From: Taeniopygia guttata
Lineage: Eukaryota > Chordata > Aves > Passeriformes > Estrildidae
NCBI RefSeq assembly: GCF_048771995.1
Contig: NC_133024.1
Location: 44,802,001 to 44,866,000 of the forward strand
Direction: 5' to 3'
Length of the DNA stretch: 64,000 bases
Below the pieces are notes generated by a model, which did not search any database, had not been told where the DNA came from, and worked only from the letters and a program-made list of their open reading frames with translations. The translations under genes were made by a program, and so were the position numbers. Below, one piece after another: positions 1 through 64,000 of the stretch (its first letter is position 1; the number at the start of each line of letters is the position of its first letter).

Positions 1-699
1 ATGCTCTAAAAAGTTACTGATGAATGTAGTACTGAATGAATACTGAGTGGTATTGGGATAAAGAAGGGTAATTGTACCTGCCTTTATTCTATTCCACTAA
101 AATAACTTTCCAATTGAAAAAGATACAATTTCATGTAAACTAGAGTTTAACTGTATTAGAAAGAACGAAGCTGATTTTTCACTTTCCTGTGGGTTTGCTA
201 CATAGTCATGAAATCTCCTCTATTTTGATCAGCTGCTTTTCAGTACATTTAAGATGTACAGAGAGGTGCACGAGAATTTTTAACTTCAGATACTGCTTGG
301 AGCATGAATCTTTTTGCAGTGGAACTTCTTATGCCTCTCTGTAGCAGGATGCTCACCCTTTAACCCAACTGCGGCTTTTAAATGCCTATCAGACTAAGCA
401 GCACCTGATTAAGAAATTACAAATACAGAATTTTGGTATAAGGATATGATAAACAGAACAATTAAAGCACAAAGTACTGAGAGGAAAAACAGTTCATCCC
501 ATTTTGTTGCTATTATTCTATAAACCTTTCCTTGCTATTTTTCTTTGTATCTTGTCACCATAAATGTATCCATATGCTCAGTATTTATATACTGAGTTGT
601 ATAATTGCTACATAACTTTTTTTTTTTTCCCAGGTGGATCCAGAATTCATATTATGAGGCTTTACTGTACATGAGTGGTCCAGTAATGGTTCACATGAG
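1..699. other. AT-rich non-coding DNA
   Basis: No gene, RNA gene or recognisable repeat is visible. The short open frame at 605-811 begins just after a T-run and continues into CR1-like sequence, so it is not supported as coding. Confidence 0.6.
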
Positions 700-1005
700 C
701 AGTGTGTTCAGTTCTCTTAAACACCCTGAGGCTCTCTTTTCTAGGCTAAACCATTTAATCTCTCTCAGACCCTACCCAAAGGAGAAAAGCTATATCACTT
801 CATTGGTTTAGTCACCCTTTGTTGAACTTTCTCCAGTGTATCCATGCCACTCTAGTACTGAGGAGTCCATAACATGACACAGATGTGGTCTCACCAGTGC
901 TGAATAGAAGGGAGTGTTCATCTCCCTTCGTCTACTACTAACACTTAGGCTAACACAGCCCAGGACACCATTATCTTTCCCCTTGTTGAATTTCATGAGG
1001 TTTGT
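700..1005 (-). repeat. Degraded CR1 LINE fragment
   Basis: Read on the minus strand, this resembles the end of CR1 ORF2 (reverse-transcriptase C-terminal part). The + strand keeps the typical reversed CR1 phrases around 'actgaggagtccat', 'gtggtctcaccagtgctga' and 'cagcccaggacaccatta'. The 62-codon minus frame at 808-996 is a relic of that ORF. There are several indels and no intact reading frame. The edges are approximate. Confidence 0.8.
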
Positions 1006-4000
1006 ACTAGAATATGTCTCCAGACGTGTGATTAAAAATAAAAATAAATATTAAATCTCAGACATACTAACTCAAAATTTCATCTTTATGTCATCAATAA
1101 TATAATTGTCATATGTTCAGTAAGGTGGATGAGAAGTTTTTGATGCCTTAACAGAATGGTTTGCCCAAATCACACATCTCAGGATGAACAGCATAAAGAT
1201 GAGCATATTCTAATAGTGGCTTTACAAGATAACTAGGAAAGGGCATTCAGGGGAATTCTTTAGACAAAGTTTCCTGAATTTCAAATAGGTTCCTGAATTC
1301 CCTTTCTGTGGAGTGGTAGAACTTCCACAGATTAGGAAAATGAGGGACTATGGGCTAGATTTCTGTTTTATGGTTAGACCACTCTCCAAAATTATAAAAC
1401 TGAAAGTTAATAATGCAGGAAATGATCCTGGCTATCCTATGATACCATGTTCTAGCCTATATCAGGATGTGGATTGCTACCAGAACTCAGAAGATATGGA
1501 TTTCTATAATTTTTATGTGGAGCATGATCCTAGAGATGCACATGGAGTGCTCCAAGATCTGACACTTTGTTCCAAGTCTCCAAGATCTTAGTTGAGAAAT
1601 GTGCCATTCCATGAACCGAATCAGATTCCTGTCACAATTCAGTTCTTCACAGAAAGAAAGAAACATTACTTTAGACTCCTAAAGATATAGCTCAAAAAAA
1701 AAAAAAAAAAAAAAGTTAAAAAAAAAAAAGTGAGATGTTTATAGAGATTAGACATTTTGTGGGTTGAGATGTCAGCTGAGTTTTAAATCCCACATCTAAT
1801 TTCTACCAATATTATTCATAAGGCACTAAACTGTTTTCTGGCACGTGGCCTTCATTACCCAAGCAAATCCATTGTCCTCCTTTAGACTATACTGGAACTA
1901 TTTTTAAAATAAATCATTACTCATAGTCTCTATCTACACTGGTGACTGTATCACTGTATCATTCATGTATATTTAGCTCAGGACTAGCTATCTCCAGAGT
2001 TGATTGGTGGTATCTACTCTACAGGTCAAGTAACCCTAGGCAGCTGGGGTCACACGTAGCTCTTGAGAATTGAAATATTTCTCTTCCTGTTAAAAGTGCC
2101 TAACATACTGTGCAGATTATGCTGTAGGACAGATATTTTTATGTTTTTCTTGATTTAGGATGTATTAGGTAATATAACAATGACTTAATGCCTGAAAGAG
2201 TTTAAGTGCATTCATTAATATAGAAAGGACTATGTCTGGTGCTGTTTCACCTGTGCTGGATTTGGAGAGGAGGACTGAAATAATCTTCTAAAACCATGCA
2301 AGAATATGTTTTGGGGGAATATGTTGATTCATATGCACAAAGATCCTAGGAAAAAATTAATATTTACACAGTGTAGATGTGTAGAGATGGAAACAAAATG
2401 GTAATGTGAGCAGCCATAATTAGTAGCCTGATTAGAAGGAGAATGTTACAGAAGGAAATGTCTGTTGAAAAATACTGACAAAAAAATTCCCTGCCAGCCT
2501 GAGAGCCTGAAAACTAGGCCTTGGCAGCAGAAATACCCTTGAAAAATGCAGCTGGCATCTTTGAAATACAGCTGTGTACATAGAAAGAGGAGGCATCCTG
2601 AGATATCATGAGTAAGTGCAAAACCTAAGAAACTGTAATGGCAACTTAAAATTTTAAAAGTGGAAACAGTCTGGGAAAATGAAACTGGTCTGAAAAACAA
2701 AAAACTTCATCACATATTGCCTCTTATATGTAAAAAATAGAGATTGGCAAGATCTATTGGCTGTTCAAAATGCTGATGATTGATGTGTTCATGTTTCCAG
2801 GAAATAAAAAGTACTTAACTTTCCTTTCCTAGACAAGCTGAATTCTCCAAAATAAATTTCTATGTGATCTTGGACCCAGGCTGGGGATGACTGGATGACT
2901 TCAGATTCTGTGCTGTAGGTTATCTTTGAAGAGAGACTCAGTCTATTACTCCATTGGTCCCACTTCTGGTTTGTCCTCTGTGTCTGAGATGGTTTGGTTC
3001 CTTTCTTGTATCAATGTTCTCCTTTTTGGGTTTGTTTCACTCCCTCTGAAATCTGTCTAATTCACTTGACGTGGTATTCTATTCTAACTACTCTATTCTA
3101 ACTACCCACTATTATATTGTTGAAAAGTTTGTTTTGCTAATTATAAGTTTCTGGTAGCTGGTAATAGAAAACAACTGTGTTGCTGTTTCACAATTGGTTG
3201 CTGTTGTTATATGATCGATTGCTACCATACTATTGATTTTTACTATATTATTGATTGCTGATAGTAATCTTTAATAGTTTGGTATATATACACACATATA
3301 TATATTCACTTTATTAATCATAGCTTTACTTGCTAGTGGTGATTTTGTGGTAGTATACCTGCTAGTGGTGATATGGGGGAAGTAAATATATGTGGTGATC
3401 TGCAATAAAGAGATTTTTAGAGGATTGTACCCTTGTGTATTATGGAATCTTAAGAACCCACAGTCACGATTTTTATACACCCACAGAGTAGGTTATTTTT
3501 TTGCCTGTGACAAATAGTGAGATAAGCTACTTGACAGATTTACCCATTTTAAATATGTCAGAGTGCAGTACACTTTCACTGGGTCCTCTGAGATTGTGGA
3601 GGTTGTAGTATTTAATCCTAGTTTTACTTATTCTAAATATATCTGATGTTAAAAAGGATTTCTGATTTATCAGATTGATTCAAAAAAAACTGTGTAACGT
3701 CACCAAATATAAGTCACAGTTAGCAAAACACAGCAAATGCAGGGCACCGTTCAATCACAAGATCATTGTGATTCCCAGTCCCAGTGTCTATGATACGCTC
3801 ACTATCACCATCCTGGGTGTCATCAGTCAGCAGGAAGTACTACATGGTTGAAGCCAGCTCAAGCCTTTTGCTCTCTTAGAAATTTTTTTACCAGTTGCTT
3901 TGTTTTTCTACACTGTGTTAGGATGAGCCACATATTCACTCCCCTTCTTGTGGGTTTCGCTGACTCAGGAAAATACTTACAGTTTTAAGGAACACAGGGA

Positions 4001-4689
4001 GAAACATTTACACCACTGATAATCCAACTCAGATGTTGGTAGTGGTTTATCTGAAACAAAGGCCACCTTCTGGCCCCTTTTGTCTTGAGATTCGGTCAGT
4101 TTCTTTGCATTACTCCCTAATCTTCTTGGACTCATTAACTTGACCCATTTCTACTGAGATTTCTTTCTTTGTAGGAATTTGTTAATCAGTCACAAAGTGA
4201 CATATAAGGTCTCTCAATAGGATAAAAAATTAAAAATGTAGGGAGGCTATTAGACTTTCATTAGTAATAAAATATGAGTTTGTCTACTCTACTAATGTTG
4301 TTTCCTAAATGGAAAATTTTCTGCAGTAAAATAAAGATTTATCTTACTTTAGATGATTATGAATCATGAGACTTTCTGTAAAAACAGGGTGTTTTTGTCA
4401 CTAGGCTTTAGCACTAGATGATGAATTGATTTGGGATGATAGTGAGTGTACAATTATGTTAATTGTACTGAGTAATCCCTGTCTTATGGTAACCTCTAAA
4501 TATTTTATATCAGCCTATTATGTCATTATACTACAGTTTATATTTAGTATGCTCTAGTGAATGGCAAGTTATTTATTGGAGCAACTTTACAAGTTTTCTA
4601 GTTTTCTCATGACACCAACAACCTCTGCTTTAGCTGTGGACAAATGTGCATCTGCCATTCTGTTGGGATAAGTCATTTGCCTTCCCCCA
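1006..4689. other. AT-rich non-coding DNA with poly(A) tract
   Basis: There are no supported genes. A long A-run lies at 1694-1729 and a short TA/CA dinucleotide stretch at about 3281-3306. A 92-codon open frame at 1313-1591 has no recognisable domain and no obvious splice or promoter context. Confidence 0.6.
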
Positions 4690-4960
4690 TCCTCTCTGGC
4701 AAGAGAGAGACAAAGACTATGGGTTGAGATAAAAATTTACTGAATTTACTGAAAGCAAAATGCAATGAAAGAAACAAGAAACATGCAATAACAGCAGCAA
4801 TATTAATTTTAAAAGTATACAAAAAAAAAAAAAGAGAAGGTGCTTCACACAGAAAAGATGTTCACACCTTCAGCTTAACTCTGTGTGGTGACTGGAGAAA
4901 AGACAGGATGGTGAATGCTCCTCAGAGTGTTCTACCTGTCCCCAAGCTTGAGACAATGGA
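4690..4960 (-). repeat. Probable old avian LTR fragment
   Basis: The phrase 'gggttgagataaaaatttactg', an A-rich block with runs of 'aataacagcagcaat', and 'gtgcttcacacag' resemble a common bird LTR type read in reverse. The similarity is recalled, not searched. Neither LTR end nor a target duplication is visible. Confidence 0.4.
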
Positions 4961-7900
4961 AAACGATGATGGATAAACCCCTGAAAGCTAGATCATCTAC
5001 CTTATGTATTAAACAAATTTCTCAGTTCAAATTAGTGCAATTCTGATAATTTCTAAATTATATATAATTTCAGAATTCTAAATTTATTTTTATTTATCCT
5101 GTATCTGATGGTGTTTGAATGCATGAAACTATAGATCCAGAATATATAATCAAGTGACTGTTATCTTTTTTTATCTTTTTTTTTTTGAGTTATCAGGAAA
5201 TTGTTCTTAGCTGTTCATAATTATTCATTGCACACAAATACACCAAAAAATCCCCAAAAATTTTGGGTAAGCTTACACATCTCTTTAATGTTAAGCTTGC
5301 ATTTCACTTTTTGCAAAGATGGGAAACTGAACCTAAATATGCCAAATCATAACAACACTAGCAGTGTATATCAACACAATTTACACAGATCATGAATCAT
5401 TTTCTCAAAGAGAATGATCCATAGTAATAAATATACGGTGGGTAGGAGTGAAAGGGGAGGCTGCTGTTCTTCAGGTAGTCTGCTAAATCTAAAATTATTT
5501 TCCTTTAGTCAGTAAGATCCATAATAAATATAGACTTTTTAAGGTGACTTATCAAAAATCATTATGAGGTAAGAAATGTAACCATAGTGAATGTTACAGG
5601 AAATTACCTTCATTGTCATATAGAAAAAAGTTATTTCAATGTGTGCAAAACTATTGTCATTTAGACAATAGATGATTCAAAATTTCACCTGCCAACAAAT
5701 GCACTGCAGTTTAACTGAGTGTAAGTGCTACTAAAATCGATTATCCTGACCTTCAATAGAATGTCCATTTTTAGTCTTTACATTCTTCCTGCATTATTCC
5801 ACACGTGTACTCCTTTCTGGAATGCAACTCTGAATATGTATCTTAGGAAATGTTGCTGCCTACCCACAGTTTTGCTGAAAGATTAGTCCAAAGTAACTTT
5901 GTTAGTGTCTCAGTAGCTGTAGATCCTGCTGGATGAGTCATTTGTACTGCTCTTTTTCATCTCCTTAGGTTTCCTTCTGAGCACCTTCTCTCTAAGGATG
6001 AGTTTCATCATTGATTTACATAAACTTGTTCTGCTCTAAACAGATAAACATGGGAGTGCTTCTTTTCTATTGTCCTATCCTAAGATGACTGATAATGAAT
6101 CACATGTTAATTGTGCTCTCATTTTCTTTAGATGGGAAAGGAAGCTAAAACATGGACAAAAAGTCCTTCTAAGTTTTAACCTCACCAAAGTCTACCCTGG
6201 AGAAGAAAATTACAAAAATACATACAATTAATGACTGATGACTAAAATTCAAAATTATTTGTAGCAAAAAAAAAAAAAAAAAAAGTGTTTATTGCTTCAT
6301 ATTAAACTTGTCTATGAAAACTTATTGGACTAGAAATAATATATAGATATCACCAGAACTGATTTATTCATTTTTTTAATGCCCCTGAACCTGTGTACCA
6401 AGCAAAGCATAGCAATGACACTCCAGAAGGAGTGAAATCTTTCACTGCTTCCACGTGCAACTTGTCAATTCCACATCCTGGGGTTGAAAGGGAAAACTAG
6501 GCTACAGCAAAACAGGAACAATATATTAAACTTCTACTGCTCATTGTACTTGTTGTGAAGGAGCATTTCCAGTACATATCTGAATACAGATGACTTGCAT
6601 TTCTGGCCCAATGCATCCTGTGAAGCATAAAAACTGTGTGTAGAATCTAAAAGTATAGGATACAAGTGTTACGCATGTTGAACTCATTGTTCATTAATAA
6701 AGTGCGAAGGTAAGTTTGCAGTGAGCAAAGGGGTTTCCAGCAAGGAAAAATGTACCAAAAAAATCAAATCTCCAAGCTGAAATTCAAAAAAAAAGCAAAC
6801 AAGCAGTCAAGCAACACAGATTCTAGAACAAGCATATAAATAAGGATGACTTCAGTTATCATCCCATTCTTCTTCTGAAGGTGTGCACTATTATGGAGAA
6901 ACAAAACATTCCCCAGGGGCTATTGGTGTTCTTTCTCTTCCTTATGTACTGCTGGTAAGTACATTGATATATATTTTAAATGTTAATACTGTTTTTAGAA
7001 GTCCTAAGTCCCAAAATATGGGAATAAGAATGATATACTGTGACACTCTTAGTTGCACATTCTCAGCAGATTCTTACTGACCCTATGTAAATTCATTCTT
7101 TTTCTTTTCTTGTCTTACTGTCCTTTATTAATTCCTTGAAGCCCCACATAATTTCACTTAGAATTTCTTTTGACAGCTTGGTTTCTTTGATCTCCATTTT
7201 GTCAGCTTTTAATGACCAGCAGGTATGTCTTACCCATGCTCACTGCCTGAAAAATTGTTTTATTTGTAATTAGATCCCTGGACTCCATAGAGTTAGCATT
7301 TAATTTCATGTATGCTAGAGCAAATCAACAGCAAATTAAAAAAGCAAGCTGGAGGTAAAGCTGAGTAAAACAATACCAGAATCTTACTCCACTATGCATC
7401 AGTTTTGTATCTTTTTTTTTTTTTTTAAGTTAGAGACACACTTGAATTTTGTTCTATTCAATTATTGCATTTTTCTTGCTTGACAGTAAACCAAAGTAAA
7501 ACAAAATACACTATATGAAACCACAAGAAGAGCACAAATCTAAATTTCATACTATTATCATGCTGAAATATCCCCCTCATTTTGAACACTGAAATTAATA
7601 GTGTTTTCTGCATTTTATATAGACTTTAAATTAGACAGAAGCTGTCTCTGATCACAGAGTCTAGACTGAAGGATAAATTGAGAAATCGTACAGAAAGAGA
7701 AAGCATTCTTATTGCTTCAACACATAATAGCTTGAATATGACTAAAAGAAATGATGGACAGAAAGATGGCACCTCTGTATTCTGATCAGCTTTGAAGATA
7801 TGTCTATTTTGATTCAGAAAAAATAAAATATCTGTTAATATCTGTGCTACTTCCCAACTCATTAAAAAATCATTGCTACAAGGACTTCATATAAAAGAAA

Positions 7901-10900
7901 CATTTTTCCTCTGTTTCCATCAAACATGTCTGTCACAATGCATTTGCTGTCATGTTAAAAAAGTAGTATTTCTGGAAAGAAGTACTTGTGGGAATTACAC
8001 ATTACTCTTAACATGGTAGCTGGCTAGTATAGGGACTACCTGAGGACATTGCTTCCAGGCAGTTGTTTGAAATATTTAATGCCACATAAATCAGTTCTGG
8101 TATGGTTCTGCAAATGTTCATAGCATATTAATGTTGCAACTCTAAAATAAAAGTAAAAATAAAAACCTATTTTTCCTTACACCTGTGACATGACACTGAA
8201 GAAGATGACATTTATATAATTTATTTTAACATCTGAGAGTCTACAGTTTAGAATATAAAAATAATTGCTCACTAAGTAAAAATCACAAAAATTTCTTAAA
8301 ATGAGTAATACCTTGATCTTTTAATTTTACTCTCCTAAAGATATCTACATTCTTCAAAAGACAGTGAATAATATTAGCATTCCTTTCAAATCCTCTTGGA
8401 CCATGCCAAAATATGTGGAGCAATATTAATTTCTTACACAGAAATGGTGTTCATACCTTTCAAAGTGTACCCCTACACTTGATACAGTATACCAGATCTG
8501 GATATGCCAGGTTTACTCATGAAACTGGAAATAAATCTCAGAAGACCTTGTATAACATTTGTTATAAAATTATACTATATTCTGCATCAGAGTTTCTCCA
8601 GTCTGGTTGCCTGTTACAAAAACTGAGTAATTCTGGGCTTTAAATTGGCCCTTTCATTTCCATTATTTTCTCTTTTACTGTCACAGTATTTTAGAGAGAA
8701 ATGCTGTGGAGCACTGAAATTTGCTGAGTTCTTCAAAATAGCTGTAAGAAATATGCTGGTTCTTTATGCTGAAAAAGGAATATTTCCTTTTCCCACACAA
8801 TAGTGTTTTAGTCAAATTTTAAAACAAAAATTAGTATGGCCTGCTTGCACATAGGTCCAGATTAGACTTTGGGAGTAGATTTTTATATATGTCTCTTGTA
8901 CAAAAAGTTCAAGGGTTTTAGTCTTAGTCATCAAGGTCAGCACTCTATATCCATAATTCAAAGTCAGAGCAATATACTGTGGTCCATAGGCTGTGAGGAA
9001 ATAGAGTTTCTGCATGTCTTGATGTGGTACTTGTGTTTCTGGGAGAAAAAACATGGATTAATGGATTAGGCAACATTTTGATATTGAATAGCTACTGTTG
9101 AGGCATTTCTTACCAGTTTAAGTAATTTAATGCCATTTCAAAATCAGTAGAAATATTATATCTCATATTGATAAAGTAGCAAACTAACTTCATATACTAT
9201 ATTTAATTTGAAATGGAACAAGACTCATAAAATATTCTAGAAGTAAAAAAGATTTTTTTAGTGACCAGTTACCAAGTTCAAGATAAAATTTTTGTCATGA
9301 GACTTTATTCAGATCAAATTACTAACCTGAAACCCTATTATGTTGTGTTTTGAAAAGATAAGGGAAGTGTCTCCAGTTATTATGATGGCATCTGAAGTGT
9401 GTACTCTCAAGTCATTAATAAAACATGTGGTTTTGTTAGTTCCTCTGTATTTCACTTTCATAGAAAAAAAAATTGTTCATGTCTTACTTCTAATATAAAA
9501 GAAATATCTGCAAAGCATACATAGATCATGAATGTAATGTCTCAATTATGTAATTCATAAATTCAAAATAACAGATTATTGCATTATTCTCTACTGCTGC
9601 ACTGTTTTGTTCTCTCTTATAATTCCCAAAATGGGAAGAATGCATAAAGATTGCTTTCAAACAAAACTCCTTTAAGCATGTTTAATTTACATGGTTTCAA
9701 GGCCTGAGTTCATCACTTGCCTATGAAAATCATCCTTGAAATTGTCCATAGTGTTTTATAGAAAAAAAAAAAAAAAGTTTGCCAGGTTGCATCTTTAATG
9801 TTCCTATTTTTTCAAGGGAGAAACAAAAATAATTTCTATAATAACAATATTCTAATTCTAAGCAGGGCATAGAATAACTGAATGTGTTTACAAGAGACAT
9901 GGGATATTTCTCTTTGTGCCCAGATAATTAAAACATTGCTTATTTAATATCAAAAGTGGAGCAAGTTCGATGTTATTAATTTACGTTACAATTTTTTTAA
10001 TTCTGGGTGGGTTTTTTTTTGTATTTTTTAACTGATCATTAAATTATTACTTACTGGGGAGTTTATTAATAATAAAGAAGATAATCTTTTACTTGTAGGG
10101 TTCAATTTCCACTCAGCTCAGCAGGAATTAAAAGCTGCTCTAATCTAATTAATTTCAGTGGTTTACACATCAGAGATTTTCCGTTTGAGCTCCAGTGTTA
10201 CAAACTCACCACCACACTTTCCCTAATTGCTAGGCTCAAACAGCAAGAGGTTTAAAAACTCACTTAAATTGAACTCTCTACTATCTACCTCCTATATAAG
10301 GGTCAAGCCTGGCTAAGAAGGCACACATGGTGAGTAACTTTTGTTACAGACCTGTGAGCATGCAAAGAAATGAATTTTCTGAAGCTGTCAGGATGAAACC
10401 TCTCAGCCTCATTGGCTCTACGTCATACTTTGAAGTTAATACAATAGGTAGGTTGTAAGTAACTTAGCTGAGGAGAATTTTTCTAAGCATATTGAGAAAA
10501 ATAGTCATTTAAAACTCAGCATTTCTATGTCCATTCCCAGCATGGAGGATGGCAAAAGCCTTCATCCTCTGCACCCCTTGAAGCTCTTCTTGGAGTCTTT
10601 TTTTCTTCATGTACTTTTACCACACACAGACACTCTCAGACAACTTAAGAATTTTTGTATTGACACAGCAATTATTTATTGGCAGGTATATACACCAGGT
10701 AGCTAGGAATAGTGTGGTATTAAGCTGAGATGATATCAATATGCTCAGCACTCTGGATGAGACAGGTCTCTACTTGCCAGGCATGTCCCAGTTACTTGAG
10801 GTATGGTTGCTCCCCTAGAACAAGCTGGTCCTTGATGTGGTTTTGATATTTTATTTTTCCTAGGTTGTACACTCTCTGTGTCGGCAACACTGTTCTTTCA

Positions 10901-12888
10901 TCTTTGAAGCTGTTATTTATTTCTAATACTTTTCAGATTATTTTGAAAGACTGTTTATTATTTCATTATTTTTCTCACTGGTTATTGCTTTGGAGATGCA
11001 GTAAAAGTTGAATAGCAGGAAATAAGGAAAAACATATATAATCTTGGTGGGCTTTTTGAGAATAGGTGTTTTTTTCTGTTTTCCACACAAATTCTTTAAA
11101 ATTACCGTTACCTGAATCGGATGAGGGGGTTCTATTACTTCCCCTAAGTTTAACTAAATGCCTTTCTCTTTATTATCAATAATTCTCATTATGAGTTACC
11201 AAAGGGGCTGGGATTTTCATTTAAGCTGTAGGTTTAAGGGCTAATTTCTGGTTTTCGCTGTACATCAGAAAAGTGGAACAAGTACATTTCTTAAGGTAGT
11301 TACTCTAACTTTACAGTGAGTAAAATCTAGAACTATTCCCATGAAAAAGTCAGGTCTCATATAAAACAAACAGTACCATTATCTGTGCTTATGCAGTATA
11401 TATTTAATGATCATTCGCAATCATTTTGTTGAATCTAAGTTATTATCTTCACTATAAATAAAAGCTGCGGAAAATTGCTACTAGGTTATTAAGGTGCCAA
11501 GAGGCATTATCTCATGACATTGCTGTCATTCAACTCTAAGCAAGGATTCAAAGCCTGAAAAAAATATGACAGCCTTTTCAAAGCTTGCTGGATTCAGCCA
11601 CCTTTCTGTCAGAAAAAGAAGAAAATAAAAAATAATAGAAGATAAAAGAGCAAAAATATTCCCAAAGCTACCAATTTTTTATCAAGCAATTAAAATTTAT
11701 TTTAGTTCCACATTACTTCTAACTGAGAGGTCCTGTACATTTGACAGTCTGCCCTTGAAGGCTACAATTTTGACTGTAAACTTTGCTGTCTTGCATAATG
11801 TAATGATAACTTGCATGTACTCTCTTAGCCCGTGCTATGTTAATTTACTACTGGAGTTTAATTAGCCTTTTACCATCAAGTGATTAAGATGCACCCTGTC
11901 TTGTCCAAAAGTCAAGTCCTGCTTTTAGCACACTATCCGTCTATTTGCATTTTCATACCTGGTTTTTATACCTCTCTGTAAAACTGTCCTTTACAAAGTT
12001 AAAATTTCAAGACTATTCTGCTGCTCAGAAACAACAAAAAAACCGAACAAACAAAAAACCCCAAACAAACAAACAAAAAAAAAAACCACCCCCAAAAAAA
12101 CCCTAGAAAATAAGCCAGTTGTAAACCAGCACATTTTACAGAGTAGCTTAACAGCTACACTGAAAGAAAATGAAATTGTACATCTGACAATGCATAAAGG
12201 CAGACTGTGAGCTATGGGGCTGATGTAACTTTGCATTTTGCTTAAAGAGAGAAATGGAGACTATTTTCTCTTGACTTTCTCAAAAATCAGTTTATATCTG
12301 CATTAGTTCTACTTACATGACGAAAGTCCAATAGACTAAATATATTGATCATAGTGGTTTAAAGCACTCTTTTTATTATATGTTAGAGTGGCTGATCAGG
12401 CATAAAACCATTTATACCTCTCCAAATGAAATCTCAATATTTTTTTTCATTTTCAAGGCAGTAATTTAAATTTACTAGTTTTCTGTGTGAAGCCATGTCT
12501 ATGAATTTCATATCCCAGTGTAAGTCAGTTCTTCATAGTGAGTGAAACACTCCAGACCTTTAAGTGGAATGATCTTAAGTAATTCTTGTCTGATGTACCA
12601 TGTTTCTTGTTGTTTAAAGCTGCTGGCTTGATATAGTAACAATACATGTACATTAATAAGCAAACCCAACTTACATTACATCTTAAATGTTCTGCATGTT
12701 ACAAAACATACCTGCAGGAATCAGTGCTACCATGCTGCACAGTTACATCTTTGCGGTAAATGAGTAAAGCGTATATTTTATACTAAGAATGTGTGTATAT
12801 TTTTAGAACTAGAAATTGTTAAATTTGTTACAGGTTTTTATCCATTTGAAATGGTGTAGCTGTCAGAATTCTTGATGCTTTCCATTTT
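4961..12888. other. AT-rich non-coding DNA, no gene seen
   Basis: This is a long stretch with only short chance open frames (none above 81 codons). It contains homopolymer tracts (A-run about 6266-6284, T-run about 7411-7425, A/C-rich tract about 12033-12110). No RNA gene, CR1 tail or LTR end was recognised. The block at 11700-11900 is rich in TAAT-core motifs and could be a conserved non-coding element, but that cannot be judged from one sequence. Confidence 0.55.
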
Positions 12889-13024
12889 GAGATTAGCTAA
12901 GTTGGTTAGAGCATGATGCTGATAATTCCAATGTCACAAGGTTAGATTTATGAATATTCACTTAAGATTTGTACTTGATAATCATTATGGCTCCTTCCCA
13001 GCTCAGAGTATTCTGTGATCCTAA
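12889..13024 (+). mobile_element. tRNA-Ile-derived SINE with CR1-like tail (TguSINE1-like)
   Basis: The head at 12891-12935 closely follows the 5' half of a tRNA-Ile: an A-box-like 'tagctaagttgg', then 'ttagagcatgatgctgataa'. A decayed B box follows ('caaggttagattta'). The tail at about 12988-13022 ('ggctccttcccagctcagag', 'ttctgtgatcc') matches the CR1 LINE 3' end, which is what a CR1-mobilised SINE should carry. Such tRNA-Ile/CR1 SINEs are known from songbirds (TguSINE1). The tRNA part has lost canonical bases and cannot be a functional tRNA gene. Confidence 0.8.
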
Positions 13025-16000
13025 TGTATTCCTGTTCCACCCCTCTGTTATCTTTTTTATAGATGTTCTAATCTGCTGGTATCAGAAACAAAGAGTTGTT
13101 ACCCTGATGGATAACACTCACAAAATAATAAAATACAAAGAATTGTGATGAATAAATAGATATTTGATTATTTTACAAGGATGATAATGCAGAAAAATTG
13201 TTTCCTCTATTTAATGTCTTGCAAAGAGTTGCCATGCGTTACTGTCTAGAAACCACAAAAGAAATACAAAGGTACATGGCTAATAAAAGATGTACAGGCC
13301 TTTTCCTAGTTTCCTCTACAAGGTGAAAATTATCTGTAATAAAATAAATGAAGAAAACTTGAACTTTCTGTTTCTGTGTTCTGTGATCTGTTTCTGTGTT
13401 CTAACATTCTACAAATATTAGAAAAAAAAAGGTTCAAACTTGTTCACCTGCAAAACAAGATGATAAAACCTTTCAGCAGCTTGCTAACAAACCAGGAAAA
13501 TGGCTAACCCATATACATGTGTAGTCTTGTACACTAGAGTTCCCCAGATAAACTAACCTCATGGTCAGAACCTCCTTAATTTTTCCATGTCTTAGCAGAC
13601 AGTAACAAACAATACAAGCAATCATAAACTAGTTTTCAATGCCTTTCCCATATAGAAAGAGTGAAACTTGCAAATGACACATTTTATTTTCGGTTGGAGA
13701 GTTTTGGGTGACATACCCATATGCCAACGATTCTGGAACAATGATCATCTCTCTCACCCTTTGATCCAAAGATCCAAGGGAAGTAACAGCGACCCATGAT
13801 GATATGCAGGGAGAACAGCAGTACCTCAGTCAGTTAGCAGCTCCTAGATTCTCACACTGCTTTTCCTTTCACATGCCCCTGGGGAGTTCTTTGGAAAGAC
13901 AAGATGTAAAACCTGTGTGGCAAACAGATTCATTCAAAACTTGTACCTCATGGTACGTAAAGGCAGTAGCTACTGTCATTTAAAACAACCTTCAGGAATC
14001 AGTGCTTCCTTGTTTCACAATATCTCACAAGCAGCACTTATTAAGGCCACTGAATATCCAATTTAAACTCCTGGTGCAGTCACAGAGGATTTAGTTCAAC
14101 AAAATCCTACCCTCAGAAGTATGTTCTCTCCTAAGTTAAGACTTTGAGGTGACTAGTAAGAGAAGTTATTGAGACCAGTTCATTTAATTGTGAAAAAATC
14201 AACATGCACCAAAAGGTAAACCATATAATTTGCAGGAAGGCAACTTAATTAACTGAAGAGATGGATGGAATTTAGCTGCTGTTCCAGAGATATTTTCTGC
14301 ATTTTATGTTGAAGTGATCTGATAAAACAGTGAGTAGAGCTCAATTCTGAAACTGAAAAATCTGTCATTCTCCAATCCTGTGTCTATACTAATAATTAAT
14401 TTTAAAAACCACATTTATTCTTTCTGTTTCTCTATCTAGCACACATCTGTGTTTGTGCATTTGTTTTAACACAAAGGAGCATAATCCTTTAAAAGTTGCT
14501 CACTATATAACCACTGTCTATATGATCTACAATATGCAGTTAGGTAATTCTCCTGGAAGCTTAATGGTGCAATTTGAACCTGATTAGATAAATTTAAAAA
14601 TGTGATGTAGGTTTTCCATGATTCGGGTGAGAGTTTTGAAGATTTAATTGTTTAATAAAAGGAAAGGTTATTACACTGTTTACTTATGTACTTTAAATAG
14701 GAATCAGAAAAGTTTATTCCTCTTTGAAAAAGAAATGTTGGCATTTAAATCTTCAAAATAAGAAATTTCTCATAGTAGTACAGAGTGAAATTACCAAATC
14801 CCTCATGACAGCTGGTTTGGGTAGTTTTCCCTAAGTAAGTTATCATTCTGGGTTCTGGATTTCAAAATAATCAGGACTGATTAAACCAAAACAAATTTTG
14901 CAGGGAAAAAATGTATAACTTCTCCTTATGCTTAATAACATAGGGTTAAGTCACAACCCAGTCATTCAATCAGTTTTCAGGATGAAAGGGAGCAGGCATT
15001 CAGTTATTCATACAACTTCATGTAGATACATATTAAGTCACTGTAAATTCATATTGAGCAAGATCTTTGAGGCAGATTTACCCATTTTGCTTTCAGGAAG
15101 CTGCCTTATGAAAAAAAATTCAGATTATCTAGGAAATGGAGAATACTCAGAATATCTAATAAATGGAGAAAGCTTTAAGCCAGGAGGTAAGGTAGGAATA
15201 CAAGTTAAAAAATTATAGGAAGTTTTTCTTTTTGTGTTGAGTCTTTGTAGAATGGATCTCAGCTTTCAGGCCTGTTTTTAATTAACTCAAGGTATTTTAT
15301 GAGCTGACATCCCTTAAGGTGCCTACCAAGTCTCTTTTTCCAGTCTTTACTTGAGCTGCTATTTCCTAGTTCTTTCCTGTGATTATCATATTTACTGCAG
15401 TCACACATTGTACTCTGGAGTCTTTCTTCTAGGTATACTTAGTTGCTTTTCAAGGAAGGAATAGTCTTTCTTTCTTCCTGAACATGTGACCTGTCTATGA
15501 GGCATTTTAAAGGGAAAGAAATGTACAGTCAAAGAACAAATAAAATGCTCTGATACTGAAAGAAAGAATAGCATCTATTTGGAGATGGGTTCCCCCTGAC
15601 AGAAGGCAAAATGTAGGTAAAATAATATTAGGAAGTTTGGAGCTTATTTTTTCTTAGGATTTGGCCCTTACATAGGTTACTTTTTGTTTTAAAACATTTA
15701 TCTACAATTGTCTTTCAATAAATAATTGCTACACACTGGTGCAAAATATACACTTGCACACTCGTGCAAAATATATTTGATATCATACAGACAAAGAAAA
15801 ATTGCAGGAATTCAATATGCTCAGCAAAGAAATTGCAGGAAATCTTGTTTGTGTAAAGAAACCCTTATCTGCTTATTTTTACTAGAAGTTATTGTAGTTC
15901 AATACAAATGATTTTCCAAAATAATTTTGTTCTTCTAACACAAATGTTTTAGTGTATATCTTCATTGAATGTTTAATTATATGCTAATTACCTTGAAAGC

Positions 16001-17879
16001 ACAGCCAGATTCTTACTAAAAAAATATTTCACAGACAAAATTTTTATGCAGAAATATGATTTTTGCTAAAAACATAAAATATTTTTACATGACAGTTAAG
16101 TCACCTCTATTTACAGCTTTGCTGCAAAGTACCTAAGTGCAAAACTCTTTTTTTTAACTGAAGACTCCAATTTGACCTCTAACCATTTCTTCTGAGGTCT
16201 TTCCTTCACACACTGTAAGATTATTCTGGGGTGAAGAGAAGGCTGTTCTAGTTATGCTGATACAGACTATCACAAAAGGGATTTTGTTGATTCTGATTAA
16301 CTTCATGGGATCTAAAGGTAAATTTAATCAAGTCTAGACACATACAAAAGTATTAGTAGGTGTAGTAGTAGATTGATCCGCTGGATCTTTGTTGCAGATA
16401 GAATATACTTTACACCATTATAAAGATTTGACTAGCAATGTTATAATCATGTGTGGCTATGACATGGAGCATTTATATTCATTGACCCTTAGAACTTTTC
16501 CTATAACTAAGATAGGTAATTATTGAGCATATTGAACTTGGAAAATGGCTTTAGAAGAAAGCCAGTACAAATGAAGCTTATTTACTTGTATAGCTCCTTG
16601 AGATACATTCTTCCTGCTGTAAAATTTTACAGCAAAACACTGTAATTAAGCTGCATACAGACACAACAGAGCTCTTATGCCATTTTTACTGCACACACTC
16701 CAGGCCTCTACTCTGTCATTTCAAATCTCCAGATGTTCTTGCAACCCACAAGGGGTCCAAGACTCTCTGATAGTGACACATTTCTTATAGCTCAGGATAG
16801 CAGTGGAAAGCCAATTATAATAGCTTCCCTACTAGGTCCTGTGGTGTTTGAATCTTTGTAACCCTTGTGGGTTAGTTTGCTCTGAACTGGACTGTTAAAT
16901 TTCTAAAGAGACCGCCCTAAGAGGCAGTCACCATTTTCTGAATCAGAACTGATGAAGAACACTGTGGAGGAGACATGCTGTGCTCTTTCAGGAGGATTTT
17001 ATTATAGTTACTTACGCTTTGATAAGTTCAAACTTTTAAAATGAAGCTGAGGTGGCAGCAGTTATGCTACACCATCACTTCTCATTGCCACTCACTTTAT
17101 AAAAAGAGAAGGTATTTTTAAAAGGTTGTATATATACCTGAAGTCCATCCTTGCCTCTACCTTGCTGCAAACTCAACTGTTAAAATACTGTACTCTCAAA
17201 TCCAAGCATTTAAGATTTTGCACTGGATGGAACATGATATGTGCCCTGTAAATAATTAATTAGGAATCTTCTTGAAGTTTAATGACATGATTCAGGATAA
17301 AAGCCAATTAAATCAAATTTCTTCTAACTGGCAGAAAAATTAATATTTCTTGCACATAGTTGGCTTCTACATCAAATGGGGAGCAGCTTAAAAATTAAAC
17401 ACCAACTAAATTTAATGAGAGTGACCTTGAAAGGACAAAACATAGGATCAAGAGGAAAAGATAGTCAGTAGCCTTAGGGAGAGAAAAAAAATCACTTTAG
17501 TGGTTCATATTCTGTAATTTTCTTTATTATTTGCTAGTGTAAAATCAGATCACAAAGATCTGAAAGAATAATTTTGCAAGAGGATTAAATTTTTAGTGAC
17601 TGCAACTCTTTGTGAAATCAATTAATAGTTTCACACTTCTTGCTCCTGAGAACTATAAGTAAAAATATTAAAGTGGGAAGGTTTCATTTCAGTATTTTCA
17701 GTACAAAATTTTCCACAAACCTCCAGAAATTTACTTATTTTTCAATCTGTCAGTCACATTAAAAAATTCTTTTCTCCACTAAAATTTGAGCAGAAATACA
17801 GCAAATTACAACCTTCTTAATTAAATAGCATTTTGAAAACTTTTGAACTTCTTTTCTCTCTGACAATGTTAGAGAGAAA
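13025..17879. other. AT-rich non-coding DNA, no gene seen
   Basis: No supported genes or recognisable repeats. The longest open frame (14928-15218, 96 codons) has no domain signature. Confidence 0.55.
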
Positions 17880-18262
17880 CAGAAGAGCAATTGAAGACTT
17901 TGGGCTTGTCTAGTTTGGAGGAGGCTGAGTGACCTTATTGCTTTCTTCCTGAGGAAGTGAAGTGTAGGGAAAGGTGCTTATCTCTTCTCACACTATTTAA
18001 TGATAGGATCCAGGGAGATTGTTCAAAACTGTGTCAAGAGAGGTTTACAGACAAAATGAGGAAGCATTTCTTTATCCAGTGGGTGGTCAAACATTGGAAC
18101 AGGCTTCCTAGGGAAGTGGTTGCTATCCCAGGCCTGTAAGAGTTTAAGAGTCATTAATTTGGACAATGCCCTTAATAACGTTTTAAATTTGGTCAGCCCT
18201 GAAGTGTTCAGGCAGTTGAACTAGATCATCACTGTAGGTCTTTTCCTACTGAAAAATAATCT
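17880..18262 (+). repeat. Degraded CR1 LINE 3' end
   Basis: Plus-strand CR1 3' sequence. It shows 'cttgtctagtttggaggagg', 'gaccttattgctttcttcc', 'tggtcaaacattggaacagg' and 'cttcctagggaagtggttgc', then a run-down version of the 'ttggactagatgacc' segment and the final 'ctattttatt'. The 60-codon frame at 17957-18139 is part of this repeat, not a gene. Confidence 0.85.
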
Positions 18263-21200
18263 ATTTTATTCAGTCATGTAGAGGAACATATTTTTTCATC
18301 ATCAAAGTTCTTCCTTCATGCCAGCTCTTCTTTATTCTCCTGAGTCAATTTGAATCTTAGGTGCATATTTTTCTCTTCTCCTTTTTGTTTTTTTCATTTG
18401 TCTTCAATCTACTTGTAAGACATACTTTCAAAGTATTTGAAGTATACCTCTTTTATTATTTGGTCAAATTTATGCCCATCAGAAATTACACCTAATGTAT
18501 CATTCTTCCTTCATAGAGTAATTGCCATTAAACTGGAAGGAATTGGTCCTAAACTATTAATGAAGAATGGAGTTGCCTAGGTATACACGTATCCAGGGAA
18601 CCTCTTGACATAACTTTAAATGGTTGGAAAGAAGCTGAAAATACTGAGATCATTAGAGGAGCCCAGGGTTGAAGTCTTTCACATTTGGTATAGTTTACAT
18701 AATCCAACTGTTTAAATATGACCAATATGATTTTCTTTAAGAAAGAAAATTTATTTTAAATTAAACAGCATGCAAAATGCTGTGGAATATTATCATCCTA
18801 CATTAATAATTATGTATTTCACAAATTCATTATTTCTGATCATGTAGTCTCATTCTTTAATGCAATAGCAAATTCAAAATTAGACCAGATTGCTCTGTTC
18901 CTTCTACATAAAATTCTGATATTCTCAGCCTCTCTGAGGAGACTTCTGTAGTGCTTATATTTTACTGGCTAGTGCTGAATCCCAGCATTTACCTTAGTTA
19001 ATATATTGAATGTGATACATATTTAGGTGTGTCCCTGGCCTCCAGACAGAGCACAAGTCATAAGCTGCCTTGCTTTTAATGTTTAATCAACTCTCCATAC
19101 TTTTCATAATTCTACATGTTGGGGTTTTAGTTTGGTTTTTTTGGTTTTCTGTTTAGTTGGGGCAGGGAGTGTGTGAGTTGGTTTGTTTTTTTTTTTTTGG
19201 TGGTTGGGACTTTTTTCCCATGCTATAGAATATTTTTAGTTTTGGTGATGCAGTCAAGATACACAAAAAATCAGCAAACTTCCCTATTCTGTAAACGTTT
19301 TATGATTGCAAAAAAGGAGCTGGGCAATGAAGGGTTTCTATTTATTCTAGACTGACCTGAAATGGATATTTCCTAACTTACAGTTTTGCTTACACAGTAG
19401 TTATTTATATCCTGTTTTAACAATTTATTTTACTGAAGTAATAATTTATGAGTGACCATCACAGTTACTGTTTTGTTTCTGGGTGGTGCCAATGTTTATA
19501 AAGAAAGAAAATCTGAAATTGCAAGATTTCTGCATACATGTCAATCATATGTTTATATGAATGATGAACCTTCCGTGAGTATTTTCAAAGAGACCAAATG
19601 ATCAATTGTAACATTTTATCTGAAGGAATATTCTTGTTATACACTTACCTATTTATTAATTTTTTTACATGAAGACTGAAGCAAATACATGCAATTTGCA
19701 TGCCTCTCACCTGTATCCAAATTTAATTATTCATGTCTATCAATTAAACCTCAAAAATTAATTTGTAAAATTAAATACTATATTTTTGGTAAGGATCTAA
19801 TAAGAATAAACTCCTGCTTTTTAAGGAATTTTGATAGTGCTCTTCCTTCCACCCCAAACTGACCTATATTCCCCTGCTCAAGGCATAACCACCAGTGGTA
19901 ATGGTAATGGATATATTTGGCAGGGATGGCTCAACCAGCTCAAAGTTGATTTGAGGGAGGCAGATAGCAACACAACAGCCAATGGTTAATTTAAACAATG
20001 CACCCAACCTAATCACAGTGTTGGTAGATGCCCAACTCAGCCAAACTTGGAAGAAACTAACATATCAGTATGCAAATATGATAATGAGTCAATAATTTTA
20101 CTGCTGAAATAGTGAGCAGCCCAAGAGCCTTTTGAACAATTCCATATGGCAGAGACTGCATCACAGGACTTTACTCCGAGTATGGGCTTTTCTCAAGTTT
20201 ATGCCTGCCACAGAGATTCCTTGCTCCTCAATACTGAGAAATTTCTTGCCTCATCAGATCCTCCATAAGGGAATAATAGCTTGCTTAACTTTGTAAGCTT
20301 TGATAAGGTTATATCTTAGATTTAATGTGCACATATAATCACTCAGACATAAACCTTTGATTAAGTCTGAGACTAGGACTGAATTCAGGTGCATGCAGAC
20401 TCATCTGAGGAAAGCTATGGTGTCATCTCTGAACTTTGTGATCTGAAGTGAGCACCTCCAAAGTGTCTGGCTTACCCTGTCCTCTGTGTAGTAAATAATC
20501 AAGAGCACCTTGCCATAAAATCTTGTTAAACCACTATCTTATTTATTGAAAAACTTTCTTAAAAGCTGGTTTATATCAATAAACTTACTAAAACTTCTCT
20601 CTTACAAGTGAAGTGCATTATTTCATTCACAACAGGAATGACTGCAATATGTGAAATGCAATTATGTTTTTTTGGTTTTTTTAGATGTTGGGCTGGCCCA
20701 CAGAGACATCCAGACATGAGAAAAAAAATGAGAAAGAATAGGCAATTGTTGTGGCCTTTAGGGTATTACAATTGACAATTGAAAGAATTAGAAAAACAGA
20801 AGTTTTTTTTCCAGAATGGACATAAATAATTTAAAGGAAGCATTGTGAATAGAGAAAAAAATAATTCAAATAAACCACCATGTCCTCAGTCTCAAAAAAT
20901 GAAATCTCTAATCTCACTCTACAAATTAGAACATAAAAAGGAGAAATAAAGAACATGGGAGCTCAACTAAGACCTAGGGAGAACTACTGCTCTTAAGAAA
21001 AATGTTTGTTATTACAGCTTTTTTGTAACTGCCATTTTATATACTTATACCTCAAGCAATACTGGTTTCTGCTTTTATATTAAAATTACTTGCTGATAGT
21101 TTTGCAAATTTTTAGAACTATCGCTATGATACATCAATGAGATGATCAGAATTTGACTTTCAGGCCGACATTTATAAATCGAAACCATGCCTAAAGGTTT

Positions 21201-22034
21201 AAGCCAATGTCAGAACTATTGCTCTACAATATGTAATACCATTTGGTTTTGGAAAGCTATCTCATCAGAAACAGGAAGAAAGTCACTTATGTGACAAATA
21301 ATTTCTTTGGTTATGACACACAAAAAGTGCTGACCTGTAACATAGTTCTCACAGAAATAATGTCCACTCTCTTTCTATGAAATTCTCTTTCTAGTGGATC
21401 TTTGATTCTACAAGTCTTCCAGTTTGGTTTAAAGTATGTAAACTCTCCTGCTCTACTGACTGACTTCTACATTATTTCCCTTTGGTCTGCTAAACCTGTG
21501 TCCTTAGTAGCAACTTTCTCCTTACTGATACTTACACAGTGAAGTCTTGTCTGCACAGGATATATATTTTCTCGTAATATAATGCGAACATGGGCCTGTT
21601 CTTATACTTACATTTACCTTCCAGTTATACTGTTGGGAGTGACAGTGTTTGTACTGCTGGAAAAGTTTAAAGAATGTGAAGCTATGAGTTTATAATTGTA
21701 ATAAGTATGCATTTAATTGAAGTACTGATAGGCTACAGAGGGGTTGTCTCATTTAACTTTAGACAGCTAAAATATAGAAACCTACCTTTGACCTGGACAC
21801 TTTTTCTGTTCAGGAAGTTGAGGTAACTAATCTATGTCAGATATGTGCTAAACGAGACCATCTATACTCTGAAAGTGACTATTTTTCTACTTTGACTTAA
21901 ACATACCTGATGGAAGGGAAGGAAAGATGAGGAAAGCAGGCTCTTTCCAGTGTTGTCCAGTGATAGGACAATAGTCAATATGTACAAACTGAAATCCATA
22001 TTTCATCATCACAAAAAAAAAACCAAAAAACCCT
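18263..22034. other. AT-rich non-coding DNA, no gene seen
   Basis: No supported gene. There is a T-rich tract at about 19130-19220. The block at 19860-20480 is less AT-rich and could be an unrecognised old repeat, but I cannot name it. Confidence 0.5.
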
Positions 22035-22200
22035 GGCGGTAGTAAACAGTGGTGGCCAAGAAGAGATACCCCTGGAGATATTCAAAACTTGACTGGATAA
22101 AACCATAAACAACAAGATATGCCTGACTCTGCTTGAACAAGAGTAGATTATCAAAAATGGCCCATTCTAATTTCAACAACTCTGTGATTTTATTGTTCTT
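22035..22200 (+). repeat. CR1 LINE 3' terminal fragment
   Basis: The segment running from 'cccctggagatattcaaaac' through 'ttgactggataaaacc' and 'ctgactctgcttgaacaag' to 'aactctgtgattttatt' follows the CR1 3' end, including the terminal 'tctgtgatt'-type repeat. It is short and decayed. Confidence 0.75.
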
Positions 22201-23814
22201 GGTTATCAAAAGATTTATTATCTCAGATGATGTCTAATGTCATGTTTGTAAATAATAGGTTTCTTTCTAATGATCATTCAGAGCCTCCTGGTTCTTTAGA
22301 ACAGTAAAAGCAACTAATTATTCCTCCAAACTGAATCATCAAAAACAAATAAAAGACTTCAAAGAGCTATTCAAGGTGTGATTAGAATAACTTGAGCTGA
22401 ACAACAAAGTCATAAAAATTTAAAAATATAACAAATAAAGCAAATAGAGGTAGATGTGTAATTATGTAAATATTATGTAAAAATCTACAGGATATCTTCC
22501 ACGTCCACAGGAAGCTATTCAAATCCTAGCAATGCCAATAGACAATGAAGTAAAACTGCAGCACAAGAAGTAGACACAGGTGAACTTAATCATATTAATG
22601 TAAGGACTAAAAATGTAATAAAATAGTGCTGAGCCATTTCAAATTAAGACTCCTTTTTGCTGATAAGTTAAATAAGAAAAATGGCTGTATTCTTACTTTT
22701 GAAATAGCCCTTTGAAAATGTAACTGGGAAGTCTTAAATTATCATGTTCACAAAAATTTTTATTAGAATATCCAAGCAAATGTACGAAGTAAAAATTGCA
22801 CTGTTTTCTTTTCCCTAGATGCTTACCAGTGCTATTTCCCCCAAGGTATCATTACACTAGTTCTACAAAGACTTAAATATTCATTTAGTGCTGTGTATTC
22901 TATTAAATCATCTTCTCTTTTGGTCTCTTTCCAGCAGGATATAGAAAATTAAAACTACACCTCTATTTCATCTTCTTTCCCTTTTGGAATATTAGCATAC
23001 CACCAAAAATACCTATTTTTTAAAAACAAGAACTTCTGTAGTATGTAATTAGCTATTAGTTTTAAAGATTTGTAAAGTACAGCTTCCAAGATCCATGTTT
23101 TCAAGAAACTGATTTGGCTACTAATATAATATTTTTAGCTGCTGATACAGAGGAAAGTACTCAATCATACCTTTGTATAACATCCTTCTCTCAAAATACA
23201 AAACAGAAGTATTTATTATACTTTCTCTTAATTAAATTAGGTTTTCTTAGTTAATAAATTTAGCTTTGTGATTTGTTAGCATTGCTGTGCAACTCAAAGG
23301 ATTTATTTGATTGATAATGTGTTCAAATACCTTACTGCATTTATTTATTTTATAATTTGCTCCTCTCCTTCCATAAAGAAAGACAGCCTAATAATATTTA
23401 TAATGTTATTTAATTTTTTTTTAATTTATAAAAAATAGAAAGCTTGATAATTATTTCATTATAGTTCAATATATATCTAATAGTTTAAAACCAGGAGCTG
23501 TGGAAAATACATACATTTCTGAACTGATTGTTGGAGATCAAGAGGAACGCACTAAGAAAATGGGAAAAAAAACTCACCCGAAACTTATTTATGGGACACT
23601 AGATCTCAACATAGTCCCTACTAATTGTGAGAGAAGTTGAGATAATTGGCTAAAAGCAGCTTCGATGTCTAAATGTAGGTTTAAGACTGAATCTCATCAA
23701 CTAAAGACACTCAAAAGTCTTACAAGCTAAATTCCTTGTGGAAGACTGAATTTTTCTGGGGAAAAAAAAGTTGACAAGATATTGGAATTACATGCTCTGA
23801 AAATGGTGAAGTGA
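22201..23814. other. AT-rich non-coding DNA, no gene seen
   Basis: No gene, RNA or named repeat recognised. This is among the most AT-rich parts of the window, with long T/A runs at about 23340-23480. Confidence 0.55.
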
Positions 23815-24062
23815 AATATATAATCCACCAAAACCTTGGTGCCTCTTCCTTACACACACATCCCAGATATTTATACACATTGGTAAGACCTGTCTGAATA
23901 TTTTTCCAGGCCGAGCACTTTTGGGTCTCAGACTTTCCTTATATGACAAATGCTCCAATTTCTTAATCATCATCATGGTCCTTAATTAAACTTCTTGTTA
24001 GCATGTCTACACACTACTTGTACTGGAGACCTCAGAACCTGGACCTGGAATTCCAGATGATG
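23815..24062 (-). repeat. Degraded CR1 LINE fragment
   Basis: The reverse-oriented CR1 body is recognisable from 'gatatttatacacattggta', 'gaatatttttccaggccgag', 'ctcagactttccttatatga', 'atgctccaatttcttaatca', and 'ttgtactggagacctcagaa'. The minus open frame at 23788-23976 is a by-product of this repeat. Confidence 0.75.
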
Positions 24063-26202
24063 CCTTCTTTCTTACTCTTTCCTAGGTAAGTACTCTGGAC
24101 ATCAGTCTGTGAGTTGTGTGGCAGGCAGTGTACATATGTTTTTAGGTGTATATGTTATATTTACATTCATGCAAGTACATGCTGGTAATACATCTTCAGG
24201 CTCACCTGGTTGGACCTGGAGACCTAAAGAAACAGCAGCCTCACTTCTCATGGGCTGCTGATCTGGCACGATACATCTTCCTCTAACAACTCTAAACATA
24301 GACATATCCTTGATCAAAATCCCAGAGTTACGACTTTGATCAATTTTAAAAGACTGTGACAAGTACATACTACAAGCTATTAAACCCTAAATACTAGAAT
24401 ATTAACTCCATGATTGTCCTGTCTCTGTGATTTTTACTTTTTATTAGCACTTTAAAAAAAATCACTTTTATTATACGTATTCATAAGTGTATCTGCTTAC
24501 AGAACCTACCTCTATAACTTTTAATCCTACAATAGCAGATATCAGCCATTAATTTCTTTGTACCAATGAAGTAAAACTTCATTTTGTATTCTTTTACCTT
24601 CTAACTTCCAAAATTCTTAAGATTACAGTAATCTTGAAAGCACACAATATTTTAAACAATGATTTAAAATTATTAATTTAATTGGTACCTATGATAATTT
24701 AAGTGACACATCAGATCTTGGATATTCCAAAATCTTCTCTACTGATCTTCAGATTGAAACAAAAATATGTACTAGGCTCACTAGAAAGGTCCTATAATTT
24801 GAGTTATAAAGACCATCCTTCACATACAGAACATTTATAGTTATAAACTTTTAGAGGAAGAGTATGGCATTAGGAGGAAAGATTAAGGCAGTACATTTTC
24901 CGAAGAGAAATTGTGACGGTTCTCTAAAAATTATTATTGGAAGACTTACATTTCACAGTATAATGTCAATGCAAGCACAGATATATAAGAAAACTACACA
25001 TTTCTCATGAAAACAAAGGATATTTTGTCTAATATTCAAACATTTCATGCTTCTTACACCATTTATCCTGTTTTGTAGAGAAACATTGCAATCAATATAT
25101 CAATGAAGTTAGAATTTTTAGCTGATAAATTAGGTCGTACTTTGGCCACTTTCCCCCTCTTTTCTCTCCAAGAGACATTAGAATAATGGGTATCCTAACC
25201 TTCATCACAGTCCATTCACCCTCTAGCTATAACTAAATTACACAGTAAAATATAACTTTGATAATTCAAAATTTGTGTTAAATATACTGTTCACTGCAGG
25301 ATGAAATAAATACTTTAAAGAAGTAAATTTAAAGGTCATCTGATAAAGAGGACAAGAAAGGTTCTTCTTTTAGACCAATTTAAACATTGAATCAAATTCA
25401 GAAGTGTTTTTATCTGTTGCCAACCCTAAGTACTTAAGGTCTCAAATGTATTGACTAGACTTCAAATAATAAAATACATAGAACTATTATAACACAGTAT
25501 CATTTAAAGATTTGTGAGTATTTGGTCCTAATTTTTGTCCTCTTTTAAGACTTTTCAAAATAAGACATTCAGATACATATTCTGATTTCTTTTATATAGT
25601 TTAAGTAGAAAATAAAATTCTCATTTATTCCCGCTCTCAAAATATCATGACTCCTATGCTATCTAGGACATAAAAAATCACGCCGTTTATAGTAACTTAC
25701 TTTAGGTCACATAAAACAATGAATTTTACTGTTGTCTATTCCAACCTATGGTGCTTATTTTTCCAATAAAAACATATTGGTTTCACTGCAGAGAACAAAA
25801 TTTACACTACAGAGAGCAAAACAGATTTTAACTCAATTCCACATTCTTATGCTTGTTTTATTTCCATCTTTAAAGAAGACAAATTTTTTTAGTACACTTT
25901 AATGCTTTTTTTCTTTTTTAGCTGTTTTAGTCTTAGAGTCAGACATAAAACTTAATTACTTTTTCGATGGATGTTACTTTGTATTAGTCAGTAAATGTCA
26001 TTTCTCATCATGCTGATTAGGAAGCAGGTTTTCTTTGGCTCTTTCAAAGTTATTTATATTATTATCTGGTTTGATTAGCTAAAGCCAGACTTGTATCATC
26101 TACACAATGTTGCTTAAATTTACATGTTAGTTTTAAGCAGATTTTGACAGCAGAATACAAGACAGAAAGACTCCAGTTAAAAATAAACCAAACAATTTTT
26201 TT
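24063..26202. other. AT-rich non-coding DNA, no gene seen
   Basis: No gene supported. The block at 24100-24300 is more GC-rich than its surroundings and may be an unrecognised older repeat. Confidence 0.5.
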
Positions 26203-26773
26203 TGTGGTTTAACCCTATACAGAAGCTGAACACCACACACCTGCTCAGTCACTTCCGGCCCTGTTGCCATAGTGAAGAGAATTAGAAGTGTAAAAGTGAG
26301 AATACTCATGGGCTGAGTTAAAGATGTTTTAATAGGAAAAGCAATAGCTTTGAACACAAGCAAAGCAAAACAAAGAATTCATTCACAGCTCCCCACAGGC
26401 AGGCAGGTGTTCAGCCATCTTCAGGCGAGCAGGCCACCATCATGTGTAATGGTTGTTTGGGATGACAAATGTCCTTCTTTTCCTTTTTCTGCCCACAGAT
26501 TTATATACTGAACAGGACACTGTATGGTGTGGAACATCCCTTGGGTCTGTGTGGTCAGCTGTCCTGGCTGTATCCCCTTGCCCTGAACCTCCAGCCTGCC
26601 TGTTACTGGGATAAGGTCTGAAGAAGAAAAGGCCTTGATTCTGTGTAAGCACTGCTCAGAAGTAACTCAATCATCCCTCTGCTACCAACACACTTCTCAG
26701 CACCAATGCTGAACATGGACCCATGTAAGATGCTCTGAAGAAAACTAACTCTATCCCAGACAAAACCAGTACA
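26203..26773 (-). mobile_element. Solo LTR, family 1 copy A
   Basis: On the minus strand the element starts TGTACTGGTTTTG and ends GGGTTAAACCACA, i.e. TG...CA ends like a retroviral LTR. Minus-strand features include a TATA-like 'agtatataaatctg' (around 26502) and an ATTAAA-type signal ('cctattaaaacatc'). It aligns well by eye with copy B (30823-31379) and, in opposite orientation, with copy C (43425-43657). No target duplication is visible at the edges and no internal coding remains, so it is an old solo LTR. The viral class cannot be set from the LTR alone. Confidence 0.75.
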
Positions 26774-29700
26774 CATAAGAAGGCAAGCAAACCAACAAAA
26801 CCCACCAGTATTGTTAAGTATGCAATTTTTCCTAGTTTCTTTCTTCAAATTTGAAAATTCATAAAGCTATTAGTATTTTTTTTTAGAATCAAGAAAGCAT
26901 AAATTAGCAACAACATAAATACCCCGAAACCCAAAGCATTACTCAAAACTGAAATAGCGTTTTCTCCAGCAGCAAGAATATACACAAAAATCCAGCATGA
27001 ATTCAGTAGAACAATAAGGTGAAAGTGAACACCATGGAGAATCTTTTTTAGAAAGACTGTTTAAGCATATGATTATTTGTATTATGTTATGCATGCTGTT
27101 TGCTGTGATGACATTCTGAACAAATTATTTTGTAGCAAGTCCAAATTACAAGTCATTATATTGTTCAAGAATACATTTTAAACTCAAAATATTTATGTTC
27201 CATCAATTTATAGTGGAGATAAAATTACATTAATTTATTCCAGGGAAGGTTAGATAGACTTGTCTTTATCACAGACTTGTGGGAGAGCCAAAAGCCAGGG
27301 CTTCCTAATCCAGATCTTTTTTCCTTATGAGAAGGATTACAATTTTTGTCAATACCACGTCTCATATTCTGTATTAGGTGTTTAAAATCAAACTAAGACC
27401 AAGTCTTGTCTGTGTTTTTCCCATGACTTATTAACTTCACTGGCATTCAAAAATGTATAATTATTTCCTTTACAGTCTGAGATCCCCTGTGTGTGTAATT
27501 GCACAGGACTTCTTAGGATGTGTCCTAGGACTTTGGTATTGATCTATGTCAGGTTAAGTGAATAAAAGTCATCTTAAAGACCTTTCAAGCTTCCATGTCA
27601 CACAGCTAATTTCAGGATTCATGTTGGAGGTCCCTAGCTCTAACATTTAACCAGGAAATTTTAATTTCTTAGTACCAAAGGAGGCTACACAACTTCATTT
27701 GTTGACAATATGACAACAACTAAAGTAAATAATATTTTAGAGATAGGTATTTAACTTTCCAGATTGGATCAAGCTTGTAGCATGTAAAAACTCTGTTTTA
27801 TATGGTGGTTGTACCTCTGCAGACCTTCAGAGTCACTAAAACTTCTTAGTTGATACCACAGGGTAATCATACAAATTGCAATGGCACACATATCTGTGCC
27901 AAGTGTGCAATATTTTGATGAGATAACACTTAAGACAGTCACCTATATTAATTCTAAGAGATATTATCTGAGTTCCAAAAACTTATAGGCTGGAAATATA
28001 ATGCTTATGTCCTTCCACTAAGGAGTAGTTAACTGTCATTTCTACTTGAAAGAGAATTACAACTTACAGAATGTTAGAAAGAGAAGGCCTGACAGTTCCA
28101 TGTGATAATTTATGACCTCTTATTCACATCTTCACTTGGAACGCCTACTTATTGACCAGCTGTGCAGTTCAAAGGATAGTAGTTAGAAATTACCTTTTCT
28201 TCACATGTGTTTATTGGTATTTACAGATTCAGAAAAGGCAGCATTACCTTTATTGAAATGTTGCCTGTATAAGCCATCTTTCAAAATGGAAAAAACCTTG
28301 CTGTAGACAGGCGAATACCTTTTGCTCTTATATCCACATAGCAGGTTTTCTGTATATATTTTAACTTGAATTGCAATTACATTGCAAAGTGAGATAATAA
28401 AACAGCACCCTGTTGGTATTGAGCTCTCATATTCCAAAGAGCTGTTAATTAGGCTTCAGCACAAAAACTGATACTAAAGTAAATGGACACATGTAGACTA
28501 GCTGCTTGGAAGACGTAAATGATATTTAACACCTGAAACAATAGTTCTGCTGTTTCATCTCTTTCCATCCCTAACAGTAACCAACAGGGGATATAGCAGT
28601 TTGCTACTTAATGAGTTATAAATGATCTAATTGTCTCCTTGAAATTGTCTTTACACTTCTTTAGTGAGGTTGTTGTTTACTAAGCTTCTAATTTTATTGT
28701 CGGTCTAATAATTCAGCAAGTTTTAGTTAAATTTATAAAGTTTTAATAGCATTATTTGAACATGGATATGACAAACTAGTTAATTTTTTTCCCAAATTAT
28801 TTATTCTTCAATAATAAATTTCTTGGGTTTTTTTTTCCCTTAATTGTATTGAACTGAATGTAGAGAATACACATACAATATATGTTTTACAAATTATTTT
28901 ACCAATAAATCTTCTATTTCTTCAAATTCCTTTGTCCCTATAATGGTTGAATATGAAGAAAATGGCATTTCTTATAAAATACTTGCATCACTCAGTGAAT
29001 CAACTGACAAGGAAGTCAGCCATACACAGAACGCAAAATTTGGATTATTAGATTGCAAAATTGTTGGTTCAATTCATTATTTTGTTTATGTATTAGGACA
29101 GATATTAAAAAAAAAAAAAAGCTTAAAAGATAGGTTGTGAGTAATCAAGTAAAAAGCCATTGGAAACAGCCACAAAGGGAGGGTATTAACAATGACTCCC
29201 GATTCCTGTACATGGGGAGATCAGTCAGAAAGGCAAAAGTAGCACAGCAATAAAACTTTATATCTTCCAATTCAAAGACTTGCTATTTACAGATTATATT
29301 TCAAAGATTTCCTTTGATTTTTAGGTATCTGTTTTGTGATGTAGAACTAACAAATGAAGTTTGTGATGTTCAGCACATACTCCACTGAACACAGACAAGA
29401 CAAAGCCCATTTCTAAATTTATCCTTGAATAGTCAGCATGCTATTTTGCTCAAAGTAGGGCCATTGCAAGGTCAGTTTACAGATTGCTGTTTGTCTATAA
29501 TGAAGGATAAAGATCATAGTTGTCTCCCTTTCATTGTCTTTTGCGAAAACCATAAAAAAAAAAACTTAAAAGTTGATTGAAGTTTCAAAATTCAGTATTG
29601 AATCTTAACTATAAAGATGTGCTTAAAAATATCATGTTGTTGTCAAATTGTCCATTTAATGTATTCATACCACACATACATGGTATTCAAATAGATAATG

Positions 29701-30822
29701 ATATTGAAAATCTGCTATTTCAAGTTTAAAAATATACACGACAGATCGTTGGAAACAATTACCTTACATTAAACAGTAGAATTTGATGTGATAAGAAATA
29801 AAAAATATATGCCTAACAGATATGGAAGTGTATTTAGGAAAGAGAAAAATGAATTTGTGATATCCTAATAGTATAGGTAGAAAATTGTTCTAGAAGGTCT
29901 GCTAAGCCCAAAGCAAATTAGGGGCTTAGCCTTAGTAGTTACATGCTAATCATATATCCTCACTAGAACTCAACCCAAAATTCAATATACACCTATAATT
30001 TGGATTTAGTGATTTTTTTTTTTTATTATTTGCAAAACTTATTGATATTTACTTCTTTCTCATGATCCTTTCTCCCCATGTGATTTTGGAGAGTATGGTC
30101 AGTTACTACTGTTTTGCTCCATTTGAGGGCTATTATTTAACCAGGTCCCGAAGATGAGACAAGTAAGCTGATGAAAAATTTATCTACAATCTGGTACTGT
30201 GGTGGACTATAAGTAAGGATTAATCTAGTTTAAATTAATTATTAAAAATGGAAATAGAAACATCTATGTTTAGTCATTATTCAGTCACTCTGGAAGAATT
30301 AATCCTTTGTACACACTTTCTTGTACTGTAATGGAAAAACTTCCATTGTGAGAAATCTATGTATTCTTTCGATCTCATCTGAAGATGTAAACATATTTCC
30401 CCCCCTTAATGGGGACATACACAGTTCTATCAAATTATTTGGCCTAAACAGACAGGGTAGAAATATCAGAAGTGGCAAAATAAAGATATTCCAAACATTG
30501 GTCACTGTATTGCCTCAGCCTTCCAAAGTTTCTTCATATAGAGACTTCTAACCAGTGGTCAGAATAACTGAGTAGCAAGAAAAAAGGTCCTGAAGAAATA
30601 TCATTCAAATAAGATTCAAAATCATATTATCTCTTATGCTTGCCATGACCAGAATGTCTAAACCATCCATCCCCAAAGGGTACAAATACCAATAATTTTA
30701 TCTACTTTTTCACTTTTCAATTAGAGAATCCAGTTTTGAAAAATCCCAATAACAATATTATTAAATGTTCTTCAATGCTAAATATTAGCCATTGTCTGAA
30801 ATACACCATTAACCAGAGGAGC
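26774..30822. other. AT-rich non-coding DNA, no gene seen
   Basis: Only short open frames are present; the one at 28943-29140 has a coding-like composition but no splice acceptor or family match that I can recognise. No repeat was named. Confidence 0.5.
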
Positions 30823-31379
30823 TGTTGTGGTGTAATGCCAGCTGGAAATAATCACATAACCATTTGCTCAGTTGCCATCGTTGCAATGGGGGAGAAACTC
30901 AGTAGAGTAAAAAAGAGAAAACACATGGGTTGAGATAATGACCACTTGATAGATAAAGCAAGAAAGCACACACACACACAAGCAAAGCAGAACAAGGAAT
31001 TCATTCACCACTTCCCATGGGCAAGCACATGTTCAGCCATCCCCAGGATAACAGGGCTCCATCATTTGCTCAGGCGACTTGAGAAGACAGACATCAACAT
31101 TTTGAGCATCCTCTCCTTCCTTCTTCCACCTCCTTTCTATGCTGAGCATGTTATATGGTATGGGATATTCATTTGGGGTCAGCTGTACTGTCTGTGTCTT
31201 CTCCCAGATTTTTGTGCACCTGTGTTAACTGGATGGTGAAGTGGTGTGAGTCAGAAAAACAGTGGAAGCACTGCTTAGCAGTAACTTAAGCATCCCTGTG
31301 TTATCAGCATAATTTTCAGTGCAAATTTAAAACACGGCACCATATCAGCTACTATGAACAAAATTAACTCTACCCAAGC
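30823..31379 (-). mobile_element. Older LTR, family 1 copy B, split by the provirus
   Basis: This aligns with copy A: shared blocks include 'aaggaattcattcaccactt', 'cagccatccccaggataaca', 'gctgagcatgttatatggta', 'aagcactgcttagcagtaac' and 'cagctactatgaac'. It breaks at the provirus left edge after 'aactctacccaagc'. The remaining few bases of the LTR ('caaa..aaaacca') continue at 39916 to about 39945. Copy B was therefore already in place when the provirus inserted. A short CA repeat lies at about 30968-30979. Confidence 0.8.
31374..31379. repeat. Left target-site duplication CCAAGC
   Basis: The six bases directly before the 5' LTR (CCAAGC) are repeated directly after the 3' LTR at 39916-39921. 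A 6-bp duplication is the size made by alpha- and betaretroviral integrases. Confidence 0.95.
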
Positions 31380-31551
31380 TGTGGGAGGGGGTGTGGCTAG
31401 TGACCTCCCTGCACTGCCATGGGAGGCCACAGATGTGTAGTTTTCCCGCCTCCCAAGTTGTCTGTTATCTGTTCTCCCTTCCCCCAGTTTATGTCAATCA
31501 TTTTGTACTCCTTCCCTTTGTTCTGGAAAGTTCTAAGTTCTTTGTACCCCC

Positions 31552-31720
31552 ATTGGTTCCTCCCCCGAAACCACTCCTTCCCTCTATCCTGGTTGGCCGT
31601 TGCCATGTCACTCTCCGTTGACTCCACCCTCATACCCTCACCCGGTTGGATGCTCTACCCTTTGACCCTCCTCCCCTGTAACTGTTATATACCCTGCCCC
31701 GCCCTGGTTCGGGGCTCTCA
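31552..31720 (+). promoter_or_regulatory. LTR promoter: inverted CCAAT and TATA box
   Basis: An ATTGG (inverted CCAAT) lies at 31552-31556 and TATATA at 31686-31691. Transcription is expected to start about 25-30 bases downstream, near 31712-31720. The same elements recur in the 3' LTR (TATATA 39704-39709). Activity cannot be judged from sequence. Confidence 0.75.
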
Positions 31721-31788
31721 GAGCTGGCTCGCCCTCTGAGTGGTTGCTTCCCTTCACCCCCTTCGCCTTCCCCTTGATAAGCCCTCGG

Positions 31789-31794
31789 AATAAA
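31789..31794 (+). terminator. AATAAA in 5' LTR (normally bypassed)
   Basis: The AATAAA hexamer lies about 75 bases after the inferred transcription start, so it falls inside R and is present at both ends of the viral RNA. The 3' copy at 39807-39812 would direct polyadenylation. Confidence 0.8.
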
Positions 31795-31899
31795 GCCGTC
31801 TGAGAGACCCCGCCTGGTGGAAGACTCCTTCTCTTTATTACCACCATCGCGTGGCCGAAGTCCCCGACTTAGTCGGAGCGGACCCGGACACGTCACAAC

Positions 31900-31917
31900 T
31901 GGCGCCCGAACACGCTG
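31900..31917 (+). other. Primer-binding site, lysine-tRNA-like core
   Basis: It lies two bases after the 5' LTR end. The first 13 bases (TGGCGCCCGAACA) are identical to the complement of the 3' end of tRNA-Lys(UUU), the primer of MMTV and HIV-1. The next five bases (CGCTG) do not fit that tRNA. Either the match is limited to the acceptor stem and part of the T-arm, or another avian tRNA with the same acceptor end is used. Confidence 0.8.
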
Positions 31918-32273
31918 ACCCCTGCACGGAGTCAAGCGGAGAGCGTCTCCTCGACAGCTTCGACTCCGTGAGCCGGCTGCCCGAGGACTTCAAGCGCCGT
32001 TCGGACGTGGTTCCACGGACGACGGTGCTTCGTTTTCGGAAGACCCCTCGCCTCGTGGGCTGCAGACACCCGGAGGAGCAGGAACAGCAGCTTCGCGGAA
32101 GCTCCCTCGCACTCCGGACCTGCAGCGCTTCCACCCCCCTTTGAGGCCATCTTCTTTTCGACGGGCGTCCTTAGTGGTGAGTTTTTCGTGCCCCGTTTGG
32201 CACCTGACCCCGTCTCTTTTCCTTTCTGTTTCTCCTTTGCCTCCTTGGGGAATTTTTTAGCCGTCTTGACATA
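31918..32273 (+). promoter_or_regulatory. 5' untranslated leader with splice donor
   Basis: From the inferred transcription start to the gag start I find no ATG, so gag has the first AUG of the full-length RNA. A near-consensus donor, GTGAGT, lies at 32177-32182 ('ttagtg|gtgagt'). Joining it to the acceptor at 38089 would place the env ATG first on the spliced RNA. The packaging signal is presumably here but was not located. A YY1-type GCCATCTT lies at 32146-32153. Confidence 0.7.
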
Positions 32274-34457
32274 ATGGGCAACCGTATGTCTCCGGCTCGG
32301 CGGGATTTTTATTCCCATGTTAAGTCATCCCTTGTTCTGGGAAATATTTCTTTTAACAAAAGGGATTTAAAAGCCTTAATCAACTTAATTTTTGACCACC
32401 TTCCTGACACTGCGCAGGAAGATTTCAACTCGGTTCAGTTTTGGGGGAAAGTTGGGCGTTTATTATACGATTTACAAGTTAAGGGAAATTTTAAAGTGGG
32501 ACGTTTCTTTCCTTTATTTCATTCTATTTTTACGTTATTTAAACAAAAACGGGAGAGTTGGGCCCCCAGTTTTCCTAACCCTCATTCCGTCCCCCCCACT
32601 CCTAACCCCTTTTCCCCTAAGGGTGGGTCGGGCAGCAGACCCTGCCAAAGTCTGGCACAGGGTTGCCACCGTCTCCCTGCTGCTCCCCGTCCCATCCTGT
32701 CCTCTTTTCGACCTGGGACTGGCCACCCCAGTTCGACCCTTTCCTCGTCCCAAGACCCTCAGACCCCTGTCCCCAGTTTAAAACCTTGCTGTTCAATTCC
32801 TAATCTGTGCCAGCATACATCACAAAATGGCGCCGGCCGCATGGCCGAGCTGGCATCAGAAGCGCCACAAAATGGCGTCCCAGCTCCTCCCTACTCCCCT
32901 CGGGTTCCCGCCATTTCCCCTTTGACCCCTCCTCCGTCGAGTGCCGCCCCTGCGTCGGGTCCCGCCCTGTCTGATGCGTCGATGGTGTCATCGTCGGGAC
33001 CCGCCCCCTCCGTCCCCTTGACCGCGCCCCTGGGTGGGCCCCCGGTGGGAGGGACCGGCCTACAGGAAGGCCACGCCCCTGTGGGTGGGAACTCCCTGCC
33101 GGAAGGCCCCGCCCCGGGAGGTGGGCCTAGTCCCGCCTCCCCCTCTCCAGCCACTTCCGGTTCCCACGCTACCGGAACCGGAAGTCGGCCTGGCCGGAAG
33201 CAGGCCATCTTGGCCTGCAAGGCTCCACGCCACCGGAGCCCAACGGTCAGGGAGAGGTTCAAGGCCCTCACCCGTCCTGCCTCATCCTCCGAAGAGGATG
33301 AGGACAGGGACAGCCCCCGGCCCACACCTAGGTCGGGAGGCGGGTGGGCTAAGATACGGGCAGCGGCCATCGAGGACGGGGACTTAGACCTCGCCCGTGA
33401 CCTTGGGCCTTTTGCGGCACCGGTGATAAGGGAGAGGGGAAAGCGGCCCCGGTGGGAGCAAGTACCATACGCTGAGGTGAAGGAGCTGAGGAAAGCGGCA
33501 AAAGACTATGGCCGCGAATCGCCATTCTTTAAAAACGTTTTGGACCTCACATTTTCTGGACGGACACTGGTCCAGCATGATATCAAATACATCGCCAAGT
33601 CCCTGTTGTCCCCCACGGAACTCCTGCTTTGGGAGGTTCAGTGGAAAAAGCTACTGAAACCTCTCATTATAAAGCACAACCTAGCGGAGACCTTGGGCAC
33701 AGGCGACGAGGTAATGGAGGCTATGGCGGGAGATGGAGAATTCGGCCAGCCGGAGGACCAAATCCAACTGCCGATACCTCTCCTTGATGACATCAGAGAG
33801 GCTGGCCGTGCCGTGCTACTGAAAATCCCGGACGGTAAAACTCCCTCCCAAAGTTTTTCAACTATCCTCCAAGGACCGGACGAGTCATTCATCAAATTTG
33901 TTGACCGCCTCAGAGAGGCCATAGAAAAGCAGATAGAGCACCCTGCGGCGAGGGAAGAGCTCCTCCGAAAGATGGCGGTGACCAACGCCTCTGCGGAGAC
34001 CAAGAAGATCTTGAGAGCGTTACCGCAGGACCCCGAGCCCACCATCTCCCAGATGGTGGAGGCATGCGTCAAAGCAACATCTACAGAGGTAACGGTCGCA
34101 ATGGCAGTGAGTAAAGGGGTGGGGGAGGCAATGTTAAATATGAACACTGTGCGCTGCTTCGGGTGTGGCCAAATGGGCCACATACAAGCGAACTGCCCAC
34201 ACTGGCCCCCGGAGCAGTTCTACAACCCGTATATGCCTTCCCCAAGACCCCCACCAAGGAACTCTTTCCCGCCATACCAGCCGGCGGGAAACGGGCCGCG
34301 GAGCGCGAGGAGGGGCCGCGTGAGGACAACAAATGGCCCTTCTCAGCGCCCGAGCCTCCCTACTATCCGGGAGGACCAATGGCCCAGGGGACAGTTTCGG
34401 AGGATTGGCGGAGCACCGACGACGGACTTCGCCTCCTCCGAAGAACGGCCAACTTAG
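32274..34457 (+). CDS. gag: Gag polyprotein (MA, long Pro-rich region, CA, NC)
   Basis: Gag makes the virion core. The start is the first ATG of the leader. Residues 1-7 (MGNRMSP) give a glycine at position 2, a likely N-myristoylation signal for membrane targeting. Residues about 1-97 form the matrix-like part. Residues about 100-350 are a long Pro/Gly/Ser-rich segment with two 12-residue repeats (258-269, 270-281) and an acidic SSSEEDEDRD stretch. Capsid spans about 376-605, with the major homology region at 533-550 starting QGPDESF. Nucleocapsid has a single zinc knuckle, CX2CX4HX4C, at 628-641, followed by a basic Arg-rich tail. No clear PTAP or PPXY late motif was seen. A -1 slip site at codons 672-673 sends some ribosomes into pro; unslipped translation ends at residue 727. 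The frame is intact. Cleavage sites are not determined. Confidence 0.95.
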   Translation: MGNRMSPARRDFYSHVKSSLVLGNISFNKRDLKALINLIFDHLPDTAQEDFNSVQFWGKVGRLLYDLQVKGNFKVGRFFPLFHSIFTLFKQKRESWAPSFPNPHSVPPTPNPFSPKGGSGSRPCQSLAQGCHRLPAAPRPILSSFRPGTGHPSSTLSSSQDPQTPVPSLKPCCSIPNLCQHTSQNGAGRMAELASEAPQNGVPAPPYSPRVPAISPLTPPPSSAAPASGPALSDASMVSSSGPAPSVPLTAPLGGPPVGGTGLQEGHAPVGGNSLPEGPAPGGGPSPASPSPATSGSHATGTGSRPGRKQAILACKAPRHRSPTVRERFKALTRPASSSEEDEDRDSPRPTPRSGGGWAKIRAAAIEDGDLDLARDLGPFAAPVIRERGKRPRWEQVPYAEVKELRKAAKDYGRESPFFKNVLDLTFSGRTLVQHDIKYIAKSLLSPTELLLWEVQWKKLLKPLIIKHNLAETLGTGDEVMEAMAGDGEFGQPEDQIQLPIPLLDDIREAGRAVLLKIPDGKTPSQSFSTILQGPDESFIKFVDRLREAIEKQIEHPAAREELLRKMAVTNASAETKKILRALPQDPEPTISQMVEACVKATSTEVTVAMAVSKGVGEAMLNMNTVRCFGCGQMGHIQANCPHWPPEQFYNPYMPSPRPPPRNSFPPYQPAGNGPRSARRGRVRTTNGPSQRPSLPTIREDQWPRGQFRRIGGAPTTDFASSEERPT
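33045..33116 (+). repeat. Tandem 12-codon repeat within gag
   Basis: Two imperfect units code for VGGTGLQEGHAP and VGGNSLPEGPAP. At DNA level both keep 'ggaaggcc.cgcccc'. It lies in the Pro-rich region, where length change is tolerated in retroviral Gag. Confidence 0.75.
33153..33185 (+). repeat. Perfect 12-bp inverted repeat in gag with ETS-type sites
   Basis: ACTTCCGGTTCC (33153-33164) and its exact reverse complement GGAACCGGAAGT (33174-33185) are separated by 9 bases. The RNA could fold into a 12-bp hairpin. Each DNA arm holds a CCGGAAGT core, the ETS factor consensus. Function is unknown. Confidence 0.7.
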
Positions 34458-35140
34458 ATCCCGGCCACCGCCAGGTCCTCAAGAGCTCCATGACTGTCAC
34501 CTTCCAGGATGAGGACCTGGTGAGAGTCCCCGCGGAGTTCCTGGAGCCCCCTCACTGCCAGGGCGAAGCGACCGTCCTCATCGTCGGAGACGCAAGGCAC
34601 ACACCCGACAGGATCTCCATCATCCCTGAAGTGGTGTGTGTCCCACCGGGGTCCGAGGTAACGGTCTCGGTCACCTGCCATGAGCCCCCCTACACCTTGG
34701 GCAGAGGACTCCCCTTCGCCCTGCTCTATCTGCTGGACTCAAACGACCTCTCTGAACGGAACTCTGGACAGGACATTCATGTTTTTCTGACTCAAAATGT
34801 AACTAAAGAAAGACCTATAATTCGGACTGTGCTTTCTTTACAGGGAAAGTCGGTGGCGATGGACCTAATGGCAGACACTGGGGCGGATGTCACCATCATT
34901 CCCAGGGCAAAGTGGCCCCGCGACTGGGAGTTGGTGCCCCCTTGTGGCACAATCTCCGGAGTGGGCGGAGCTGTCAACTCCATGCGCAGCCGACGCTTGG
35001 TAAGTGTGGAGGGTCCAGAGGGACAAATAGCCACAATTCGACCGTTTGTGGTTTCTTCCAACATCATGCTATTAGGCAGGGACGTATTGTCCCAGTGGGG
35101 TGCCCGCCTTGACATCCCTAGCCCTGCGTGGGATTTTTAG
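34163..35140 (+). CDS. pro: Pro frame: retroviral aspartic protease (via -1 frameshift)
   Basis: Pro is made as a Gag-Pro fusion, so the first ATG-like codon of the open frame is not a real start. Pro-specific translation begins at about 34292 after the slip at 34286-34292 (frame residue 43). The frame overlaps gag by 295 bases. Frame residues about 60-215 form a segment without a motif I can assign; betaretroviruses carry a dUTPase in this place, but I do not see its conserved motifs. The protease is at about 216-320: active-site DTG at 238-240 within MADTGADVTII, a Gly-rich flap SGVGGA at 265-270, and the second-helix motif LLGRDVL at 303-309. The protease acts as a dimer to cut Gag and Pol. 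No G-patch follows. The frame ends with a TAG placed directly after a second slip site. The frame is intact. Confidence 0.93.
   Translation: MWPNGPHTSELPTLAPGAVLQPVYAFPKTPTKELFPAIPAGGKRAAEREEGPREDNKWPFSAPEPPYYPGGPMAQGTVSEDWRSTDDGLRLLRRTANLDPGHRQVLKSSMTVTFQDEDLVRVPAEFLEPPHCQGEATVLIVGDARHTPDRISIIPEVVCVPPGSEVTVSVTCHEPPYTLGRGLPFALLYLLDSNDLSERNSGQDIHVFLTQNVTKERPIIRTVLSLQGKSVAMDLMADTGADVTIIPRAKWPRDWELVPPCGTISGVGGAVNSMRSRRLVSVEGPEGQIATIRPFVVSSNIMLLGRDVLSQWGARLDIPSPAWDF
34286..34292 (+). promoter_or_regulatory. gag-pro -1 frameshift site GGGAAAC
   Basis: The heptamer G GGA AAC is in the correct register for gag codons 672-673. It is the same slip heptamer used at gag-pro in Mason-Pfizer-type betaretroviruses. 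After a -1 slip reading continues in the pro frame. GC-rich sequence follows, in which CGCGG and CCGCG can pair as a stem about 5-25 bases downstream; a pseudoknot was not verified. Confidence 0.88.
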
Positions 35141-38001
35141 TGTGGGCCACTGCGGAGCGCACCTCCCCACCGTTGAATTGGAAGACCGATGTTCCGGTGT
35201 GGGTGGATCAGTGGCCCCTTGTGGAGGAAAAATTAAATGCGCTCAACGAACTTGTAGAGGAGCAGGTGCGCCTTGGGCATTTAATACCCTCCACCAGCCC
35301 TTGGAACACCCCTGTCTTTGTAATGAAAAAACCAGGCAAAGACAAGTGGCGCCTGCTCCAGGACCTCCGCAGGGTAAATGATGTCATTGAAGACATGGGC
35401 CCCCTCCAGCCTGGGCTTCCCTCACCCTCCATGCTTCCCCGGGATTGGCAGCTCGCAGTCATTGACATCAAGGACTGCTTTTTTAACATCCCCCTGTATC
35501 CTGGAGATGCCCCCAGGTTCGCCTTTTCCGTTCCATCAATTAATCGGGCGGAACCTTATAAAAGGTATCAATGGACCACCTTGCCCCAGGGAATGAAAAA
35601 TTCTCCAGTGCTCTGCCAGACCTTTGTAGCACAGGTTCTTTCGCCAGTCCGCCGGCTTTTCCCTGAAGCCATCATATTGCATTACATGGACGATGTTCTT
35701 GTCTGCGCGGAGACGACCACCTACCTCCGCGCAGCACTCCATAAGACAATAAAAGCCATCAAGGATGCGGGTTTCCAGATTGCGGAGGAGAAGATCCAGC
35801 TCTCCGCCCCATGGAAGTATTTGGGCATCACCATCACAGGAAGGACCGTCGCGCCCCAGTCGGTGACCATCAAAGACGACCCACGGACCCTGCGGGATCT
35901 GCAGCAGATCTGCGGCACCATCACGTGGATCCGACCTCTCCTGGGACTCACCACGGAGGAACTGGCGCCCCTCTTCGAACTCCTGCGAGGAGACGGCGAC
36001 CTGGCTTCTCCACGCGAGCTGACACCTGCCGCGAAGGGAGCCCTGGAGAGAGTTGCGGAGGCCATCAGATCCCGCCAGGCGCACCGTGTGGACCGGGTCC
36101 TTCCCATTACCCTTGCCATCTTGGGTAAGTGCCCAAACTTCCATGGGTTGCTGTTTCAGTGGGATACTGGGCGTAAGGACCCACTCCTCATCATCGAGTG
36201 GCTGTTCCTTCCGCACCAGCCCCCAAAGACCATCTCCACACCCGCTGAATTGATGGCCAAACTCATCATTAAAGGCAGGCAACGCCTCCGGACCCTCGCA
36301 GGGTGCGATCCGGCGTGCGTTTATGTCCCTTTAAATTTGGAACAATTGGAGTCTCTTCTACAAACAAACGAAAATTTACAAATTTCCTTGGACAGCTACC
36401 CCGGCCAGATTTCAATACATTATCCTAAACATAAACTGTTTAAGGACACCTTCTATTTGGCCCCAAAATCCTATAAAAGTAAAACACCAATTAAAGATGC
36501 TCTCACAGTGTTCACTGATGGATCGGGAAAATCCCACAAATCAGTGATCACTTGGAAGGACCCGGAGAGTCAGAAGTGGGAGTCTGACATCCAAATTGTT
36601 GAGGGTTCCCCCCAGATCGCAGAACTTGCTGCGGTTGTGACAGCATTCAAGAAATTCCAACAACCTTTCAATCTGGTCACTGATTCGGCGTATGTAGCCG
36701 GGATAGCAGAGCGGGCAGAACACGCCATGCTCAAAGAAATTCAAAATAAAAAACTGTTCGGGTTGCTCACGGAATTAATTTGGCTGATCTCCCACCGCGA
36801 GCAACCCTATCACATAATGCACGTCCGGGCGCACACAGACCTGCCAGGAGCCATCGCTGAGGGTAACCGGAGGGCAGACCATTTAGCAGCGATTATCGCC
36901 ACATCCTCTTCTGTACATGCAATTACTAATACCGTCCCAGACATCTTTGCACAGGCAAGGCTCAGCCATGCGTTCTTCCACCAAAACGCCCCTGCCCTTG
37001 CCAGGCAATTCAACATCTCGAAGGAACAGGCCAAGGCCATCCTCGCCAGTTGCCCCAGCTGTCAGTCCCTCGCCCTTCCACCGGTGGCGTCAGGGGTTAA
37101 CCCCCGGGGACTGGGAGCTTTGGAGCTGTGGCAGATGGATGTGACACACTACAATGCGTTTGGCCGTCTCAAATACATACATGTGTCAGTTGACACATTT
37201 TCAGGTGCCATCTTCGCCTCTCTCCATACTGGAGAGAAGACGAAAGATGCGAAAAAACACTTATTCATGGCGTTCGCAACGCTGGGAGTCCCGAAGGCAA
37301 TTAAAACCGACAACGGCCCGGGACTCACCTCAAAACAATTCGAGTTGTTCTTGCAGCAATGGGGCATCAAACATACCACCGGTATTCCACATAATCCCAC
37401 AGGGCAGGCCATAGTGGAGCGCTCCCACAAAGAACTGAAAAGATTGCTCGATCAGCAACATGACGCGGCATTGTCCATGACTCCGGTCGAGCGCCTTAGT
37501 AAAGCACTTTATGTACTGAATTTCTTAAATTGCACCGACCGTGAGCCAGACCCGCCCGTCATCAGGCACTTTACGAACACCACGCGAGCACTTTTGAAGG
37601 AGCGCCCACCGGTCCTTGTCCGGGACCCGGAATCCCGAGCCATCACAGGGCCCTTTCCCTTAATAACCTGGGGGAGAGGGTATGCCTGTGTTTCAACAGC
37701 TAATGGCCCAAAATGGATTCCGGGAAAATACGTGAAGCCATTCCTGGAAGATGCCCCAGCTGCAGAACCACCGTCGCCACAGAACCCACAGGCTGCGTCT
37801 CCCACAACACCGGACGACGCAGTCGCGTGGAGAAGACGAAAGAAGAAGAGGACCGGGAACCGTCCAAACTTGGTGTCCCGAGTCCTCATCACCAGACTGT
37901 ACCACCCACCGGACTCGACATCTCAAAACACCCCATCCCCTCCAGTTACCTTTCCCTTACCCCCTTACCTTACCCGCTTTCCCTATACCCCTGTGCCCTA
38001 A
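35128..38001 (+). CDS. pol: Pol: reverse transcriptase, RNase H, integrase
   Basis: Pol is reached by a second -1 slip at 35131-35137, so it has no start codon of its own (the first codon of the open frame is GTG). RT has a catalytic Asp at 113 (VIDIKD), LPQGMKNSP at 152-160 and YMDD at 186-189. RNase H carries D464, E499, D519 and D584. Integrase has the HHCC zinc site (H614, H618, C642, C645) and the DDE triad D671, D728, E764 with exactly 35 residues between the last two. The integrase C-terminal domain is around 828-875. A further tail of about 80 residues is Pro-rich with a basic patch WRRRKKKR at 901-908. All catalytic residues are present. The enzyme set copies RNA to DNA and inserts it with a 6-bp duplication, as seen at the flanks. 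Confidence 0.96.
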   Translation: MGFLVWATAERTSPPLNWKTDVPVWVDQWPLVEEKLNALNELVEEQVRLGHLIPSTSPWNTPVFVMKKPGKDKWRLLQDLRRVNDVIEDMGPLQPGLPSPSMLPRDWQLAVIDIKDCFFNIPLYPGDAPRFAFSVPSINRAEPYKRYQWTTLPQGMKNSPVLCQTFVAQVLSPVRRLFPEAIILHYMDDVLVCAETTTYLRAALHKTIKAIKDAGFQIAEEKIQLSAPWKYLGITITGRTVAPQSVTIKDDPRTLRDLQQICGTITWIRPLLGLTTEELAPLFELLRGDGDLASPRELTPAAKGALERVAEAIRSRQAHRVDRVLPITLAILGKCPNFHGLLFQWDTGRKDPLLIIEWLFLPHQPPKTISTPAELMAKLIIKGRQRLRTLAGCDPACVYVPLNLEQLESLLQTNENLQISLDSYPGQISIHYPKHKLFKDTFYLAPKSYKSKTPIKDALTVFTDGSGKSHKSVITWKDPESQKWESDIQIVEGSPQIAELAAVVTAFKKFQQPFNLVTDSAYVAGIAERAEHAMLKEIQNKKLFGLLTELIWLISHREQPYHIMHVRAHTDLPGAIAEGNRRADHLAAIIATSSSVHAITNTVPDIFAQARLSHAFFHQNAPALARQFNISKEQAKAILASCPSCQSLALPPVASGVNPRGLGALELWQMDVTHYNAFGRLKYIHVSVDTFSGAIFASLHTGEKTKDAKKHLFMAFATLGVPKAIKTDNGPGLTSKQFELFLQQWGIKHTTGIPHNPTGQAIVERSHKELKRLLDQQHDAALSMTPVERLSKALYVLNFLNCTDREPDPPVIRHFTNTTRALLKERPPVLVRDPESRAITGPFPLITWGRGYACVSTANGPKWIPGKYVKPFLEDAPAAEPPSPQNPQAASPTTPDDAVAWRRRKKKRTGNRPNLVSRVLITRLYHPPDSTSQNTPSPPVTFPLPPYLTRFPYTPVP
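35131..35137 (+). promoter_or_regulatory. pro-pol -1 frameshift site GGATTTT followed by stop
   Basis: In the pro frame the codons are GAT TTT TAG, so the stop comes directly after the slip heptamer G GAT TTT. A -1 shift reads GGA TTT TTA into pol. MMTV uses the closely related GGAUUUA at its pro-pol junction. The pro and pol frames overlap only here, which fixes the site with good confidence. Confidence 0.88.
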
Positions 38002-38020
38002 ATTGTTTCCTTTTTAACCC

Positions 38021-38046
38021 AAAAGGGGGAGCTGGGAGGGGAGGGA
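38021..38046 (+). other. Internal polypurine tract between pol and env
   Basis: A purine run with AAAAGGGGGAG follows the pol stop codon by 19 bases. It continues as 'ctgggaggggaggg', which resembles the start of the 3' LTR (TGTGGGAGGGGG). It could be an accessory plus-strand primer site or a relic of an earlier 3' end. The resemblance was judged by eye. Confidence 0.6.
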
Positions 38047-38051
38047 ACCAA

Positions 38052-38089
38052 ACCTTTTCTGTTATTTACGTTTTTTCTTGTGTTAATAG
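38052..38089 (+). promoter_or_regulatory. env splice acceptor
   Basis: A pyrimidine-rich run with 'gttttttcttgtgttaatag' ends in AG at 38088-38089, seven bases before the env ATG. Together with the leader donor at 32177 it would give a singly spliced env RNA. Confidence 0.75.
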
Positions 38090-38096
38090 AATAAGG

Positions 38097-39458
38097 ATGG
38101 CTGCCCAAATGTCACCAATCCGGGAGAAACATCAGGAATCGCCCCACTGCACCCAGCTGGCCGTCGCCGTGGCCTTTGTCATCCTGTGGCTACAAGCGGC
38201 GGACGGCTGGATTGTTCAGCAGCCGAAGGAAAATGTGTGGGTCACGCTCGCCAAGTCCTTGCAGCAGGACAATCTATGTTTGGCCATGGGCAATGTGGAC
38301 AACCCCTTGTCCACATGCCTGGTGGGGGTTCCCCTGGTCGCCGATGATTGGCCAGTTTTCAACTCCGACCTACTCCGAACCACGGGTAAGAGACCCAACC
38401 CGGTCGACACTTGGGACGAGTGGACCAAAATTCTATCGAACAGTAAAGAGGAACCCCAAGAATTGGACCTGCTGGGGTCCTCTCACGCAGAATACTGCGT
38501 AAAATTTTACTATAGAAGGCCAAGTCAGAATTGGCATGGACTTGACTTGGCCAAGAATACATACAGAAAGGATGTAACACCTCTAAGCAAAAAATACAAC
38601 AGTCAAACCTGGTGCAATTACACCAGCCAGGTGGTTTCGGTCTCGTCCACACGTCCTAAGGTGTTGCCCAAGGGGATGTTTCTTATCTGTGGGGACAGAG
38701 TGTGGTCAGGCATTCCATCTCGGCTCCAGGGAGGACCATGTAGCCTTGGCAAGCTTGCGACTCTCACTCCAAATAAAACCCAAATACTGGAATGGAGGAA
38801 GGAAAAACAATTGGCCCGCAAGAAACGTTCATACGACCAATTCGATTCAAATTGTGACTCGCAGTTGTACAATTGGGGCAAGACAAAGAGAATTGCTGCG
38901 TCCATATTCCTTCCATGGTACGCAGCAGCAAAAGCCCTTGGTGAGCTTTCTCACCTGGAGTGTTGGGTAAACAAGAATGCCAACGCTACGTCGGCCGCCC
39001 TTTCAGACCTCTTGGCGGACGAACAGACCACCAGGCACGCAACCCTACAAAATCGGGCTGCTATAGACTTTTTACTTTTAGCCCATGGCCACAGCTGCGA
39101 GGACTTCGATGGGTTGTGCTGCTTCAACCTGTCGTCAAGAAGCAAATCCATTCAGGCCCACATCCAACAGATAAAAGAGCAAGTAAAGGACTTAAAGACT
39201 GAGAACCCTTCGGCTGCCGACCCAATAGACAAGACATTCTCGCAGTGGGGCATCCCCGGATGGGCAGCCCCCATCGTGAAAGGACTTATTTGGATTTTAG
39301 TTATTATTTTCCTTATTTTCGTTGCGTTAGCCATTTTCAAACAATATTTAGTTAAGACTTTCGGTTCCGCTTATTTAGTTAATAAAGACGGGGGAGATGT
39401 GGGAGGGGGTGTGGCTAGTGACCTCCCTGCACTGCCATGGGAGGCCACAGATGTGTAG
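38097..39458 (+). CDS. env: Env glycoprotein, short SU and alpharetrovirus-type TM
   Basis: Env binds the receptor and fuses membranes. The ATG at 38097 was chosen because it lies just after the splice acceptor; the same frame is open back to about 37713 but that part overlaps pol. Signal peptide hydrophobic core is at about 20-35. SU is about residues 37-244 and unusually short. A furin-type site RKKR lies at 241-244. TM starts at 245, with cysteines 253 and 289 bracketing an internal fusion loop, then the LQNRAAIDFLLL segment and CX6CC at 334-342, which is the alpharetroviral (avian leukosis group) pattern. The membrane span is about 392-413, followed by a tail of about 40 residues. Possible N-glycosylation sites are N174, N226, N296 and N344. 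The final 20 residues are encoded inside the 3' LTR and the stop is at 39456-39458. Intact. The receptor is unknown. Confidence 0.93.
   Translation: MAAQMSPIREKHQESPHCTQLAVAVAFVILWLQAADGWIVQQPKENVWVTLAKSLQQDNLCLAMGNVDNPLSTCLVGVPLVADDWPVFNSDLLRTTGKRPNPVDTWDEWTKILSNSKEEPQELDLLGSSHAEYCVKFYYRRPSQNWHGLDLAKNTYRKDVTPLSKKYNSQTWCNYTSQVVSVSSTRPKVLPKGMFLICGDRVWSGIPSRLQGGPCSLGKLATLTPNKTQILEWRKEKQLARKKRSYDQFDSNCDSQLYNWGKTKRIAASIFLPWYAAAKALGELSHLECWVNKNANATSAALSDLLADEQTTRHATLQNRAAIDFLLLAHGHSCEDFDGLCCFNLSSRSKSIQAHIQQIKEQVKDLKTENPSAADPIDKTFSQWGIPGWAAPIVKGLIWILVIIFLIFVALAIFKQYLVKTFGSAYLVNKDGGDVGGGVASDLPALPWEATDV
39385..39397 (+). other. 3' polypurine tract
   Basis: 'aaagacgggggaga' ends exactly at the 3' LTR start. 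It would prime plus-strand DNA synthesis. It is interrupted by one C and lies inside the env reading frame. Confidence 0.85.
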
Positions 39459-39915
39459 TTTTCCCGCCTCCCAAGTTGTCTGTTATCTGTTCTCCCTTCC
39501 CCCAGTTTATGTCAATCATTTTGTACTCCTTCCCTTTGTTCTGGAAAGTTCTAAGTTCTTTGTACCCCCATTGGTTCCTCCCCCGAAACCACTCCTTCCC
39601 TCTATCCCGGTTGGCCGTTGCCATGTCACTCTCCGTTGACTCCACCCTCATACCCTCACCCGGTTGGATGCTCTACCCTTTGACCCTCCTCCCCTGTAAC
39701 TGTTATATACCCTGCCCCGCCCTGGTTTGGGGCTCTCAGAGCTGGCTCGCCCTCTGAGTGGTTGCTTCCCTTCACCCCCTTCGCCTTCCCCTTGATAAGC
39801 CCTCGGAATAAAGCCGTCTGAGAGACCCCGCCTGGTGGAAGACTCCTTCTCTTTATTACCACCATCGCGTGGCCGAAGTCCCCGACTTAGTCGGAGCGGA
39901 CCCGGACACGTCACA
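39398..39915 (+). repeat. 3' LTR (518 bp)
   Basis: Same length as the 5' LTR and identical except at 39608 and 39728. It carries the end of env (39398-39458), TATATA at 39704-39709 and AATAAA at 39807-39812, the functional polyadenylation signal of the viral RNA. The CACA end is followed by the CCAAGC duplication. As a promoter it could also drive transcription into the downstream host DNA. Confidence 0.97.
39807..39812 (+). terminator. Viral polyadenylation signal AATAAA
   Basis: AATAAA in R of the 3' LTR. Cleavage is expected 15-25 bases downstream, which would set the R/U5 border near 39830. Inferred from position only. Confidence 0.8.
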
Positions 39916-39921
39916 CCAAGC
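39916..39921. repeat. Right target-site duplication CCAAGC
   Basis: Exact copy of 31374-31379, directly after the 3' LTR CA end. The interrupted older LTR (copy B) continues from here to about 39945. Confidence 0.95.
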
Positions 39922-39945
39922 CAAATTAAACAAAACCATTTATGC

Positions 39946-42289
39946 AAGTATCTCTAGACATGAACAATTAAAAACCAGACACATATCTGCCATGTGTTGG
40001 TTACCTTAACAGCTTGATTTCTCTTGAGTAAACATCATCTAATTATTCTATTTACAGCTTTTTTTTTTTTCAGCATTTTTAGCCTTCCAATATTTCAAAT
40101 TGCTTTTCTCAATAGCAATTTCCTGTAACTAATATATAATAAGTAGACTTTTTATTCTTTAATATTCTCATTAGCTCTTCTAAACCATGAATTTGGTTTA
40201 TTTGAGTTTCTAAACATTTACAGTTTGTCAAGCTACTCTTCATTATAAAGTGTCACAGTCTTCTCAATGTTCTAAAAACTAATTTCTAATATCAAAAAGG
40301 TGTAGCTGAGTTTATTTTCCAACATAATATTTCTGCATTTCAGTGTTGGGTTTCTTTTTTAATGTTACAGTACCTTCAAGTTCACATGAGTTTTTCTGTT
40401 CTTTTCAACCCCAGTTTATATTGCCAAAAAATTTCCTCCATCCTTCAAGTGATTTTTGTGAATTGTTATGTCCCAGATGTACAGCTTTCATATTTCCCAA
40501 GAAAAAAAAAAAAATTATTTCCAGCCAATAATTCAAACTTCTTTCGGTCTTGCTAGATTATTTCTTTATCCACAACTGTGTTTGCAATACATTCCCATTT
40601 CATATTATCTGAAAATTTAATTAATGTGGCATTTGTTCATCCATCCAAAACAAAAATAAAATTTTTTAAATAAAACAAGGTCTAACCCAAATCCTGGCTA
40701 CACCTCCTTGGCCACTGCAATTTAAAATAACTTTGTTGGTTGACCTTCAGCAGTTTTCCATCAGTGTGATGGTGCCTGTTTGAATTAGTTTTGTAAAAAC
40801 ATTAGAGTTTGTCAATAAAAGTATTCAGTACAAGATATTAACATTAATTTTGCAACCACGTTGTATTTCTCACAATTAAAACTGCAGACCAAAGTTAAGT
40901 AACTTTTTTAGAAAGCTGAAGTCCTGAAATAGCACAGGTTATTTGAGACCTCTGTCTGATGCTAGCAGATATTTCGGTAGGAAACTATGTTGAGACTGGA
41001 CAGGATACCCATAATGCCAAAAGTGACACAAACAAATAGTATTTAAAACCAAATCACTCCTTAATTTTCCATCTTTAGTCAGTGGAGTGCAGTAAGCTGG
41101 AAAAAATGGTTCTTGGCTTATAAACTTAGATATCTAATGTGTTACTTCCTAGAATAGTCCATTTTTTTTCCCTCTTTGACTAATGAAAATTTATAATAGA
41201 GCTACTTGGTGTGTTGTAGATGTCCAAAGGATACTTCTGATTATCCAATTGTTCTTCTGACCTGGGCACTGGAGAGAGGTCTCTCTTTAGTTTTCTTTTT
41301 TCCTTTCTTTCTCTGCTTTATGTTTGGTACCTTTAAATTCATGTATGCCATGAATTACAGACCCTAAAAAGGAAGTTTTTTCTTTTCAGATTAGTCCATC
41401 TTTGTGCAAGAGCTGTACCATCACGTATAAAACCAACCACACAAATGAAAAAGGGAGATGAAGCTGGTAGGTCTGAATTGGCTTGATACAAAACGGGGTT
41501 GTTGCTGATGCATATCTCAAGATCAATCATCAAGAAGGATATCAGGTTTTTCAGTCTCCAGGAATTTCAATTAGATTATCTATTGTTTGGAATGTAACTA
41601 CTAAAAAAAACCAGATGGAGAACAATAAAACCTTTCGGATTATTGCATCTGATATTAAAAAAAAAGTGTAATTCCCTTGTTTCTTTTCCTCAGTTTTATA
41701 TTTACAAAATTGCTTTTTTGTAAAGTATCTGTAGATTTTTTTCTGCCACAGCATGTAGGTGTTTAAAAATTCATCACAATAAAATGAGGTATCACTGATA
41801 AATCTCATAAATCACAAAATGACTTTACTTTTTAGATAAAAAGTCCTCAAAGCTCCTGAAAATGAGCTAAATATGGTATATAGTAATAGTCAAAGCTTTC
41901 TACTTGTTTACTGTACTTAGTTCTATATTGTTACTTACATTCCTGCATTATTTACATGGTTTGGAACTGCTGGATAAACAAGCATAAACAAATCTCAATA
42001 TATATCTCCAGAAAACATACTTAGCAACACACTTTGAAAGGACACTTGAAAAAGAAGACAAAAAACTTCAAGTACATGTTTTAAAGGTCTATTGTAATAT
42101 CCTCTTCATAGCCTGAAAACATTTATGAAATTATTAGTCTACTTTAAACAAAGAAATTCCTAAGAAAGCATCTGAAGCTATTGATATCATTCCAGTTTCC
42201 AGGAAAGACTAGAAGAGATAGCTATCTAATCAACAAGTTATTTAGATTACTTTCAAAATAATTTTTTCTGAGTGTAACATTCAGATGCT
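39946..42289. other. AT-rich non-coding DNA, no gene seen
   Basis: No gene or named repeat recognised. A few A/T homopolymer tracts (for example 40501-40514) create short false open frames. Confidence 0.55.
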
Positions 42290-42830
42290 CCTCCTGCAGT
42301 AATTGAACCATTGCCACAGAGTGTTAGCAAGGTGTGTATCAGCATTGGTACTTGACACCAGTCAATGGTGGACGGGAACTATCACTGTTAGTTTATTATC
42401 TTACTGTAAAACTTTCATATCTTCTCTCTGTGAACTCTCACAGGCAGCTCCTTGCAACACTGACTCCTTTTCTCTTCCTTCCACACAGCTAGCTGACTTC
42501 TTCCTATCTCTATCACAGCTGCCTAACCCTTTCTGTCCCTCATAGCACACACTAACCCTCACTGTCTGCCCCTTGCACAACCACCTGGCCCTTACTCATC
42601 ACAGCAGCACAGTCAACCAACTCCTACTCAACCAGCTAATCCACTCTTTTATAACACCCATTCTTATTGGACCATCCTTATTGGAACCAGCTGTGACCTA
42701 TTAAAGGCAAGGCTGTTCTTACACTTTGGTAATTAGTACAGCTGCAACTCCTCAGGGGTGAGATTGCCTTCAGCACTATCTCTATTCTCTCACAATCCAT
42801 CCTCCCACAAGTTTGGTGGTAGTAATCCGT
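42290..42830. repeat. Probable avian LTR remnant, family 2
   Basis: This is a C/T-rich block unlike its surroundings. It contains 'ctcttttataacaccc', 'ttattggaccatccttattg', 'ggcaaggctgttcttacac', 'taattagtacagctgcaac' and 'ctcacaatccatcctcccac', phrases I associate with an interspersed bird LTR. No open frame is retained and the edges are uncertain. The minus strand would begin TGTGGGAGGATGG at about 42808. Confidence 0.45.
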
Positions 42831-43293
42831 CTCTAAAGCAAGTACCTGTATGAAGAAAGCCAGATATACAGACTTAACTCAAGCCCAAGCAGTTATCTTG
42901 AACTAACATGACAACGCAGATGAAGCCCCTCCCTTTCTGTCAGGAGCATTTGTTTATCCAGTTATCTGATAATTCAGAAGTAGTACATTGCTAGCCCTCC
43001 CTCTGACATTTCACTTGACAGGGTGTTTTATTTAAGAGTAAGTAATAATTACATTTGTTTTCTGAAGTAGTTTTCCCACTCTTTATTTCATATTCTTCCT
43101 CAAAATTATTGCTTCTCACAGTGAAAAATGTCCTTGGCCATGGCAGAAGGATTGGCCTGGGTTATATTTAAAGATCTCTTTCTATCCAAACCTTTCTGAG
43201 ACTTCATGATTCTAGGAATCTGTCAGAAAACAGAGCAAAGACAGATGATCCCAAGTGACTAAATGAATTATCTATATCATATACCAGCATACT

Positions 43294-43376
43294 TGGTAAA
43301 AAAAAAACCAAAAAAAACAAACAAACAAACAAAAAAAAAACAAAACAAAACAAAACAAAAAAAAAAACCAAAAAAG
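43294..43376 (+). repeat. A-rich low-complexity tract with AAAC units
   Basis: Runs of A broken by single or paired C (CAAA and CAAAA units). The minus-strand frame at 43204-43410 is a Phe/Leu-rich artefact of this tract. Confidence 0.9.
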
Positions 43377-43424
43377 CTGGAGAAAGAAGGAGGAAAGGTG
43401 TTTGGGACAAGTTATGATATTTGT

Positions 43425-43657
43425 CTTTCCAAGTAACTTTTACACATGATGGAGTCCTGCTTTCCTAGAAGGGGCAAAGTTGTGAATCAATTCTGTTTAT
43501 TACATTGCTTGCATATGCTGCTTTTACTATTAAACCATCTTTACCACAACCCACCTCTTTTTGTACTTTTACCTTGGGATTGCCTCCCAGGTTCCACTGC
43601 AGAGGAGTGAGCGAGTAGCTGTGTGAGGCTTAGTTTCCTGCCAAGGCTAATCCACAG
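43425..43657 (+). mobile_element. Partial LTR, family 1 copy C
   Basis: This is the reverse-orientation match to copies A and B. 'gatggagtcctgctttccta', 'gtgaatcaattctgtttatt', 'tactattaaaccatctttac', and 'gagtgagcgagtagctgtgt' correspond in order to the 3' part of the family 1 LTR read in sense. The ATTAAA at about 43529 may be its polyadenylation signal. The 5' half is missing. Confidence 0.65.
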
Positions 43658-46600
43658 GAACAGGAAGCTGTGAAATATTGCATTTTACCTATTTTCTTAT
43701 TAGGTGAGAACATGCCTTTTCAAATTGTAGTAATAACTTCAGTTTAATTGTAACATTGACTGGTGTTTGCTCATGAACACTGGGCAGTCCACTTTTTATG
43801 ATATTGTTAGACTAATACAAGCAGTATCTTCTCAGAGGAATTCCAAACTAAACAAATTAAAGCCGGCTGTAGGAAAGTAGGAAAAACTGCTTGTATCTTT
43901 CTTCACATACTGGGATGACTACAGACCCAACTAACTTGTCAGATCTGAAGTTTGTATGTTTTTTTTTTTTTTTAGGGAAACTGTTAAAAAATTGGTTTTT
44001 CCAGTTTAATGTATTAAAAATAATGAATGAAATAAACATATTTTCTAGAGTCAACCCCAGAGTACATCCTTCCTAAAGAGCTAGACACATATTGCCACAT
44101 TTAATTCATTATTAAATAAGAGTTTCAGTTCTGCTTCCTCATTTTTCCTGTAGTGAATACAATTAAGCAAAAATATCTTATAGACTAACTATAAAAATTG
44201 TTGTTGTAGTGATTAATTTGAGTCTTCAAGGTTTCATAGAGCTTGCTGGCAGTTTATGTTTGACAACAGGAATTAAATGACAGTTAAAAATCTCATAGGC
44301 AAGTGCACTGTAGTTATACATAGGATACTAATATTTAAAATGTGAGACAAAACATGAAATTGAATGTTTCTAATCTTTCATGTTACCTAGTTCATGGACT
44401 TCTAAAAGTGCTAAGAAAGACCAAAAAACATTGTTTTTATTCATACTACATTCCAGTCTCTTTAATAAGAGTCTGGAAATTTTGATACTAATTAAAGATT
44501 TTGTCAGACAGGATTATTTGTTCTGATTCTATTCTGCCCTATCTCCTTTTGTCTCTGTTTTAAGGAAGTCACTTTCATCTCCTGTTGTTGCACCTTCCAA
44601 TCCTTTGACAATATTTCTGCTTACTGTAGAAAGAAATAGAATCCCAACGAGCTGATTTGTCAGAACAGAAAACATGCTATTGGCATGAAATTGACTTCTA
44701 GAATCCAGCTTCAGGGTTATGCTCTCTAGGTATCCTTTATATTAATCATATTTGAAAATAGAAGTTTAAATATGTTGGTATTATGATTTCTTATAGCATT
44801 ATTGGGAAATAGAAATATATTGGTTTTGTATCTACTTGCAAGATGTCATTGGCAATTCAGACAAAACCAGTTCACAAAACCAGAACATGTGAACATGTAG
44901 TATTAAATTCAGCATACATTGGACTGTGTTTACCAAAACTTTTGGCACATTCCCTGGCACACATTTGACCCATTTTAAGTAGCACTTGCCCTAGTATTTC
45001 CTAGATATAGTTTAGCTCTGAAGCTGTACTTGCCCAGTATGCAGTGCTCGGAAGCCTAGGGCACATTGCTAGCATAGAAACAGGCTAGATCATGGAGGGG
45101 CCTTCAGTGCCCAGGAACAGTTCCAAGCACTTTTAGTTCCACTTGGAACTACTAGAATAGATAAAACTTTAAAATCTTGCTTGAATGTTTCTTATTTCTG
45201 AAGATCTTCAAACTGAGATCAAAGAATTGTACTTAAAAATCAATATGTGCACAAGATTAAGAAAAATACTTTTAAGTCCTGGTAGCCTGCCAGATACTAT
45301 TTACCTTTCATACAAATTAAAATGAATGTATTTACTCCTAAGCATAGCATTTTCTTTTGTCAAATATGGAAGAAAGGAAAAGTCGTTTGCTTACATATTT
45401 GAATGATCAAGAGTCAATCAATCAACTTCTTTTGCTGTGTTCACAAATTTTTTTGCTCAAGCATATGAATTTTATTGTGTGCGTGTCCAGCTATTATTTC
45501 AATTTCATCCTCATTTTTTCTATTTTCAAGCAGAGAGAGATTTGAAATTCATTACTTTCCTCTAGAAGGTAGTCCAGGCTGAATATAAAAAACAGATGAA
45601 TATTATCTGCTGCCAAAAGCCTTGAACCTTTAGATCTCTTAACTTAGAACTATGTTTTTATGTCTACACACCTTCTACTTCTGTGTGTTCTTTATAAGTA
45701 CAAAACACTGACATTTTCCTTAATACAGTCACCATGCACCAACTTTGTGCAAAATATGAAGTACATTTTGGTGAGATGATTAAATACAGGTTAAAGAAAT
45801 CAAACAAATGCATTTGAGTGACTTGCTTGAAGTCACCAAAGTAGTCAGCAGGAAGACTGGGTCTTCTCATCTAACTGAAAGGGTTTGTTCTCTCTGTAAT
45901 GAGCAAAACAGAATACTAGGTCTCTGCAGATAAACATAAAGCAGAAATCACTTTCAAAACTTCAAAATCTTTTTTTTCCCCTCTATAATATGCCTGGAAT
46001 ATAATTCTTCATTTTATATACTACTGAGCTCTTTCAGATTTTCTTATTCAGTGGAGCATAGCTTTCATCACTATCCCTCCTTTCATCACTATCATCAGCT
46101 TTTTCTCTGACTTTGAGATAACGCTTTTCAAAAAGAACTTGCCAAATGAATACTTATTTCATGATCATTTTATGTTAAGGCTTAACTGTTCTTGGAAACT
46201 CACTTATCTAACATTGTGTATTGTCATTGCTTGAAGTATCACGAAGACAGGCACCTAGAACCTGTGCCTATAAATTTACACCTGCCTGAAATATTGTAAG
46301 AAGGTAGACAAGTGTCAGTCCATCATGTCTTTCTACTGTCTTTTTAAAGAAGAGTTTGAAATAGAGTCAGTTTGAGGTTCAGTTATTTATCATATAATCA
46401 GTAATATGCTTCTTGCTTTGGGCTTTTTGCAATAGCCCACCAGCAATAATAACTTGTTTTCTAGACTGTGTATGCACTTATGTGCAGGTTTTGCATGTAG
46501 CTGCATGTGTTTGGGCTTTGTAATAGCATAGTACAAATAATACACATTTAAATTTTAACTTAAATTTGTAATGAGTTTTAATGAGTGATCTGAGGGTTTT

Positions 46601-46714
46601 GATAGTGGAGGAAACAAAAAATCACATAGAAGATTTAAAGAAACAGGAGTTACAGGATAAAGCTGATAGTTCCTTGTAAGTTATGTCTTAAGTTTTATTA
46701 AAAATGTTTGTTCA
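43658..46714. other. AT-rich non-coding DNA, no gene seen
   Basis: No gene supported; only short chance open frames. The block 44990-45150 is less AT-rich but not recognised. Confidence 0.55.
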
Positions 46715-47302
46715 GTGTCATATGTTTTTTCATGTTCAAGAAGGGAGGGGATTTTCCCACTTTGCCCTGCGCTGGTACAGACTCTTGTCAAGTGTTGTGT
46801 GCAGTTTTGGTCAACACAATATAAGAAAGATATTAAACTATTAGGGAGAGTCCGAAGGAGGGCAACAAAGATAGTGAAAGGGTTTGAGGGGAAGCTGTAT
46901 AAGGAGCAGCTGAGGTCACTTGGTTCAGCCTGGTGAAGAGGAGAATGAGTGGAGACCTCATTGCAGTTACAACCTTGTCATGAGGAGAAGAGGAGGGGCA
47001 GACACTGATCTCCCTGGTGACCAGTGTCAGGACCCAAGGCCTGAAGTTGTGTCAGGGGACTGATACAACCTAGAGGTTTAGGTTGGGTATTAGGAATGTT
47101 CTTCACCCAGATTGTTTGGACTCTGGAACAGACTTCCCAGGGAAATGTCACCAAGCCTGACAGAGTTCAAGAGGTGTTTGGACAATACTCTCAGGCATAT
47201 GGCATAACTCTTGGGGATGGTACAGTGAAGGGGCAGCAGTTGGACTTGATGATCCTTGGGGGTTCCTCCCAACTCAACATATTCTGTGATTCTATGAAAT
47301 AA
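46715..47302 (+). repeat. CR1 LINE 3' end with ORF2 relic
   Basis: The open frame 46715-46936 encodes a CR1 ORF2 C-terminal relic (CVQFWSTQYKKDIKLLGRV, RRRATKIVKGFE). The 3' untranslated part follows with 'gaccagtgtcaggacccaag', 'ggacttgatgatccttgggg' and the terminal 'attctgtgattctatgaaat', the hallmark CR1 end. It is among the better-preserved CR1 copies in the window but 5'-truncated, as is usual. Confidence 0.9.
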
Positions 47303-49499
47303 AAATCACATACAGCTAGGATCCAATGAACACCTGGACAACTCAGCATAATAATTTTTAAAATCATTGTTGTCTGAATTGCTGCAGGAGTTGCCTATTA
47401 TTCTCTTTCAATGACTTTTTAAATATTAAGCAGTTAACCTTTTACTATATTGGTAGCAGTTGTTACGTATGGAAGATTTCCATTGTTTTTTTCTTATTCT
47501 GAGATCACATTTTTTCAGTATTGTTTTTTTCCTACTACTAGAATTGTGTTTCATGGATGTATCAGTTTAAATCTTGATGCACAATGAGCAGAAGCGTCCT
47601 GAAAGTATTATTTTATTCCTTCTTTCAACTCTGCAAATGCTTAGGGCCTATAATACAAGTGTCATCAGATAAGGGTGTTAATAAATGTGAAATCTATAAA
47701 TGCAATAAACACACCTGCAGAATTTTAATAATCTTACTTGAATTTCCACATTCAAAATGTATGCATGGAAATAACCTAGAAATACAGAAAATATAGGTGT
47801 CTAATGAGATTTCTACCTAAAAGATATGTTATCTCTTTAGGATCAGTGGCGATTTGGGGTGGGATTCTATTGTCTAAACATATGCACCTAATGTCATTTA
47901 AGATATTGTATGGAATCCAGGGGGCCTACTTAGGGTTGGAAAATATGTCACAAGGTTTATAGTAGTCACACACATTTCTGGACGTAGCATCTAATTTCAT
48001 TGTTACTCTTATGTGGAAAACTAATGCAATGTGATATTCCCCTGGGGATCTTTCCTGGTCTTCAGCTGCTGCTCAGAAAAGACACAGATCTCCCATTGGT
48101 GCTCAAGCCATGTAATAGATCTACCAGAGGCCCAAAGAAGATCTGTGCTCTGTCTGGAAGCTGGACATCAGGAGAAATCCCAAATGGTGCAAGCCATGTA
48201 CTTGATGGCAGCTTTACTGACTCTGTTTATCAACCTAAATTGGTATGGCTAGAATCTGGAGCTGAATGACAGTCCAGAAAGTGTGGACACCTCCAGTCAG
48301 CTTTAGAGAGTCTGGCCTGAGAAACAGTCAACATGAATCACTCTGTTTCAACTGACCAGGGAGTCAGCAGTTAGATTAAGCACCAGTGGAGGTGTCACCT
48401 AATATTCTTCATCATTATGCAAGAAGTCTACAGAATTAACTCAGCTGTATAAATGTGAATCATAGTTGTTCACATTTGACTAGGTGAATACAACTCAGAA
48501 CAGTTTATGTGACACTATTCATTCCATGCAGATGACAGTCCTGAAACTTCTATTTATTCCTTCCAGCATGTAATTTCCCATGCTGCCTTGTAAGTTTAAA
48601 CAATCTCTTGAAAGGTCAGATGTCGCTACTTTGATCCATTTCAACATTTATAAAAGGTGATGTTTAACATGGCTTGCTGATAAAACAAACCCCATCATTT
48701 TTATAAGAAATGCTTGCTGTATCAGCCTCTGAAACACTAGGACTTTTGTACAGAAGTGACTTTAAAAGGCCATTTTTAAACGTATATATATGTATTCTTC
48801 CCTAAATTATACATAGCTGATGGAATGCATTCTGTACACATATCTCAGTACTAAGGAAACAAATATACTTCCCACAAATAAGTGCACTTCTCGAAACAAC
48901 TTCAGACACCTCTGTTCTATAAGAAAAAGTCATGACAAAAAAAAATGCAAAGAAAATAGAAGTTGTAGGGACGTACCTATTAAAGTGGAAAGAGTAATTT
49001 GGCAATCTTCATATCAGAACCAGAGAAATCATCATAAAACAAATTTAGAAAGTAACATTCTGTTTTAAACTGTTGATCTTTATTCTTCAAATATAACATG
49101 AAACTTGTCAAATGTTAGGTAACAAAATATAACAGATTTTTGCACATTCATATCTGTATTTTTTAAGTTACGATTCTTACCTCAAGTAACCATCTCAAAT
49201 GACATAAAATAAAAAAAATAGAAGCAATATTTTATCAGAATGTATTTTTTGTTCCCTATATTGTCTTTCTTTTGCCAGCTACCTTATCTACATAATATTC
49301 AAAATGTTTTTTATCCTTCAAGTTTGATTGAATATATTTTTGATTTTTGAAAAATGTTAAAGACATGAAAGAATCAGTAATTGCATGAAACCCATTTCTA
49401 CTTCCTTATTGACTCTCTTCCTCTTTTGGCAGATTCTCGGTCGTGGCAGGTTTCTTCACCAGAATGATTATGTCTGTGTTGTGTGGTAGTTCTGGGTGT
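47303..49499. other. Non-coding DNA, no gene seen
   Basis: No gene supported. Two overlapping open frames at 48000-48269 lie in a moderately GC-richer block without recognised family. Confidence 0.5.
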
Positions 49500-49980
49500 A
49501 GGTGCCCAAGTGTTGGTAGCAGAGAGACTTCAGCAGTGCCTCTGTGAGGAATAGCTGAGGCTGCTCTGTGCCAGACACAGAGTATTCCAGCTGGCTCCAA
49601 CCAACCCACCTCAGGGCATGGCTGTGCCAAGTCCTGATGGTGTCACGGCCAGGAAAGCATAATTATGAACTGGCAAAATGCTACAAGGAATGAGTGAGGA
49701 AAAAAGCAAAATCACGAGGAACAAACCTGCAGAAACCAAAGTGACGGCATGGGAGGAGGTGCTGTAGGTTCTGAACCATAAGTTCTTCTTCAGCTTCTGG
49801 AGAAGATAACACTGGACAGATACCTACCCTGCAGCCTGTGTCTGACTCCTTGATGCAAGAGTTGGATACCCTTGTGAGGCAAAGGCAGCCCATGGAAGAA
49901 GCCATATTAGTGCAGGGGAAATATTTGAGGAGAAAGAAACATCAGTGAGAAATTGTTATGGACTGAAAATAACCCCCACG
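49500..49980. repeat. Old avian retroelement repeat, family 3 (forward copy)
   Basis: A decayed copy of an interspersed bird ERV-derived repeat. Shared phrases with the 55 kb copy, after reversal, include 'ggcagcccatgg', 'aggaggtgctgtaggttctg', and 'cagaaaccaaagtgac'. It ends near 'aaataacccccac'. The orientation is opposite to 55040-55680. The family is recalled, not searched. Confidence 0.5.
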
Positions 49981-52702
49981 GTTGATCTGTTTCTGGGTAC
50001 ATAGTAACAACGATAATGAACACCTAACTTTTAAATTAAGAATATTGTGTTTGCAAAGGACTGTGATACAGAGTTATGGAAATGCACCTAGACATCATAT
50101 GAATTCTACAGAAATCGGAATAGCTAAGATAATATAGAGCTTGGAGAAAGTTTTGATAACTGATTGTATGTGCAACTCTGGTTCTAGGTCTAGAGAATAC
50201 TTTAAAAAAAACCACAGAAAATAAATACTTCAGGAATAAATGATAATGAGTCTTTATCATCTAAATAGATGTGATATTCTGGATATTCTATTGAAGATAA
50301 ATATTTGTTTTATTAATGTGCCTGATAACAGAAGATAAAGATTCAACATATCTTCCTAACTTCATGGCAGAGGTTCAAAATGTCATTTTCTTCAAAATGT
50401 TTTTACTAAAAGTGTTTTCATTTAAACAGAAGTATGACTAAAAATTGGAGGACACCTTTGTATCTTTTTTTACAGTCTTTTGTTGAATCTGCAGCTATAT
50501 GAATGGTCTCATGTTTCTTGTGTGCTACTTCCAGAAGCTGAGTAACCCTTACAGCTGGGGTTGGCTGACACTTTCTGTAAGACTTCTACAATCAAACTGC
50601 AATCAAACAAATTGAGTTCACTTTTGTTTATCACATTTTTGTTTGAGGTTTTTAACTAGGAGAAGAGAAAATCAGAAAAAAGTGAATGTGAGAAAGGTTT
50701 TAGAAAGTGCTATTTTTTCCCATATTAATAAGTACTTTGAACAGTTGTTGGGTTTTTTTTTGTTGTTGTTGTTGTTTTTTTCAAAAGATAAACAAAAATA
50801 AGTAAATACTGCCATTATGTTTTGAACAAAAAGCTTCTGGTAAGCATCATGTTACATTAGGATCAGAAATAAGCCTCAAAATATGCTCAAAAAAACCCCT
50901 ATATCTACTAATGTTTTATATCTTGAAAGTTATTCTTCACATAATGAACATTATAAAATTGCCACATATAATCAGATAAAAACCCTAGAAACTACATCTG
51001 TGATTTTGTTGTGGGGGGATTAGTAGGATTTCTACTCTCACTTTGTCCACATATTTTGACCTCTGAGAGGGCATGCAACAACAAAATGAAAGTTGCTCTG
51101 AATTATTAAATTTCTGCCTGCTTTTGAATCAGAGGAATGAGGGGAATAAATGAAGGTTGTTTCATTCAGATTTGAAGTAGAAGTTTAATATACAATGATA
51201 AAAATAATTCTGTGATCATTTTAAAAATAATTATAAACAATAGAGAGTTTGCCTTTTGTTAATTTCTGGACAAATTTCTGAGCAATTTGGTATGAGAACA
51301 ATGCAGACCATTCTTTGGGTTTGTGTTTACCTGAAGGACTTCCTCAGAATCAATGATTCTACCATAGGGTCAAGTATGGCTATTGCTCATTGTATCAAAT
51401 TTCAGTGAAAAGCAAACCAAACAAAAAATACTGCTACGCAAGGAACAGACTCCCTCCCTCCAGCATTTTCCACTATACTAACAAAGTGTTAACACAAAGC
51501 CGCCTATTCCTGTTTACAATTGCCTTACTTATTACAGCTGGTGTTTGTAGTGATTGCAAAGATCCAACCCTGCAAGCAACCATTGTAGAGGAACTAAATT
51601 ATTTCAAATAATCGTATGTTTATTCTTTGGTAGGAATAGTTTTAAACCACTAGGAAGAAAAAAAAAATGAAGTTCTATTATTAATCTTGCCAAAGAAACA
51701 TTGGAAACTGTGACAACACAAATGAAAATCCATTTTAGACTGTTGAAGCAGCGTAGTTCGAAGTGCTATCTGTACCCAGTCTCTTTTCTTATTGAAATTG
51801 AAAGTGAATGAATTCAACTCAGAAAGAAATGGCTGAGGCGCCTGAATGTCAGCACTGAATGTTCAATTATTTCCTCGATTCCTCTGTAGATTTTTAATGT
51901 GATGCTGAACAAATTATTTCAATATAACTCTTCACAGGTGATCATTAACTGTGCATTTCTCATTCCCTGGTGTTTAAACTGAAAATCAGGGTTCCCACAA
52001 GCAAAACCACTAAGCATTTGAAATGCACTTTGAATGAGAAGTGTAATTGGAAAATATTGCAATGTTAGAAGGCTGAGGTTCAGAAACAAACAGAAAATGT
52101 CAAACAAAAAACTCCATAGTAAATCAGAGGCTAGGTTAACATGTATTTTCTTCATCACTCTATTTCAATGTTTTCTCTGTAGCATGAAGGTTCTCTAGGT
52201 ATAATTGTGGTAGATTGACACAGGTGCTCAAAAAGGCTTTCTATCATTTCTCTTCCTTACCTGGATAGAGGGCAGAAAGCATACCAAAAAGCGTGTGGAC
52301 CAAGATAAGAACAGAGATAATTTTTACTGTCATGGGCAACACAGACTCAACTAGGGAAAATTAATTTTTCACCATCAAATTTAAGTAGAATAATAAGAAA
52401 TAGGACCAAATTTAAAAAGCTGCACATTCTCCACTCCCTGTCTTCCTAAGTTCAACTTTTGTGGTAAATTGTCAGATTTTCTATAAAGGGGCTTTAAGTT
52501 GGTGAATAATTTGAGGAATTGGTGAAGACTGTTTGAAAAAGCATCAGTTGGTCCCGTGGATTGAGCAAGGTTCTAGCAGTTGAAGAGTGTTTGGTAGGAA
52601 GTGGAAATTCAAAGAAAAGCACCCACACATCTCTACCAGTTTTTTGTTTTATTCCTCTTTCACCCTGAAAAGCAAGCCTTGTTATCTGGTAATTTAATCT
52701 GT
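49981..52702. other. AT-rich non-coding DNA, no gene seen
   Basis: No gene or repeat named. A T/GTT tract lies at about 50753-50780. Confidence 0.55.
52698..52702. repeat. Left target-site duplication TCTGT
   Basis: TCTGT directly precedes the solo LTR and recurs at 54106-54110 directly after it. Confidence 0.9.
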
Positions 52703-54105
52703 TGTCATGGTTTGACACGGGAAGAGAATTTTTTTTAGAAGGAAGAGGTTCATCCAGTCAGGGGTCAGGTTTAGATACTGACACTTGGGGTGACCAATTG
52801 AAGGTAGACACGCCTCTGAGAACACAGAGGGGTTAAAAGCGGAATTCCCAGGAGGACTCGTCCTTCTTTGGTTCCAGTCACCGCATGATACGGACCTCCC
52901 CTGCCCAGCCCGGGCTGGGTGGGGGAGGGGAGCCATGCGGCCTGCAGAGGTAGGCCAGGAGGTAAAGGATCGGAACCGGCTGGGTCAGCTCCTGCAGATG
53001 GAAGGGTGGAGAACATCTGGGATGTTTTTGTTCCCCCTCCCCTAAGCCAGAGGGAAAAGAGATAGAGAGCCAGCAGACACCTAGGAGTTTGCCGGCGGAG
53101 GAGAAAGAGAAGGGGGGGGGGAAGATGCCCAGCGTGGGAGACTAGAGAAAGAGTCCTGGGCTGAGATTGCAGCCGTCCGGGGAGTCCGGGAATTTTAACC
53201 CTTTCCTGTGAAATGAAGGCTTTATGAAATATTACTCCTCCTGAATTTGAAGAAAAGAGAGACAGCTTGAAACCTCAGATGTTCAGAGAAGAAGGTTGGG
53301 GGCAGATGATAGAGTGGCTTTTGGCTGGACTCTGCTTGTTTACCATAGACTGAACCACTCTTTCTTTCAAGAGGGACTGCATTTTAGGGGGATGCATTGG
53401 TGAGCCAAGAGACCTTCTTCAGCAACTACCAGTTTTGGAGTGGACAGAGAGAGAGCTGAGGAGGGTGTGAGGATGCCCTCCATCTTCAGAGAGAAAGAGA
53501 AGGCGATCTCTGTCTTTTGGACCCTCGGCCCCAGGGGAAAATGGGGGGGACTCTAGTCCCGAATTGTGATACTGGACTGTTGTTCCTGGTGGTCCTTGGC
53601 AAAGCATCCTTAAAGGGGCCCTATAAGCAGTCTCTGTCCATGCACGGTGGTGAGAGCACTGTGACATGGAGAGGAGAGTGTCACACTGGCTGGTGTGTCT
53701 GGGCGGTGCCACGTGTGACATTGGAAACACAAGAGGTGGCAGTTGTGTTTCCTGGGGGTCTGTGGTGCAAGGGGGACTCCTCTCTTCCCCGATGGACTCA
53801 GTATTGATTATATTGAAGGGTGAAAACTTGATTAAGGATCCAAATGGGTCTCGCTGGGGTTTGGTGGAGTTGGGTGGAGGGAGGAGAAATGTTTTGGAAG
53901 GTTTTCATTTCGAATTTTGTGTGTGTTTTTTTTTCTTTCCTTTCTTTTCCTTTTATAGTAGTAGTAGTAGTAGTGTAATAAAGCTTTTTCCTTTGTTATT
54001 AAGTTTGGCCTGCTTTGCTCTGTTCTTGATCACATTTCACAGCATTTGATTGGTAAATTGTATTTTCATGGGGCGCTGGCATTGTGCCAGCGTCAAACCA
54101 TGACA
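52703..54105 (+). mobile_element. Solo LTR, 1,403 bp, with target duplication
   Basis: The ends are a perfect 14-bp inverted repeat: TGTCATGGTTTGAC at the start and GTCAAACCATGACA at the end. A 5-bp duplication (TCTGT) flanks it. The interior is GC-richer than the host DNA. A TATAAG lies at 53623-53628 and AATAAA at 53977-53982, so sense is the + strand with U5 about 54000-54105. A hairpin with an 8-bp stem (54074-54092) precedes the end. No gag or pol frame is present; the open frames at 53419-54049 are incidental. The long LTR and 5-bp duplication suggest an endogenous retrovirus distinct from the 31-40 kb provirus. The clean ends suggest moderate age. Confidence 0.85.
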
Positions 54106-54110
54106 TCTGT
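54106..54110. repeat. Right target-site duplication TCTGT
   Basis: Exact match to 52698-52702. Confidence 0.9.
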
Positions 54111-54576
54111 AATTGTAATAATTTAATCTGGTAATTGTAATCTGGTAATTTAAGGACCTAAATGTGCACAGAAAGACAAAGGTCAGACAGCTTTTACTGC
54201 CACCTTAGTGGATGTAGGAGGACCAAAGAGTTTATTCCACCTCTTCAATCAGCTATACATTCTGACTGAAAGTAACTAAGACCCTCATTAAGTCCTATTT
54301 CCATATTAACTTTCATGCCCTTCAGAATGCAAATGAAAGACAACACACCTTATGTGTAAAACCCCAATCCCCGAAACTCCATCTATAACATGGGATTATT
54401 TCACCCATTTGGGAAGGAACAAAAATCATAGTATAGAAGGGGGGTTGGGGCAAAAAGAGAGAGAGGGAAACTTCTGATTGCTCAGGATTGGTCAACAGGC
54501 TTTTTCTCTCTTCCTCCCCTCAAGGGTCACTTTTAGGTGAGCTTTGTGCTTCCAGCTGTATTGGAGAAGACTTGGT
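54111..54576. other. Non-coding DNA between LTR and microsatellite
   Basis: No gene or named repeat is visible. Confidence 0.55.
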
Positions 54577-54594
54577 AATCAATCAATCAATCTG

Positions 54595-54652
<58 letters not shown>
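54577..54652 (+). repeat. Tetranucleotide microsatellite (AATC)n then (TATC)n
   Basis: About four AATC units followed by some fourteen TATC/CTAT units without interruption from about 54596. Such long pure arrays are usually length-variable. The open frames rich in Ser-Ile-Tyr-Leu across it are artefacts. Confidence 0.95.
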
Positions 54653-55039
54653 ACTTCATTATTAGATCTCTATTACTATACATTCTGTCACGATGCATAT
54701 TAACACTCTGTAGTCAGTGCATTTATCACGAGCAATCCTGAACCTGCCTTCTGTTGCTTCCATAAGCTCCGCTATTTGTGAATATGGATTGTGTAGGTTC
54801 TTATTGAACATTGCCAGGCATGTAGTATAGAGCTGGTAAACTGCTCTGTTTCTGATCTGTGACTGTGCAATTTCCTATTGCTCAACCAGGCTGACAGTGC
54901 TAAATTATCTATAATCAGAAATTAAGGCATCCAGCCCCTCTGATGTCTGAGGACAAGCTGTAATGCAGAGGGCTTTATTCTCTCACAAATTTCTATACTG
55001 TTAATGCAACAACTTGACTCCTAAATTCTCTACCTCTTC
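54653..55039. other. Non-coding DNA, nothing recognised
   Basis: No gene or repeat recognised. Confidence 0.5.
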
Positions 55040-55680
55040 ACATCACAAGAGGATAGGGAATAGGGGTCGTGAGCACTTTGCCAAAGTCTTTCTCTGCCAG
55101 TCTTTTCTCCTCATGCACTTTCTCTGCTTCAGCACAGGATCCCACCCATGCAAGACAGTCTTTCATTAAAGACTTTCATTCTCCGACATGGGTCCTTCCA
55201 GCAGGCTGTAGTTCTTCACAAATGGCTCCAGTTTGTGTCTTTTCTTATCCTTCACAGACTGCTCCAACATGGATCACCTCTGGATACACAGCTCCTACCA
55301 AACAACCTCCTCTAGCATTGGCTTCCTTCATGGGCCACCGTTTCTGTCATGAACTTTATGAACTTTATTTAGCAGAGGCTCTCCATGGGGTCACATCTTC
55401 TTTAAGAACACATCCAGAAAAACACTATCTGCTACTCCATGATCTGCAGGTGGATCTCTGCTCCCCTGTGGACCTCCATGGGCTGCAGGGTCACAGATGC
55501 CTCATGGTCTTCATCACCAGCTGCAGGAGAATCTCAGCTACAGCACTTGGAGCACCTCCCTCTTCTCCTTCTTCACTGACCTTGTGTCTACAGAGTTGTT
55601 GCTCCCACATATTCTCACTCTTCTCTCCCAGCTGCTTCTGTGCAGCAGTTTTTCCCTCTTCTTCAAAACATCATTAAAAA
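55040..55680. repeat. Old avian retroelement repeat, family 3 (reverse copy)
   Basis: It contains 'gtgagcactttgccaaagtc', several 'aacatggatcac' and 'catgggtccttccag' internal repeats, 'cacctccctcttctccttct', 'ctgaccttgtgtctacagag' and 'cccacatattctcactcttc', in an order I associate with a bird endogenous-retrovirus repeat. The 202-codon open frame at 55069-55677 lies wholly inside it, is low-complexity (Ser/Pro/Leu) and is unlikely to be a gene. Confidence 0.55.
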
Positions 55681-56399
55681 GGTGAATGAGTTTAATTCTG
55701 TTTAATAGGTGTATTCTGAAGACAAATGCCTTTATATTTGTGAAGAACTTATCTCCAAGAAGCACCACATAAAAGCTGATGCCCTTTCTTAAATATATAT
55801 TTTGAAGTAATCTTTATATATATTAAAAAAATTTAGCTTGATTTTCTTTTGTTTTCTGTGTGTTAGAGGCATATTTAAATACACACTGTAATATTTTTAG
55901 GAAAGCTCAGCCTTACTCCTTTCATCTGATGAAATTTTAGTGCACCTATTCTTATCTGCAAGAAAATACTCTTAGAAGTCCTATTAATTTTTTTTCATTT
56001 CACTTATATGACCACTGTACTGTACTCCATCTCAAATGGAATGTCAAATCATGTACTTTGTTCGCTTCCTTTTTTCTTCTAATTAAAGCCTCAGTTAAGG
56101 AAGGTCAGCAGTCAGTTTGGCATGAGTTGCAGTTCACTAATTTGTGCTAAAACTAAAGCTCCAGTTCTTACTCTCTTACTCTTGCTGATTGGCGCTTTTC
56201 TTCTATGGTGCCTTTCAAACAACAGGATTCTTTATGGATTAAAATTACGTACAACATGAGGAAAAAAAGAATGATTCAGTCAGTGAATTACTCACACTCA
56301 ATGCCACTAGGCAAGTGGCAACACTAAATTATACTTTTATGTCCAAAGTTGGAAACAGAAAATTGTTATATTGCTCCAGGAGCAGAACTGAAAAGATTC
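55681..56399. other. AT-rich non-coding DNA, nothing recognised
   Basis: No gene or repeat recognised. Confidence 0.5.
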
Positions 56400-57070
56400 A
56401 GGGAACCATAGAATATTTTGGGCTAGAAGGGATCACTGATGGTTGTCTAGTTCAAACAACCTGCTAAAAGGAGGCACATTTTTGATTAGATCAGGTTGCT
56501 CAGACCCCCATTCAGCGTAACTTTGACTGCCCCATCTATCATCACTCCAGGCAAACTGTCACAGTGTTTCAACACCCTCCCAGTAAAGAATTTCATCCCA
56601 AATCTTAATGTAATCTTTTTCAAATTAAAACCATACTGTCTTGTTTTATCACTAGATACCCTTGCAACAAGTCCCTCTCAGCTCTTGTAGGTCCCTTTTA
56701 AGTGCTGGAAGAGCACAATGAGATCTCCCAGAAGCCTTTTCTTTGGGCAAAATATCCTGAACTCTCACAACTTATCTTCACAGGAGCGGTGTTTCAGCCC
56801 TCTGATCACCTTCATAACCCTCATTTGGACTCCCTCCATGTCCATGTCTTTTTTTGGGCCGGGAAGACCAGATCTGAACACATGACTCTAGGTGGTGTCT
56901 CACCAGAGCAGAGAGGCAGAAAGAATAACTTCCCTTGGTCTGCTGGCCACACTTCTCTGGATATGAGTGCACATTGTTGCCTCATGTCCAGCCTCTCATC
57001 CACCAGAATCCCTAAATCCTTCTCAGTGGGGCTACTTTTAATCTGTTCATCCTCTAGCCGTTGTAATAAT
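56400..57070 (-). repeat. CR1 LINE 3' end, reverse orientation
   Basis: It begins with the reversed CR1 terminus 'accatagaatattttgggct' and continues with reversed 3' UTR and ORF2 C-terminal sequence ('gtggtgtctcaccagagcag', 'cagcctctcatccaccagaa', 'ccctaaatccttctcagtgg'). The copy is long (about 670 bp) with moderate decay. The minus open frames at 56778-57003 are ORF2 relics. Confidence 0.88.
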
Positions 57071-60024
57071 TAAGGGGCATAACTTTTCCCTTGGATGTAT
57101 GAATCTCAAACCACAACTGCAGTGATTTCCCACTCATTTCTACTTCATGGTATGAAATATGTATCTGTAGCATTTAAAAGTCCACTCTGTGTATTGTTTC
57201 TTTACACTCGTCAGTCCAACAACAAATTGGAGGCTTATGTGTCTTTAATTCTATAATCTGAATTTCACACAATGAATACTCCACCCTACATCTAGCTTGT
57301 GTCTTTAGATTGCCTTACCTGGACAATTTAAAATCATCCAACATGTCACTAGAATGCTGACTCTTTTTGACTACACGTGGCAGGTAAGTACAAAAATAAT
57401 TGCAGTCCATAGTACTTGTTCATTACCAACCAGTTTCGAAGGCTTACCACTTTGTTGTGATGGTGGGAAAGAAAGCCTGGCTCAGCTACAGAATTCAGTA
57501 TTTAGTGTTTCCTTGCTAGCTGGTTCAGCCCTGACCAATACATTTTTGAGTAGTATTTTTTAGAGCATGTAGATCTACCTTTTAGAAGCTCTTCTTGCTT
57601 ATGTGGATAAAAAGTAAGAGGGGATGGGAAGCTTTTAGTGAGATTTGTTTTTTCTTTTTCCCTAAGAGAGGGTTAATGCATTTTGAGACAGAACAAAACA
57701 GCCAAGAAAAAATACAATATGGCAACAGAAAAAAACATCTGAAGTCCAAGTACTGACTGAAGTCAATATTGACATTAGAGCAAAGATATTAAATTTAACA
57801 GTGTTTGGCTACATTTACCTCCCTGAATTTGCTTGCTAAAATTATGGAATAGCTATACAGATTTAAAATACTTGCTGAAATGTCAGCATATAAGGAAAAT
57901 TTGATTCATATGTAATAAGTTCTTCACACTATTGTGGCAAAATTTCATATACTCTATTTTCTTTCTAGTGTTCATGACACACATAACTTTTTTAAAAAAA
58001 TCTTCTCCTTTTAAATATACTGGAGAACTGAATGGATACTAGGAGGTACATTTTAAATTAAAAAAAATCCATCCAAAACTGGAATTAAAGTGAAAAATAT
58101 AAGTTTATCCCTGAAATAAAACCTCCAGAATATAAAAAGTGTCATACTTAATTGAGAAAGTGATCCATCTAGTCTAGTATCCCGTCACTGCCTTTAATAG
58201 TAATAGGTGCAATATGACTTTATATATTAATTTGCAACAGGAAAATTTTCTTATAACTCCACTAGGTGGATTTTTATCATGGGCATGTTTAAAGCAAAAT
58301 AATGGCATTTATAATTTTTGTTAAATGCTCAGGAGTCTAGATGCATCCCACCAACAGCATTGTGTGGCAGCTGATGGGGTGGAGGAATTCTGCTCCAATA
58401 CAACTGAAGAGAGAAAAGGCCCATGCCAAAGGGGCTGTACCTACAGGCACACCACTCCACTCCTCCCAGCACTCAGTTCAAGGTACTGGTAAGGTGTGAT
58501 CACATCCCCAAATCCAGCAACCTTGCAGATGACTGACACTGTCAACCTTCAGGTGCAAAGAGTACAAGGGTGATTTCAGCACTGGAGCAAAGACATACAC
58601 GTTCAGAATTACTGATAAGGGAGGCTGTATAATTTTTATCTGCATTACTACAAAATATTTTTTATATTCATTACACAATTTGGATGGGTAATGTATTAAC
58701 TGAAAAAAACATTTGAGTGATATACTTTGCTCATTTTGATGGTAATTAGATTTTGAGAGAATCAGTCATTTCTTTTTGTCACATTCAGACTTTTAATCCC
58801 ACTAAATGGACCTCCTTCTCATGGAGAGAATAGAAACAATTTTATTTTTAATACTTTTTCTTTCACTCCTACATGTTTTTTTATAAGCCATCTTTATATA
58901 TTTGCAACTAACTTATTCACTGCTTGGCCTTCCTATTTAATAGATTTTTTGCTGGGTTTTTTTGGAGGTTTTTTTTTGCAGTTGCATTAAACTGAGAAGA
59001 ATGACCTATTTAATACTGGACTACATCGGGACAGATTAGAAGGAAATCTCAGAGGACATTTCATTATTTCCATCTCTGCCATATTAAATAATAGGAAAGA
59101 CTGTAAAATTATGCAATTTTTCTTTGCACTTGAACTGTAGCTCTTATCATCTAAGGATTTTTGCCCTGAACAAACTGTACCACCAGAATGAGGGAGTGTT
59201 TTCAGTTCACTCACCATTGGTTCCTTCAGAATACTGGCAAGGGACCTACTGCAGTAAGGAAACATCTTTTCTGCAATATCATACCTCACATCTAAAGCAT
59301 TGACTCAGCAACAAGCACAGAGGGACACATCTCATCACCTCAGTTTAACTCTGTGTCTGTTAAAATTGAGCTATGTTATGCTTAGTCATAGCATAAAGAA
59401 ACTGTGGATTGCATTTTCCACATTCCCACAGGATGTCTGAAATCTAATATTCTTTCTTGGGTTGTGGTTCTGTTCCTGGTTGCAGATAAGCTAGGACCAC
59501 TTAGCCCATTGCTTTCTGCTAGCGCAGCAGTCACTCTTTGCAAGCTCTTTGTAAACTCTGCTAGTGGCTGGACACAATTTAGGACACAATTTAGGATTTC
59601 TTTCTAATCACAGACCTGGTGGCATCCCCCACAGACCATCAGTGACAAATCATTCCCAAGCTAATGATCATGCCTTCAGCTGTATGCAAGCTAAAGTAAA
59701 AGAGTGGAATGGATGCAGGGGTCCAAACAGTGCTAATAAGTTGTCATATGAGTTATGAGGACACTACCCCACATATCTACATGTAGTAAAGCCAGATAAA
59801 AGATAAAAATTCAAAATCTCCTGTGACTTGGTTATTTATCATTTCCGCATGTAGTTAATTCTGCCTCTTTTTCTCACTACCTGATACATACAAAACCAGC
59901 TCAGCCTGAATGCTACACTCAATTATTCTGAATACTTGATAAAAATACAGTGCCTGTTCTCCTGGAGTTTCTTGGTGACTAATGTACTTTGCTGGCCCTT
60001 TGAAACTGCTATAGAAAATTCTGT
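57071..60024. other. Mostly non-coding; possible 3' UTR on minus strand at right
   Basis: No gene is firmly supported. If the minus-strand exon at 60025-60210 is real and terminal, the DNA to its left would be its 3' untranslated region; a minus-strand AATAAA-like hexamer lies near 58840. A minus-strand stretch at about 59215-59291 is open, with a plausible acceptor ('tgctttag') and donor ('atg|gtgagt'), but its phase does not join the exon at 60025 cleanly. Confidence 0.35.
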
Positions 60025-60210
60025 TTAAGCACAGCCTTTCACATTTATCTTTGTCTGGAAATCTTCCCCTTGCTTCTGGTCAGTGTTGCGGACAATATTA
60101 CTCAGTTTTCCTGCTCTTCTAGTTTGGGGAAGAAATAAATTATGCTCTTCCCCTGAATAAAGAGAATCATCAGAATCATCAACAAAGGTTACCTTGCTAC
60201 ATTTTTGTTT
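60025..60210 (-). CDS. Candidate terminal coding exon of an unrecognised gene
   Basis: On the minus strand a strong acceptor (a pyrimidine run ending 'cacattccag') at about 60211-60235 leads into 61 codons and a TAA. The peptide starts KQKCSKVTFVDDSDD, continues with SLYSGEEHN and TRRAGKLSNIVR, and ends VKGCA. It is hydrophilic, with acidic then basic patches, and looks more like protein than chance translation. It begins in phase 0, matching the end of the candidate exon at 62520-62624. I do not recognise the gene. The stop codon suggests a last exon. There is no domain match or transcript evidence, so this stays tentative. Confidence 0.35.
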   Translation of the reverse strand, partial: KQKCSKVTFVDDSDDSLYSGEEHNLFLPQTRRAGKLSNIVRNTDQKQGEDFQTKINVKGCA

Positions 60211-60420
60211 CTGGAATGTGAAAAGAGAGAAAAACATGTCAAGATATATAAGCAGAAGATTATTAGAAGAATCTAATCAGTTACTTCTTATATAAAAAAT
60301 GTTCATATATATATATATAATTTGCAAAATCACACAGTACACACCTCTGTCATACTAGCTCTGCTTCTGCTTGATAGAGGTTTGTTATGGGTTTTTTTTA
60401 ATACAGTCTAATTATTACAG

Positions 60421-60706
60421 GACTTCACAGACTCACAGAACTGCTGAGTCAGGAAGGTACATCTGGAGCTCACCTTTCCTGATGCCCTTGCAGAAAATAA
60501 GGCCTAAGACCAGAAGGCTGATCAGTGTCTTCTCCAACAGGTTTTGAATATCTCCAAGGATAGAAAATATACAGCCTTCTTGGGCAACCTGTGTCACCAT
60601 CATAGTAAAATGTTTTCTGATGCTAAAAGTAATTTATGCTATTTCAGATTATGCCTATTGCATCTTATCCTCTCACAGGGCAGCACTGAGAAAATAGCAG
60701 CAGCCC
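60421..60706 (-). repeat. CR1 LINE 3' fragment, reverse orientation
   Basis: Reversed CR1 3' end: 'cacagactcacagaactgct', 'ggtacatctggagctcacct', 'ttttgaatatctccaaggat', 'cttcttgggcaacctgtgtc', 'tcatcatagtaaaatgtttt'-type spacing and 'atgcctattgcatcttatcc'. It sits in the supposed intron between the two candidate exons. Confidence 0.85.
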
Positions 60707-62519
60707 TGTCTTTGGGTAGGTAACAGATATCATTCAAATTTTGGACAAACAGCTGCTGAAACATTTGGATAATCCAGTAACTCTTTTCCCACTGAGACCA
60801 TTAACTGAGTAATAACTAATATGAAAACTTAGAGTGGAAAGTTGTGTGTTTTCAAAGATTTTAATTGAATTTCGCTTCCTACTCAAAATACAACACTTTT
60901 GCTTTTTCTCCAGTGAGCCAAGAGGAGGTAAATAGATAGCAAATAATGCTATAGATAGCACATAAATATAGATAACTGCTTATATTTGCTAAAAGGTCAA
61001 TCTTACAGTGTTATGATACCTTACACAAAGATAAAAAATAAAATATATGATCTGTCAGAGACATATAATCACTATGAAATTCAATACTCTCTGACTTACG
61101 TCACTATTTAAACAAAGACCTATCTAAATTAGGGTGGAGAGTTATATAATAAAAATTTCATGCTGAATAGCTCCCAGAATTACTACATTGATTTTGTTTC
61201 TTGTGTTTCTTGTAACCATTTTTTAATTTTTTTAATATATCTACTGCTATATTAGATGTTAGGGCTGTAATTGGTTTTTATTTAATACATTATTGTTTCT
61301 TCATGAAAAAAAAAAAAAAAGGCAAGGTGATACTAGGTGTGATAGTCTAGATATTTTCTGCCCAAACATAAAAACTGTATTTACAGTTAATCAAACTTGG
61401 GTTTGACTTTGTGGTAGTGACACAATGTCAACCATATAATTCCATATCCTCTTCACCAACAGGGCTATATGGCCTTCTGTTAAAATTCTATTGTACCTGG
61501 TATTTATTTCTGAGGTCTTAAAAAAAAAAAGTGCGTTTATGAATGTGCTTGTGAGTTTGGACAGAAGTGTATTGAGAGTCATGATCTGTACAGAAAGTGC
61601 TCAGTTAGTCAATTACACAGTATTTACCCCTTATTTTTCAAAGCGATGAACAGCAGCATGCTGTAGTCTCCTTCATCCTGACATCAAAGAAGTTTTTGAT
61701 TGTTGTGTTCATTACATGGTTGCCTCCAGCTGGTGAAAATCACTGGGGAGGAGTGATACTCTATGCAAGCACAGGTCTTTTGAGAAAACTTGGCTGCCAA
61801 GTGCTTCAAAGAAATCTAGTCTGGTCCAGAGAAGATACTGGTAATTTTGACAGTTCAGTTTTTCACTTAAGATCCTAGCACTGAAGAAAGGCTTTGGAAT
61901 GATCATGATCATAGTTTAATTAGTTTGAAAAAAAGTAACGGTCAACAAAAATTTTAAAATTGGAAAATTAAAAAAGCCTTCTGAGCTTTCTTTAGTTGTA
62001 CGAAGATATACATACAAGTAAATACCATTGCAGACATGCAATGGAGTCAGGATTCAAGTCCATGAAATGATAGCCACAATTTATCTATAACAGTAGTGAT
62101 CCCTCCAACAACCTTAATACACAGCGCAATAAATGAACCACACCCAAGTGTCTAGCGTATTTACACAGAGGCAAAAGTCTGAATTAAAAGAAATGTTTAA
62201 TCATTCTGATAGAAACTTGGGATTTATCTTCCTTTAACACAAACAGCTTATAATTGAAATGAATGAAAAATATCCAGTTATTAAAAATATGCTTTTTGCT
62301 TCTTCTGTTCATGGTCTAATAATCCAACACTATAATAGAAGAATGAAGAGAAAGACAATATTTGTCACTGATATTTTTCACCATTAAAATTATGGTAAAA
62401 AGACTTCTTGAACAAATAACAATGCCTCATTAAGTATATCTGATTGGGCAGGGTCTTCCAGTATCCCTAGGTTTAGGATATTGTTTAAAATGCACCACAA
62501 GCAGAAACAAAGTATTTAC
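60707..62519. other. AT-rich DNA, intron if the flanking exons are real
   Basis: No coding or named repeat was recognised. An A-run lies at 61304-61320. Confidence 0.45.
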
Positions 62520-62624
62520 CTTAGCACAAATGGATGATTTTCTTCTGCTCTCCTCAGCATTTCCTGCTGTTAAACACTGGTGCAAAGCTTTTTTCATCAT
62601 TTTAGATGTGGTAAAGATGCATAT
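62520..62624 (-). CDS. Candidate internal coding exon of an unrecognised gene
   Basis: The minus strand has an AG at 62625-62626 ('gatgctcag'), then exactly 35 open codons and a GTAAAT donor at 62514-62519. The peptide includes SKMMKKALHQCLTAGNAEES and ends SSICAK. Both ends are phase 0, which fits the phase of the exon at 60210. The acceptor has only a weak pyrimidine tract. The peptide is Lys/Ser-rich with no recognisable domain. Together the two exons suggest the 3' end of a gene on the minus strand whose remaining exons lie beyond the right edge. Confidence 0.32.
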
Positions 62625-63654
62625 CTGAGCATCCTAGGATGTAAGTGGATCATTATTGTGCTTGAAGAGTGACCTTGGTACCCTCATTTTTTTGTGGGTG
62701 CATTATTCATGTTGGCTTAAATCCATAAATTGCTCTCTAAGGTATGCTGTAATTTACCTCTATGAAAAGTGAACAAATAAACAAAATAAATAAAAAAAAA
62801 AAGCAAAAAAAAAAAAACAAAAAAAAAACCACGGGAAACAAGCCTGGAAAACACAATTTTACCTTAAAATTGTTTAGAAATTAGGATAACTTGAAAAGAT
62901 GCATGGGCTTACTCATAATACTTGAAAGAATTGGCTTCTTACTCTGCTAGGCTTTCATTTCTTAAGGATGCTGTCACCTTTTCCCTGAGATTATCCTATG
63001 GAGATCACAAAGCATCTTAAAGATCTGTGTTTTGGACTACCTTTTGATACCCAGTAAGATTTATAAGTCTATAGTATAAACAGCTTAGAAGTAGTTCTTT
63101 CTGTACTTTTCCCTTGCTAGTACATTTTTTTTTACTGATCTTCCATCTTTGAAACTCCTTTTTGAACAGGATGAAGCTTACTATAATTACTGAATTACAC
63201 CTGGGGAGCAGAGAGGGTATTACATTATTAAAAAATGAGTCCTAAACTGCAGTAAACTGGAGATCTGTACTTTCTTTTTAGTGCCCTTTTTATAAGAGCT
63301 CGGCTGCAGAATTACATTTTCCTTTAATGCACCTGAATCTTTCCATTGCTTACACTGCTTTAAACTTCCTGGAAGGAAATCACTTTAGATACATGCCTCA
63401 GTTCAGCACAATTTCTCCCACTTTACTGGGCCTTTATTGGAATGGTTAATATATTTAATTTTTAAATCGATTGAGCTTAAATATTGTTCCAGGCACCATG
63501 GGTGTAGGTGAAGGCCCCGGGAGAAGCTGATCAACATCATCAGGAGCCGATAACACAAATAGAGACTTGGCAACACCCATATTTATTTCAACATGTATGT
63601 TTATTTCCAATCAATAGAATAATTTCGTCATCTCCCAGCAGAAAATGTCTTGGA
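62625..63654. other. AT-rich non-coding DNA with A-rich tract
   Basis: An A-rich low-complexity tract lies at about 62777-62829. The segment 63255-63480 is rich in TAAT and ATTA cores and has no repeat signature; it could be a conserved non-coding element but this cannot be judged here. Confidence 0.45.
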
Positions 63655-63960
63655 GGTCCAAGTTGGCAGTTCCATTGACATGATCTAGCAGTGACCCCAA
63701 GAGGCTAAGAAGGCTGGTGGCATCCTAGCCTATATCACCAATTTTGTGGCCAGCAGAACCAGGACATTGGTCCTCTCAACTTGACACTGATGAGGCCACA
63801 CCTCGAGTTTTGTGTTCAGTTTAGGACCCTCACTATAGGAAAGACACTGAGGTGCTGGCCATATCCACATAAGGGCAACAAAACTGATTAATATTTTAGG
63901 TAGCAAACTGGATAATGGGAGCATGAGTGATACCACTCTTTCTGAGTGGGAATTTGGTAT
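63655..63960 (+). repeat. Degraded CR1 LINE ORF2 fragment
   Basis: Plus-strand CR1 body: 'gatctagcagtgacccc', 'aagaaggctggtggcatcct', 'ctgatgaggccacacctcga', 'ttttgtgttcagtttagga', and 'aagggcaacaaaactgatta'. It lacks the 3' end inside the window and has no open frame in sense. Confidence 0.7.
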
Positions 63961-64000
63961 CAGTTCCTGGGACAATGAAATATGCCAACTGGGGCTAGCA

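What the first reader, a model, noticed from the sequence alone, without database searches (positions are those of the whole stretch)
32274..39458. Mosaic genome: betaretroviral gag-pro-pol with alpharetroviral-type env
Separate gag, pro and pol frames with two -1 slips, a Gly2 myristoylation signal and a Lys-type PBS core are betaretroviral traits; avian alpharetroviruses have gag and pro fused in one frame. Yet the TM subunit has an internal fusion loop between two cysteines and a CX6CC region of the avian leukosis type. A past env exchange between genera is the simplest explanation.
Basis: partly seen in the sequence, partly recalled or inferred. Interest (0 to 1): 0.8.

Follow-up and report, generated by a model that had tools for sequence, protein, structure and literature searches.

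The report
Songbird retrovirus with mixed-ancestry genes
A young retrovirus copy in the zebra finch genome pairs inner-particle and enzyme genes of the betaretrovirus-like kind with a surface protein of the chicken leukosis kind, and the same pairing recurs in related songbird copies, so it looks like an old union and not a recent swap in this one copy.

Summary
Window 31380-39915 is a full provirus: two 518-base LTRs (2 differences), a 6-base target duplication, a Lys-type PBS, open gag, pro, pol and env, and -1 slip sites at 34286 and 35131. The host is zebra finch or very near.

RT and integrase fall with avian ERVK; joining that group to alpharetroviruses is rejected (AU p 2e-6 for RT, 5e-6 for IN). 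TM is alpharetroviral in type (fusion loop between cysteines, CX6CC, nearest solved relative ASLV TM). In TM trees alpharetroviruses and ERVK stand against the gamma-type TM of TgERV-F-like elements, whose IN groups with alpharetroviruses. Pol and env trees thus conflict.

The pairing is not private to this copy: 23 of 24 env loci examined in the genome have an ERVK integrase, none an alpha or TgERV-F one, and pol and env mostly diverge together. 'Betaretroviral' is loose: no G-patch motif, one zinc knuckle, dUTPase doubtful, RT unresolved against HERV-K. An ancient env exchange among class II lineages is the best reading; its direction is open and shared inheritance with alpharetroviruses is not excluded. 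The papers I could see do not describe this combination.

The parts
31374..31379 (.). target site duplication, 5' copy (CCAAGC)
   Evidence: read from flanks
31380..31897 (+). 5' LTR, 518 bases, TG...CA, TATA-like at 31686, AATAAA at 31789
31900..31912 (+). primer binding site core TGGCGCCCGAACA (lysine type, recalled)
32274..34457 (+). gag: MGN start; p24 N and C domains; one CCHC knuckle (residues 628-641)
   Evidence: in PDB the capsid part is nearest 8c9m (named only Gag protein, 85 bits), then HERV-K Gag (65)
34286..34292 (+). GGGAAAC, -1 slip site gag to pro, stem downstream
34115..35140 (+). pro frame with aspartic protease near its end; no G-patch motif
34478..34810 (+). domain before PR, conserved among songbird ERVKs, possible degenerate dUTPase
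   Evidence: E 0.078; no dUTPase match in Pfam; low confidence model
35131..35137 (+). GGATTTT, -1 slip site pro to pol
35122..38001 (+). pol frame: RT (YMDD), thumb, RNase H, integrase
37704..39458 (+). env open frame; likely ATG 38097 (453 aa, 98% to P0005 of Taeniopygia guttata); stop lies inside the 3' LTR
38817..38828 (+). RKKR, SU/TM cleavage site
38853..38963 (+). internal fusion loop between Cys253 and Cys289 of env
39096..39122 (+). CX6CC motif of TM (CEDFDGLCC)
39384..39397 (+). purine-rich stretch (one C) just before the 3' LTR, likely polypurine tract
39398..39915 (+). 3' LTR, 2 of 518 bases differ from the 5' LTR
39916..39921 (.). target site duplication, 3' copy (CCAAGC)

Best explanation
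This is a recently inserted provirus of a songbird ERVK family (class II, betaretrovirus-like gag-pro-pol) whose lineage long ago exchanged env with the alpharetroviral side, or both took it from one source. It would work as a simple retrovirus: separate gag, pro and pol read through two -1 slips, and a disulphide-linked, cysteine-flanked fusion-loop envelope of the ALV type. Shown: anatomy, open frames, tree conflict between pol and env, and the same pairing in related songbird elements. Inferred: that slipping and the disulphide occur, that the conflict comes from env exchange by recombination, and that it predates the split of the ERVK sublineages compared here.
For: RT: window with Vidua P0194 100/100, in a 14-row ERVK clade 95/88, apart from a starred alpha+TgERV-F(+P0302) clade; 12 ERVKs with 8 ALV/EAV-type rows rejected p 2e-6. 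IN: ERVK+MMTV+turtle against alpha+TgERV-F 100/100; ERVK with alpha rejected p 5e-6. TM: ERVK+other bird env+alpha+a filoviral GP2 against TgERV-F+gamma references 100/100; alpha with TgERV-F rejected p 1e-8, and again without the GP2 row. PDB by sequence: IN nearest MMTV (206 bits against 138 for RSV), TM nearest ASLV. Of the proteins that the window's own env and pol had found, 122 have an IN match and 0 of 122 are nearer RSV than MMTV. In the genome, 36 of the 40 top-scoring env matches (93-100% identity) have this IN just upstream. Of 24 env loci the best IN is ERVK type in 23, absent in 1, alpha or TgERV-F in 0. Of 20 loci chosen by IN, 10 have an avian-type TM, 10 have no TM match in the stretch fetched, 0 have gamma as best TM. 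IN and TM distances correlate, r 0.71, p 1e-4, 19 rows. In a quick tree a 102-row TM clade (SH-aLRT 100) holds all 8 rows that I had marked as ERVK-linked. TM is more alike than IN in 7 of 7 ERVK-P0255 (alpharetroviral) pairs but in only 5 of 21 ERVK-ERVK pairs.
Against: RT does not join ERVK to HERV-K: 12 ERVKs+HERV-K alone is rejected p 0.002, and both 'all beta-like together' and 'HERV-K outside' are allowed, p 0.13 each. So the beta affinity rests mainly on IN and frame layout. The IN tree has no outgroup, and its ERVK group alone has 81/81. The TM-over-IN margin is small (0.38 against 0.35 identity). Alpha+TgERV-F+gamma on one side of the TM tree is not rejected (p 0.48), and alpha+ERVK together has only 61/90, because the root is unsure. 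The ALV TM row has 72 residues. Avian_gp85 covers 52 of 246 profile positions. Linked public proteins, those for TgERV-F included, are gene models that could join neighbours; genome loci meet this for ERVK in zebra finch, but I could not fetch TgERV-F loci. The 24 env loci were found with the window's env, so they say what pol goes with this env, not the reverse; the reverse test is 20 of 150 listed IN places. Some songbird envelopes (Molothrus, Serinus, Catharus, Prinia, Corvus and others) lie outside the 102-row clade and their pol is unknown.
Confidence: 0.62

Rival explanations
1. Shared inheritance: the common ancestor of avian ERVK and alpharetroviruses already had this env. Mammalian betaretroviruses and TgERV-F are the ones that replaced it, so this provirus carries its native envelope.
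For: The songbird ERVKs examined have this TM or no TM match. Pol and env mostly diverge together inside ERVK. TgERV-F is a published env replacement (PMC10536682, passages). RT cannot root class II.
Against: The IN split puts MMTV with ERVK, so mammalian betaretroviruses would have had to switch. TM between ERVK and alpha is slightly closer than IN, although inside ERVK it is slightly more diverged.
Confidence: 0.27
2. Recent exchange in this provirus or its close zebra finch family with a passing ALV-like virus.
For: LTRs differ at only 2 of 518 bases, so the copy is young. One other locus (L012) does show an ERVK pol of another sublineage with a window-like env (IN 55%, TM 72% to the window).
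Against: The pairing is shared with Vidua and deeper songbird rows, and window TM is far nearer other ERVK TMs than ALV. A survey of 53 bird genomes, Passeriformes among them, with ALV-E as query located such ERVs in Galliformes only (PMC10820513, passages).
Confidence: 0.04
3. Convergence: the cysteine-flanked fusion loop and CX6CC arose independently, so there is no real mosaic.
For: Filoviral GP2 shares the layout and matches weakly (PMC3758190).
Against: 61% identity to ASLV TM over 72 residues, Avian_gp85 SU match 7e-16, starred TM split.
Confidence: 0.02

Closest known systems
Avian ERVK / avian beta-like class II ERVs (TguERVK, name recalled; Bolisetty et al. 2012, not held here; its 'alphabeta' name seen cited in PMC4373062)
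   Same: RT, IN, frame layout; several homologues are named ERV-K Pol by their sources
   Different: None found: this is a member. The env type is what the papers I could see do not describe.
Alpharetrovirus (ALV/RSV, EAV-HP)
   Same: Envelope type: CX6CC, fusion loop between cysteines, no CXXC, closest TM in PDB
   Different: gag and pro are in different frames; RT and IN fall outside the alpha clade
TgERV-F (songbird class II ERV with mammal gamma-type env)
   Same: A class II mosaic in songbirds with env foreign to its pol
   Different: The reverse pairing: TgERV-F-like IN groups with alpharetroviruses and its TM with gamma; here pol is ERVK and TM alpharetroviral
Type D betaretroviruses (MPMV group) and python ERV PyERV
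   Same: Beta-like gag-pro-pol with an env of the CX6CC class
   Different: Their env is gamma-type (PMC3758190, sections read), with N-terminal fusion peptide; here it is the avian variant

Membership tests
Betaretrovirus | gag, pro, pol in three frames with two -1 slips | tested here: met
   (slip sites present; slipping itself not tested)
Betaretrovirus | dUTPase in the pro frame | tested here: inconclusive
   no dUTPase match in Pfam; best PDB match of the family profile is a dUTPase, 2d4l (recalled as MPMV), E 0.078; model confidence too low
Betaretrovirus | G-patch after protease (recalled) | tested here: not met
   simple motif search empty, no Pfam G-patch match, and the frame ends within about 25 residues of the protease's LLGRD
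Betaretrovirus | two zinc knuckles in NC (recalled) | tested here: not met
   one CCHC match and no later cysteine in Gag
Betaretrovirus | RT within the mammalian beta clade | tested here: inconclusive
   one beta RT reference only (HERV-K)
Betaretrovirus | IN nearer MMTV than RSV | tested here: met
Alpharetrovirus | gag and pro in one frame | tested here: not met
Alpharetrovirus | RT and IN inside the alpha clade | tested here: not met
Avian gamma-type Env | CX6CC in TM | tested here: met
Avian gamma-type Env | internal fusion peptide about nine residues after cleavage, flanked by cysteines (PMC3758190) | tested here: met
   RKKR at 241-244, Cys253, Cys289
Avian gamma-type Env | TM groups with ALV apart from gamma TM | tested here: met
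Avian gamma-type Env | SU-TM disulphide | not testable with these tools
   needs protein
TgERV-F | alpha-like pol with gamma-type env | tested here: not met
Avian ERVK | RT in the songbird ERVK clade | tested here: met

The most novel reading that the evidence does not exclude
Avian ERVKs, not alpharetroviruses, are the old home of the 'avian gamma-type' envelope: the alpharetrovirus genus arose when an alpha-like pol captured env from a bird ERVK, so the ALV surface protein is descended from an ERVK one.
Probability: 0.2. Interest if true: 0.75.

Novelty: new variant of a known kind. Interest (0 to 1): 0.5.

Why it matters
[quoted passage not shown] Here it sits on ERVK-type pol in songbirds, in a family whose 40 best env matches in the zebra finch genome are 93-100% identical. 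That widens the pool from which the ALV envelope could have come, gives a second class II env mosaic in songbirds with the reverse pairing to TgERV-F, and warns that env type cannot be used to assign bird ERVs to genera.

Tried and rejected
Viral contigs gave no confirmed relatives. Protease does not tell alpha from beta (MAV 43, RSV 42, 3sqf, recalled as MPMV, 42 bits). AlphaFold of the pro frame: protease mostly good, domain before it about 62 pLDDT at best, so no fold search was made. The second AlphaFold job and the promoter-scan tool were not used. Papers by Bolisetty 2012, Henzy 2014 and Chen and Cui 2019 are not held; what I say of them is recalled or cited by others. The env types behind deeper ERVK pols (P0216, P0196, P0167, P0212, P0306) could not be tested, because the searches did not complete or not reached. 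A recent swap in this copy was considered and rejected (see rivals).
Full report
What is there. The window is G000:C1:44802001-44866000 of a 1.14 Gb assembly. Its env protein is 98% identical to a Taeniopygia guttata protein and its best named pol and env relatives are songbird ones, so the host is zebra finch or very near. Positions 31380-39915 are one provirus: 518-base LTRs differing at 2 bases, a CCAAGC duplication on both sides, and a lysine-type PBS core two bases after the LTR. (One search counts 3 mismatches because it ran two bases past the LTR.) With recalled bird substitution rates of 2-3.5e-9 per site and year, 2 of 518 gives roughly 0.5-1 million years, with a wide error. Gag, pro, pol and env are open. 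The slip sites GGGAAAC and GGATTTT lie in the right frames, and a strong stem follows the first only.

Gag, pro and pol. By sequence against the PDB, RT is nearest HERV-K (498 bits, next HIV-2 188; of the 60 rows shown none is named as alpharetroviral), IN nearest MMTV (206 against 138 for RSV), capsid nearest 8c9m (named only Gag protein, 85) and HERV-K (65), RSV p27 37.5; the protease does not discriminate. That 7sr6 is HERV-K and 7usf MMTV is recalled; the PDB names say only Polymerase and Integrase. Alpharetroviral Pol sequences were then fetched with a padded RSV integrase query. This gave RSV-like P0245, EAV-HP P0254, LPDV P0298 and others. P0256-P0258 and P0269 I put with alpha by their 52-59% IN identity to RSV, although two of them bear ERV-K names. 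The same call gave a group with about 51-55% IN identity to RSV and, in some records, a gamma-type env, which fits the published TgERV-F; the name is my assignment. Its RT rows (P0262, P0272 of zebra finch, P0276) and the rows with both IN and TM (P0273, P0280, P0288, P0291, gene models labelled Hirundo rustica) are 78-89% alike in IN, one lineage.

RT tree: 38 rows; 11 of the 49 named were dropped for lack of RT cover. The window pairs with Vidua P0194 (100/100) inside an ERVK clade of 14 (95/88). Alpha and TgERV-F form a starred clade, with P0302 next to them, which I had listed as ERVK from its name. Joining 12 ERVKs with 8 ALV/EAV-type rows costs 68 log-likelihood units (p 2e-6). HERV-K is not tied to either side: all beta-like rows together p 0.13, HERV-K outside p 0.13, and 12 ERVKs plus HERV-K alone p 0.002. 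The honest label is therefore avian ERVK, class II, betaretrovirus-like, not Betaretrovirus. IN tree: 19 rows, ERVK+MMTV+turtle against alpha+TgERV-F 100/100; ERVK with alpha rejected, p 5e-6; no outgroup.

Envelope. The env frame has an Avian_gp85 match over 52 of 246 profile positions, RKKR, Cys253 and Cys289 around the fusion loop, CX6CC and no CXXC. Its best solved relative is ASLV TM, then filoviral GP2; syncytin-2 and MLV are weaker. TM tree: 30 rows; 13 ERVK rows (8 linked to ERVK pol by record or genome, 5 by env alone), 7 other bird envelopes, two alpha rows and a filoviral GP2 against 4 TgERV-F and three gamma references, 100/100. Alpha with TgERV-F is rejected (p 1e-8; also without the GP2 row). 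Alpha plus TgERV-F plus gamma on one side is not rejected (p 0.48), which only says the root is unsure. Without the GP2 row, ERVK plus alpha stand together with weak support (61/90). So pol gives (alpha, TgERV-F | ERVK, MMTV) and TM gives (alpha, ERVK | TgERV-F, gamma). For 11 public rows IN and TM come from the same protein record (P0194, P0205, P0239, P0137, P0109, P0317, P0255, P0273, P0280, P0288, P0291) and for the window from one provirus.

How old is the pairing? One search lists 94 env matches; the 40 top-scoring are 93-100% identical (a few partial ones lower down also are), and 36 of those 40 have one of the 52 best IN matches (78-100%) just upstream. Sixteen further env loci of 53-91% identity were fetched. 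With L001-L008 that makes 24, all found by their env. The best IN is ERVK type in 23 (in L016 the top one is P0216-type, farther upstream; the one beside env is window-type), none in L009, and alpha or TgERV-F in 0. Taken the other way, 20 loci chosen by IN (56-94% to the window; 20 of 150 listed) all have ERVK IN; within about 3 kb downstream 10 show the avian TM (L063, L064 and L066 as short weak pieces), 10 show no TM match, and 0 a gamma TM as best. Of the 18 among them at 56-62%, 10 have no TM match, and many of that group have long open pol frames (up to 1,277 codons), as expected for env-less amplification. IN and TM distances correlate (19 rows, some of them near-copies, 4 of 16 fetched loci dropped for short or missing pieces; r 0.71, p 1e-4). 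L012 breaks the pattern: its IN is of another sublineage (55% to the window) and its TM is window-like (72%), so pol-env shuffling may occur inside ERVK. In a quick tree of 135 TM rows (133 different; window copies among them), a clade of 102 (SH-aLRT 100) holds all 8 rows marked ERVK-linked. The two alpha rows sit in another group of 15 with 5 non-songbird, 3 songbird (Molothrus, Serinus, Catharus) and 5 unnamed rows; further songbird rows (Prinia, Corvus, Passer, Hirundo-labelled) also lie outside the 102. Their pol partners are unknown.

Exchange or inheritance? Inside ERVK, TM changes slightly faster than IN (mean identity 0.59 against 0.64; TM higher in 5 of 21 pairs), yet between ERVK and the alpha record P0255 TM is higher in 7 of 7 pairs (0.38 against 0.35). 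This leans towards a TM split younger than the pol split, hence exchange, but the margin is small and saturation is likely. With IN placing MMTV beside ERVK, and non-recombinant betaretroviruses and lentiviruses having beta-type TM (PMC3758190, its section 3), one exchange between the ERVK and alpha sides, or one shared donor, is the cheaper story. If class II is rooted between alpha and all beta-like lineages, shared inheritance with a switch in the mammalian line costs no more. I put 0.62 on exchange and 0.27 on inheritance.

What is in print. Henzy and Johnson 2013 (PMC3758190; [quoted passage not shown] PMC10536682 (passages) reports TgERV-F and the bird ERVs of Chen and Cui with mammal-type env. 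PMC9967133 (passages) mentions recombinant avian forms without this pairing. PMC10820513 (passages) located ALV-like ERVs only in Galliformes among 53 bird genomes. In PMC6523648, PMC11009239, PMC4272516 and PMC5006616 the passages that my terms brought up do not mention this env type in ERVK. In the listings of my ten paper searches no title or abstract start describes avian ERVK with alpharetroviral-type env. The library is open-access only, and Bolisetty 2012 in particular may touch on it.

Bottom line.

Noticed in passing
window 34478-34810: About 110 residues before the protease are conserved among songbird ERVKs (GD.KHTP.EIEILPG...KGQ.IAQ.IP) and weakly resemble the C-terminal half of a dUTPase; possibly a degenerate dUTPase turned to another use.
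   Followed up: partly
L012 (G000:C1:19432373-19437142): ERVK integrase of one sublineage upstream of an env of the window's sublineage: a possible exchange inside ERVK.
   Followed up: partly
G000 contig 18, 0.66 to 4.05 Mb: 20 env copies at 53-67% identity, 18 of them with one of two sets of stop codons: probably amplified as part of a larger repeat rather than by new insertions.
   Followed up: no
G000 contig 7, 2.09-2.23 Mb: A cluster of near-identical proviral copies, many spaced about 20 or 46 kb apart, probably segmental duplication.
   Followed up: no
G000 contig 41 and others: A large ERVK group at about 60% IN identity with very long open pol frames; 10 of the 18 loci fetched show no env match.
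   Followed up: partly
window 52771-53904 (-) and 55057-55677 (+): Three open stretches of 161-206 codons near a GC-richer region (52-56 kb), unidentified.
   Followed up: no
window 39398-39458: The env frame runs through the purine-rich stretch and ends 61 bases inside the 3' LTR, so the C-terminus of Env is encoded by U3.
   Followed up: no
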